In this document: one piece after another, positions 1-40,411 of the stretch | How the letters are laid out: each line of letters opens with the position of its first letter | Position numbering within the stretch: the stretch's first letter is position 1 | Virus record (IMG/VR): IMGVR_UViG_3300042861_000370 | Span: 1-40,411 of that record | Strand: one strand, 5' to 3' | DNA length: 40,411 nt | From: a virus | Made by a program: the position numbers and the translations under genes | Notes under the pieces: generated by a model | What the model saw: only the letters and a program-made list of their open reading frames with translations | Told to the model about the DNA's origin: nothing | Database searches by the model: none

Positions 1-1
1 T

Positions 2-2020
2 GGAATTGCATCATTAACTACGGGATCGTTAGGTGCTGGTTTGCCCGGAACAGCTCCAGTAGCACAAGCAACAACGCCTGCTCCGGTTACACCACCCCCA
101 CCAACTCCGCCTAAAGAAACGCAATACGGCACTGTTACACCATACACAACAGGCCAGATTAAAGACTACGTCACTGGCGTGATGGGTGATGCCAACCTTA
201 CGCCTTTTGAGCGAACCAACAAGATCATGGAAGCGGCCCAAAAAGCGGGCGTTAGCACAGATGATTTAAATAAAATTTATGGCAAGAATGTTGTTGACCC
301 GTACATAAAAGACTATGGCTTGGGGATGAAGAGCTTCATCACCGACACTTTAGGCGATAAAACAAAGTCGGACTTTGACAAAGTTGCCACAATTAATCAG
401 GCGGCTGTTAAGTACGGCTTAGATACTGACGAGATTGCCAGGTACTCTGGCCTAAATAAGACTGGCGTAGATCAGATGTTCAAGGCTTTTGACACTGGTC
501 TGGCCGGCATCGTTAAAGGCCTCTCGGCACCTACAGTCAGTGACTTAGACAAAACAAAGGGCGCTCTGGCATTGCAGAGTAAATACAGCATTACGGATGA
601 CCAGATTGCCAAAGCTTTGGGCGGTAATATCACTGGTAAAGACGTTACGGCCTACCTTGCTCCCGTCAAAGACTTTAGTGCCAACCTTCAAACCTTGACG
701 TCAGACCCTACAAAGACAGCCCGTGATTTCCAAGCGTTTATAGACAATGCAAAGAAGGATCCACGGATTGAGGGTTTGTACGGATTAGCATTGGATAAGG
801 TACAGCAGGCCGTCCCTGTCCTTGGTTTGCGTGACTCTATCGCTGGTAATGGGACACCTGAGCAGTTGGTTAAAGGCTACACAGACTTTGTGGCCGCTGT
901 TAATGCAGACCCAGCTTTGCGTGAGAAGTACGGCGCTCAAGCTGATGCCATTGATAAAGTGGCCAAGATGTCTCAGCGTATTGCCGATGAGAAGTTTGGC
1001 GGCAAACTCCAGCCCCATATGTTCCAGACGTTTATTGGCCTTGACCAAAAGACCCTTGGCGATGTTCCTAAACAGCTTGAGACTACCAAGCCAGAGACAC
1101 GAACAGTCACCGACAATGAAGGCCAGACACAGACTTATACAGTTCCCGGTCAAGTCAAAGACACCAAGGGCTTAGAGCCGGTGTACTCTATCAGTGGTAG
1201 TGGTGACTCTGAAACTAAAGAACTGGCTGGATATACAAAGCCAATCAAAACTGCAGCTGGCGTTATTGTTGATGCTCAGTATGACGCGCAAGGTAACTTA
1301 ACTGGCTACCGTGGCAGGCCTGAAGACAAAGTCTGGCCAGCTCACAGGGTTGGTGTTACTGGCGTTTGGGATGCTGACGGAAAAGCCAAGCCAGAGCAAC
1401 GTGTAGAAACTCCCGGCTTTGCCAAGAGTATGCTTCAAGATGTAGCGGCACTTGGCCCAATAGGTCAGCTTGCAATTGCGGCGGCTACTGGTGGACTTGG
1501 ATCTTTAGCAACAGGCGCGTTGTCAAGCTCATTAGGGCCAACGCTTGCTAGAGTTGTGGGCTCTGGACTGGTTGGCGGAACAATGTCAGAGATTGGTGGG
1601 GGTAAGTTTGGCAAGGGCTTCTTGACTGGCGCTGCCGGTGCTGGAACAAATGCACTTGCTCAGAACTTTATGCCAACAATTGATACTGGCAGTGCTTTTG
1701 CAGATCAATACTTAACCAAAGCGCTACCAAACCTTGCTACATCTACGATAGGTGCGGCACTTAACAAACAAGATATAGGTCAAGCCGGTATAAATTCGCT
1801 GTTAAATACTGGCACAAACATGGCCACAAGTAGCTTGATTAACAGTGCTATGCCCGATACACTGACGCCTGAAATGCAGAAGATGTTTACAGGGGTAAGT
1901 GGACAGCTTTTGTCAAGCCTTTTACAAGATAAGCCAATAGACTTACAGAAGTCAATTATGAGTACGATTATGCAAAATGCGATGAGTCCATCTAAGACCA
2001 CCGCTAAAGAAAAGGGGTAA
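2..2020 (+). CDS. Putative virion (ejection/internal) protein, 5' end outside window
   Basis: The frame is open to the left edge, so the true start lies upstream; the TTG at 41 is only the first possible start inside the window. After a Pro/Thr-rich linker (about 50-115) come three tandem helical repeats of about 55 residues (about 154-640), each with a hydrophobic 'I..yv' start and a 'yGls.deIa' end. The C-terminal third (about 1430-1900) is rich in Gly, Ala and Ser with glycine-zipper-like hydrophobic stretches, as in phage proteins that insert into membranes during ejection. The next gene follows after 3 bases. The virion role is inferred from composition and from position before three similar genes and the polyvalent gene; I do not recognise a named family. 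Confidence 0.7.
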   Translation, partial: GIASLTTGSLGAGLPGTAPVAQATTPAPVTPPPPTPPKETQYGTVTPYTTGQIKDYVTGVMGDANLTPFERTNKIMEAAQKAGVSTDDLNKIYGKNVVDPYIKDYGLGMKSFITDTLGDKTKSDFDKVATINQAAVKYGLDTDEIARYSGLNKTGVDQMFKAFDTGLAGIVKGLSAPTVSDLDKTKGALALQSKYSITDDQIAKALGGNITGKDVTAYLAPVKDFSANLQTLTSDPTKTARDFQAFIDNAKKDPRIEGLYGLALDKVQQAVPVLGLRDSIAGNGTPEQLVKGYTDFVAAVNADPALREKYGAQADAIDKVAKMSQRIADEKFGGKLQPHMFQTFIGLDQKTLGDVPKQLETTKPETRTVTDNEGQTQTYTVPGQVKDTKGLEPVYSISGSGDSETKELAGYTKPIKTAAGVIVDAQYDAQGNLTGYRGRPEDKVWPAHRVGVTGVWDADGKAKPEQRVETPGFAKSMLQDVAALGPIGQLAIAAATGGLGSLATGALSSSLGPTLARVVGSGLVGGTMSEIGGGKFGKGFLTGAAGAGTNALAQNFMPTIDTGSAFADQYLTKALPNLATSTIGAALNKQDIGQAGINSLLNTGTNMATSSLINSAMPDTLTPEMQKMFTGVSGQLLSSLLQDKPIDLQKSIMSTIMQNAMSPSKTTAKEKG

Positions 2021-2023
2021 GCC

Positions 2024-3577
2024 ATGGATGATTTTTCATTTGAAGATTTTAACTTTGGTAGCGGAAATGACGAGTATGACTTTTCCGGCTTGGAAGGCAT
2101 TGGTGGCGGCGGTCAAGATATTGACTTTAGCGGGTTTGATAACCTAGACATATCTAGTCTTTTGGGCGGTGGGGATCAAGGTATCGACTTCAGTCAAGTG
2201 GTTGGTGACTATGGCAGTGATCTTGGCTCTGAGTTAGCCAGTCTCCTGACAAGCGATGGGCAAGCATCAACTTTATTTTCTGGCGATGGCGGATTTAGTA
2301 TGGATGCTAACTTTCGTAATGCTATTGAAGGCGGCGGCGATTCATCATTAAATGTTGGTGACCTTGACCAAGCAGCTCCGCCATCAAACATTGCAGAACT
2401 TTTGTCTTCAATGAACGCATCGTCACCTGAGAATCTTGCAGCTACAGACTTCAGTGCTTTGTACAACGAAGGTTTAACGCCAGAGCAAATTGCTGAACGC
2501 GAAAAGCAAATGGACTTTTATAAGGATAAAACCCAAGACTTTGGCGGCGCTGATGTGATGCAGTACTTTGACGAGTACGACAAAAACATAACCGACATCA
2601 TGCAGAACAAAGGCGGATTTACCAGCCAGTGGCAAGATGTTGGCGGTAATAAGGTCATGATCAATGATGACCCACAAGGCGGTAGTACGGCCACGGTTTT
2701 CAACCCAACGACAGGTAAAACGTCTTTTTTAACAGAAGAGCAGACACAAGCTTTGATTGCTAACGGAACTCTTAATACTAAAGGCTCTGGTTATGTAGAC
2801 GCAACAGGTGGTAAAGGCTACGTCCCCGGTGGCGGCAAGACCTTTGATAACGGCGATGGCACTAAGACCGTTATCAAAACAGATGGCAGTGTTCTCAAGG
2901 TTGACAAAGATGGAACAGTAACAGATACCGGCAAGAAGGTAGATGTTAACGATAAGTCTATTGAAACCAAGACAATCAAAGAGATTATCAACAACACCAA
3001 AACAATTGATAACACCAAGAAAACTACTACGCCCACTAAAACCACCGACAAAAAAGACAACAATATGTTGATGATGATGTTGGCTTTGATGGCAATGATG
3101 AATAAAGGTGGTGGCGGTAAATCTACAGGTTCAGGCGGTACGATCCCCTCGTTGCAGGCTAATCGTTCACAGCTTCCTTATGGTGCAATCTCTGGCACAC
3201 AGGCGCGTCCTGGAGCTGGCGGTGTTAATTACTTCTCTCCCACCACCTACACACAGCGAGCCGCTGGCGGTGGAATGATGTACGGCGGTGGTGGCATCTC
3301 TGATCTGGGTGGTTACTCAGATGGTGGTCGCCTACTCAAGGGCCCTGGTGATGGCGTGTCTGACTCAATTCCTGCGACAATCGGTGGTAAACAACCAGCC
3401 CGCTTGGCCACAGGCGAGTTTGTTGTACCCGCAAGAATCGTGTCTGAACTAGGCAACGGCTCTACAGAGGCAGGCGCTAAGAAGCTATACGCCATGATGG
3501 ATCGCGTCCAGAAGGCGCGCCGCAAGACTAAAAACGTTGCTGCTGATACCAAAGCGCACAAACATTTACCCGCTTAA
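2024..3577 (+). CDS. Gly-rich putative virion protein with DGxSDSIPA / GEFVVPA C-terminus
   Basis: A 517-residue product. The N-terminus is acidic and Gly-rich with a short repeat (IDFSGFDN, IDFSQVVG). The middle has a Lys/Thr-rich stretch and a Met-rich hydrophobic patch (about residues 347-360). The C-terminus has Gly-rich segments, then GPGDGVSDSIPA, a GEFVVPA motif and a basic end. That C-terminal signature recurs, from memory, in structural proteins of many marine and freshwater podovirus-like and siphovirus-like phages, where its exact role is unknown. The ATG at 2024 is preceded by AAGGGG. It lies between two other virion-type genes on the same strand. Confidence 0.7.
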   Translation: MDDFSFEDFNFGSGNDEYDFSGLEGIGGGGQDIDFSGFDNLDISSLLGGGDQGIDFSQVVGDYGSDLGSELASLLTSDGQASTLFSGDGGFSMDANFRNAIEGGGDSSLNVGDLDQAAPPSNIAELLSSMNASSPENLAATDFSALYNEGLTPEQIAEREKQMDFYKDKTQDFGGADVMQYFDEYDKNITDIMQNKGGFTSQWQDVGGNKVMINDDPQGGSTATVFNPTTGKTSFLTEEQTQALIANGTLNTKGSGYVDATGGKGYVPGGGKTFDNGDGTKTVIKTDGSVLKVDKDGTVTDTGKKVDVNDKSIETKTIKEIINNTKTIDNTKKTTTPTKTTDKKDNNMLMMMLALMAMMNKGGGGKSTGSGGTIPSLQANRSQLPYGAISGTQARPGAGGVNYFSPTTYTQRAAGGGMMYGGGGISDLGGYSDGGRLLKGPGDGVSDSIPATIGGKQPARLATGEFVVPARIVSELGNGSTEAGAKKLYAMMDRVQKARRKTKNVAADTKAHKHLPA

Positions 3578-3586
3578 GGAGCTGTT

Positions 3587-4567
3587 ATGGCCGGAGAAGT
3601 TCTACCTACAGGATCGACAAACACCCAAGGCCTAGCCGATTGGGCTTCGCCGTACATCACTAACTACTTGGGGCAGGCTCAAGCGTTGTCCCAGTCGCCC
3701 TATCAGGTTTACCAAGGGCCGCTGACTGCCGGCCAGTCTGGTCTTCAGACTCAGGCTTTCCAAGGTCTTGGCTCTTTAACCGTCCCATCAAGCATTGGGG
3801 CTGCGGCTGATACGGCAGGCAGTCTTGCTACTAAAGCAGGCAATCTGTCTTACACACCAACGACTCAATCGTTTGATGCTACGCAAGCCCAGCAATACAT
3901 GAACCCGTATTTGCAGGCTTCACTCAATCCTCAGTTGGAAGAAGCTCGCCGTCAGTCACAGATTACCCAGCAAATGAATGCCGGTAAGATGACTCAAGCT
4001 GGCGCATTTGGCGGTGGTCGTCAAGCCATCCTTGACGCAGAAACACAGCGTAATCTTGCTAATACACAAGCTAATATTACAGGTCAGGGTTACAGCACGG
4101 CTTATGACAAAGCTATGGCTCAGTTCAATGCCGACCAAGCTCGCAAGATGCAAGAAGCTCAGTATGGTGCGGGCTTTGGCTTGCAAGGCCTACAGGCTGG
4201 TATGCAAGGTGCCCAGACTCAGGGTAGCTTGGGTCAGATGCAAAACCAAGCAACCCTTGCCAATCTGGGTCAACAGCTCGCAGGCGGTGCACAAGAGCGC
4301 GGCATTACTTCAGAAGGTGTTGCAGCTGATCTGGCTGAGTTTGAGAAGCAACGTCAGTATCCATATCAACAAGTGCAGTTCCAGCGTGACATGATCTCTG
4401 GTCTTCCAACTGGCGCGGTGACAAACACACCCGGCCAGATGTCTGGTATTGGATCCCTGCTGTCAACATTAGGCGGTGGCACAGCGGCGGCTTCTGCATT
4501 AGGATACAAAAACGTAGGCGAATTATTGACCAGCCTCGGTCTTGATTTAGGACAGAAGACATCATGA
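3587..4567 (+). CDS. Putative virion protein, Gln/Ala/Gly-rich helical
   Basis: A 326-residue product starting behind a perfect AAGGAG at 3577-3582. The N-terminal part has a 'WASPYITNYLGQAQ' type segment, which in related phages marks a conserved virion protein family of unknown role. The centre is a long Gln/Ala-rich helix region (residues about 100-230) with the motif AGAFGGGRQAI and NADQARK-like heptads. The C-terminus is Gly/Ala-rich and hydrophobic. Its stop overlaps the next start (ATGA at 4564), implying translational coupling. It could be an internal or ejection protein; no enzymatic motif is visible. Confidence 0.72.
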   Translation: MAGEVLPTGSTNTQGLADWASPYITNYLGQAQALSQSPYQVYQGPLTAGQSGLQTQAFQGLGSLTVPSSIGAAADTAGSLATKAGNLSYTPTTQSFDATQAQQYMNPYLQASLNPQLEEARRQSQITQQMNAGKMTQAGAFGGGRQAILDAETQRNLANTQANITGQGYSTAYDKAMAQFNADQARKMQEAQYGAGFGLQGLQAGMQGAQTQGSLGQMQNQATLANLGQQLAGGAQERGITSEGVAADLAEFEKQRQYPYQQVQFQRDMISGLPTGAVTNTPGQMSGIGSLLSTLGGGTAAASALGYKNVGELLTSLGLDLGQKTS

Positions 4568-6126
4568 ACCTCATTCAAATCCAAGAACACCTTAAAGATC
4601 TGCCTACACAGGCAATCATGGGTTACGCTAATGGGCAGAACCCGCAGGTTCCTCCGTACATGGCTCTTGGCGAGATGAACCGCCGCAAGGCCATGGAGCA
4701 ACGTGCAGCCCAAGCGCCTGACTCTTCTGTTAAAGAGAAGCTTGAGAGCGAGCTCAACCAACAGATTGCTTTGCCCGGCGTTGGTCAGGGTATGAACATG
4801 AGAATGAACCCTGCAGGGATGCCCCGTCCTATGCCTGCAGTACAGCCTCAAATGGCTCCTCAGATGCCTAAGATGCCAATCCAGCCAGCAGCGCGTCCTA
4901 TGCCTCCGCAGCAGATGGCTCAACCCGGCTCTATTCCTGCAGGCGCACCCGGTATGGCCGCTGGTGGACTGGCAGAGTTGCCTGTTCGTAAGGACATCTT
5001 TAACTACGCGCCCGGTGGTATCGTGGCGTTTGCTGATGAAAGCAATGAGCAGTTGGTTCTGCCTCCTGGAGAATCTGTGTCGGGTACATACTCGGGAGAG
5101 CCGGCCCCAGAAAAATTGCCAGTAGATTTGGCCAATCAGATTCTGCGTAAGCGTTTGTTGGGTCAGGTGGATCTGCCACAACCAGTCGATAGAGAGCAAG
5201 TTAAGGCTGAAGTGTTGGCTAAGAATCCACAGCTTGCTGGCGTCCTTGATAAGTTACCCGGCGACACATTAACAAAGTTAGCCGCCCAACTTGAACAGCA
5301 GAATTTAGCCCAGCGTTCTAAGTTCCAAGAGGGTGAAGGCCGGCAAGGTCTTGCCGCTTTGTCACAAGCTTTGATTGCCGCTGGTGAGGCTACCCGTGGC
5401 CAGAAGGGCATGGGGGGCATTGGAGCCGCTTTTGGTGGCTTTGGTAAGTCTTATAACGCCGCTACTGCTGCACAAGCAGAACGTGCCGCTAAACAGCAAG
5501 CCTTAGAACGCGCTCAGACCATCGAGACAATGAAGCTTCAAGCTGATATTGAGCAGATGCAACGTGCGTTTGCTGAAGGTCGTATTGGTGAGGCCATGGA
5601 GCTCAAGAAGCAGATCAATGCTCGCGAGGCTAAGATTGAAGAGATCAAAGGCACAACCGCTAAAGACGTTCTTACTCAGGAGTCCACACAAAGGCAACGA
5701 GCAGAACAAGAGCGTCACAATAAAGCGGTTGAAAAGTACCAGCAACAGCAACAGGCCATTGCGGCTGAACGTGCCAAGTACGAGCGTGAGAACCGTCCAT
5801 CTAAAGACGAGAAGACAATGCTAGCGGTGATGGGTAGACTGAACGCTGATCCTCAATACAAAGCATTGCTTAAACGTCAAACTGAATTCAATCCTGCCGA
5901 TCCTGAATTTGATGCTATTCAAAATGTCTTAGATTCAATTAGGAATGCGGCGTTTACTGATGCAAAATTAACAGCACCAACGCCACGGGAACGTTTAAAA
6001 TCTATTGTAAAGCCTGAAGATACACGCAGCTTTTATGAGAAAATTGCACCGGAGTTTATGGGTGGTAAAACGGCTTCAGCAAGCGGAGCCCCGCAATTGC
6101 CACCGGGCTTTGTCCTCGATAAATAA
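4564..6126 (+). CDS. Putative virion protein with coiled coil
   Basis: A 520-residue product whose ATG overlaps the preceding stop. The N-terminus (IQEHLKDLPTQAIMGYANG, then VPPYMALGEMNRRK) matches a family I have seen in phage structural modules beside the two preceding genes. A Met/Pro/Gln-rich linker (about residues 75-125) is followed by a Gly/Ala patch and a long charged coiled coil (about 295-420) rich in Glu, Lys, Gln and Arg. The C-terminus is short and Pro/Gly-containing. The product probably belongs to the same injected or internal complex as its neighbours and the polyvalent protein downstream. This assignment is contextual. Confidence 0.7.
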   Translation: MNLIQIQEHLKDLPTQAIMGYANGQNPQVPPYMALGEMNRRKAMEQRAAQAPDSSVKEKLESELNQQIALPGVGQGMNMRMNPAGMPRPMPAVQPQMAPQMPKMPIQPAARPMPPQQMAQPGSIPAGAPGMAAGGLAELPVRKDIFNYAPGGIVAFADESNEQLVLPPGESVSGTYSGEPAPEKLPVDLANQILRKRLLGQVDLPQPVDREQVKAEVLAKNPQLAGVLDKLPGDTLTKLAAQLEQQNLAQRSKFQEGEGRQGLAALSQALIAAGEATRGQKGMGGIGAAFGGFGKSYNAATAAQAERAAKQQALERAQTIETMKLQADIEQMQRAFAEGRIGEAMELKKQINAREAKIEEIKGTTAKDVLTQESTQRQRAEQERHNKAVEKYQQQQQAIAAERAKYERENRPSKDEKTMLAVMGRLNADPQYKALLKRQTEFNPADPEFDAIQNVLDSIRNAAFTDAKLTAPTPRERLKSIVKPEDTRSFYEKIAPEFMGGKTASASGAPQLPPGFVLDK

Positions 6127-6140
6127 TTTAGGATTTTATT

Positions 6141-9100
6141 ATGCAACGTGCCGTCAATCCTCAAACTGGGGAGGTGTTGTTTCTTGTTGACAACCAATGG
6201 ACTCCTCCAGCACAAACAGCTAAAAATGACGCAGGGGATACGGCATATCTAGTAAATAATCAATGGCAGGTTGTAAAAACCGCCCGTCTTCCAGAGCCCA
6301 TTCTCTCTCCTGAAGAGCAAGTAATGGGCGCTATTGGCAAGCCATCAGAAGGCATTGCATCGCTTCAGAAACCTGGAGTACCCAAGCCCCCGTCAGAGCT
6401 GGCTATGGGCGAAGAGCTTGGCAAAGGTCTTGGTGCCGGCTTTATTGGTCTAAAGTCTACGGCTGAAAACGTTGGTTTGATGAAAGACATCGGTGCCATG
6501 AGTACCGTTCAACAGCGTCAAGACCTCTTCAATAAGATTGAAACAGGCCAAATCACAAGCCCAGATCAACTGCGTGGTTTAGATCAAACCAGTGGTCTAG
6601 GACGCGCTTACCTTGTGTCTGACCCCGCCACTCGCGAAAAATTACGTGAACGTAATGTAGGCGAGATTGGCCGCCGTACAGACTTTGTTAAAACTTCTTT
6701 GTCTGCTATTGACCAGTACCAAAAAGACGCCCAGAAGTACCAAGGACGCACAACAGACTTAACAGATGTTGAAGGCGCTAAAGACTTTGCCAACTGGTTA
6801 GCTTTTAACTTTGGCTCTGGTGCTGTTCAGTTAGCTCCTCTCATGCTTGCCGCCGTTACTACGGGTGGTGCTGGTGTTGCTTTGCTTGGTACAACCATGG
6901 GCACTGGCGAAGCTATAGGCAACCGACTAGAGTTTCTGCAAGAGAAGATCAAGAGTTCGCCAGAGCTATCGCCTAATGAGCGCGCGGCTATGGTCATTGA
7001 CTATGTTAAGAAGACTGGCGATACATCACTGGCCGTTGGTATTGTCAGCGGTGCTTTGGATTCAGTGTTAGGCCCAGCGGCAACCTTGGCCAAGCGCGGT
7101 CTGGGTGAAGTCGTTAAGGGCGAGACTCGTAAGGAAGCACTTAAAGCCGGCGTTAAAGAAATCCCCAAAGGGATGGGTCAAGAGTTTATTACTGGTGGAG
7201 CTCAAGAGGCTACCCAGCTTGGTGGTGCTTTAGCTGAAAAAGAGATTGATGAGTTCTTAACAAAAGAGAATGCTAAGAAGATCCTCAATGCCGCTGCAGC
7301 CGAAGCCGCCGGTTCACTTGCTGGTGGTGCCGCCACTACGGGAGCCCGTGTCTATGGTGCTGATAGGGCTATCAGGGCAGGAGAAAAGCGAGATGCAGAG
7401 ATCCAAGCACTTCAAGGGCAGATGTCTGAGCTTGATGATCTTCTTAAGACTGTATACGAAGGCCCACCTTCTGCCGAACCTACTGCCCCTACACCTACTC
7501 CTGCGCCTGTTGCCCCAGAGGCTGGTATTGCTGGGTTAATGCCACCAGCCGCGCCAGTTGAACAGCCTACCGCCCCTGTGGCCGAAGAGGATCAGCCAGC
7601 TCAAGATTTAGATGCCATGCTTAAAGAAGCACTGGCCGCAACGGGTTCTGATATTTTCACTGAAAATATGCCCGAGGCTCAAACGCCTGTAGCTTCTGAA
7701 GAGCCACCATCTACTGAGCTGATCAAAGAGGTTCTGCCAGAACTAAAGTTGTCAGATAAGTTTGGAACTTTACCTGTTGGTGAATACAGCGTACAAGGTA
7801 CGTTTGAGCAAGATGGCCGTAAGTGGCAAGTTGAGTCTTTAGGTAGATCGGGTGATGGCTTGGTCGCTCAAACCGTTGACAAAGGCGAGCCTGTGCGCAG
7901 AGCCTTCCGATTTGAAGAGCCTGTCAATCCTAAGATTCAAGAGTTGTTGGAGATAAACAATCAGCTGGCGAAGGCTGGTAAGGCCAAAGAAACAACTTAC
8001 GACAAATTAAACGAGATGCTCAAAGAAAAGGCATCTTTTGGTCGTGGTTCTGTAGATGAGTTTATTGACAGAAGCATTACTCATGGCAAAGAAATGCTTG
8101 CCAAACAAAAGCCAGCGGCCAAGCCAGCCGCGCCAGCTGTCAATCCTAAAGTGCAGGATCTGTTAGAGCTTGAGAACCAAAGCAGGGAAAACAGAGGCCA
8201 GAAGCCAATGACTTACGCGCAAGCGGAGAAGATGGTCAATGACGATGTTGAGAATAACCTTGAGTTTGGTGACTTTGATTCTTCTTTAAAGCAGTTAACT
8301 GAAGAAGCTAGAAACAGACTTAAATATGATGCAGAGGCTGGAAAATCCCCAGCTTCTACAGTCAACATTTCCAAGACCGGAGAGATGTTGCGGGGCAAGC
8401 CATTTACGCCTGATGAAGACGATAAGAAGGCTATTGAGATTTACAAGAAGATCAAGGCGGATAACCCTGACGCTGATGTAGATGAACAAATAGCGAACCC
8501 CAATAGATTCCACCCTGTTAAGGAAGAGGCAAACAGCAAAGGCATCAAGATTGGTGATTTGGTTTACAGAAAAGGCGAGTCAGAGCCTGATATAGCTACT
8601 ACTGTTTACAACGATAGGGTTAAATTAACTGATAGGAAGACCGGCAATAGTGGCTTTGAAAACATTGACCTTGTCAGCAAAGAGCCAATCCCATACGACT
8701 ACAACTTTAACTTTGGCTATGGCGAAATTGACGTCAATGTCAATGAGTGGAACAACAACAAGAACCAATGGCAGTTCAGTATGTATGGCCCCGGAGCCAG
8801 CAGTACTGGATTCCGTTCTGAGCTGGGCGTTTATTTTAAAGGTACGCCCGGAACAAAAGAATTTGATAACTTTGTTGAATCCGTTGTCAGCAAAAGCACG
8901 GCAGACCGCCCTCAACAGATAGCTAAAGAAAAGAAAGAAGCCGAAAAGAACATGACTCCTGAACAGCGCAAACAGCGCAGGGAGCAAGAATCAGCGGCTG
9001 ATAAAGAACGTTTAGCAAAAGAGGCTGCTGAGAGCGAAGAAAGAACCAAGGCAAGGAATGAGCTGAAGACTGAGATTCAGGAGTACATGAAGAAAAACAA

Positions 9101-12100
9101 GATTGGCATTTACTCGCCAATGCCTTCGCTAAAGACAGCGATGGAGACAATCGAAAAGCTCAAGAAGGGCAATAAGACTGACCCCCGAGCTGAAGGCTGG
9201 ATGAAGGGTCAAGGCATCATTTGGACGCCTGAAAAGAATCCTCAGTTTACCCGTATGGGTAAGCGGTTTGTGCAAGAGGTGTACAAACTTAACCAGAAGT
9301 TGACTGAAGAGCAACGTGCTTCTGGCACTGAGGACGCTACTGTCCTTAAGGCTGCTGTAGACAAAGCCAACGCTATCACTGAAAAAGAGCGTAAGAAAGC
9401 TATTGCTGACAAACAGAAGGCGATTGAAGCTCAGAACATTGACAAAGCCAAGATAGAGCAAGCTGACCAAGACATTGAAAAAGCCTTGGGTGATTTGGCT
9501 ATGCTGATCACAAAGGGCACACGCCTGAACATGATGCCAGAGGATGAGCAAAAGCTCATGCCTATCCTGACCACATTGATGGATGCGTCATTCCGCAAGG
9601 GTTACTACAAGTTTAAAGAAGCCGCCCGTTATGTGATGGATCTGATCCGTTCACAGTTGGGTCATGACTTTGCTGATGAAATTACTTTGGATCAGCTCCA
9701 AGGTGCATACATTGGTATGGCCGGTAGATACCAAGAACAAGGTGCGAGCTCCAAGAAAGAAGTTATTGCTGTTGAGTCTTTGTCAGAGATTGACGAAGTA
9801 TCCGATGAGCTCGTAGCTGAAGAAACTGAAGAAGCTCCTGAAGGCATGGACATTAACGATCCAGACGCCAAGTTCCAAGTTGCTCAAGAGATTTCCCAGT
9901 CGTTCTTAAACAATGGTGAATATCGCGACATCACAGAAGCTCGCAAAGCTATCTCTGAGATGACTGGCGAACCAATCAAGCCGGGCACTAAAGAGGCCAA
10001 AGCGGCTGACGAAGCTATTGAGGCAGGCGTGGTTATGGCCGCGCGTCAGATCATCGCTAAAGGCCGTAAGGATGAGCTTACAAGTGGACAGATCTACGAC
10101 AAGCTGGTTGATCTGTATGAGCGACAGCCTAACTTGAATGTACGTAGTTCTACTAGCGTTGCAGAGCAAGCCTACTCAACCCCTGCTCCATTGGCTTTTA
10201 TTGCCTCTGAGCTGGCAGGAATCACCAACAAGACTACTGTGTACGAGCCTACAGCTGGTAACGGTATGTTGGTAATTGGTGCTAATCCAAAGAACGTTGT
10301 TGCCAATGAGTTGAACAAAGATCGCTTTGAGATGCTGTCACGCATCCTTGAAGGCGCTGAAGTTGTCAACAAGAACGGCATGACGTTCCAGCCACCAATC
10401 AGCGAAGTCGTTATTGCTAACCCACCGTTTGGTGCAATTGGCGAAGAGGTGTCAGTCAATGGCATTAAGACCAGAGAGATTGACCACGCTATTGTCTATA
10501 ACGCATTAACAAGAATGCAGGCTGATGGCCGTTCTGTTCTGATCGTTGGTGGTATACAGGCTAAGACAGAAGATGGCCGCCGTGAAGGCTATCGTGGCGC
10601 ACAAAAGCGCAACTTCTACTACAACCTTTACAAAGACTACAACGTTGTTGACCACTTCACTGTGGGCGGCAATATGTACAGCAAGCAAGGCACAACATTC
10701 CCCGTTGATGTCATTGTGATTGATGGCAAGGGCCAATCGCAGCGTAATCTTCCAGCAGCAGATCTGCCTGAGTTGATTACATCCTACGAACAATTGAAGG
10801 AGAAACTAAATGATCGCATGGTATCCAGAGGAGATCGTGGCACCGCCAGAGCTGACATCGGTGAGGGTGCCGAAGGGCGAGTTGAGCCAGAAGGAGTGGA
10901 TCGAGGCGCTGTCGGAGAGGGTGAGCCAACTGGCGGAGAAAGAGGAAGACCCGCTGGAGGCGGCGAACGAGGCGTGTCGGAACCTGAATCTGCCCGAGGT
11001 GGACAGCGCGAACCAGCTGGGGGACGCACTGGTGAAGTACAACCTAGACCTACTGACGAATCTGAACGTGATGCAGAAGGAAGACCTGTTTCCGGCACAG
11101 GTAAACGAGGAGAAGCCGGCGGCAAGGCAGGCACTGAAGGACGTAAGCCTAGCGAACTGGGTGGAGTTAGCGTTGTCTCAGGTGAGCGTGTCGGATCTGG
11201 ATTAACAGAGCGCGCTAAGAAAGAAGAGGAAACCACTAATCAGGTTTCTTACACCCCTCATTCACAGGCTACAGCTGTTGGCACTTTGGTGCCTAAAGCC
11301 ATGGCTCAAGCCATCGAGGACTCTATTGCTAAAGTAGAAGCTGAAGTTGGCAACATTGATGAGTTTGTTGCTGAACAGCTTGAGATGGATCCAGAAACCC
11401 TGCGCGAGCAGTTCTCTGCCGAACAGATTGACGCATTGGTCTTGGCCATTCGTAATGCTGAAGAGGGTAAGGGCTTCATCATTGGCGATCAGACTGGAGT
11501 AGGTAAAGGCCGTGTCGTTGCGGCCATGATTAAATACGCGCTTAACACTGGCAAGATCCCAATCTTTGTTACTGAGAAGCCCAACTTGTACTCGGACATG
11601 ATCCGAGACTTGGACGATATTGGCATGACAAATGAGCTTGGTTTAGACACAGCCAAGCCAAGGATCTTTATGACCAACAGTAGTGGGTCAGTGCCATACA
11701 CTTTGATTCGTACTGTCAAAGGCGAGCCAGTTGAAAACAATCTAATGCTCAAGCCGGTCAAGTCTTCTGGGCTTGATGAAGTTATGAAGCAGATGGTTAA
11801 GAATGACAGTTTAGGTAACTACAAGGTTATCTTTACAACATACAGCCAGTTGCAGAGCGTCAAGGGCAAACCCACAGAGCGTCAAAATTTTATCAAGCAC
11901 TTTGGTGCTGGTAACTACATGATCTTTGACGAAAGCCATAACGCTGGTGGAGCTGGTGTTGAGCCGGGTAAAGCTGAGAAAGAAGCAGGCGTCAACATCG
12001 GCCAAGGTCGTTCTGGCTTTGTGCGTAACTTAGTTAAAGCAGCTGACGGCACATTCTTCTCATCTGCCACATACGCCAAGCGTCCTGATGTGATGGACTT

Positions 12101-15100
12101 GTATTCCAGTACTGATATGAAGTTGGCTGTTGATAACATCACCCAGCTGTCGGACGCGATCAAGGCTGGCGGTATTCCGATGCAACAGACTGTGGCTAAT
12201 ATGTTGACTCAAGCGGGTCAATACATTCGCCGTGAGCGTACCTTTGCTGGTGTGTCATACGACACACAAGAAACCAAAGTAGACAAAGATACAGCCGAGA
12301 ATATGGCTACATCTATGCGCGACATCCTTGCCTTCTCGCGTGAGAAGGAAGGTGTTGTTAAGAATTTGCAGAAGTCTTTGGACGCGCAAGGTGCCCGTGC
12401 TGGTGTAGAAGGCGAAAAGACCACAGTCCAAGGCGCAAACTTTGGCTCAATCATGCACAACTTGATTGACCAGATGCTATTGTCATTAAAGGCTCAAGAC
12501 TCTGTGCGCCACGCCATCGAAAGATTGAAGGCCGGTGAGAAGGTTGTGTTGACTGTGTCCAACACCATGGGCCAATTTTTGAAAAACTACGCCGATGACA
12601 TGGACATCAAAGTTGGCGATCCTGTTAACTTGTCATTTGCTGATCTGTACATTCGCTACTTAGACAAACAGCGGATGGTCACAATTACAAAGCCAGGTGG
12701 CGTAAAAGAACAGTACAGGCTGACCGATGAAGATTTGGGGCCAAACTTGGTCAACCGCTACTATGAGATTACTAATTTCATTCGTGGTGCTGGGTTTGGA
12801 TCTGCTCCCATTTCCCCAATTGACTATATGCACAGCGAGCTTCGTAAGGCTGGATATAAGACCGAAGAGATCACAGGCCGTACAGCTACCCTCAACTATG
12901 AGAGTGGCAAACCTTTATTGACTACACGTTCAGCCAACATTAAGCAACGGGTTAATGCTGTTAAATCGTTTAACAATGGTGACTCTGATGTCATCATCTT
13001 AAATCAGGCCGGCTCTACTGGTTTGTCTTTACACGCTAAAGCATCATTCAAAGATAAGCGCAAGCGTCACATGATCATTGTTCAGCCTGAGAAGAACATT
13101 GACACCCATATGCAGATGCTTGGCCGTGTACACCGCACTGGTCAGGTTATTGCGCCTGCGTACTCACAGATGATGGCCGACATCCCTGCTGAGATGCGTC
13201 CTGCAGCCGTCCTGCTTAAGAAGATGGCATCCTTAAACGCTAACACCACAGCTTCCCGTAAGTCTGCCGTGTCAGCCGAGGGTGCTGTTGACTTTATGAA
13301 TGACTACGGCGGCCAAGTTGCACAAGAATTCTTGCGTGATAACCCCGGCATCCATGGAGATTTGGGCGGCAACAAGATTGCTCAAGTTAAAGAAAACACA
13401 GAAGATGCTAGCGAAGAAGACATTCGTAAGCTGACTGGTTACATTCCAATCCTGCCACTTAAGGTGCAAGAAGAGGTTTACAAAGACCTTATTGAACGCT
13501 ACAACGAATTGATCGAGCGTGAAGACAGCATGGGCTCCAACAAACTGGAAGCCAAGGCTCAAGACTTAGATGCTCAGACAGTTAGCTCTGTTGCAATTAC
13601 CGAAGATAAAGGTGAGCCTTCTATCTTTGCCCAGCCTGCATACATGGAAAAGGTTGACGTTAGACGAACAGTCAGACCTTATTCAAAAGACGAAGTTAAA
13701 GAGCAAGTCAAAGAAGCTTTAGATGGTAAAACTCCAGCTGAATATTCTAATGATCTTAAACGTAGCATAGATGAACCATTTAAAAAGTACTATGCTGAAC
13801 GTATTGCTGACGCAGAAGCATCTAGTGCAGATCCAATTAAACTGATAGGGATCAGAGCCAACCTTAATAGTGATCTTGAAAGGGTGCAAACAATTCTTGA
13901 CACCTATCGTTTAGGTACGCCTGTCGCCATTAAAAATGTCAATGGTGTGTTTGTTTATGGTGTTGTAAGCGACATTAGACGCAAAGGTAAGACAAAGAAT
14001 CCTGCGGCTGGTTCGGACTGGAAGATGACTTTGTCTTTGGCTAACGGTGATGCCAAGTCTTTGCCCCTGACGTTCTCTCAGATTGGCAGCTCTTATATGC
14101 TGGATGAGCAACCTGAGATTCAGTACCTTAATCCAGATACTCTTGAGAACGAGCGTATTCCTTTGATGGATTTGTTTGACCGTGGCGCTACTGTTCGCCG
14201 TGAGAAGCGTTGGATGGTGACTGGCAACATCTTGTCTGGTTTTGCAGAAGTCAACAACATGGGTACGATCTTGTCGTACACCAAGAACGATGGTACGACT
14301 GGTCAAGGCATCTTGATGCCCCGCACGTTTGACTTTGAAAAACAGCAAAAGAATGCTCCGGTCAGACTTCGAACTGCTAATGATGTTATGCGCTTCTTTG
14401 GCCAGTTTGGCAGCCGTTCAATGGTTTCAACGCCAGACGCCGTTTTGCGGATTAAGAGCGAAGGCTACGGCGGCCTTAAATTCATTACCTCCAGCTCCAA
14501 GCGTGAAGGCGGTACATTCTTCCTAGATAAAGGTTTAACAGACATTGTTGGCGACTTCTATAAGAGTGGCTCAGTAATGTCTGCCGCTGTCTATAACGAA
14601 GCCAAAAGTAGGCAAGCTCTTGAATACATTCTGAACGAACGTCAAGAGTCTTTAATTGCGGCGACTGACCAAGACAAAGCGCGTGAGATGTTCGCACCCA
14701 AGGACATCCCGTTGTCTAGCATTAAGTTTGACAACGAGAGGTTGAGCATCAATCCGGCCATGAATATTGCCATGGATCGTGAAGCTTTGATCCGTAAGTA
14801 TCAGGCAGTGCGTCAGAAGAGCGCGGCCATCTCTGCTAAGTTTGCCAAAGGTGAGGCAGGACTAGATGAGCAGAAGGCTTTGACGTTCCTTAAGCAGTCT
14901 GCCAATGACCTAAAAGAAGACATTAAAGACACCAAGCCAGCAGGCCGTCTTGCTAAGAACTTCTTTGCCAAGGCTACTGCTGACTGGAACAAAGACCTAA
15001 TCAGCGATGACGTTTATGACGTTATCAGAACTTTGCATGACAAGTATCCAGACGTCTTGGAAGGCCTGCAGTTTTCTATTAAAAAACAGCCAGAAGGTAA

Positions 15101-18100
15101 GGACGTAATTGGAGACTTCTTCCCCTTCCCACGCATTGTGCGTTTGTACAAGGGTACAACTGGTGTAGTTGATCCAGAGGCTATCCGCCATGAGATCGTT
15201 CACAGTCTTGAGCAGATGATGGAAGCCCCAGCCGTGCGAGCTTTGGTTGATGACTGGTCTGATAAGTTGGGTGCGGCCATCAAAGCCGAGAAGTCAGCTG
15301 CCGGCCAGAAGTACTTCCGTAATGTGTTGGAGATGCTTAATAGCCCGAGTTTGGAAACCTACCAAACGGCCATTGATTCCATGCCATCAATGAACTATTA
15401 CCAGTATCTGAACCCCTCAGAATACTGGGCTGTTAACGCTGAGAAGCTGATGGCGCGTAAGCTGGGCACAGGCTGGGACAAGTTTGTGTTAGCGGCCAAG
15501 CGTTTGTTTGAAGGCCTGAAGTTTATGTTTGGTTTTGATAACCAATACATTGTTCAGAGAACCTTTAACAACATCATGAACAGCCGTCAAGAGCGTTTCC
15601 ATACACGTTCTTTAAATAACTACATCACAAAAGAATCTATTCCCTTGGCCAACATGGTCAAGAACTACAAGGGTGGAGCTGGCGCGTTGGCTACATGGGA
15701 ATCAGCAGCAGATACTAGCCTTGCCAAGTTTCAGTATCAAATCGTTGACAAGCAAGTTGATACACGCATGGTGGTTAAGTCCATCACTGAGCAGATCGGT
15801 GACATCCGAGATCAGCATGACCCAGCCTTGCAGGAAACCCTGTATCACAGTGCTAAATCCAGCAAAGTACAAGACTTCTTAAAAGACAATCTGCGTCCAT
15901 TTGTTGAGCAGATGCGCAAGATGGGCGTGGAGTATCGTGACTTTGAGCACTATCTCCATATGCGTCATGGCAAGATCCGCAATGACATTGTGGCCAAGCG
16001 CAACCCAGCTATGCCAGATGGCGGCTCTGGCATCTTCAATCAAGAGATTGATGACTACTTTGCCGGGAAAGATAACTCAAAGCTGACACCAGCTGATGAG
16101 GCCAAGTACAAAGAATTGGCCAAGACAGTCGATAAGTGGGTTCAAGAAACTCAGGACTTGCTAATCGCTTACGGCCTTGAAAAGCCTGAGACTATTGCCG
16201 CATGGCGTGAGAAGCTCCCCTTCTACGTTCCTTTAAAGCGTGATCCAGATGAGCTGGACTACGTGACTCCAGGTTCTGGTTTGGGTCAGGGCTTTGCAAC
16301 CCGTGGTGACTTCTCTAAGACTGCGACTGGATCGTACAAGACTGTTGTTGACGTATTAGCCAACATCGCTCTCCAGCGTGAAGCGGCAATTATCCGTGGC
16401 GAGAAGGCCAAGGTAGGCCGTGCTCTGTATGCGTTGGCCATCCAGAATCCTAACCCTAACTTCTGGAAGCCCGTTAACCCTGACGCTATTCGCAATAAGA
16501 AGAAGCTCAAGGAGGAGATGGCCGGCTTTAACCTGACAGTGGCTGAAGCTGATGCTTTGTTTGCAGAGCCAGCCTCACCACGTATAGATCCAGCTACTGG
16601 TTTGGTTGAGTACAAGGTTAACACTGCGCTGCGGAACTCTCCTAACGTGTTTGCCGTGCGTGTTAATGGCGAAGACCGATTCATCTTCTTTAATCCCGGC
16701 GAGCCCCGTGCCAAGCGCATGGCCGAAGCCTTAAAGAACTTGGATGCCAATCAGCTAGAAGGTTATCTTGGTACTGTGGCTGAAGCGACTCGCTTGATCG
16801 CGGCCATGAACACCCAGTACAACCCTGTGTTTGGTGCATGGAACTTTGTGCGAGATGTCTTTGGTGGCACCATTAACTTGGCAAGCACAGAGATCAAAGA
16901 TAAAAAGATGCAAGTATTGGCTGGCTCTATCCCAGCTCTGCGCGCAATCTTCACTGATCTACGTGGCATGAAAGAGTCTGTCGCTGGCATTGTCAGTGAC
17001 TCAGAGCAAAAGGAATGGATTGCACTGTGGAAACAGTTTAGAGAAATCGGTGGTATCACTGGCTACAGCGAGCAGTTCAGCCGTGCAAAAGACAAAGCAT
17101 CCATTGTCGAGCGTGAGATGGCTCGCTTGGATCGTGGTAATGCCCGTAGGAAAGCTGATGCTGTCCTAGACTGGCTGTCTGACTACAACGATGCAATGGA
17201 AAATGCCGTGCGTCTGTCAGCGTTTAAGGCTGGACTAGACAAAGGCATGACACCTCAACGTGCCGCTTCTTTGGCCAAGAACTTGACTGTTAACTTCAAC
17301 AAGAAGGGTCAAGCCACTGCTAATGCAAATGCCCTGTATGCGTTCTTCAATGCTCGCGTCCAAGGCACAACCCGCATGATGGAAGTGCTGGTTGATAAGA
17401 AAGACGGCAAGTTCACAATGACCGGCGTTGGCAAGAAGATCATTGCCGGCGGTATGTTGTTGGGTACTGTGCAGGCTCTGGCTTTATTGGCGGCAGGCTT
17501 TGATGGCGATGAGCCACCAGACTTCCTCAAAGACAAGAACTTGATCTTGCCTACCTTTGGTATTGGTGGTGAGAAAAAGTATTTGATCGTCCCCATGCCT
17601 TTGGGCTGGAACCTGTTCCCCAACATTGGCCGTGAGTTGACTGAGTATGTCTTGATTAACTCTGGTCAGATGAAGGGCAGACGCAAGATTACCCAGACGA
17701 TTACAAACATTGCAGCTCAAGTGGCTGATATGTTTAACCCGTTGGGCGCTGGCGGTGCGGCCAATCTGCTTACGCCTACGTTGGCAGATCCGATTGTTAA
17801 TGTGCTGGCAACAAACAAAGATACGTTTGGCCGTCCAATCTCACGCGAAAGCCGCGAGACAACACCGACTCCAGGTTGGGAGCGCAGTCGTGACAACGCC
17901 ACTAGCTTGAGTAAAGCTTTGGCTTACGGCATAAATTACCTGACTGGCGGTGGTGAGGATGGTATTGGTTTGGTTAGTCCTACAGCCGACCAGCTGGACT
18001 ACCTTGCCAAAGAGTACGCCGGTGGTGTTGGCCGTGAGATTACCAAGGCCGTTCGCTACGTTGGTAAGAAGATAGAGGGAGAAGAGGAGATCCCATCCTA

Positions 18101-18443
18101 CTCTGTGCCAATCCTTGGCAAGTTGTATGGTGAGCTCGATACTCCTTCGGCTGCAGCTGATAAGTTCTACAAGAACATTAAAGCCATGGCAGAGCATGAG
18201 GGCACTATCAAGCGAATCAAAGAGCGCAAGGGTGATGTCAGCGAGTATCGCAAAGAAAATAAAGAAGCTTCAGCAAGGCTTATAAACCGCGCAAACTATG
18301 TTGAGACTGAGGTTGCCAGATACAACAGAGAGATTCGCGCAATGTATAAGAAGGAAGCTCCTGAGAAGGAAATTAAAGCTAAGAAAGATAAACGTGATGC
18401 CGTGATGAAGGCATACAACGAAGAGGTCAGACGAGCCCAATAA
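6141..18443 (+). CDS. Giant polyvalent protein: N6-MTase-like + SNO/SNF2 helicase + HExxH + LPD38-like (DarB type)
   Basis: This 4100-residue protein is about 30% of the window. Order: two short LVDNQW/LVNNQW repeats (residues 10-45); Gly/Ala-rich hydrophobic stretches (about 215-263 and 384-408); a Pro-rich linker (about 440-500); charged coiled coils (about 925-1100); an N6-adenine methyltransferase-like domain with EPTAGNGML (about 1369) and NPPF (1427-1430); a Gly/Arg/Glu linker (1557-1688) overlapping another gene; a helicase with Walker A GVGKGR (about 1786), DESH (1930-1933) and motif VI GRVHRTGQ (2328-2335); an HEIVH zincin-like motif (3017-3021); and a C-terminal part (about 3549-3837) like large polyvalent protein domain LPD38. 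Proteins of this kind (P1 DarB and relatives) are packaged in virions and protect incoming DNA from restriction. A protective, injected role here is inferred. The start uses a weak AGGA at 6131. The stop overlaps the convergent HNH-type gene by 17 bases. Confidence 0.88.
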   Translation: MQRAVNPQTGEVLFLVDNQWTPPAQTAKNDAGDTAYLVNNQWQVVKTARLPEPILSPEEQVMGAIGKPSEGIASLQKPGVPKPPSELAMGEELGKGLGAGFIGLKSTAENVGLMKDIGAMSTVQQRQDLFNKIETGQITSPDQLRGLDQTSGLGRAYLVSDPATREKLRERNVGEIGRRTDFVKTSLSAIDQYQKDAQKYQGRTTDLTDVEGAKDFANWLAFNFGSGAVQLAPLMLAAVTTGGAGVALLGTTMGTGEAIGNRLEFLQEKIKSSPELSPNERAAMVIDYVKKTGDTSLAVGIVSGALDSVLGPAATLAKRGLGEVVKGETRKEALKAGVKEIPKGMGQEFITGGAQEATQLGGALAEKEIDEFLTKENAKKILNAAAAEAAGSLAGGAATTGARVYGADRAIRAGEKRDAEIQALQGQMSELDDLLKTVYEGPPSAEPTAPTPTPAPVAPEAGIAGLMPPAAPVEQPTAPVAEEDQPAQDLDAMLKEALAATGSDIFTENMPEAQTPVASEEPPSTELIKEVLPELKLSDKFGTLPVGEYSVQGTFEQDGRKWQVESLGRSGDGLVAQTVDKGEPVRRAFRFEEPVNPKIQELLEINNQLAKAGKAKETTYDKLNEMLKEKASFGRGSVDEFIDRSITHGKEMLAKQKPAAKPAAPAVNPKVQDLLELENQSRENRGQKPMTYAQAEKMVNDDVENNLEFGDFDSSLKQLTEEARNRLKYDAEAGKSPASTVNISKTGEMLRGKPFTPDEDDKKAIEIYKKIKADNPDADVDEQIANPNRFHPVKEEANSKGIKIGDLVYRKGESEPDIATTVYNDRVKLTDRKTGNSGFENIDLVSKEPIPYDYNFNFGYGEIDVNVNEWNNNKNQWQFSMYGPGASSTGFRSELGVYFKGTPGTKEFDNFVESVVSKSTADRPQQIAKEKKEAEKNMTPEQRKQRREQESAADKERLAKEAAESEERTKARNELKTEIQEYMKKNKIGIYSPMPSLKTAMETIEKLKKGNKTDPRAEGWMKGQGIIWTPEKNPQFTRMGKRFVQEVYKLNQKLTEEQRASGTEDATVLKAAVDKANAITEKERKKAIADKQKAIEAQNIDKAKIEQADQDIEKALGDLAMLITKGTRLNMMPEDEQKLMPILTTLMDASFRKGYYKFKEAARYVMDLIRSQLGHDFADEITLDQLQGAYIGMAGRYQEQGASSKKEVIAVESLSEIDEVSDELVAEETEEAPEGMDINDPDAKFQVAQEISQSFLNNGEYRDITEARKAISEMTGEPIKPGTKEAKAADEAIEAGVVMAARQIIAKGRKDELTSGQIYDKLVDLYERQPNLNVRSSTSVAEQAYSTPAPLAFIASELAGITNKTTVYEPTAGNGMLVIGANPKNVVANELNKDRFEMLSRILEGAEVVNKNGMTFQPPISEVVIANPPFGAIGEEVSVNGIKTREIDHAIVYNALTRMQADGRSVLIVGGIQAKTEDGRREGYRGAQKRNFYYNLYKDYNVVDHFTVGGNMYSKQGTTFPVDVIVIDGKGQSQRNLPAADLPELITSYEQLKEKLNDRMVSRGDRGTARADIGEGAEGRVEPEGVDRGAVGEGEPTGGERGRPAGGGERGVSEPESARGGQREPAGGRTGEVQPRPTDESERDAEGRPVSGTGKRGEAGGKAGTEGRKPSELGGVSVVSGERVGSGLTERAKKEEETTNQVSYTPHSQATAVGTLVPKAMAQAIEDSIAKVEAEVGNIDEFVAEQLEMDPETLREQFSAEQIDALVLAIRNAEEGKGFIIGDQTGVGKGRVVAAMIKYALNTGKIPIFVTEKPNLYSDMIRDLDDIGMTNELGLDTAKPRIFMTNSSGSVPYTLIRTVKGEPVENNLMLKPVKSSGLDEVMKQMVKNDSLGNYKVIFTTYSQLQSVKGKPTERQNFIKHFGAGNYMIFDESHNAGGAGVEPGKAEKEAGVNIGQGRSGFVRNLVKAADGTFFSSATYAKRPDVMDLYSSTDMKLAVDNITQLSDAIKAGGIPMQQTVANMLTQAGQYIRRERTFAGVSYDTQETKVDKDTAENMATSMRDILAFSREKEGVVKNLQKSLDAQGARAGVEGEKTTVQGANFGSIMHNLIDQMLLSLKAQDSVRHAIERLKAGEKVVLTVSNTMGQFLKNYADDMDIKVGDPVNLSFADLYIRYLDKQRMVTITKPGGVKEQYRLTDEDLGPNLVNRYYEITNFIRGAGFGSAPISPIDYMHSELRKAGYKTEEITGRTATLNYESGKPLLTTRSANIKQRVNAVKSFNNGDSDVIILNQAGSTGLSLHAKASFKDKRKRHMIIVQPEKNIDTHMQMLGRVHRTGQVIAPAYSQMMADIPAEMRPAAVLLKKMASLNANTTASRKSAVSAEGAVDFMNDYGGQVAQEFLRDNPGIHGDLGGNKIAQVKENTEDASEEDIRKLTGYIPILPLKVQEEVYKDLIERYNELIEREDSMGSNKLEAKAQDLDAQTVSSVAITEDKGEPSIFAQPAYMEKVDVRRTVRPYSKDEVKEQVKEALDGKTPAEYSNDLKRSIDEPFKKYYAERIADAEASSADPIKLIGIRANLNSDLERVQTILDTYRLGTPVAIKNVNGVFVYGVVSDIRRKGKTKNPAAGSDWKMTLSLANGDAKSLPLTFSQIGSSYMLDEQPEIQYLNPDTLENERIPLMDLFDRGATVRREKRWMVTGNILSGFAEVNNMGTILSYTKNDGTTGQGILMPRTFDFEKQQKNAPVRLRTANDVMRFFGQFGSRSMVSTPDAVLRIKSEGYGGLKFITSSSKREGGTFFLDKGLTDIVGDFYKSGSVMSAAVYNEAKSRQALEYILNERQESLIAATDQDKAREMFAPKDIPLSSIKFDNERLSINPAMNIAMDREALIRKYQAVRQKSAAISAKFAKGEAGLDEQKALTFLKQSANDLKEDIKDTKPAGRLAKNFFAKATADWNKDLISDDVYDVIRTLHDKYPDVLEGLQFSIKKQPEGKDVIGDFFPFPRIVRLYKGTTGVVDPEAIRHEIVHSLEQMMEAPAVRALVDDWSDKLGAAIKAEKSAAGQKYFRNVLEMLNSPSLETYQTAIDSMPSMNYYQYLNPSEYWAVNAEKLMARKLGTGWDKFVLAAKRLFEGLKFMFGFDNQYIVQRTFNNIMNSRQERFHTRSLNNYITKESIPLANMVKNYKGGAGALATWESAADTSLAKFQYQIVDKQVDTRMVVKSITEQIGDIRDQHDPALQETLYHSAKSSKVQDFLKDNLRPFVEQMRKMGVEYRDFEHYLHMRHGKIRNDIVAKRNPAMPDGGSGIFNQEIDDYFAGKDNSKLTPADEAKYKELAKTVDKWVQETQDLLIAYGLEKPETIAAWREKLPFYVPLKRDPDELDYVTPGSGLGQGFATRGDFSKTATGSYKTVVDVLANIALQREAAIIRGEKAKVGRALYALAIQNPNPNFWKPVNPDAIRNKKKLKEEMAGFNLTVAEADALFAEPASPRIDPATGLVEYKVNTALRNSPNVFAVRVNGEDRFIFFNPGEPRAKRMAEALKNLDANQLEGYLGTVAEATRLIAAMNTQYNPVFGAWNFVRDVFGGTINLASTEIKDKKMQVLAGSIPALRAIFTDLRGMKESVAGIVSDSEQKEWIALWKQFREIGGITGYSEQFSRAKDKASIVEREMARLDRGNARRKADAVLDWLSDYNDAMENAVRLSAFKAGLDKGMTPQRAASLAKNLTVNFNKKGQATANANALYAFFNARVQGTTRMMEVLVDKKDGKFTMTGVGKKIIAGGMLLGTVQALALLAAGFDGDEPPDFLKDKNLILPTFGIGGEKKYLIVPMPLGWNLFPNIGRELTEYVLINSGQMKGRRKITQTITNIAAQVADMFNPLGAGGAANLLTPTLADPIVNVLATNKDTFGRPISRESRETTPTPGWERSRDNATSLSKALAYGINYLTGGGEDGIGLVSPTADQLDYLAKEYAGGVGREITKAVRYVGKKIEGEEEIPSYSVPILGKLYGELDTPSAAADKFYKNIKAMAEHEGTIKRIKERKGDVSEYRKENKEASARLINRANYVETEVARYNREIRAMYKKEAPEKEIKAKKDKRDAVMKAYNEEVRRAQ
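7650..7670. repeat. 21-base palindrome, copy 1 (inside polyvalent gene)
   Basis: The core ATATTTTCACTGAAAATAT (7651-7669) is a near-perfect palindrome. The 21 bases 7650-7670 are the exact reverse complement of 23154-23174. It lies in the coding sequence around residue 504, just after the Pro-rich linker, so the protein tolerates it in a low-constraint segment. A third, slightly longer copy lies at 35255-35276. Confidence 0.8.
10810..11205 (+). CDS. Candidate overlapping gene embedded in the polyvalent gene
   Basis: A 131-residue reading frame lies wholly within the polyvalent gene in another frame. The ATG is preceded by AAGGAG at 10797-10802 with 7 bases spacing, one of the best ribosome binding sites in the window. 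The product has a balanced, foldable composition with amphipathic helices (for example LSQKEWIEALSERVSQL, then DSANQLGDALVKYNLDLL) and ends QVSVSDLD. In the same bases the polyvalent frame encodes only a low-complexity Gly/Arg/Glu linker (residues 1557-1688). This is what is expected if the embedded frame is the constrained one and the large protein merely reads through. I do not recognise the product. Its existence is inferred from the ribosome site and composition. Confidence 0.55.
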   Translation: MIAWYPEEIVAPPELTSVRVPKGELSQKEWIEALSERVSQLAEKEEDPLEAANEACRNLNLPEVDSANQLGDALVKYNLDLLTNLNVMQKEDLFPAQVNEEKPAARQALKDVSLANWVELALSQVSVSDLD

Positions 18444-18729
18444 TCCCTTGCTCAAAGAATAAGCCTAGAGTTTTGCGGTGTGCTTCCTCCCACATCTCAA
18501 CCCTCTGGGCTTTATCCATCTTAGACCCCTGATCTAACTCCATATGGCACCGATAGCACAATGACGCTATGCGGTAATCGTGAGCCTTCAGGCCTCGGCC
18601 TTTGCCGTCCCGCAGCTGGTTACTGTGGGCGGCCACCACTGTTCCATCATTCACCCCGCAGTGCTGGCACGGCAGGAGCCTTGCGGCTTTTAGTAGTTTT
18701 TCGTTTCGATACATTTGGTTTACAGTCAT
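18427..18729 (-). CDS. YbcO/DUF1364-like HNH-type nuclease
   Basis: About 100 residues, last gene of the minus-strand recombination operon. The sequence shows C21-x2-C24, an AAHSNQ segment (H35), a Gly/Lys-rich loop, H50, and C58-x2-CH (58-62), with the start of the core reading LLKAARLLPCQHC. This pattern matches the YbcO (DUF1364) family found in lambdoid prophages, zinc-bound HNH-like nucleases that sit with ninG/rap-type recombination genes. A role in processing recombination intermediates is inferred. The ATG at 18714 is an alternative start; neither has a clear Shine-Dalgarno. The gene overlaps its upstream neighbour by 83 bases and the end of the polyvalent gene by 17. Confidence 0.7.
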   Translation of the reverse strand: MTVNQMYRNEKLLKAARLLPCQHCGVNDGTVVAAHSNQLRDGKGRGLKAHDYRIASLCYRCHMELDQGSKMDKAQRVEMWEEAHRKTLGLFFEQGIIGLV

Positions 18730-18841
18730 AGCACACCCAGCGGTTGCCTTTTGGATCTACAAGTTTGCCGTGGTCTAAAGGTTTGGAATGCTCACAGGTA
18801 GCGCAATAGCGTTTACCGTAGATCCTCATGTTTTCTGACAT
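18647..18841 (-). CDS. Small zinc-finger protein
   Basis: A 64-residue protein with a four-cysteine knuckle: CATC near the N-terminus (residues 13-16) and CYDC (37-40), followed by a basic tail rich in Lys and Arg. The ATG at 18841 follows AAAGG. It overlaps the gene on each side, typical of this compact operon. The fold suggests nucleic-acid binding, perhaps assisting the neighbouring HNH-type protein. The family is not recognised. Confidence 0.55.
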   Translation of the reverse strand: MSENMRIYGKRYCATCEHSKPLDHGKLVDPKGNRWVCYDCKPNVSKRKTTKSRKAPAVPALRGE

Positions 18842-19022
18842 TGCGTTTGCCTTTCTTGATTGCGGCCAGTCCTTCTTCGGGCTCTTTTCTAGCTTCCATC
18901 CATTGATCGGCTAGCTCGTATGCCGCCTCGGCCAGATTCTCACCCTCCCTGTTTCGGATGATGAGCCCTGCCAAAGCAAACATAGACGCCAGATCGCGCA
19001 GATTGGTGTCGTGTTCAGTCAT
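18813..19022 (-). CDS. Small phage protein, unknown function
   Basis: A 69-residue, mostly helical protein beginning MTEHDTNLRDLA, with an Ala/Glu-rich centre and a basic C-terminus. The ATG at 19022 has GAGG upstream. It overlaps the downstream gene by 29 bases and shares one base with the stop of the upstream gene. Similar proteins occur, from memory, in recombination operons of proteobacterial phages, without known function. Confidence 0.55.
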   Translation of the reverse strand: MTEHDTNLRDLASMFALAGLIIRNREGENLAEAAYELADQWMEARKEPEEGLAAIKKGKRNVRKHEDLR

Positions 19023-19246
19023 TAGTGAACCTCTTTATCGGTGTGTTCCTTGCGGATATTTCTAAGCGTGTCGCGGAAAGCAGCCGTGGCCTGCTCGTCA
19101 TCGTCCATGCCCAGCTCTACCAGCAACTCGCAAAGAAGCTTGCTCAATGAAATGACTGCAACGATTGGATCACTGCATTCTGTGTTCATCAGGGCCGTGC
19201 TCAAAGCTTTGTCCATGGCCATAACTTGGTCGGTAATGTCTTCCAT
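19022..19246 (-). CDS. Small helical phage protein, unknown function
   Basis: A 74-residue acidic, helical product. The start is taken at the ATG at 19246, 5 bases after GGAG, instead of the in-frame GTG one codon earlier. The start overlaps the stop of the upstream ribbon-helix-helix gene by one base (TGATG). No motif is recognised; the hydrophobic middle (AVISLSKLLCELLVEL) suggests a helical bundle or dimer. Confidence 0.55.
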   Translation of the reverse strand: MEDITDQVMAMDKALSTALMNTECSDPIVAVISLSKLLCELLVELGMDDDEQATAAFRDTLRNIRKEHTDKEVH

Positions 19247-19518
19247 CACATCTCCAGTTCTTTAATCTGATCTGCCAGTACATCGGCCAAATACTTACCG
19301 CGAACGGCAATATGCTCGATCTCTTTGCAGGCATCAATCTCTTTAACACAGTCTTTGAGCGCCTTGTTATACCCAGACTTGAAAGTATCGTCACCATCAA
19401 CGATCATGCAAATGGCGTCCCGCACCATACTGGATGCTTTACGCTGCTTGGCTAGTTCCTTGATCTTGTCGTGATACTCCACGGGTAAATAGACGCTGTA
19501 AGGGATTAGTTTCTTCAT
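19246..19518 (-). CDS. Putative ribbon-helix-helix DNA-binding protein
   Basis: A 90-residue protein. The start is fixed by GGAGGAA immediately before the ATG at 19518; an upstream TTG in frame lies before that site and is rejected. The N-terminus (KLIPYSVYLPVEYHDKIKEL, then a SSMVRDAI helix) fits the beta-strand plus two-helix pattern of Arc/MetJ-type regulators. The rest is a helical region possibly for oligomerisation. It may autoregulate the operon, perhaps at the inverted repeat near 22545, but this is unsupported beyond co-location. Confidence 0.55.
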   Translation of the reverse strand: MKKLIPYSVYLPVEYHDKIKELAKQRKASSMVRDAICMIVDGDDTFKSGYNKALKDCVKEIDACKEIEHIAVRGKYLADVLADQIKELEM

Positions 19519-19937
19519 GCTTTCCTCCAAGCTTCGAAGCTAGTTCGCAATTGGTTAAATAAATGGCGGGCTTCTTCGTTGGTTTTAAGCTCTTTGCGAG
19601 ACTCTATGTCCAAGTAAGATGAGATCCAACTGGCACAGGCCTTCTCATTCTTCTCCATTAGCCACTCTTTCTGGTGTAGCCACTCCCAAAAGTCTGGATC
19701 ACGGCACAGAATGCCGGCCAGCTTCACCGCATGATCACCGGGAAACTCATTCTCTCGGTTCATTGGTTGTTCGTCATCGCCCAGTCGCACCATCACAACA
19801 ACGTAGCGCGAGCCTACAAAGTCGCGCATGAGGTCGCTATGCAGCTCGTCAGGGTGAACAGCCAAAGACAGCATATAGCCGTCCTTAGACTGTTTCAGGC
19901 CAGTCTTGATTGCTTCAAATTGGATTGGATCTGACAA
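19515..19937 (-). CDS. Conserved phage protein, unknown function
   Basis: A 140-residue protein starting at TTG 19937 behind GGAG. The segment IQFEAIKTGLKQSKDGYMLS with HPDEL and a later RYVVVMVRLGDD matches a protein I recall in many proteobacterial phage recombination operons. Its N-terminal half looks like a small beta-barrel or sandwich. The C-terminal half is helical and Trp/Glu-rich. Its stop overlaps the ribbon-helix-helix start by four bases. The function is unknown. Confidence 0.65.
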   Translation of the reverse strand: MSDPIQFEAIKTGLKQSKDGYMLSLAVHPDELHSDLMRDFVGSRYVVVMVRLGDDEQPMNRENEFPGDHAVKLAGILCRDPDFWEWLHQKEWLMEKNEKACASWISSYLDIESRKELKTNEEARHLFNQLRTSFEAWRKA

Positions 19938-20133
19938 TTTGTAACTCCAAGTATTTGATCACGCCGATAGACATGGTCAACTGCTCTTCAAGCTTACCGA
20001 TTTGCTCTTGAAGGTTGTCAATGTCAGCCCGCAAATTCATCTCATCTTTCATTGATGACTCAAGTGCGTTGTTAAGGTGGCCACAAACCTTCTGCCAGTC
20101 TTTCATTGTTTTTGGTTTAGCTGATTTAGTCAT
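19915..20133 (-). CDS. Small coiled-coil protein
   Basis: A 72-residue product whose residues about 28-60 form clear heptads (LRADIDNLQEQIGKLEEQL). The ATG at 20133 follows AAGGA. It overlaps the next gene by 23 bases and the previous by 8. The coiled coil suggests a dimeric accessory protein; no family is recognised. Confidence 0.55.
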   Translation of the reverse strand: MTKSAKPKTMKDWQKVCGHLNNALESSMKDEMNLRADIDNLQEQIGKLEEQLTMSIGVIKYLELQIVRSNPI

Positions 20134-20392
20134 CCCATGGATCCTTCGCGCTAGAGGTTACGGCTGCACCACCTTGATAGGTATCAACCTTGAGGGAAAC
20201 CATGCGGTTGCCGTTCTTGTCCTTTCGCAACCAGCCACTCAGCTTGACAGTGACCGAGTCTTCGCCTTTGGCTTTCTCAATCAGCTCTAGCAAGTAAGCT
20301 TTTTCAATCTTGATGTCACCCCACATATCGGGGGATTTCTCAAACTTCTTCTGTGTTGATGTGAAGATGGCACCTGAATTTGGATATTCCAT
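20126..20392 (-). CDS. Small acidic-tail protein beside ERF, possible ssDNA-binding accessory
   Basis: An 88-residue protein with strong ribosome site AAGGAG before the ATG at 20392. The sequence has a SPDMWGDIKI segment, a central charged helix, then a predicted beta region (VTVKLSGWLRKDKNGNRMVS) and an acidic, Trp-containing end DPWDD. Acidic tails with aromatic residues are typical of single-strand DNA-binding proteins, and it lies directly downstream of the ERF annealing gene. That function is inference only. The protein is a familiar phage hypothetical family. Confidence 0.6.
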   Translation of the reverse strand: MEYPNSGAIFTSTQKKFEKSPDMWGDIKIEKAYLLELIEKAKGEDSVTVKLSGWLRKDKNGNRMVSLKVDTYQGGAAVTSSAKDPWDD

Positions 20393-20402
20393 TATTTACT
20401 CC

Positions 20403-21113
20403 TTAAAAAAATGATCGTTTTGCGTTGGTGAAGTTGTCAATGACGTCAGCATAGACAGAAGGGTTCAGCGTTTTGAGCTTGTCGTACAGAGGTTTGTTAA
20501 CTTGAAACATCTCTTTGAGCTGATCTGCGCTGGTGGCCAAGCTGATCTTCAGATTGTTGGCTGCAACCATCATGTCAACCCATGCTTCTGGACTATCAGG
20601 GGCGTCAATGATGATCGTCCAAGCATCTGGCTCAACGTGCTGGGGTGGAATAGGGTCTACTTTGCCTTTAACGGGCTTTACAGGCGGTTTTAACGGCTGG
20701 ATAAGGGGTTGCTTAGGCTCTGGGGCTTTAACGGCTTCTACGGGGGGCGCGGAATCTACTGCATCTCCTTCCACAAGCTCCATGGCGGCCATCCAAAGGT
20801 AACGGCGTTGATACGAAAGTACGGCGCCCAAATTTTGGATGGGGTGTGCTCCCTTGAGGTTGGCCTCGGCCATTGGGCTAGTGATCACAATGACTGTGCC
20901 GTCATCTACATCGGTGATGCAGAGCTGGGCATACTCAGTGTTAAACGTCACGACACCGCACAGGCCAAGCTCGTTGAAGATGGTCTGAACATGGGGGATG
21001 AAGTCACCCAGCTCAAAATATGAGTAGCCTGCAAACTTGTTCTGGCCAGACTTCTTCATGTCTACCGACAGAAGCTTGACCCTCGCTTGCATTAGTTTCT
21101 TATGGACTGACAT
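20403..21113 (-). CDS. erf: ERF-family single-strand DNA annealing protein
   Basis: A 236-residue protein. The N-terminal 120 residues match the ERF superfamily: basic helix, FAGYSYFELGDFIPHV, then GLCGVVTF, beta strands, and the diagnostic LGAVLSYQRRYLWMAAMEL (about residues 97-115). The remainder is a Pro-rich linker and a small helical C-terminal domain ending near SFF. ERF proteins coat and anneal single-stranded DNA for phage recombination or circularisation, working with an exonuclease; a PD-(D/E)XK nuclease is encoded two genes upstream. The ATG at 21113 follows AAGGA. Confidence 0.88.
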   Translation of the reverse strand: MSVHKKLMQARVKLLSVDMKKSGQNKFAGYSYFELGDFIPHVQTIFNELGLCGVVTFNTEYAQLCITDVDDGTVIVITSPMAEANLKGAHPIQNLGAVLSYQRRYLWMAAMELVEGDAVDSAPPVEAVKAPEPKQPLIQPLKPPVKPVKGKVDPIPPQHVEPDAWTIIIDAPDSPEAWVDMMVAANNLKISLATSADQLKEMFQVNKPLYDKLKTLNPSVYADVIDNFTNAKRSFF

Positions 21114-21116
21114 TTC

Positions 21117-21356
21117 TTAATCCTTCCAAGTAATTGCTTTAACTGCCCACATCTGAGCTGTCTGGGCTTCCGTGATTGCAATGCTGGCCAAGCGCTTGAC
21201 TTCTGCGTTTTTGGTTATTTCGCGAAGATGGTTCATGTTGTCAATGATTGATGCAAATGCTCTTTTGCATTTATGCACATCGTCATTGTTGTGTGGATCA
21301 AATGTCAGTCCAACGGCTTTCTCGCCGTAAGTTGCTAGGTCTGGATCTAAGTTCAT
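21117..21356 (-). CDS. Acb2/Tad1-hairpin-like protein, candidate anti-CBASS cyclic-nucleotide sponge
   Basis: A 79-residue all-helical protein behind AAGGA with the ATG at 21356. After GEKAVGLTF (residues 11-19) it has a helix with IID (37-39), a loop, and a second helix with VKRLASIAIT (53-62) and AQMWAVKAITW (67-77). This two-helix hairpin, with conserved Arg, Thr and the QMWAVKA core, resembles the Acb2 (T4 Vs.4-like) family, also called the Acb2/Tad1 hairpin domain. Acb2 proteins form hexamers that bind the cyclic di- and trinucleotides made by CBASS defence. The resemblance is from memory of the family pattern. Function in this phage is inferred. It lies between the nuclease and ERF genes. 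Confidence 0.65.
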   Translation of the reverse strand: MNLDPDLATYGEKAVGLTFDPHNNDDVHKCKRAFASIIDNMNHLREITKNAEVKRLASIAITEAQTAQMWAVKAITWKD

Positions 21357-22237
21357 GGTGTTTCCTTTGTTGATAAATACTCTTGGTACTGGTTGCAGAA
21401 GCGGCTGACAGAGCAGAAGTTAGCGCATCGCGTCCTTTCACCCTGCCTGACTTCTATCTCGTACTCTTTTCCATACTCGGCCACCTTGGCTCGAGCTTCC
21501 TCATCGGTATTGCAAACATTACGTGCTTTGACATTACCAATCTTTTTCACTGCGTATGTTGTAGGCTTTTCCCAAGTCTGGTCGGGCGTACAAAACGGCA
21601 GCTCATCTCCTGTTTCCAAGTCAAATAATGCGTTGGAGTGTTCTTTGATTCGTTCCTGAATGAATTCTTCGCGCTGTTCCATCGGCCAGAGCTGAATGGG
21701 GATCACCTTGATCGGTGCGTCAGGGTAGTTTGGTTTGAGAGCTGCATCACGGCGTGACCAGTCTCTGATGATAGCTACGATCTCCAGCTTGGAAACCTTG
21801 GTCTGCTTAACTTTCTCCACTAGCCAAGCGTAGATGTTGAGCTGATACTCCCAATCAATCTTCTCATTCATTACAGACCATGCGCCTGTAGTCTTGTAAT
21901 CGTTGATTGTCAGAGTGCCATCCTCGTTAACGATCTGCAGATCAATAGCTCCAGAGATAGACCAGCCATCAATCTTTGCGTGGAGGCGCTCTTCGATCAG
22001 GTGGTTTTCGTCTTTGCCATGCTCGAGGACGCCATGGATGGCCGTGCCAAAGATAGACCAGACCATCTCTGTAACGTCAGTCTCGATCTTGTCTTCGTGC
22101 AGTTTGCGTAGCTGTACGATGCGCGGTGAGTTGATCAGCTCTGTGGCTGAGATGTTTGCCTTACCTTTAGAGTAGGTAGGCCGCTTCATGATGTTTACAA
22201 ATGTTTGCGGTAAGTTGTATTTGTTTGTGATGATCAT
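21353..22237 (-). CDS. PD-(D/E)XK nuclease, RecB/Cas4-like exonuclease
   Basis: A 294-residue protein with the core motifs of the family: FGTAIHGVLEHG (H68), GAIDL (D99), TINDYKTTG (D113, K115) and WEYQLNIYAW (Q132, Y136). The C-terminal region has CANFCSVSRFC (C271, C275, C281), with C216 or C242 as possible fourth ligand, suggesting an iron-sulphur cluster as in Cas4 and AddB. Such phage enzymes resect DNA ends for the annealing protein ERF encoded nearby. The ATG at 22237 follows GGAAAG. It overlaps both neighbours by 4 bases. Confidence 0.85.
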   Translation of the reverse strand: MIITNKYNLPQTFVNIMKRPTYSKGKANISATELINSPRIVQLRKLHEDKIETDVTEMVWSIFGTAIHGVLEHGKDENHLIEERLHAKIDGWSISGAIDLQIVNEDGTLTINDYKTTGAWSVMNEKIDWEYQLNIYAWLVEKVKQTKVSKLEIVAIIRDWSRRDAALKPNYPDAPIKVIPIQLWPMEQREEFIQERIKEHSNALFDLETGDELPFCTPDQTWEKPTTYAVKKIGNVKARNVCNTDEEARAKVAEYGKEYEIEVRQGERTRCANFCSVSRFCNQYQEYLSTKETP

Positions 22238-22530
22238 GATGCTTTCCTTTTGGCAATTCCAGCCTCAATTGCCTGTTCAAGTAAATCATTTGCGCGGCCA
22301 AGCATCATTTGGAAGAACTCGGCTACCACCAAGTCTTTCTTATCTTCTGGGATGATGGCCTTTACAGCTATCAAGTGGCGGCCTGAGAACTCTATGGCCA
22401 GTTGTTGCATTGCGTATGTTGCATACGCTTGTCCGTATTCCTTCAAATGGTCTTTCAACAGCGGTTGAATTTTTATCAGCAGCGTTTCGTAAGCATTGTC
22501 CATTCTTGTTATCTCTATATCGTTGTGCAT
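22234..22530 (-). CDS. First gene of recombination operon, unknown helical protein
   Basis: A 98-residue protein starting at the ATG at 22530, chosen because AAGGA precedes it at the right spacing; an upstream in-frame extension would overlap the promoter. The sequence is helical (YETLLIKIQPLLKDHLKEYG) with a basic end. The stop overlaps the nuclease start. No family is recognised. Its leading place and short distance from the promoter may indicate an early accessory role. Confidence 0.6.
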   Translation of the reverse strand: MHNDIEITRMDNAYETLLIKIQPLLKDHLKEYGQAYATYAMQQLAIEFSGRHLIAVKAIIPEDKKDLVVAEFFQMMLGRANDLLEQAIEAGIAKRKAS

Positions 22531-22544
22531 TGCAGTTCCTTGTT

Positions 22545-22591
22545 GTACAATTGGGCAACACATTGTACCCACATACTTTCATGTCTTGCAA
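22545..22591 (-). promoter_or_regulatory. Promoter of the minus-strand recombination operon with inverted repeat
   Basis: Read on the minus strand: -35 TTGCAA (22586-22591), 18-base spacer, -10 TACAAT (22562-22567). A 7-base inverted repeat, GTACAAT (22545-22551) and ATTGTAC (22562-22568), covers the -10 and start-site region, the expected place for a repressor. It lies 32 bases upstream of the first ATG. Confidence 0.55.
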
Positions 22592-22610
22592 TACTTTTAG
22601 AAAGAAATTT

Positions 22611-23072
22611 ATGTTAAAGATTGGAATAGACCCCGGACTGTCTGGCGCCATCGTCATCATGGATATGAACTGTCCTGTTGAGTGGCACCGGATGCCCACA
22701 ATGAAGACTGGCTCGGCAAATCGTGTGAACGCGCCAGCTCTGGCCGCAATCATCAAGCCGTATTTGTATTTGGATAAGAAACTCTGGGCGTATGTTGAGC
22801 TGGTCAGTAGTATGCCCGGCCAGGGTGTTGCTTCGATGTTCTCGTTTGGCCACTCAGCTGGCGTAGTGCAAGGTGTGCTCGGTGCTTTTGAAATATCTGT
22901 GACGATGGTGACACCCAGTCAGTGGAAGAGAAGCGCGGGATTAACTGGTCAGGACAAGGATGCTTCGAGGACGTTGGCTATACAGATGTGGCCGTTCTGG
23001 CGTGAGCTGGATAAAAAGGGAGCCGGCCAAGCGTATGCTGATGCAGCTCTAATTGCAGTTCATGGAAATTAA
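22611..23072 (+). CDS. ruvC: RuvC-like Holliday junction resolvase
   Basis: A 153-residue protein with the RuvC/RNase H fold signature: KIGIDPGLSGAI (D7), a strand ending AYVEL (E63), and the C-terminal GQAYADAALIA (D144). The position three residues before D144, usually Asp or His, is Ala141, so one metal ligand may differ. It would resolve branched DNA made by the ERF/nuclease system before packaging. The ATG at 22611 is used because the conserved fold begins there; the open frame extends upstream into the divergent promoter, which is not credible. It is the only gene between the divergent promoter region and the terminator at 23124. Confidence 0.82.
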   Translation: MLKIGIDPGLSGAIVIMDMNCPVEWHRMPTMKTGSANRVNAPALAAIIKPYLYLDKKLWAYVELVSSMPGQGVASMFSFGHSAGVVQGVLGAFEISVTMVTPSQWKRSAGLTGQDKDASRTLAIQMWPFWRELDKKGAGQAYADAALIAVHGN

Positions 23073-23123
23073 TGTAGAATAAATTCCGGCAATGCAGTTG
23101 CCTCCTTTGTTGGGTTTACCTTA

Positions 23124-23153
23124 CCCCCGAACTAATCACTCGGGGGCTTTTTT
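23124..23153 (+). terminator. Rho-independent terminator after ruvC
   Basis: A perfect 7-bp stem CCCCCGA (23124-23130) / TCGGGGG (23140-23146) is followed by C and six T. A small hairpin GGCAA-tgcag-TTGCC (23088-23102) precedes it. It separates ruvC from the non-coding region. Confidence 0.85.
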
Positions 23154-23174
23154 CATATTTTCAGTGAAAATATC
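23154..23174. repeat. 21-base palindrome, copy 2
   Basis: The core ATATTTTCAGTGAAAATAT (23155-23173) directly follows the ruvC terminator and begins the long non-coding region. The 21 bases are identical, inverted, to 7650-7670, and near-identical to 35255-35276, which has one extra central G. Confidence 0.8.
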
Positions 23175-23189
23175 AACACGCATGGGGAT

Positions 23190-23297
23190 TGATGCCAGTC
23201 TTTATGCGCGTTGGTGGTAAACGGGTTAGCGCCGTGCGTTGTTCCTTAGTTCGGTTTTAATGCCAACACTGCTTCATGTGCCCACCAACTTTTTTTT
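23190..23297 (+). ncRNA. Small structured RNA ending in a terminator (module copy 1)
   Basis: The closing stem GTTGGTGG (23210-23217) / CCACCAAC (23282-23289) is perfect over 8 bp and is followed by eight T, so it is terminator-like on the plus strand. Inside it lies the hairpin ACGG-GTTAGCG-CCGT (23221-23235) and the element AACACTGCTTCATGTG (23265-23280). Both elements recur in the same order at 23485-23549, again within a perfect but different closing stem. No credible reading frame is present. The 5' end is not determined. It might be a separate small RNA or the first domain of the RNA that follows. Confidence 0.6.
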
Positions 23298-23306
23298 CGT
23301 AGGGTA

Positions 23307-23335
23307 TTGCACAACGCAAATATCTTTGATATAAA
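23307..23335 (+). promoter_or_regulatory. Promoter of the large non-coding RNA
   Basis: -35 TTGCAC (23307-23312), 17-base spacer, -10 TATAAA (23330-23335). The predicted start is near 23342, just before the long three-tier hairpin and just after the T-rich terminator of module 1. Confidence 0.6.
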
Positions 23336-23341
23336 CGAGCT

Positions 23342-23931
23342 GTTACTGTTGCGAGTGACAAGTCGAGGCCACTTATGGCTATATTCCGCCTTACCTAATG
23401 CTTTCGTGGGAGAGATATTAGGCAAGGTCGCAACCGGAATGTAGCCTTAAGTGGCCTTTTCGTTTTTGAGACTGGGATTGTGTTGCGGGTTAGCGCCGCA
23501 AGCTCCTAAAGTGGACGAAATGTAGTTTTGAAAAACACTGCTTCATGTGGATAGTCCCAGTCTCACCCTCGCACAGTAGCCGTAAGGCTGCGTCAACCAC
23601 GCGGGGCAGAAATCTCCCCGTGACCACAACCAGACCAGACCCCGATGGCGGAAGCAAGGGGAAGACTGTAAAGGCCAAACTCGGTGTGACCCGCACCTCC
23701 TAGTAGAGTAATCGAACGGAATAAACAAGGATGTCGAAAGACACATACCCTAGTACGCTGGGAGTTGATCGTTAAGGATGGTGCAAACTGACCTTATCGG
23801 GATCTCAGGGGAGGGCGGCTTGGCTGGCCGGTAGCTCACTTAACAACTGGGCAAAGCTCCTTGATAATGAGACGCTGATCCTTTAGCCTACCCAGTGGGG
23901 GAGGGAGGGTTGTCGGGTAAGAGGGCTTTTT
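23342..23931 (+). ncRNA. Large structured phage RNA (GOLLD/ROOL-like in character, family unassigned)
   Basis: About 590 bases without a credible protein gene but dense in stems. A three-tier hairpin (23366-23457) stacks AGGCCACTTA/TAAGTGGCCT, GGCTATATTCCG/CGGAATGTAGCC (one G-U) and CCTTACCTAAT/ATTAGGCAAGG (one mismatch). Module copy 2 (23467-23565) is closed by an 11-bp perfect stem. Then follow a GUAA tetraloop hairpin (23576-23591), a GGGG/CCCC hairpin (23598-23622), another with an apical GAAGCA (23640-23661), a GGTG/CACC hairpin (23674-23688 region), a GAAA tetraloop hairpin (23732-23743), and a TAAGG/CCTTA stem (23773-23796). The end is a bulged stem AGCCTACCC/GGGTA..GGCT with five T (23885-23931). 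Large ornate RNAs such as GOLLD and ROOL occur in phages and have this size and style. I cannot assign the family without a covariance search. Confidence 0.65.
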
Positions 23932-23947
23932 GGTGGTAACATAACAG

Positions 23948-23977
23948 TTGACTCATCGTTAATTCATGAGTTATATT
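23948..23977 (+). promoter_or_regulatory. Promoter of the early plus-strand operon with inverted repeat
   Basis: -35 TTGACT (23948-23953), 18-base spacer, -10 TATATT (23972-23977). The inverted repeat ACTCAT (23951-23956) / ATGAGT (23966-23971) fills the spacer, a likely operator. The first gene begins 20 bases after the -10 with a strong AGGAGG. Confidence 0.6.
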
Positions 23978-23996
23978 ATTAACACAGGAGGTTAGT

Positions 23997-24164
23997 ATGG
24001 AAAACGAGACAACAAGACGCTATCCACGCACCATGCACGAAGCGTTTAATTGCGATAGTGAACCCATCAGTGGGCCATATGGTAAGGAGCCAGTCTGGCC
24101 AACGTATGCGATCTTCTTCATTGTGATTGTGGCTGGGATCATTCTGTTCTGGAGCAAAGCATGA
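23997..24164 (+). CDS. Small single-pass membrane protein
   Basis: A 55-residue protein with AGGAGG just before the ATG at 23997. The N-terminal half has RRYPRTMHEAFNCD, a motif that recurs in small phage proteins. The C-terminal half (about residues 37-51, from YAIFFIVIVAGIILF) is one transmembrane helix, followed by a short end. It is the first gene of the early operon and its stop overlaps the next start (ATGA). It might act at the cell envelope. There is no sign that it is a holin beyond size and the single helix. Confidence 0.65.
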   Translation: MENETTRRYPRTMHEAFNCDSEPISGPYGKEPVWPTYAIFFIVIVAGIILFWSKA

Positions 24165-24433
24165 CCCAAGATGCAATCAAGACGTATGAGGCCATCATTG
24201 CCAACATGGCAAAGTTATTAGAAGTTCAACAGAGCCGTGAAAGCGTAGTGATGGACATGGTTGCGGAGGCTATTAAAGTTGAGCGTGAGGCGTGTGCAAA
24301 GATTGCTGAAACGCCTATTGGAGAATATGAGGTGGTTGTGGCTTGCGGGACTGAGCCAACACCGCATCGCATCCCTCAATATGCAAATTGGCAAGATATT
24401 GCAAAAGCCATCCGAGCAAGGGGACAAGCATGA
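24161..24433 (+). CDS. Small early phage protein, unknown function
   Basis: A 90-residue protein, start coupled to the preceding stop. A long N-terminal helix (residues about 5-50) contains EREACAKIAE and the C-terminus has WQDIAKAIRARG. Proteins with this REACAKIAE...IRARG pattern are common in phage early regions and have no known function. Confidence 0.62.
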   Translation: MTQDAIKTYEAIIANMAKLLEVQQSRESVVMDMVAEAIKVEREACAKIAETPIGEYEVVVACGTEPTPHRIPQYANWQDIAKAIRARGQA

Positions 24434-24648
24434 AAGCATTTCCAACACCAGCATTCAGTATTAATGATGAAGCGCGTGTCACAGCTGTAGGCGGCGAAGG
24501 CGGTATGGATCTGCGGGATTACTTTGCGGCCAAAGCTATGCAGGCTATGTTTAATTATTGGGATGAAAATCCAAATTTGGAATTTGAGCATATTGCCGAT
24601 TGTTCTTACGACATGGCAGACGCAATGATGAAAGCGAGGGAGGCATGA
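24430..24648 (+). CDS. Small early phage protein, unknown function
   Basis: A 72-residue protein. The ATG at 24430 overlaps the previous stop and is preferred to an upstream in-frame start. The segment GMDLRDYFAAKAMQA followed by a helix ending MADAMMKARE matches a widespread small phage protein of unknown role. Confidence 0.65.
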   Translation: MKAFPTPAFSINDEARVTAVGGEGGMDLRDYFAAKAMQAMFNYWDENPNLEFEHIADCSYDMADAMMKAREA

Positions 24649-24944
24649 AGCCCGGACAAGAAGCTTGCCTGCGAATGGCAGAGTACCAATACCGATGCCG
24701 CAATCAAGACATGATGTGGCGCTGGCTGTTTACTTGGGCAGCATGGTCTGACAATGTTGAGTTCTTCTCTGACCCAAGGCCGCCAGCACCCAAGACTAAA
24801 AAGCCCAGAAGACGTTGGAAGCACCTGACGAATACAGAGACTTTGGCAATCATCAAGCAGCTCCCCAACTGGCAGACCGATCACTTAAACACATTTATCT
24901 TCAAGGTATTGGTTGAGGACAAACTGAAGGAGAAGAACACATGA
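24645..24944 (+). CDS. Small basic early phage protein, unknown function
   Basis: A 99-residue protein, Trp-rich in the first half (MMWRWLFTWAAW) and basic in the second (KTKKPRRRWKHL). The ATG at 24645 overlaps the previous stop. The C-terminal residues KLKEKNT and the underlying bases, which include the AAGGAG for the next gene, are nearly identical to the end of the gene at 25533-25691. The function is unknown. Confidence 0.6.
   Translation: MKPGQEACLRMAEYQYRCRNQDMMWRWLFTWAAWSDNVEFFSDPRPPAPKTKKPRRRWKHLTNTETLAIIKQLPNWQTDHLNTFIFKVLVEDKLKEKNT
24921..24944 (+). repeat. Duplicated gene-junction sequence, copy 1
   Basis: These 24 bases, holding the last codons (KLKEKNT), AAGGAG and the next ATGA, match 25668-25691 with one difference (G/T). 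They form the translation-initiation junction of the following gene. Confidence 0.75.
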
Positions 24945-25384
24945 GCGATCAAAAGAACTGGGATGCTGCCGTCATAAGGACATGGCGTAGGTCGGGTAAT
25001 GTTCAAGACGCAGTCCTTTTGTTTCGGGATTTGTCTGGGAAGCAGTTAACAGACTGTGACCCGCCACTAAAGCGAGTACCACCGATAGGGTATCCGTGGA
25101 AGGTTGGTATGCGAGTGTTTGTTGCCAATCATCTGTCAAAGATTAGTAAGCGGTTGTGGGAGCAGACACCAGATAAAGACATCCTACTTCTCCGCAAGCT
25201 AGAGACAAGTTCTTATGACACCGAGAAAGACATAATTGATGACTTAGATCTTAAAAAAGAACGGGGTCAGGATTACCGAAACCGCAAGAAAGTTGCAATG
25301 AGTGCGCTTGAATACTCAAATCGCAATCAGGCAACAAATTGGGGTGTAACTAAGGGTTCAGCCAGAATAAGGATGAAAAGATGA
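24941..25384 (+). CDS. Early phage protein, unknown function
   Basis: A 147-residue protein with AAGGAG upstream and coupled start. The sequence opens DQKNWDAAVIRTWRRSGNV and continues with a Pro-rich middle, then a basic, charged C-terminal third (YRNRKKVAMSALEYSNRNQ), which would suit nucleic-acid contact. No motif is recognised. Confidence 0.6.
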   Translation: MSDQKNWDAAVIRTWRRSGNVQDAVLLFRDLSGKQLTDCDPPLKRVPPIGYPWKVGMRVFVANHLSKISKRLWEQTPDKDILLLRKLETSSYDTEKDIIDDLDLKKERGQDYRNRKKVAMSALEYSNRNQATNWGVTKGSARIRMKR

Positions 25385-25536
25385 TTGAACTAGTTTGGAA
25401 TGATGAAAAGGGCGAGGGCGAAGTAAAGATCACCAAGGAGTTTATGGTTGCCCACCGCATAGTCCAGCTTGATGCTCTTGTCGATTGGATGGCAGAGCTC
25501 CAAGAAATCTACGATGCAATGGTGGTAATACCATGA
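25381..25536 (+). CDS. Very small early protein
   Basis: A 51-residue product (MIELVWND... ending MVVIP) whose ATG overlaps the preceding stop and whose stop overlaps the next start. The overlap on both sides and the even charge distribution support it as a real member of the operon. The function is unknown. Confidence 0.55.
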   Translation: MIELVWNDEKGEGEVKITKEFMVAHRIVQLDALVDWMAELQEIYDAMVVIP

Positions 25537-25691
25537 AAGACGATGACGATATTCAGGACTATGTTCGCCCTTGGAGAGGCCTGACCGAAGAGGAGCAGCA
25601 CCAGTTGTGGAGGCAATGGATTGAGTCAATGGATGGTTGGGGTAGTTTTTACCGAGCAATTGAAGCCAAACTTAAGGAGAAGAACACATGA
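25533..25691 (+). CDS. Very small acidic early protein
   Basis: A 52-residue product starting at the coupled ATG at 25533 and beginning with four Asp in a row. It is Trp- and Glu-rich (GLTEEEQHQLWRQWIE) and ends KLKEKNT, the same end as the gene at 24645-24944. The function is unknown. Confidence 0.58.
   Translation: MKDDDDIQDYVRPWRGLTEEEQHQLWRQWIESMDGWGSFYRAIEAKLKEKNT
25668..25691 (+). repeat. Duplicated gene-junction sequence, copy 2
   Basis: Second copy of the 24-base junction described at 24921-24944, with a single base difference. Confidence 0.75.
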
Positions 25692-25927
25692 TTGATTACG
25701 AGTTTTATTTTGAAGCCCAGACCGGCACTGGTAGTGAGGCAGTGATTTGCAAAATGCAGTATGAAATGGATGAAGATGGGCCATTCAACGAAAACATTGA
25801 GAGCATTATCTTTGAAGGCAAAGAGGTAATCGGCCTACTTACTGATGAGCAGTATTCCGAGTTGCAGGTGGCTGGCATTTATAAACTGGCAAAAAGTATT
25901 GAGGAAAAGGAAGACCAAGATGAGTGA
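25688..25927 (+). CDS. Small acidic early protein
   Basis: A 79-residue acidic protein with alternating strands at the start (DYEFYFEAQTGTGSEAV) and a helical, Glu-rich end. Strong AAGGAG and overlapping start at 25688. Negative charge throughout could suggest a DNA-mimic or protein-binding role, but there is no specific evidence. Confidence 0.58.
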   Translation: MIDYEFYFEAQTGTGSEAVICKMQYEMDEDGPFNENIESIIFEGKEVIGLLTDEQYSELQVAGIYKLAKSIEEKEDQDE

Positions 25928-26123
25928 ACCGGAATTAAATATATGGGAAAGAGCCATGGGCTGGCGCAAGCGGCAGATGGTTAAGTCACAGATTAACGAG
26001 GTATCACAGAAGATCCGCAACGACACAATCGAGGAGGTTGCCAAAGAGATAGAGAAGATGACGGCCTTTGGGCAGGTCACAATAGACAGTTTCACGGTTT
26101 ACATAAGGAGCATGAAGAAGTGA
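25920..26123 (+). CDS. Small helical early protein
   Basis: A 67-residue protein starting at the ATG at 25920 inside the end of the previous gene. It contains WERAMGWRKRQMVKSQ and a long charged helix, ending SMKK. The stop overlaps a GTG start of the next gene. No family is recognised. Confidence 0.55.
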   Translation: MSEPELNIWERAMGWRKRQMVKSQINEVSQKIRNDTIEEVAKEIEKMTAFGQVTIDSFTVYIRSMKK

Positions 26124-26311
26124 ATGGGTTTGCAAAACAACAGCTATCAATCGGAAGTAAGCAGCCGGTACACCAACATAAGGAGTGCAATAACTGCAAT
26201 GAAATGAAGCCGCCAGAGGGCGGTATCCAACTAGGCCACACAAAGTGGCACTGCGCCGCCTGCTGGGCAGGCCGAGCATCAAGAAGAACACCAACCAAAG
26301 GAAAACAATGA
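26120..26311 (+). CDS. Small zinc-finger protein
   Basis: A 63-residue protein with GTG start (GTGA overlap). CNNCNEMKPP (residues about 24-33) and WHCAACW (about 43-49) give a four-cysteine zinc knuckle, followed by a basic tail rich in Arg and Lys. Such phage knuckles bind nucleic acid or partner proteins. It ends by overlapping the ParB-like start. Confidence 0.6.
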   Translation: MNGFAKQQLSIGSKQPVHQHKECNNCNEMKPPEGGIQLGHTKWHCAACWAGRASRRTPTKGKQ

Positions 26312-27153
26312 CTACAGAAATTATTATTGAGCGCGTCAAACTTCAAAAGATCCGCTTAGATGGTGGTACCCAGCCCCGTAAAGAGATTGACGAGCCCATG
26401 GTTCAGCATTACACCGAGATATTACTTGAAGGCAAAGACAAATTCCCGCCCATCGAACTGTGGTTTGACGGCAAAGACTACTGGCCAAGCGATGGCTTTC
26501 ATCGTTACTTTGCTCACAAACGTGCTGGGTTTTTAGACATTGAATCCAATATTAACAATGGCACAAGGCGTGATGCGTTCACAGCTTGCTTGAAAGCAAA
26601 CAGCAAACATGGCAAACCACGCACACCCGAAGAGCGCAGATATGCGGTTCAAATGGCGCTAGAAGATATTGAGTATGGTGAAACTCCAGATTCATATGTT
26701 GCTGAACTGTGTGATGTTTCTCTTGCTACAGTTAGCCGCGTTCGTAAGTTGCTGGGTTTGGAGAGAACAAGCATTGTTGACAAGAATGGACGCAGGGTCG
26801 ATGTGTCTAGGTCAGGTCGGCCATCAGCACCACCCCCTCCGCCCCCGCCACCACCAGTGCCTGAGTACACCGAGGACGATAAGTTCCAAGAGATGGCCAT
26901 TGAGCACACGGCCATGGCGGAAGAGAACGCAAAACTCAAAGATATGTTGGCTGTCAAATCACTGCCAGTATCAGAGAAAGCCCGAGCAGAAGTTCAGCAA
27001 ACGATTGAAGAGCTGCGCGAGCAAGTCAAAGACCTTGAGTTCCAACTTAGGACAATGACCCAGTCACGCAATGAGTTCCAGAATAAGAATGCTGAGATGA
27101 TTAAGCAGATGAATTACTGGAAGAAACGCGCTGAGAAGGCAGAGAAGAAATAA
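26308..27153 (+). CDS. ParB/Srx-fold protein with HTH and coiled coil
   Basis: A 281-residue protein. Residues about 10-95 have the ParB/sulfiredoxin-like fold with TQPRKEID and the DGFHR motif (nucleotide-binding in ParB relatives). Residues about 125-155 form a helix-turn-helix (YVAELCDVSLATVSRVRKLL). A run of nine prolines follows at about residues 173-181, then a long coiled coil (about 205-281) that would dimerise. Phage ParB-like proteins act in regulation, partition or as nucleases; which applies is not shown. The ATG at 26308 is used, not the longer frame upstream, because it follows AAAGGA and overlaps the previous stop. Confidence 0.72.
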   Translation: MTTEIIIERVKLQKIRLDGGTQPRKEIDEPMVQHYTEILLEGKDKFPPIELWFDGKDYWPSDGFHRYFAHKRAGFLDIESNINNGTRRDAFTACLKANSKHGKPRTPEERRYAVQMALEDIEYGETPDSYVAELCDVSLATVSRVRKLLGLERTSIVDKNGRRVDVSRSGRPSAPPPPPPPPPVPEYTEDDKFQEMAIEHTAMAEENAKLKDMLAVKSLPVSEKARAEVQQTIEELREQVKDLEFQLRTMTQSRNEFQNKNAEMIKQMNYWKKRAEKAEKK

Positions 27154-27160
27154 CCCGAAG

Positions 27161-27176
27161 CTGGGCGGTATCCCAG
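27161..27176 (+). promoter_or_regulatory. Hairpin beside the helicase ribosome binding site
   Basis: CTGGG-cggtat-CCCAG sits two bases before the AGGAG that starts the helicase gene. It is the only gene junction in this operon with a 35-base gap instead of an overlap. It could tune translation; function is inferred. Confidence 0.4.
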
Positions 27177-27188
27177 TAGGAGAATCAA

Positions 27189-28661
27189 ATGCTTAAGTTA
27201 AGACCGCATCAAGCGGAAGTCGTGGAGAAGCTCGCCCAAGGCTTTAAGGATGGCCACAGAAGCCAGCTACTCTACGCGCCCACAGGGTTTGGAAAGACCG
27301 AGGTAGCCATGGCAATCATGCTCGAGCAAGCCAAGGAGCTCAAGAACGTGGCCATGGTGTTAGACCGCATTGTGTTGGTTAACCAGACCAGCACCCGCCT
27401 TGGCAATTACGGCATCAACCATGGTGTCATGCAGGCAGATCACTGGCGGTATCGTCCTTACGAAAAGATACAAGTCTGCAGCGCACAGACTTTGGAGAGT
27501 CGGGATAACTTCCCCGAAGTCTCCATGTTAATCATTGACGAATGTCACGTTCAGCGTAAGCAAATCATCCAGTTCATTAAAGACAGACCAGAGATGAAGG
27601 TGATTGGCCTGACCGCCACACCTTTTACGAATGGACTGGGGGATACCTATACGAACGTGGTCGGGGCTAGGCCTACGGGTGAGCTGATCGAGAACAAGTG
27701 GCTTACCCCGTTGAAGATCTATATTGCCAAAGAGATCGACATGAGTGGTGCAAAAAAGGTGGCTGGCGAGTGGTCGCAGGATGAGACTACCAAGCGCGGT
27801 ATGCAGATCACTGGTGACATTGTCCAAGAGTGGATCAACAAGACCATGCAAGTGTTTGGTAAACCGAGGAAGACAGTTGTGTTTTGCTCGGGTGTTGAGC
27901 ATGGCAGGGACTTGGTTCGGCAGTTCAATGAGGCCGGATATAACTTTGTTTCCATCAGTTATTTGGAAGATGATGAGTTCAAAGCCGAAACAATCGAGGA
28001 TTTCAGCAGGCCTGACACGAAAATTAACGGATTAATTGCCACAGACATACTGACTAGAGGTTTTGACGTCCCTGATGTGATGATAGGGGTGTCTGCGAGG
28101 CCGTTTTCCAAGTCTTTCAGCAGCCATGTGCAACAAATGGGGCGGATTATGCGTCCTTACGATGGCAAAGACTATGGTTTGTGGCTTGATCACTCGGGAA
28201 ACTACCTGAGATTCCGCAAAGAATGGGACACTTTGTTCTTAGAAGGCGTGACTGAGCTCCAAAACGGGGCTGAAACCGCGAAGAAAGAGCCCGAAGAAAA
28301 GGAAAAGAAGGACGCAAAGTGCCCTGCGTGTGGTGCATTGTGGGTCTGGTCGGGTCGGGAATGCGGTGAATGTGGCTATGAAAGGCCAGTCAAACAGATC
28401 ATCAATGTGCCGGGTGAATTGACTGAGCTGGAAACAACTAAACGCGAGCTCCTGACCGAGAATCAAAAGTTCTACTCTGAGCTGATCTACTACTCGCGTA
28501 TGCGTGGATACAAAGAGGGTTGGGCAGCACACAAATACAAGGAGCGATATGGGGCATTCCCTCGAGGCCTGACTACAAACCCCGAACCCATCTCATACAA
28601 GACCACTTCATGGATCAAGTCAAAGAACATTGCATGGGCTAAGTCAAAGGCAAACAAATGA
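27189..28661 (+). CDS. Superfamily 2 DEAD-type helicase with zinc ribbon
   Basis: A 490-residue protein with helicase motifs in order: LRPHQ (4-8), Walker A PTGFGKT (31-37), DECH (117-120), LTATPF (about 140-145), ATDILTRGFDVPDV and QQMGRIMRP (315-323). A four-cysteine ribbon (CPAC...CGEC, from about 378) and a basic C-terminus follow. It uses ATP to unwind or remodel DNA or RNA, probably at replication start with the TOPRIM protein coded just after it. AGGAG precedes the ATG, and the stop overlaps the next start. Similar phage helicases pair with primase-like proteins. Confidence 0.85.
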   Translation: MLKLRPHQAEVVEKLAQGFKDGHRSQLLYAPTGFGKTEVAMAIMLEQAKELKNVAMVLDRIVLVNQTSTRLGNYGINHGVMQADHWRYRPYEKIQVCSAQTLESRDNFPEVSMLIIDECHVQRKQIIQFIKDRPEMKVIGLTATPFTNGLGDTYTNVVGARPTGELIENKWLTPLKIYIAKEIDMSGAKKVAGEWSQDETTKRGMQITGDIVQEWINKTMQVFGKPRKTVVFCSGVEHGRDLVRQFNEAGYNFVSISYLEDDEFKAETIEDFSRPDTKINGLIATDILTRGFDVPDVMIGVSARPFSKSFSSHVQQMGRIMRPYDGKDYGLWLDHSGNYLRFRKEWDTLFLEGVTELQNGAETAKKEPEEKEKKDAKCPACGALWVWSGRECGECGYERPVKQIINVPGELTELETTKRELLTENQKFYSELIYYSRMRGYKEGWAAHKYKERYGAFPRGLTTNPEPISYKTTSWIKSKNIAWAKSKANK

Positions 28662-29449
28662 GCTTTCAAGACTTTGCAAGAGCTCATGGTCTGCTGATTA
28701 AAGACTTAGTGTTGGATCGTTGGGTAAGGGTGGGGACTGAAGACCACCCGAGAAAACAGAATGGCGCGTATATCTTTGACGGCCACAAGGGGGCGCTTAT
28801 AAATTTCGCAGTCCATGACAAACACATACTGTTTAAGTCTGAGGAACCATTTATTCCTGATCCCAATGCACACGCAAAGAAGTTGGCTGCCAAACAAGAA
28901 GCCGAGCTCCGCCAGCGCAAGGCCGCACAAAAGGCCACATTCATTCTGAATAACGCAGTAAAGGAGCAACACCCCTACCTAATCCGCAAGGGTTTCGTGG
29001 ACAAGGGGTTGATCTGGAATGATCTGTTGGTGTTGCCCATGCGGATTTTGGGTAATTTAGTTGGATGTCAACTGATCTCTCAGGATGGCACAAAAAGATT
29101 TCTCTCGGGTCAGCGCACAAAAGGCGCATCCCTGGTCATCGACAACAAGGGTCGGAACATCTTGTGCGAGGGGTTTGCGACTGGAATGTCAGTCCGTAGG
29201 GCAATGAAACACCTTCGGGAGAGATACACCATCCATGTTTGCTTTTCTGCGGGGAACATGGTTGAGGTGGCCAAGAATCTGCGTGACCCGTTGGTGATCG
29301 CAGACAATGACCCAGTGGGGATAGCGACTGCCAAGAAAATAGCCCCGCACTACTGGGTAGGCGAGGCCGGTGAGGACTTCAACGATACTGAGCAGAGAAT
29401 CGGGACTGCATCCGCAGCCGACTCCCTGCGCGTTTATTTAGGCCAATAA
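28658..29449 (+). CDS. TOPRIM-domain primase-like protein
   Basis: A 263-residue protein. The N-terminal part (WVRVGTEDHPRKQNGAYIF) resembles the N-terminal region of phage and plasmid primase/RepA-like proteins but has no cysteines for a zinc finger. A basic Ala/Gln/Lys helix follows, then a TOPRIM domain with catalytic acid E171 in ILCEGFATG and D216/D218 in VIADNDPVG. It probably makes primers or assists origin opening with the upstream helicase; whether it primes on its own is unknown. The start overlaps the helicase stop. The stop overlaps the convergent gene at 29434 by 16 bases. Confidence 0.78.
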   Translation: MSFQDFARAHGLLIKDLVLDRWVRVGTEDHPRKQNGAYIFDGHKGALINFAVHDKHILFKSEEPFIPDPNAHAKKLAAKQEAELRQRKAAQKATFILNNAVKEQHPYLIRKGFVDKGLIWNDLLVLPMRILGNLVGCQLISQDGTKRFLSGQRTKGASLVIDNKGRNILCEGFATGMSVRRAMKHLRERYTIHVCFSAGNMVEVAKNLRDPLVIADNDPVGIATAKKIAPHYWVGEAGEDFNDTEQRIGTASAADSLRVYLGQ

Positions 29450-29922
29450 GGGTAATACTTACCCTCTGCGGTGAATGTCCACATATTCGCGTCCATAGTT
29501 TCGTCAATGGATTCGTCAGAATGGTAATAATCTACATCCCTTGCGACTGCCATGACAAAGTTATGTAGGGCATCGTCAAACGCACCTTTGGCATCTCCTG
29601 TGCGTTTGAATTCGTCATAGAAGTGGGCAAAGAGCTCGCAGTCAAGCCACAAGCCTGTGGGCATGGCATCCCTGTCCTGCTCAGAGAGTTTGATCCCTCT
29701 GAAGTGACGTTGTTCTGCGTCAGTCTTAACATAGCCCCGACCATCGCCAAGATTCCAGTCACGCAAGGTGACATTGAAGTGGTCGCAGAATGCTTTTATG
29801 CAGTCTTTGTATTCGCCAAACCAAGGAAAATCCGAGGTTGATCGAAACCATTCACGCGCATTCTGTTTGGCCTGCTCGTCCAGCTCGCTAAACTGGAATA
29901 TTTGTAGTTCAACGACTTCCAT
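29434..29922 (-). CDS. Conserved phage protein, antitoxin-annotated type, unknown function
   Basis: A 163-residue protein, last gene of the minus-strand operon. The start at 29922 is fixed by GAGGAG 7 bases upstream. The N-terminal segment SELDEQAKQNAREWFR is a common phage and plasmid motif sometimes labelled 'antitoxin of a stability system' by homology only. The rest is acidic and aromatic-rich, with YPYWPK at the end. It overlaps the primase-like gene tail to tail by 16 bases. Function is unknown. Confidence 0.65.
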   Translation of the reverse strand: MEVVELQIFQFSELDEQAKQNAREWFRSTSDFPWFGEYKDCIKAFCDHFNVTLRDWNLGDGRGYVKTDAEQRHFRGIKLSEQDRDAMPTGLWLDCELFAHFYDEFKRTGDAKGAFDDALHNFVMAVARDVDYYHSDESIDETMDANMWTFTAEGKYYPYWPK

Positions 29923-30124
29923 TTGTGATCTCCTCAAAGTTTGGGATAAGTTGTTCAAATTTCTCTAGCACTTGGGCGCGTGTCCCAGTTAGGTCAAATT
30001 CCTTCTTAATGATCGAGTAGCAACTGCGTCCTGAATGGCGCATACCCTTGATCTCAAGTTGTAAACCTTTCCGCAGCGTAAGCATTCTTGCGACTGCAAT
30101 TTGGTCAAAGTCAGTCAAGATCAT
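29909..30124 (-). CDS. Small phage protein, unknown function
   Basis: A 71-residue basic protein; the ATG at 30124 follows GAGG and overlaps the previous stop. The middle (LQLEIKGMRHSGRSCYSIIKKEF) is a recurring phage motif. Its charge suggests a nucleic-acid-binding or inhibitor role, but no function is known. Confidence 0.6.
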   Translation of the reverse strand: MILTDFDQIAVARMLTLRKGLQLEIKGMRHSGRSCYSIIKKEFDLTGTRAQVLEKFEQLIPNFEEITNGSR

Positions 30125-30390
30125 GCGTCCACCTCTTCGGGCTCGGGGAATTTGTTGTCCACTACTGAATGAATAAAATCCCAGTTAATGCCGATATTGG
30201 CATCGTGGTATTTGTTCATCCACTTTAGCACTTCGCGGGCTTGATCGTCTGTCAGCCAAACATGATCGCCTTGGACATCTGAAATGTGCCACTTCTCGAT
30301 GTGCCAGTCAGGACTGGTCAGGGTGAGAATATCCTCGACCCTCGGTATCTCTTGACCCTCGGGCAATTCAAATTCAATAGTTACTTTCAT
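30121..30390 (-). CDS. Small phage protein, unknown function
   Basis: An 89-residue protein beginning MKVTIEFELPEGQ. The ATG at 30390 follows GAGGA and is preferred to the longer upstream frame. An N-terminal strand-rich segment is followed by an acidic helical end. It is related in style to small operon proteins that may bind host factors. Not recognised. Confidence 0.6.
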   Translation of the reverse strand: MKVTIEFELPEGQEIPRVEDILTLTSPDWHIEKWHISDVQGDHVWLTDDQAREVLKWMNKYHDANIGINWDFIHSVVDNKFPEPEEVDA

Positions 30391-30391
30391 T

Positions 30392-30559
30392 TCATTCCTC
30401 GTTAATTGGTTCGTCAACATCTGACTGGGTGTAGTGGCCGAGCACTACTGGGTTGTATTTGGCGAGAACGGCATCTACGCACTTGTCGCAGACTCGGGCA
30501 AGGGGAATCCCCTGCCCATCGTATTCCCACCACGAATAGCCTTCGTGTTCGTGGTGCAT
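30392..30559 (-). CDS. Very small Cys-containing protein
   Basis: A 55-residue protein behind a perfect AGGAGG, with the ATG at 30559. It opens with HHEHEGYSWW and has ARVCDKCVD with two cysteines. The sequence is a recurrent phage micro-protein, perhaps with a metal site shared between His and Cys. Function unknown. Confidence 0.65.
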   Translation of the reverse strand: MHHEHEGYSWWEYDGQGIPLARVCDKCVDAVLAKYNPVVLGHYTQSDVDEPINEE

Positions 30560-30561
30560 GG

Positions 30562-31188
30562 TCAGCCTCCTAAGTTTGTTGGTGAATGCGTGAAACCATT
30601 CTTCTCAAAGTAATCGTAAATCTTGAGGGTAATCTCGTCCATTGCAGAATCTTCCATGTCTGGGTCATCTGATGGTTCGGGATAAAACTGTTCCATCTTT
30701 TCGCAGTTATCGACTCCATCTGTGTAAAAACCGATATAGCCCATGCCCTGCTCAACATACGTGGCCTCAAGCTCGAAACCCATTTCCTCAAGGGCATAGT
30801 AAATCTGCATAGGTGGTGCCCATGCAGTGTCAAACACCATCGTGACTGTATTGCCCTCGATGGTGAAGGCCTCGTCCTCATATTGATTGCTCATGTCCCA
30901 CTTAGTGCCCCATTCACCTATGCAGAACGAATACCAGTCTTTGTATCCGTATTTCTTGAGGTTCGCTGCCTGTTCAATTTCGAGAGCAGTCTGTTCGGGT
31001 GTATCTTTGCCTAACCATCCTGATGTGATCATCAGGGCTTCGGGAATGGGCTTGATCAAGTTAAAGATTCTTGCACTCTCTCCAGCGCCTTTTGCTCGTT
31101 CGAGCTCCTGCACGATCTCTGCGAGTTTCTTCTCAGACTCAGCAGTTTTTGCAACAAGTTTCAATGAGTTTGCACACCAATTTGGCAT
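30562..31188 (-). CDS. Api92/YubB-like phage protein
   Basis: A 208-residue protein starting MPNWCANSLKL behind GGAG. This start and the later WGTKWD and FDTAWAPP motifs (about residues 93-126) are hallmarks of the Api92-like (DUF1281, YubB ferredoxin-fold) family found in phages and plasmids. The family's role is unknown; it may modulate host proteins. The C-terminus is acidic. Confidence 0.75.
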   Translation of the reverse strand: MPNWCANSLKLVAKTAESEKKLAEIVQELERAKGAGESARIFNLIKPIPEALMITSGWLGKDTPEQTALEIEQAANLKKYGYKDWYSFCIGEWGTKWDMSNQYEDEAFTIEGNTVTMVFDTAWAPPMQIYYALEEMGFELEATYVEQGMGYIGFYTDGVDNCEKMEQFYPEPSDDPDMEDSAMDEITLKIYDYFEKNGFTHSPTNLGG

Positions 31189-31264
31189 TATGTTTCTCCA
31201 GTTAAGTTAAAGGACGAATTGCGGAAAATCCCGCCCAAAGCCCCGACCCGCGAGGCTTCAGGAG

Positions 31265-31648
31265 TTACTTTGCGTGGTAGGCAGGGTCTTTGGAGAATTC
31301 CAATGCCATGCGCCACATTCCATAGGCATCAGCCAGTCCCGAGTAGTAGCAGGGATAGTCTTCGCAGAATTTGTCGTGGTCATGTAGTGACTGCAAGAAT
31401 TCGTGGACTACACTTTCTTTTGCGTCTGCAACATTGTGTAGATAGGCCTCGGTGAAGGCGATCTCTTCAGCAGTCAATTTGCGCCGAAGTTTGTGAACAT
31501 CCTGCGTGGCCAGTTTGCCATCCTTGTCATAGACATTGATGGTCAGGTCATTGTTGTCAACTGAAACGCAGACATAGCCATATTCTTGCTTGTCTCCAAT
31601 ATCAATGACATGGGTGTTCATGACCATGTTGTGTTTAGTTTCTATCAT
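31265..31648 (-). CDS. Phage protein, unknown function
   Basis: A 127-residue protein with GGAG before the ATG at 31648. It has an N-terminal beta-rich part (YGYVCVSVDNNDLTINVYD), then a helical part with several aromatic residues and HDHDKFCEDYPC. A 76-base gap, with a weak hairpin and no gene, separates it from the Api92-like gene downstream. No family recognised. Confidence 0.58.
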   Translation of the reverse strand: MIETKHNMVMNTHVIDIGDKQEYGYVCVSVDNNDLTINVYDKDGKLATQDVHKLRRKLTAEEIAFTEAYLHNVADAKESVVHEFLQSLHDHDKFCEDYPCYYSGLADAYGMWRMALEFSKDPAYHAK

Positions 31649-31860
31649 TTTGCTTTCTCCATAAAGTAGTCTTCGGGGTCTTGGGCGCGTAAGTCTTCGC
31701 AGTCAACAATGTGTTGTTCAATTTCTTTGCGTAGAGACTCAGGCAGGCTTCTCGCCATCACTTCTACTTGGCCATCGTCCCAAGTGAATCTGAGTTCCCA
31801 TTTGACAATCCCATCAGGATATTTGGAATGTGGTTCGCGTTTTAATGCTTCTGGTTTCAT
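31645..31860 (-). CDS. Small phage protein, unknown function
   Basis: A 71-residue protein. The ATG at 31860 follows GAGGAG and overlaps the previous stop. A central RFTWDDGQVEVMA strand pair is followed by a charged helix. Not recognised. Confidence 0.58.
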   Translation of the reverse strand: MKPEALKREPHSKYPDGIVKWELRFTWDDGQVEVMARSLPESLRKEIEQHIVDCEDLRAQDPEDYFMEKAK

Positions 31861-32459
31861 ACTAATTGCTCCTCAATGTATGCAGGGTTTCCTGTTTCTT
31901 CGTGGTAGAACTTGGCTTCTTTTTCGGCAGCAGACCTATTCTTAAATTCGCCTAAAAGTGTGCCGTTGTGGTTTTTTACTTGATATTGCGCTACCAAATA
32001 AACTGGTTCGAGGTCGATCATCCATTCGTAGTTGTCCATACCTGTGACTGGGTCAACTTTGTAAACATTGATTTGATACCATCCGTCTTCATCAGGGCAG
32101 TGGATATTGAACGAATACTCGTCAGTCCCATACCACCAGTCACCTTCCTCGACAATCTCAGCCTTGTATTTTTGGATGAGTTCGTTGGCAGTTTTTTGTA
32201 ACTGTTCGTTTTGTTCTTTGTAATCAAAGTCTAGGTCTGCACTAATGAAGTAGAGGCTTCGTCCGTCCTTCAGCGTGAGGTAGCAAAATGGATGGTTATC
32301 AGAATTGGCAGGGTCATTGCCTTGGGTCGCGCCCTCGAGCTCCTGCGCGGTGATGTAGAGGTCATCATCTAGCGTGTCGTAATTGCTGAAGGTGGTAGAG
32401 GCAGGGACTGACAATCCCTCCTTTGCAAGGTCATTTCTCATGCGGATGGTGCAGTTCAT
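31857..32459 (-). CDS. Acidic phage protein, unknown function
   Basis: A 200-residue, strongly acidic protein; the ATG at 32459 follows GGAG. It contains a central helix (EQNEQLQKTANELIQKYKAE) between beta-rich segments with many aromatic residues. High acidity would fit a protein-binding or DNA-mimicking role, but no motif confirms it. Confidence 0.6.
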   Translation of the reverse strand: MNCTIRMRNDLAKEGLSVPASTTFSNYDTLDDDLYITAQELEGATQGNDPANSDNHPFCYLTLKDGRSLYFISADLDFDYKEQNEQLQKTANELIQKYKAEIVEEGDWWYGTDEYSFNIHCPDEDGWYQINVYKVDPVTGMDNYEWMIDLEPVYLVAQYQVKNHNGTLLGEFKNRSAAEKEAKFYHEETGNPAYIEEQLV

Positions 32460-32914
32460 TTGTCCAGCTCCTTTTTGACAAGTTTGATAATGTGTGCGTG
32501 TGTGGTTTTCTTTGGGCAGACCATCTCAAAGTAGCGTTCACCGACTCGGGCGCACCATGTGTAGAGGTCATCTGTTTGGCACTCAATGACGCGAAAGGAC
32601 TCGGTTGTCCCTGCTTGCGTCCAGTCTGCAGGCATAAGGACTTCGAGCAATTCCCAAAACCTTTGGCGCGTAATTTCCTTTGGCGGTTCACCTCTGTTAA
32701 TCCGCATGGCCTCGTAGCGTTGGCGCGACTGACGACTGTCTTCGTCCGCCTGTCTGACTCGTTCGAGATAGGGTGTATCGACTTCACCGATAGCGTGGTC
32801 TGTCTGCTCATAGCCAAGTTGGCCATAGGCCTCATAGGCCTTGTCCCAAGTTGGGTATGTGCCAATGATTCGGCCTGATTCCTTGTGGACAATCTCATGT
32901 GGGGTTTTGTTCAT
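32456..32914 (-). CDS. DUF1419-like protein
   Basis: A 152-residue protein behind GGAG. The region EITRQRFWELLEVLMPADW (about residues 78-96), then ESFRV and RVGERYFEM, matches the DUF1419-type family as I recall it, found in phages and plasmids and of unknown function. The N-terminal 75 residues are charged with a WDKAYEAY segment. Confidence 0.62.
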   Translation of the reverse strand: MNKTPHEIVHKESGRIIGTYPTWDKAYEAYGQLGYEQTDHAIGEVDTPYLERVRQADEDSRQSRQRYEAMRINRGEPPKEITRQRFWELLEVLMPADWTQAGTTESFRVIECQTDDLYTWCARVGERYFEMVCPKKTTHAHIIKLVKKELDK

Positions 32915-33105
32915 GGTCGAGCTCCTGTGTTGATAAGGTGTTTAGTTGGGGTAGCGACTCCTCGGTCATAGACCATCATTCGGGCGCGTTTTTTCCAAAT
33001 TGGGTCAAGCAGCCTAATCGCGTCCGAGAGGGTTTTGGCAGTGCTCGCGCAGTGCCAGTGATCGCCTTCCATTGGGGTATTGCAGTGAATCCATAGTCTG
33101 ATCAT
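32911..33105 (-). CDS. Small phage protein, unknown function
   Basis: A 64-residue basic protein starting at 33105 with AAGG upstream and overlapping its neighbours by 4 bases. It contains a HWHCAST segment and a basic helix (LLDPIWKKRARMMVYD). Not recognised. Confidence 0.55.
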   Translation of the reverse strand: MIRLWIHCNTPMEGDHWHCASTAKTLSDAIRLLDPIWKKRARMMVYDRGVATPTKHLINTGARP

Positions 33106-33296
33106 TTGCTTAACCTTCCTTCCTTGCGTCCCTGCTCAAACAAGTGTTTAAGGTGGTCGCGGTAAATTGGGTATTGCTGAAGAAGATTACTGAAGGTCTG
33201 ATGAATCGCGATACACCTTTGAAGTGAACCGCGTTCATAGCGATAGCCCAGTTCAATAACCTCATGTTCGGTTTTGACAAACTGGGCTTCGGTCAT
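33102..33296 (-). CDS. Small phage protein, translation coupled
   Basis: A 64-residue helical protein beginning MTEAQFVKTEHEVI. The ATG at 33296 has no own Shine-Dalgarno but overlaps the stop of the small membrane protein upstream, so it is probably translated by coupling. The longer open frame upstream is that membrane-protein gene read in another frame. The C-terminus is basic. Not recognised. Confidence 0.55.
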   Translation of the reverse strand: MTEAQFVKTEHEVIELGYRYERGSLQRCIAIHQTFSNLLQQYPIYRDHLKHLFEQGRKEGRLSK

Positions 33297-33439
33297 GAGA
33301 GTAACCACATGGCAATGAAGAAGGCAATAACTGGTATGACCAACATGAGCAGGAAGTGTGTGCCTGCTAGGACTCGGTCTTGTCTGCGTTTGAGCTCGAG
33401 CTCCTCGCGCAAGGTGGTGGTGTGGCGGTAATACTTCAT
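33293..33439 (-). CDS. Very small membrane protein
   Basis: A 48-residue protein with GGAGG before the ATG at 33439. A charged N-terminal helix (LREELELKRRQDRV) leads into one transmembrane segment (THFLLMLVIPVIAFFIAMWLL region). Its stop is fused to the next start (ATGA). It might be a membrane-active or superinfection protein, which is speculative. Confidence 0.55.
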   Translation of the reverse strand: MKYYRHTTTLREELELKRRQDRVLAGTHFLLMLVIPVIAFFIAMWLLS

Positions 33440-33615
33440 GCGTCCTCCAATAAGGCCAGTTCAATTTTCTTGAGAGTTGCAGGGGAAATGTTCAGCCAGT
33501 TGGACTGGCCGAGCTCGGAATACAGTTTGATCTTGATCTGTCCACAATCCTGCGGAGGCAGAGGGATGGCCTTGATCAACTGGGCTTCCATGTATTTGTA
33601 TTCAACGTCTGTCAT
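33436..33615 (-). CDS. Small phage protein, unknown function
   Basis: A 59-residue protein (MTDVEYKYMEAQLIKAI...). The ATG at 33615 follows AGGAG; a longer upstream frame has no such site. The stop overlaps the start of the membrane protein gene. Pattern: helix, Pro/Gln segment, helix. Not recognised. Confidence 0.55.
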   Translation of the reverse strand: MTDVEYKYMEAQLIKAIPLPPQDCGQIKIKLYSELGQSNWLNISPATLKKIELALLEDA

Positions 33616-33617
33616 GT

Positions 33618-33785
33618 TCACTCCTGTGTGATGTGGCAAACAGTATTGCCATTGGAATCGCGCGCGGAATCAGGCAGGACTTCGCAGTCCCTGTAATAGT
33701 TCGCAAGACGTTCAAGTAATTCAGCCATCTCGCGAGGGTTGTCCTCAAATGCTGAGTTATTGGTATCAATGGTTATGGTGATCAC
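33618..33785 (-). CDS. Small phage protein with GTG start
   Basis: A 55-residue product starting at GTG 33785 with AGGAG upstream: MITITIDTNNSAF..., a Leu-rich helix (EMAELLERLANYY), ending DSNGNTVCHITQE. The ITIDTxNxAFEDNP start and DSNGNTV end occur together in a widespread small phage protein of unknown function, which supports the call despite the GTG. Confidence 0.65.
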   Translation of the reverse strand: MITITIDTNNSAFEDNPREMAELLERLANYYRDCEVLPDSARDSNGNTVCHITQE

Positions 33786-33787
33786 TC

Positions 33788-34192
33788 TTACTCTCCTAAG
33801 TGTTTGAGGGTCTGTAACTGTTGTCCGATTCCCTGACCCTTGAGAGGGAGGCGAACATTTGGGAAACCTTTAACTGCACTCGCGTAGTCAGCTCCTGCAA
33901 GGACTGTGATCTCGCGGTCATATGCACCTAGCATCTTTAACTGGGCTTGCACGATCTCCGCCCACTCAGCGCGTTCGGCCTTGGTCATGTTGCAGAGGGC
34001 TTTGTCATAGGGCGCGTATTGTGCGTGAGGCATAACAACACCATGAAGAGCAGAGAGGATGATCACATCTGCTTCAGCTCGTTCAGAGGCGCGTAGAGCA
34101 AACTTGAAGGCTTGACCTTGATAGAGGTCGCGTCCCTTTGCAGGGCGGTCTAGCTTCTTGTTACTGCAGGCTATAAGGTAGAGAGGCTTCAT
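33788..34192 (-). CDS. DUF6884-like protein
   Basis: A 134-residue protein, first gene of the minus-strand operon. It starts KPLYLIACSNKKL (ACSxxK motif) and has RDLYQG (residues 21-26), LSALHGVV (about 46-53), APYD (about 60-63) and KGQGIGQQLQ near the end. These are features of the DUF6884 family of phage and bacterial proteins, which look like small nucleotide- or base-related enzymes but lack a proven activity. The ATG at 34192 follows AAAGGAG. Being next to the promoter it is expressed first. Confidence 0.68.
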   Translation of the reverse strand: MKPLYLIACSNKKLDRPAKGRDLYQGQAFKFALRASERAEADVIILSALHGVVMPHAQYAPYDKALCNMTKAERAEWAEIVQAQLKMLGAYDREITVLAGADYASAVKGFPNVRLPLKGQGIGQQLQTLKHLGE

Positions 34193-34219
34193 TAACTTAC
34201 TCCTTTAAATTGATTGACT

Positions 34220-34264
34220 AACACATGAATAACGATTACACAATGTCATGTGTTGACTTGTCAA
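34220..34264 (-). promoter_or_regulatory. Strong early promoter overlapped by 9-bp operator-like inverted repeat
   Basis: On the minus strand: -35 TTGACA (34259-34264), 18-base spacer, -10 TGTAAT (34235-34240). The perfect inverted repeat AACACATGA (34220-34228) / TCATGTGTT (34246-34254) brackets the -10. It drives the fifteen-gene block ending at 29434. A phage or host repressor is likely; the two regulators at 35297-35784 are candidates. Confidence 0.65.
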
Positions 34265-34316
34265 GAGTTTTATTCATGTTTTTTTAAATTATTTTTAGGC
34301 GCTGGACAAGCCTCGC

Positions 34317-34329
34317 GTGATGGAGCTCG
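34317..34329 (+). repeat. 13-base direct repeat, copy 1
   Basis: GTGATGGAGCTCG recurs exactly at 34388-34400, 71 bases downstream, in the gap before the small-terminase-like gene. Both copies are preceded, at different distances, by CTGGA. Confidence 0.55.
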
Positions 34330-34387
34330 CGCGTCCTTCTTGGTCTGAGTTCATCCATGGGTTAACAGAGTTAAGGGACTGGATGCG

Positions 34388-34400
34388 GTGATGGAGCTCG
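34388..34400 (+). repeat. 13-base direct repeat, copy 2
   Basis: Exact second copy of GTGATGGAGCTCG, located just before an alternative upstream start of the terminase-like gene. It could be a packaging or binding site, or chance. Confidence 0.55.
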
Positions 34401-34423
34401 ATGACCAGTCAGGCCGGTGTGGT

Positions 34424-34452
34424 TTGCATTGTGTCGCGCGGTCTGTTATGTT
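34424..34452 (+). promoter_or_regulatory. Candidate promoter of the terminase operon
   Basis: -35 TTGCAT (34424-34429), 17-base spacer, -10 TATGTT (34447-34452); predicted start near 34459. This supports the start at 34485 over the in-frame ATG at 34401. Confidence 0.45.
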
Positions 34453-34484
34453 CGGGATTCCTAATTCATACCCATGAAACCACC

Positions 34485-35216
34485 ATGCCACAAAAGTTAA
34501 CGCGCGCGCAAATCAGAGAAGGCCTTGATACGATTCCGATAGAGACTCTACTAAGTAGCGGAGAAGGCAAGAAACCCAAGATGACTGGGAAGATGAAAGC
34601 CTTCGCACACGCAGTAGCACTCGGTGAGACTAAGGCCAATGCGTACAGGAAGGCTTATAAACCTGACGCCAGTAAGAGGACACTGGCCTGTAAGCCATAT
34701 GAGCTGATGAGGGATGAGAGAATCCAGAGGGAGGTTCAAGCCTACCAACTGGCATTAGAGGCAGAGAAACATCGAAACCCCATTCAACTGAAGGCACTCT
34801 TGGTGCAACAGCTCGTCCAGCACTCCCTTGATGAGGACTTTCCCCCTGCACAACGCATGAAGGCCTTGCAGATGATTGGCAATTTGTTTGAGGTCGGAGC
34901 ATTCCTTGAACGAAAGGAGAGCACGATCATCCACAAGAGCTCGGACATACGCACACGATTGCTTGAACGACTGGGTAAGGCCAGTGATGTGACGGCCAAG
35001 CAGGACGATGGGCTCACATTGCTGCAGGAAATTCGGGGTGATGGGCTTGCAGATCGTGCCCTGGACGCACCCACGGACGGGGTGGGCGCGCCTGCAGGCG
35101 GTGCGCGTGTGGGTGCACATACACATACTGTTTCACTCATTCAATCACCAGATAAAAAAGAGGGGGTACCCCCTACAAATTCCAGCGACACTGTCTTAGA
35201 CTTTGATAAGGAATGA
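34485..35216 (+). CDS. Putative terminase small subunit
   Basis: A 243-residue protein starting MPQKLTRAQIREGLDTIP. A region about residues 35-80 (MTGKMKAFAHAVALGETKANAYRKAY style) resembles the helix-turn-helix of phage small terminase subunits, followed by a long helical region and a Ser/Asp-rich end. It precedes two regulators and the large terminase, the expected place. The start at 34485 is used because the recognised region begins there; an upstream ATG at 34401 has a GGAG but would add 28 unlikely residues. The assignment is from pattern and order. A DNA-binding protein of another kind is possible. Confidence 0.6.
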   Translation: MPQKLTRAQIREGLDTIPIETLLSSGEGKKPKMTGKMKAFAHAVALGETKANAYRKAYKPDASKRTLACKPYELMRDERIQREVQAYQLALEAEKHRNPIQLKALLVQQLVQHSLDEDFPPAQRMKALQMIGNLFEVGAFLERKESTIIHKSSDIRTRLLERLGKASDVTAKQDDGLTLLQEIRGDGLADRALDAPTDGVGAPAGGARVGAHTHTVSLIQSPDKKEGVPPTNSSDTVLDFDKE

Positions 35217-35254
35217 CCCCCCCTATGTGTTTCCATACAAAAAGTGGCGGGGGG

Positions 35255-35276
35255 CATATTTTCAGGTGAAAATATG
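35255..35276. repeat. 22-base perfect palindrome, copy 3
   Basis: A 10-bp perfect palindromic stem, CATATTTTCA-GG-TGAAAATATG. It differs from the 23154 copy by one extra central G. It lies in the 80-base gap before the wHTH gene, where it could be an operator for that gene or for the XRE regulator. Confidence 0.8.
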
Positions 35277-35296
35277 AAACTTACTGATTTCTTACA

Positions 35297-35572
35297 ATGA
35301 CTAGACCAATAATTAAACAGACGTTAGAGGCGTGTATAGGGGCGTGTATGACTGAGAAGCAAAGGACTGTGTTCCTTGTGATAGATGAGTATTGGAGGAA
35401 CTATGGATATGGGCCTTCTATAGATGACATCATGTTCCATACTGGGGACAGAGGGCGCGGGAATGTTCATAGAGTGGTGAAGAAGCTCTGTGACTTAGGG
35501 ATATGTAGGCGGGCTAAGAATTCGGCACGTAGTGTGCGCCCGTCTTACTTGAAGTTGAGGAACTTGCCATGA
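35297..35572 (+). CDS. LexA-type winged-helix DNA-binding protein
   Basis: A 91-residue protein. From residue 18 (MTEKQRTVFLVIDEYWRNY) it matches the LexA N-terminal winged helix: helix, GYGPSIDDI turn, then GRGNVHRVVKKLCDLG recognition region. There is no autocleavage domain, so it is a stand-alone regulator. The ATG at 35348 is an alternative start. The palindrome at 35255 lies just upstream and its start overlaps no other gene. Its stop overlaps the XRE gene. It could regulate late genes; target unknown. Confidence 0.68.
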   Translation: MTRPIIKQTLEACIGACMTEKQRTVFLVIDEYWRNYGYGPSIDDIMFHTGDRGRGNVHRVVKKLCDLGICRRAKNSARSVRPSYLKLRNLP

Positions 35573-35784
35573 ACATTGGATTAGCATTAAAAGTGGGTAG
35601 GGCTGCGATGGGCTATACAACACTAGAGTTATCTAAAAAGTCTGGGGTATCTGCGCCGGCTATTTCTAGGATTGAGAATGGAAGCAACCCCACTATAGCA
35701 ACCGTAAGTAAACTATTAAAGGCGATGGATAGAGTGTCGTTTGTTGAGAATGGTAAGACTATGGTTGTGACAATTAATGAATAA
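35569..35784 (+). CDS. XRE/Cro-family helix-turn-helix regulator
   Basis: A 71-residue protein whose residues about 5-50 form an HTH of the XRE type: LALKVGRAAMGYTTLELSKK, then VSAPAISRIENG and TVSKLLKAMD. It ends in a short strand pair. It may be a Cro- or C1-like regulator of the inverted repeats near 34220 or the palindromes. No integrase or lysogeny genes are visible, so lysogenic control is not claimed. The start overlaps the previous stop, and the large terminase starts inside its end. Confidence 0.8.
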   Translation: MNIGLALKVGRAAMGYTTLELSKKSGVSAPAISRIENGSNPTIATVSKLLKAMDRVSFVENGKTMVVTINE

Positions 35785-37360
35785 AAAGCAACAACTGGAG
35801 ATGCAAGAGGAGCGCGACCTGTTTGTCAGGAGGGTGATGTTTGCTCTTAATCTTTCAAAAGAAGAAGCCGCCGAGGCCGCTGAGACTTTCTTTAAGATGC
35901 CTTCTAACGAACAAGCCTCTTACCTTGACGACCTTGACGCATTAGAAGCCAGCCAACAAAGAGAAGAAGCCTTTGACGATTTTAATAAATTTGCCCATGC
36001 CATGTGGCCGGGGTTCATTGACGGACGCCACCATAAGGTAATGGCTAAGAAGTTCGAAGAGATCGCTACGGGAAAGATAAAAAGGCTGATCATCAATATG
36101 CCACCACGGCATACGAAGTCTGAGTTTGCCAGTTATATGCTGCCGGCTTGGTTCTTGGGAAGAGATCCTAGTAAGAAGATTATCCAGTGTTCCAATACAG
36201 CAGAACTCGCCGTAGGCTTTGGCCGTAAGGTTCGTAACTTAGTAGCCAGTGAGCCGTTCTCTAAGATATTCCCCAATGTTAATTTGAGGTCAGACAGCAA
36301 AGCGGCTGGCCGTTGGTCTACGAATAAAAACGGAGAGTATTTTGCAATTGGTGTAGGCGGTACAGTAACGGGTAAAGGTGCTGACCTACTGATCATTGAC
36401 GATCCTCATTCTGAGCAAGAAGCCGCCTTGGCCGCTGGAGATCCTACTGTTTTTGACAAAGTCTACGAGTGGTACACCTCTGGGCCTCGCCAGCGTCTCC
36501 AGCCTGGAGGTGCGATTATTGTCGTGATGACACGCTGGGCTAAGAGGGATCTGACTGGCCGGATCCTTCAGTCTGCGATAGACAAAGACGGGAATGACGA
36601 TTGGGAGGTGATTGACTTCCCTGCGATCCTGCCGAGTGGTAATCCCTTATGGCCGGAGTTTTGGAGCCTAGAGGAGTTACACGCCCTACAGTCTGAACTG
36701 CCTGCTTCTAAGTGGAACGCCCAGTACCAACAGAGTCCTACCAGTGAGCAAGGCGCGATTGTTAAGAGGGAGTGGTGGAAAGAGTGGACACACGAAGACC
36801 CACCTAAGTGTGAGTTTGTGATCCAGTCTTGGGATACAGCGTTTACAAAAAACGAACGATCTGACTATTCGGCCTGTACGACTTGGGGGGTTTTCTATTT
36901 GAATGAGAACCAAAATGACGCGAATATTATTTTGCTCGATGCTTTTAAGAAACGTATGGAATTCCCAGAGTTAAAAGAAAAAGCCTTTAACCACTACAAA
37001 GAGTGGGAGCCAGATGCGTTTATCGTTGAGGCCAAGGCGTCAGGAGCGCCATTGATTTATGAGCTTCGGGCGATGGGAATTCCTGTTCAAGAGTTTACGC
37101 CGTCTAGAGGTAATGATAAGATGGTCAGGATCAATTCTGTATCTGATTTATTTGCCAGCGGTAAGGTTTGGGCGCCAGCTACACGCTGGGCTGACGAGTT
37201 AATGGAAGAGATGGCGGCGTTCCCCAACTCAGACCACGATGACTTAGTTGACTCTGCCACGCAGGCTCTGATAAGGTTCAGAAAAGGCGGGTTTATACGC
37301 TTGCAGACAGACGAAGAGGACGAAGTTCGCTCGTTTAGACGCAAAGTTTCTTACTACTAA
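35777..37360 (+). CDS. terL: Terminase large subunit
   Basis: A 527-residue protein. The ATPase half has MPPRHTKSE (Walker-A-like, about 108-116) and LLIIDDPHSEQE (Walker B, D208/D209). The nuclease half has QSWDTAF (D353), FIVEAKASG (E418) and SDHDDLVDSATQAL (D488/D489), the acidic residues of an RNase H-like nuclease. It packages DNA into the prohead using ATP and cuts concatemers, with the small subunit and the portal encoded nearby. The start overlaps the XRE gene by 8 bases. Length is normal for the family. Confidence 0.93.
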   Translation: MNKKQQLEMQEERDLFVRRVMFALNLSKEEAAEAAETFFKMPSNEQASYLDDLDALEASQQREEAFDDFNKFAHAMWPGFIDGRHHKVMAKKFEEIATGKIKRLIINMPPRHTKSEFASYMLPAWFLGRDPSKKIIQCSNTAELAVGFGRKVRNLVASEPFSKIFPNVNLRSDSKAAGRWSTNKNGEYFAIGVGGTVTGKGADLLIIDDPHSEQEAALAAGDPTVFDKVYEWYTSGPRQRLQPGGAIIVVMTRWAKRDLTGRILQSAIDKDGNDDWEVIDFPAILPSGNPLWPEFWSLEELHALQSELPASKWNAQYQQSPTSEQGAIVKREWWKEWTHEDPPKCEFVIQSWDTAFTKNERSDYSACTTWGVFYLNENQNDANIILLDAFKKRMEFPELKEKAFNHYKEWEPDAFIVEAKASGAPLIYELRAMGIPVQEFTPSRGNDKMVRINSVSDLFASGKVWAPATRWADELMEEMAAFPNSDHDDLVDSATQALIRFRKGGFIRLQTDEEDEVRSFRRKVSYY

Positions 37361-37368
37361 GGATACAT

Positions 37369-39795
37369 ATGTCCATTGAAAAATCACTTTACGCCGCACC
37401 AGAGGGTTTAGAAGCCCTAATGCCCGATACCGAAGAGGATGGCGGCATTGAAATTGAGATTGTTGACCCTGAAGAGGTGACAATTAACATTGACGGAATG
37501 GAAATTAAAATTGAAGGCGGTGAAGAAGATGACTTTGACGCTAACTTAGTTGATTATTTAGACGAATCAGTGGTCACTGGGATAGTGACTGACCTGATTG
37601 GTGACTATGACGATGACGTCAACTCCCGTAAAGACTGGATGCAGACCTATGTAGACGGCTTAGAGCTCTTGGGGATGAAGATTGAAGAGAGAGCCGACCC
37701 TTGGATTGGTGCTTGCGGTGTTTACCATCCCTTATTGTCAGAAGCGCTGGTTAAATTCCAAGCTGAGATCATGATGAGCACGTTCCCTGCAGCTGGGCCA
37801 GTGAAGACTCAGATCATTGGCAAGGAAACCCCCGAGAAAAAAGACGCTGCGACCCGTGTTCAGGATGATATGAACTATCAACTGACAGATGTGATGACAG
37901 AGTTCAGGCCAGAGCACGAAAGAATGGTCTGGGGTCTTGGTTTGTCTGGAAACGCTTTTAAGAAAGTCTACTTTGATCCAAGTTTTGACAGACAGACATC
38001 AATATTCGTCCCGGCTGAAGATTTGGTTGTGCCTTACGGCGCGTCCGACATTCAAACGTCCCCTCGCGTTACGCACGTTATGCGAAAAACGGAAAACGAA
38101 CTCCGTAAATTACAGGTTGCTGGATTCTATGCCGACATTGACTTGGGAGAGCCCAACAATACGCTGGATGAAGTAGAGAAAAAGATTGCCGAAAAGATGG
38201 GATTCCGCGCTTTGTCGGATGACCGCTACAAAATCCTTGAGATGAACGTAGAGCTCGACCTTGAAGGCTACGAGCACACCGATAAAGACGGCGAACCTAC
38301 AGGAATTGCCCTGCCCTATATTGTCACTGTCGAATATGGAAGCATGAAGTGTCTGGCCATCCGCAGAAACTGGAAGCAAGGCGATAAACTCCACACCAAG
38401 CGCCAACACTACGTCCACTATGGTTACGTTCCAGGCTTTGGCTTCTATTGTTTTGGCCTGATTCACCTTGTTGGCGCATTTGCCAAGTCTGGTACGTCAA
38501 TCCTGCGTCAATTAGTGGATGCTGGTACTCTGGCCAACTTGCCCGGCGGCTTTAAGACCCGTGGCCTGCGGGTCAAGGGTGACGATACTCCAATCGGCCC
38601 AGCTGAGTGGCGCGATGTGGACGTACCAAGCGGATCTATTGCAGAGAACATCATGCCTCTGCCATACAAAGAGCCGTCACAGGTTCTAGCTTCTTTACTC
38701 GATAAGATTGTTGAAGAAGGCCGCAAGTTTGCTTCTGCAGCTGACATCCAAGTTGCCGATATGTCTGCCAACTCTCCCGTTGGCACAACACTGGCCATCC
38801 TTGAGCGCCAGCTTAAGGTGATGACTGCTGTTCAAGCGCGTATTCACTATTCCTTTAAGCAGGAACTCGCCTTATTAAGAGACATCATCCGCGACTACAC
38901 GCCGCCTGAGTACTCTTACCAGCCAGAAGAAGGATCCCGCAAAGCCAAACAGTCTGATTACGATTTGGTTGATGTTATTCCTGTAAGTGATCCGAATGCG
39001 GCCACGATGGCGCAGAAGATTGTCCAGTATCAGGCGGTGATCCAGCTGTCCCAGCAAGCTCCCCAGATCTATGATCTACCACAGTTACATAGACAGATGC
39101 TTGATGTCTTAGGAATTAAGAACGCCCAGAAGCTGGTGCCGTTGCCTGATGACGAGATGCCAAAAGACCCGGTCAGCGAGAACATGGCCGCGCTAAAAGG
39201 TATGCCGATGAAGGCGTTTATCTACCAAGATCAACAAGCCCACATTGCGACCCACCAGACGTTCATGCAAGACCCACTGATCATGAAGACCATAGGCCAG
39301 AACCCACAGGCCAATATGATCATGGCCTCGATGCAGGCCCACATTGCCGAACACTTGGGCTTCCACTATCGTCAGTTGATAGAGAAGCAAATGGGTGTGC
39401 CATTGCCCGGCCCAGAGGAGAAGTTGCCAGAGGATGTGGAAGTACAGCTGTCCCAGCTCATCGCACAGGCAAGCGCGCAGTTGTTGCAGGCCAATACCGC
39501 ACAGGCCCAGCAGGCTCAAGCGGCAGCAATGCAACAAGATCCGTTGATTCAGATGCAACAGCAGGAGCTGGCGCTTAAGGGTCAAGAGGGTCAGCGTAAA
39601 GCTCAGAAGGATGCAACTGACGCCCAGCTCAAGCAATCACAGCAACAGATTGAGCGTGAGCGTATCGCTACCCAAAGGGAAATTGATATGGCGCGGATCC
39701 AAGCTTCGGTGCAGAAAGATCAACAAGAACTTGCTCAAGATGCACAGGCCGAGAAAAACAAACTCTTAGCTGAAATGATGAGGAACAAGCAATGA
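37369..39795 (+). CDS. Portal protein (P22-like size)
   Basis: An 808-residue protein after AAGGA, directly following the large terminase. An acidic N-terminal extension (residues 15-60) precedes a body with DWMQTYVDGLELLGMK and WIGACGVYHPLLSEALVKF. The region PVGTTLAILERQLKVMTAVQ (about 467-486), the expected portal stem/wing helices, is followed by a long Gln/Ala-rich coiled-coil C-terminus (from about 700) typical of P22-like portal barrels. It forms the DNA entry ring of the head. Assignment rests on position, size and helix pattern. Confidence 0.88.
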   Translation: MSIEKSLYAAPEGLEALMPDTEEDGGIEIEIVDPEEVTINIDGMEIKIEGGEEDDFDANLVDYLDESVVTGIVTDLIGDYDDDVNSRKDWMQTYVDGLELLGMKIEERADPWIGACGVYHPLLSEALVKFQAEIMMSTFPAAGPVKTQIIGKETPEKKDAATRVQDDMNYQLTDVMTEFRPEHERMVWGLGLSGNAFKKVYFDPSFDRQTSIFVPAEDLVVPYGASDIQTSPRVTHVMRKTENELRKLQVAGFYADIDLGEPNNTLDEVEKKIAEKMGFRALSDDRYKILEMNVELDLEGYEHTDKDGEPTGIALPYIVTVEYGSMKCLAIRRNWKQGDKLHTKRQHYVHYGYVPGFGFYCFGLIHLVGAFAKSGTSILRQLVDAGTLANLPGGFKTRGLRVKGDDTPIGPAEWRDVDVPSGSIAENIMPLPYKEPSQVLASLLDKIVEEGRKFASAADIQVADMSANSPVGTTLAILERQLKVMTAVQARIHYSFKQELALLRDIIRDYTPPEYSYQPEEGSRKAKQSDYDLVDVIPVSDPNAATMAQKIVQYQAVIQLSQQAPQIYDLPQLHRQMLDVLGIKNAQKLVPLPDDEMPKDPVSENMAALKGMPMKAFIYQDQQAHIATHQTFMQDPLIMKTIGQNPQANMIMASMQAHIAEHLGFHYRQLIEKQMGVPLPGPEEKLPEDVEVQLSQLIAQASAQLLQANTAQAQQAQAAAMQQDPLIQMQQQELALKGQEGQRKAQKDATDAQLKQSQQQIERERIATQREIDMARIQASVQKDQQELAQDAQAEKNKLLAEMMRNKQ

Positions 39796-39992
39796 TTGAC
39801 AAATATTTAAAACTTCTAGCTTCAAAGATAGATGACAAAGTATCCCAACTCCAAATGTCAATAGCCGATGGCAAGGCTGAAGATTTTGCGGAGTACAAGA
39901 AGATGTGCGGAGAGGTGAAAGGTCTACTCACTGCACGTTTATACATCATAGACCTACAAGAAAGAGTCAATCACGATGACGATGACGAGTGA
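39792..39992 (+). CDS. Small head-module protein, unknown function
   Basis: A 66-residue helical protein with the ATG at 39792 overlapping the portal stop. It contains KLLASKIDDKV and GEVKGLLTARLYIIDLQERV, ending in an acidic run of Asp/Glu. A similar small protein sits between portal and capsid genes in several phages, with unknown role. Confidence 0.65.
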   Translation: MIDKYLKLLASKIDDKVSQLQMSIADGKAEDFAEYKKMCGEVKGLLTARLYIIDLQERVNHDDDDE

Positions 39993-40398
39993 GATTTCTA
40001 ATCTCGACATAACCAAGGCCGTGGATTTATCCAAGATCTTGAACACAAAGCCAGAGGAGAAGGCTAAACAACTTCCCCGCCCATCTGGTTACAGAATTCT
40101 TTGTGCTATCCCTGAGATAGAGAAAGAATACGGAGAGTCCGGACTCGTAAAAGCGGAAGAAACTCTCATGATTGAGGAAACCCTGACTACTGTGTTATTC
40201 GTAGTAGATATGGGCCCAGACTGCTACAAGGACGAAAGCCGATTTCCATCTGGCCCGTACTGCAAGAAGGGTGACTTTATCTTGATTAGACCCAACTCAG
40301 GAACGCGACTGGTCATTCACGGCAAGGAATTCCGTGTGATCAATGACGATTCTGTCGAGGGAGTAGTAGACGATCCACGCGGCATACGCCGTAAATAA
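39976..40398 (+). CDS. GroES-like co-chaperonin (Cpn10)
   Basis: A 140-residue protein. After a leader (about 35 residues), PSGYRILCAIPE (about 36-47), VLFVVDMGP (about 73-81), KKGDFILIRPNSGTRL and GKEFRVINDDSVEGVV match the GroES beta-barrel: first strand, mobile-loop region (about 50-70, ending ETLTT), dome strand and last strand. Phage co-chaperonins such as T4 Gp31 replace GroES so that GroEL can fold the capsid protein; the gene lies in the head module, which fits. The IVL-type tip that binds GroEL is not clear, so binding is inferred. Start may also be the ATG at 39982. Confidence 0.78.
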   Translation: MTMTSEISNLDITKAVDLSKILNTKPEEKAKQLPRPSGYRILCAIPEIEKEYGESGLVKAEETLMIEETLTTVLFVVDMGPDCYKDESRFPSGPYCKKGDFILIRPNSGTRLVIHGKEFRVINDDSVEGVVDDPRGIRRK

Positions 40399-40406
40399 GG
40401 AACGAC

Positions 40407-40411
40407 ATGAG
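40407..40411 (+). CDS. Start of next late gene, cut by window edge
   Basis: The ATG at 40407 follows AAGGA at 40398-40402, 9 bases after the co-chaperonin stop. Only five bases are present. In similar phages a scaffold, protease or capsid gene follows, but nothing can be read here. Confidence 0.45.

Follow-up and report, generated by a model that had tools for sequence, protein, structure and literature searches.

The region at 23176–23926 of the plus strand is confirmed as a dense set of conserved structured RNAs, for which chance folding is excluded. It lies in a tailed phage, a bacterial virus of freshwater type whose 40,411-bp IMG/VR contig (the whole stretch of DNA analysed, referred to as the window) encodes a large terminase, portal, Erf-like annealing protein, exonuclease, resolvase, helicase and primase, and it lies between the resolvase gene, which ends at 23072, and a small gene that starts at 23997. 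This RNA island is composed of four separable elements, P0, M (present twice), K and X, each backed by compensatory changes in relatives. All four are RNA kinds absent from Rfam 15, and none of them was described in the open-licence papers searched, where the loop sequences returned unrelated matches only. The reading we favour, with somewhat better than even confidence, is a phage non-coding RNA island whose K-M-X transcript and separate P0-M RNA act as RNA on a conserved host component.

The three independent alignments of M, K and X displayed more covariation than all 500 shuffles and every slid register, in cells paired, in double-changed cells and in score. Among wobble-type cells read on the plus strand, G-U outnumbers A-C in X (134:25), K (55:16) and M (52:34), which indicates that the structures are RNA made from the plus strand. 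The large structured non-coding RNA region that the preliminary description had proposed for this strand is thus borne out, both by the covariation among collected homologues and by the strand bias, and every feature it had placed was found at its position. Single-sequence folding of the whole region gave z = −4.9 for the plus strand and z = −2.1 for the minus strand, from only 20 dinucleotide shuffles each; this fold was used for the z-score only, and the structures reported here are those with covariation support. A credible protein gene had not been seen in the region, and it holds no open reading frame (ORF) longer than 68 aa, the only ones being of 59–68 aa and all on the opposite strand. 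The single RNA of ~740 nt envisaged earlier is contradicted: the region consists of elements that relatives carry independently of one another, and the promoter at 23307 can make only the part from ~23342 on. The order P0-M-K-M-X was found again in 11 loci. Structure begins upstream of the earlier boundary of 23190, at about 23154–23176.

Module M spans ~100 nt and is present in two plus-strand copies, at 23199–23303 and 23463–23572, which match the covariance model R1 with 63 bits (E 2.6e-17) and 77.6 bits (E 8.3e-22), respectively; the sequence of copy 1 is included in the alignment behind R1, and the E-values of these home-made models, whose members include window sequences, are rough. Within the window R1 finds no convincing copy beyond these two; 30 other phage records each contain one or two strong ones. 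In an alignment of 36 diverse copies, stem P1 is built by 11 pairs, every one with changes on both sides, and encloses P2, with seven pairs around the loop GUUAGCG followed by a free linker of variable length, and P3, which is CAC/GUG around the loop UGCUUCAU (GAC/GUC in L101). Covariation scores 0.405, compared with 0.153 for shuffled alignments and 0.08–0.27 for slid registers. Copy 1 forms P1 from 23206–23216/23283–23293, an imperfect P2 from 23218–23224/23232–23238 with the loop GUUAGCG, and P3 from 23267–23269/23278–23280 with the loop UGCUUCAU. Copy 2, which covariation also supports, forms P1 from 23470–23480/23552–23562, P2 from 23482–23488/23496–23502 and P3 from 23536–23538/23547–23549. 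A contact between its two loops, AGC at 23492–23494 with GCU at 23540–23542, is possible and, being invariant, lies beyond the reach of covariation. A repeat finder had detected two identities of 13 and 16 nt, 264–269 nt apart, CGGGTTAGCGCCG and AACACTGCTTCATGTG; these are the constant parts of one unit, whose enclosing stem differs in each copy. In and around the two loops, 25 bases are nearly fixed, an invariance that arises partly by construction since M sequences were collected by an exact pattern of 21 bases plus a free linker; among relaxed-pattern matches the core also varies little.

By this exact-pattern search, at least 119 IMG/VR contigs, from a variety of phages, carry M. Its neighbours include genes for helicase, terminase, portal, ribonucleotide reductase, SSB and DNA polymerase, usually in the same orientation as M, and it is found in leaders, between genes and in tandem. 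Such widely differing neighbours argue that M travels on its own, and the clean absence of copy 1 in two relatives (L009 and L038) that it is gained and lost as a unit. In 13 of 63 distinct phage contexts, a promoter scoring at least 9/12 ends just before P1 (~2% in shuffles; 0–5 of 63 in nine other windows), so M is often the 5′ end of a predicted transcript, at about +1. Many phage leaders carry M tightly at +1, with a ribosome-binding site ~20 nt later. Predicted terminators near M, in contrast to an immediate one found after M in L204–L207 and L037, show no enrichment downstream, with 22 downstream versus 20 upstream in 26 loci. Among larger neighbours, PADLOC detected no defence family apart from one weak match, and a search of 50,697 cultivated phage records returned no match to the region and only unrelated ~20-nt matches to M.

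Among bacteria M is rare, being limited to a few genomes, mostly Burkholderiales: a species-level genome scan yielded eight contigs, and three of the 301 genomes of the family holding the Curvibacter genome carry it. Cultivated strains with M include Curvibacter sp. CHRR-16 and Variovorax sp. ZS18.2.2. Several of the bacterial loci are prophage-like, with a terminase, phage exonuclease or S24 repressor nearby. One Burkholderiaceae-type genome (G118) has three copies of M, each with a promoter-like box (CATACAGT or CCTACAGT) ahead of it and a GC-rich terminator immediately after it. Beyond the M-terminator unit of L205 and L210, the genes called, with a simple ORF picker as throughout the relatives, lie on the opposite strand and face the unit. 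One 7-kb phage contig with a portal gene and M turns up at 100% identity in three assemblies (L122, L123 and L124), namely MAGs of Aeriscardovia and Clostridia and an isolate of Vreelandella, an identity likely to reflect contamination or mis-binning of one phage.

Directly before copy 1 lies P0, a plus-strand helix of ACACGCAUGGGGAUUG with CAGUCUUUAUGCGCGU at 23176–23211, which can be written as ACACG.CAU.GGGGAUUG / CAGUCCCC.AGC.CGUGU. In 27 distinct relatives, 338 of 351 cells are paired, compared with a mean of 320 and a maximum of 329 in 500 shuffles. P0 is preceded by a small plus-strand hairpin with the loop (A)CAGUG (23154–23175), directly after the terminator of the upstream gene. In relatives both arms of its stem vary (ATATTTT/AAAATAT, ATATTAT/ATAATAT and CTCTA/TAGAG) around a constant CAGTG; alternatively, this hairpin could be an operator dyad. 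The palindrome ATATTTTCANTGAAAATAT occurs here, at 23155–23173, and again at 7651–7669 inside a gene for 4100 aa, with a chance expectation of 0.04. That gene (6141–18443) is a single ORF taking up 30% of the record; its product, a giant polyvalent protein, includes LPD38 and a helicase of Strawberry-notch type (AAA_34, Helicase_C_4).

Copy 1 is followed by the plus-strand sigma-70 promoter that had been noted at 23307–23335, with TTGCAC at 23307–23312, a 17-nt spacer and TATAAA at 23330–23335. The relative L048 is 96.6% identical to the window over 23287–23344, and other relatives also have a promoter-like sequence at this place ahead of K. Element K (23342–23462, plus strand) was defined from alignment A5, with 24 sequences. 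Its 5′ hairpin (23342–23346/23355–23359) presents a loop, 23348–23354, that forms a seven-pair pseudoknot with 23428–23434, and the partner bases sit inside a long stem at 23367–23456. The stacked long stems described previously at 23366–23457 are therefore real, as part of K. The pseudoknot is 99.4% paired in the 24 relatives, a single position showing as many as four pair types, and double changes occur in 132 cells of the alignment, as opposed to 43 after shuffling and no more than 27 in slid registers. At its 3′ end, K finishes in a stem and a U-rich tract resembling a terminator, and in relatives it is recurrently followed directly by M.

Domain X (23634–23926, plus strand) is a multibranched RNA, the single match in the window to covariance model R2, with 263 bits. 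A 23-base pattern located it in 49 contigs, with or without M in front. In an alignment of 27 sequences, X has 61 pairs in 12 helices, which are 94.2% paired; double changes affect 27 of the 61 pairs, in 138 cells versus 37.6 in shuffled alignments and 9–22 in slid registers. The fold includes a hairpin at 23683–23697, a GNAA hairpin at 23698–23720 and a helix, 23726–23731/23858–23863, next to a GAAA hairpin at 23732–23743. This last element (UGUC-GAAA-GACA), previously singled out as a GNRA hairpin, is conserved and covaries as helix 8 of the alignment. The loop ACCCG of the first hairpin (23689–23693) pairs with CGGGU at 23914–23918 in a pseudoknot that spans more than 200 nt; it is nearly invariant, which places it beyond covariation, and conservation is what supports it. 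A second GNRA-type hairpin had been reported at 23576–23591. It is present, with a GUAA loop, in the poorly conserved 5′ lead of X (23573–23633, plus strand, window type), but this lead differs from nearly all relatives, so the hairpin is not a conserved part; one relative, L189, has the same module-to-X spacing. Of the terminator-like ends formerly placed at 23297 and 23931, the first stands, as T8 (23290–23297, plus strand) after the P1 stem of M copy 1. At the second, the T-run at 23927–23931 exists, but its form is not kept in many relatives, which leaves a terminator there unsupported.

The position of M copy 2 upstream of X is taken in L164, L188, L162 and L165 by other structured-looking sequences, in L188 with a stem of GGGACUUGUCUGUG/CACAGGCAGUCCC; these could be further RNA modules belonging to this island. 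In L008, L024, L065, L088, L104 and L058, weak R2 matches of 51–57 nt, resembling only part of X, follow M copy 2, where a different RNA domain may lie. The downstream border of the island is a second plus-strand promoter, TTGACT...TATATT at 23948–23977, which is conserved in alignment A2 and serves the next gene, with the ribosome-binding site GGAGG and an ATG at 23997. Between its −35 and −10 boxes, an inverted repeat (ACTCAT/ATGAGT) looks like a repressor operator. The ORF it precedes (23997–24164, 55 aa) has a hydrophobic, membrane-like C-terminal stretch and a start region conserved in relatives, and a gene for a GroES-like co-chaperonin (39976–40398) stands at the end of the record.

The favoured reading, of RNAs acting on a host component, has three parts. 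An early transcript of ~590 nt would start at ~23342 and carry K, M and X; P0 and M copy 1 would form a separate small RNA ending at T8; and these RNAs would work as RNA, not as message, with a conserved part of the host machinery as their target and the fixed loops of M and the pseudoknotted core of X as the acting parts. Because K has a terminator-like end and the stretch from K to M copy 2 showed no recognisable promoter, transcription of M copy 2 and X may depend on read-through, or K, M and X may be split over separate transcripts. We infer the function of X and K by association only. For M itself, we tentatively suggest a nascent-transcript element that may engage host RNA polymerase at the start of the transcript, as HK022 put does. 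The missing excess of downstream terminators counts against put-like antitermination, which might predict one.

A trans-acting small RNA, or a decoy for a host protein or RNA, whose location is merely a way to get transcribed, is an equally tentative account of M, and we rate the two about the same. The promoter-M-terminator units at three places in one Burkholderiaceae-type genome, the spread of M over leaders, intergenic sites and tandem arrays, and the 25 nearly fixed bases in and around its loops speak for it, as do the convergent genes called downstream of M in L205 and L210, which a free small RNA fits better than a cis element. Against it, the tight +1 placement in many phage leaders, ~20 nt ahead of a ribosome-binding site, would be unneeded, and no complement or copy of the M loops of at least 8 nt was found in the host RNAs covered, the 16S and 23S rRNA checked; mimicry or antisense recognition of these rRNAs by the loops was accordingly rejected.

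It is unlikely that the elements are mainly devices for mRNA ends, with K and M copy 1 acting as terminators and P1 stems guarding the 5′ and 3′ ends of messages from RNases. The stem and U tract of K, the T8 after M copy 1 and the many copies of M at +1 agree with this, but a plain hairpin would suffice for such a role, and it is left unexplained why M has fixed loops, K a seven-pair pseudoknot and X a 61-pair fold. A riboswitch-type leader, in which M would sense a ligand and control the next gene, is rather improbable: the compact P1-P2-P3 fold with its fixed loops does lie at the 5′ end of messages ahead of a terminator or ribosome-binding site, but the terminator stem in L204–L207 is free of overlap with P1, so that no mutually exclusive switch is visible, the genes downstream of M share no common pathway, and stand-alone copies exist. 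Hammerhead ribozymes in phages are known to lie dispersed between genes, and M, with a small fold and fixed loop bases, is similarly dispersed in many phages. That M is a self-cleaving ribozyme processing phage transcripts is nevertheless very improbable, as P1 often starts at +1, M can have just a promoter and a terminator around it, a setting in which cleavage would achieve little, and no Rfam ribozyme matched. Folded single-stranded DNA, as a replication origin or packaging signal, is barely credible for a region that does adjoin recombination genes but keeps G-U wobble on one strand only (134:25 in X) and has promoters before K and many copies of M.

Beyond the favoured reading of RNAs acting on a host component lies a wider and doubtful one, in which interchangeable structured RNA modules of phages with Burkholderiales-type hosts, exchanged as units between unrelated phages, would build a large multi-domain non-coding RNA that seizes a conserved host machine, with M as a widespread RNA-only regulator of host transcription independent of put. 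As M occurs in at least 119 environmental phage contigs, whatever it depends on must be conserved in its hosts. This recurrence suggests that these viruses employ folded RNA tools not yet described.

Known RNAs were compared by scanning the 4227 families of Rfam 15 with the gathering score on the whole window and with E ≤ 10 on 22900–24200; relatives were scanned too. No family matched at its gathering score in the window, the best match in the region (E 0.11) lying below it, and relatives gave none above it. The suggestion that the region might match no known model thus held for the Rfam covariance models, including GOLLD, ROOL and HEARO. The GOLLD and ROOL models had no match at gathering score in the window or up to E 10 in 22900–24200, and those of HEARO/OMEGA RNA, group I and group II introns, RNase P, tmRNA and 6S had none at gathering score. 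Weak matches to Betaproteobacteria_toxic_sRNA, ncS16 and Hrs13 were rejected as far below the gathering scores; the first of these lies in the window, over the plain terminator that ends the upstream gene. ARAGORN found no tRNA gene in the 40,411 bp.

6S RNA and other bacterial RNAs that bind host factors are structured RNAs that bind a host machine. A likeness to them would be one of idea only, and no Rfam match to them was found. HK022 put is ~70–100 nt long, lies just downstream of its promoter, with putL at about +1, consists of two stem-loops and in the known case needs no phage protein (PMC9378689). M likewise is of ~70–100 nt, made of hairpins and predicted at the start of phage transcripts for a subset of its contexts, the 13 of 63 with a good promoter just before P1. 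M differs in that one closed P1 encloses two fixed-loop hairpins, whereas put has two adjacent stem-loops. In put, downstream terminators are read through; M has an immediate terminator in L204–L207 and L037, with no excess overall. Put acts via the zinc-binding domain of the RNA polymerase β′ subunit. Should M indeed target RNA polymerase, it would join put as an RNA-only antiterminator.

GOLLD and ROOL are large phage-encoded RNAs of hundreds of bases, multibranched and with pseudoknots, whose function is unknown; GOLLD is often near tRNA islands, and many of its members exceed 800 nt (PMC12286853). The likeness to them in the preliminary description was one of size and phage context only, and it fails on the Rfam families and on a tRNA gene in the window. 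The island is also phage-encoded, hundreds of bases long and elaborately folded, with multiple branches and pseudoknots. Unlike GOLLD, its predicted transcript is ~590 nt, versus more than 800 nt for many GOLLD members, and the tRNA gene is absent, proximity to tRNAs being frequent in GOLLD but not strict. The homo-oligomeric RNA cage seen by cryo-EM is a feature of GOLLD and ROOL. Unlike both, the island is made of separable units that recur alone elsewhere. We class it as a new and modular form of ‘ornate phage RNA’, a loose kind, its four elements lying outside the listed families; smaller and more modular than GOLLD and ROOL, and partly present in genomes of cultivated strains, it makes function directly testable.

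Follow-up and report, generated by a model that had tools for sequence, protein, structure and literature searches.

The window analysed here, a virus record of 40,411 bases (40.4 kb), carries two copies of a previously uncatalogued, folded phage RNA of ~80 bases, which almost certainly represents a new three-helix family absent from Rfam. It counts at least 385 copies at no fewer than 362 loci, nearly all in IMG/VR phage contigs, where a copy was counted only if P1, P2 and P3 all pair. Each runs from the closing stem P1 through 0–7 nt, hairpin P2, a linker, hairpin P3 and 0–4 nt to the returning strand P1′. P1 has a mean of about 11 bp and can be of any sequence, P2 is capped GG-GUUAGCG-CC, and the P3 loop is UGCUUYAU, with a variable P2–P3 linker that is usually 20–45 nt long. 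The fold is well established and the job of the motif is one that we infer: by analogy with the HK022 put RNA, we give a probability of a little under 40% to a promoter-proximal leader that acts in cis on the transcription elongation complex.

The window encodes terminase, portal, helicase, primase, ParB-like, Erf-like and RuvC-like genes, and both modules sit in a noncoding gap of ~0.9 kb that extends from the RuvC-like gene to a small ORF at ~23,996. This gap as a whole folds well above shuffled sequence (z −6.2); energy folding of the single modules is weak evidence (z −1.4 and −1.8), and the minimum free energy structure of module 1 favours another P2. A preliminary description had proposed two paralogous RNA modules with a common GTTAGCG loop, a common 16-mer and stems that differ yet still pair. 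The loops are indeed found at 23225 and 23489 and the 16-mer AACACTGCTTCATGTG at 23265 and 23534, and the differing stems do pair, with slightly corrected coordinates. A 13-mer, CGGGTTAGCGCCG, is also common to both modules (23222 and 23486), and neither the 13-mer nor the 16-mer occurs again in the 40,411 bases of the window. The covariance model of the family (R1) scores the modules at 61.3 and 63.0 bits, with E-values of ~1e-16 that are inflated because both are in its training set, and the next best site in the window reaches 9.6 bits.

Module 1 is a complete motif on the plus strand (23210–23289, 61.3 bits). Its P1 pairs GTTGGTGG with CCACCAAC (23210–23217/23282–23289), and its P2 pairs ACGG with CCGT (23221–23224/23232–23235) around the GUUAGCG loop (23225–23231), followed by the linker. 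The end of the 16-mer, CAC-TGCTTCAT-GTG, is a hairpin that the preliminary description had missed; this is P3, which in module 1 reads CAC-UGCUUCAU-GUG (23267–23280). Eight T residues immediately follow P1 (23290–23297, plus strand), making P1 and T8 together terminator-like, and close relatives of the window have at this site either a similar T-tract or, instead, a ribosome binding site and a glutaredoxin-like ORF. Just 5′ of module 1 lies hairpin B (CAACACGCATGGGGATTG..., 23172–23217, plus strand, fold z −5.6), which has GTTGG in common with module 1 P1.

Judged by its sequence, module 2 belongs to an RNA distinct from that of module 1 and has a promoter-like element to itself, TTGCAC-17-TATAAA (23307–23335, plus strand), which aligns with TTGACA ... 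TATAAT in relatives. Adjoining module 2 on its 5′ side is a hairpin of very high stability, GGCCACTTA...TAAGTGGCC, and then TTTTCGTTTTT (23362–23464, plus strand, z −8.95). The motif itself is again complete (23467–23565, plus strand, 63.0 bits), with an 11-bp P1 of TGAGACTGGGA and TCCCAGTCTCA (23467–23477/23555–23565), a P2 of TTGCGG and CCGCAA (23483–23488/23496–23501) around GUUAGCG (23489–23495), and P3 at 23536–23549. A structured noncoding 3′ domain follows (23566–23940, plus strand); it is near-identical in L038 and differs in other relatives, and is kept only among close relatives.

Scanning IMG/VR with the 16-mer returned 104 stretches, most with GGGTTAGCGCC 30–60 nt to the 5′ side and with stems that are different but matching. 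When a covariance model was built and phages were searched, as the preliminary description had suggested, P1, P2 and P3 were all found to covary, and copies with conserved loops and unpaired stems, which it had named as the refuting outcome, did not appear. Membership of the three-helix family (R1) comes with compensatory changes in P1, P2 and P3 and with retained GUUAGCG and UGCUUYAU loops. With 91 nonredundant copies aligned by MAFFT, independently of the model, covariation was 0.472 versus 0.152 for shuffled alignments, and the score collapsed when the stem partners were slid. An alignment of 71 distinct copies that includes P3 variants gave 0.746 versus 0.169 shuffled, a score that leans towards the model because this alignment was fitted to it; here both sides had changed in 356 cells versus 105, and 92.8% of cells were paired versus 30–45% when slid. 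P3 was tested separately because the early search patterns had fixed it as CAC/GUG. Among the matches listed from a scan that demanded neither A nor U at the respective sides of the middle pair, this pair was compensated and Watson-Crick in all 121 variant copies (G-C 67, U-A 45, C-G 9), and the outer pair was compensated in five of five variants. P1 averages 11.1 bp as observed and 4.9 bp when its arms are swapped between phages. The P2 and P3 loops are nearly invariant, with rare variants GUCAGCG, AUUAGCC and GCUAGCG, an invariance to be read with most loop bases already demanded by the search patterns. Junction bases are not conserved across copies, and a set of 96 linkers differ from one another by more than 30%. 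The copies are related, so that the counts given here are not numbers of independent events, and the IMG/VR scans are biased to the patterns used, on contigs that are fragments with mechanical gene calls. It is uncommon to find a structured phage RNA that numbers hundreds of members and covaries this clearly.

A loop–loop contact had also been proposed, between the TGCTTC of the conserved loop and GAAGCA in the loop of a later hairpin. GAAGCA is present at 23651–23656 and lies only partly in a loop, as its G and C are predicted to be paired (unpaired probability 0.02–0.07), closing a GGAA tetraloop. Within 450 nt of the motif, GAAGCA is missing from 29 of 37 module-2-type relatives, and none has it at the place seen in the window; with the contact not conserved and the GC of GAAGCA itself paired, we set this pairing aside. 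If a loop–loop contact exists, the better candidate is the AGC of the P2 loop with the GCU of the P3 loop. Dedicated scans found no coordinated changes of these loops, and the AGC and GCU bases are invariant, and therefore covariation cannot test the contact. A possible complementarity of the loops to 16S rRNA helix 18 was dropped, the string being absent from the three genomes checked.

The motif is present once in most phages and twice in window-like phages. Of 30 viral records searched whole, 28 have a clear motif, 24 of them a single copy and four (L017, L038, L061 and L076) two, and L006 and L079 gave chance-level weak matches only. Outside the window-like group, two copies per locus were also seen in L382, where they stand in tandem ~100 nt apart, and in L421, L288 and L208. 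Bacterial genomes hardly ever carry the motif. In Variovorax (L125) a copy lies close to an AlpA-like gene that stands next to a VgrG gene, and L465 is a further motif-bearing genome from the order of Variovorax. A Vreelandella contig with the motif also carries phage terminase and portal genes, and the genome contigs L110 and L112, whose motif segment is identical to that of this phage contig, were counted with it as one. Most remaining matches in bacterial genome contigs were discarded by eye, their stems being unpaired. No convincing copies were found in the best cultured terminase relatives HTVC027P, HTVC023P, 023Pt_psg01 and DSL-LC04 or in SNF2-helicase relatives. Nucleotide searches with 15.5 kb of the window and with the whole of L195 found no related phage genome, nor did a search with 601 bases of L018 spanning motif and tRNAs, whose listed matches fall at the L018 tRNA genes. 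L466 and L269 (Rhizobium phage RHph_TM3_14A) hold exact GGGUUAGCGCC cap hairpins with a closing stem but lack P3, and these may be truncated forms or due to chance. In Rfam 15, the window and seven loci had no match and 15 further loci matched tRNA only; permissive searches of window positions 22900–24200, L195 and L129 placed nothing over the motif, giving weak chance-level matches for the window and none such for L195 and L129. No description of the motif was found in open PMC papers.

Placement at the start of transcription units, often with P1 at +1 of a sigma70-type promoter, is close to certain. Of 262 distinct contexts among the matches listed, 70 have a TATAAT-like −10 box that ends 5–7 nt short of P1, versus about one per position away from this peak, and a −35 box often accompanies it; this spacing has transcription starting (+1) at or close to the first P1 base. 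Under a looser rule, ~40% of contexts have a promoter before the motif, 16% hairpin B and 13% a U-tract, and 31% were assigned none of these. Intrinsic terminators are enriched on the motif's strand in the 500 nt upstream, and from this concentration it follows that transcription units begin with the motif. Copies of the module-2 class themselves come after a terminator-like hairpin. Terminators also come soon after the motif (40–200 nt) in L444, L346, L024 and L018, standing between motif and ORF in L346 and after two tRNAs in L018.

What follows the motif is diverse. Among the matches listed, a Shine-Dalgarno sequence and ORF lie within 130 nt of 217 of 385 copies and fall into 49 sequence groups, although some of the short ORFs are perhaps not real genes. 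With 97 copies, the largest of these groups is a DUF7307-like gene that a single clade carries next to an SNF2 helicase. No universal partner protein was found: among the matches listed, each neighbouring protein family occurs at 105 of the 362 loci or fewer. In 3.09 Mb of motif loci, 18 of 20 tRNAs are downstream of the motif and all 20 are on its strand, with eight starting 19–23 nt after P3, although loci near phage tRNA genes are a minority (14 of 361). Other copies precede a long structured noncoding RNA. The family is tied to both transcription starts and tRNA genes.

HK022 put suppresses termination through the β′ zinc-binding domain of RNA polymerase. By description, put RNA is our nearest precedent in position and size: it is protein-free, ~70 nt long and composed of two long stem-loops, one after the other, plus an RNA triplex, and putL lies just downstream of its promoter (PMC9378689). 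The motif resembles it as a structured, promoter-proximal candidate of ~70–80 nt that occurs in one or two copies per phage and may need no protein, though not every copy is promoter-proximal; it differs, in a comparison by description only, in that P1 encloses both P2 and P3, and several copies lie shortly before terminators. If the likeness extends to mechanism, the motif would emerge as a 5′ leader, with P1 at +1 in many copies, the two invariant loops would dock the folded leader on RNA polymerase, and the bound polymerase would change its processivity, as with HK022 put RNA. The unrelated downstream genes, the want of a universal phage protein and the tRNA and noncoding carriers together argue for action in cis on a common host factor; the first of these disfavours a metabolite switch, the lack of a common neighbour gene disfavours a phage-encoded partner, and the tRNA and noncoding contexts disfavour control of translation. 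We regard it as rather doubtful that the family is a widespread, phage-protein-free RNA class which, placed 5′ on mRNAs, tRNA transcripts and noncoding RNAs alike, reprograms a universal host machine; that machine may be RNA polymerase or a different shared factor that handles RNA. The motif would then be an RNA-only counterpart of lambda N/nut across many uncultured phages, and, if it is put-like, RNA-only control of host polymerase would be far commoner than the HK022 relatives imply. The two invariant loops offer a small set of mutations for direct functional testing.

Several observations sit poorly with an antiterminator. Terminators at short range, or T8 in module 1, are odd elements to find after it, and both the position of the module-2 class behind a terminator-like hairpin and the usual single copy per phage count against this reading. 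The terminators weaken simple antitermination and keep alive, as a somewhat unlikely alternative, an RNA that acts in trans, either small and stand-alone or as one domain within larger phage noncoding RNAs, its ends set by the +1 promoter and by a terminator or the processing of an adjacent tRNA. The T8 end of module 1, the terminators shortly 3′ of the motif in L444, L024 and L018, structured motif-bearing arrays of hundreds of bases and the tRNAs directly 3′ of the motif all fit such an RNA, and GOLLD and ROOL are also found near phage tRNA islands (PMC12286853). Some relatives resemble these noncoding RNAs in having long structured arrays, but the motif core is ~80 nt rather than 600–800, many copies lead ORFs, and the GOLLD and ROOL Rfam models have no match in the tested window and loci. 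Of 112 nonredundant contexts that have a supported co-directional gene downstream, 38 have it starting within 150 nt, and a convergent gene is next in only 13 of 125, which favours the cis leader. Protection of the 5′ end, in which P1 would bury it and a tertiary fold would block decay by RppH and RNase E, agrees with a P1 that starts at +1 and mostly pairs over 7–18 bp, and is neutral to the kind of gene downstream. A plain stem would suffice for this, however, leaving the two invariant loops unexplained, the motif is internal in the module-2 class, and tRNA precursors have little use for such protection, making it improbable.

A riboswitch, in which a metabolite would stabilise the three-way junction and P1, can draw on invariant loops with freely varying stems, and P1 might compete with hairpin B, given their common GUUGG, with the P1–T8 of module 1 and window-like phages, or the pre-ORF terminator of L346, as its platform. 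Purine-class three-way-junction riboswitches likewise have a closing P1 and two hairpins whose loops could pair (here AGC/GCU), but the junction of the motif, the usual ligand site, is not conserved, its downstream genes lack a common function (49 groups, tRNAs and noncoding RNA), it has no common expression platform, and it is nearly exclusive to phages. CUCCU, like the 16S anti-Shine-Dalgarno tail, occurs in 54 of 310 distinct linkers versus ~4 when shuffled, which would suit a switch; as an anti-Shine-Dalgarno for the copy's own ORF it was rejected, since pairing was 4.14 both with that ORF's Shine-Dalgarno and with another phage's. With the tRNA contexts also against it, we hold a riboswitch to be quite improbable. 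A self-cleaving ribozyme, or a processing site that separates transcripts, would suit a compact fold with conserved loops placed between genes and tRNAs, and is very improbable given that a motif at +1 has nothing upstream to remove and that, the loops apart, no base is conserved that would mark where cleavage occurs.

Hairpin B (CCAACACGCAUGGGGAUUG ... CAGUCCCCAGCCGUGUUGG) recurs beyond window positions 23172–23217 next to the motif of many relatives, among them L129, L137, L158, L192 and L224, often in tandem with variable inserts that build structured arrays of several hundred bases adjoining the motif, with a tRNA coming after the array in L158 and L224. UUGUGCA is found in 9 of 96 linker types versus 0.2 expected. 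In the window, a single ORF of 4100 aa (6141–18443) takes up ~30% of the phage genome, and an exact 22-bp sequence with an imperfect palindrome, CATATTTTCAGTGAAAATAT, occurs once inside this ORF (7649–7670, minus strand) and once just 5′ of module 1 (23154–23175, plus strand).
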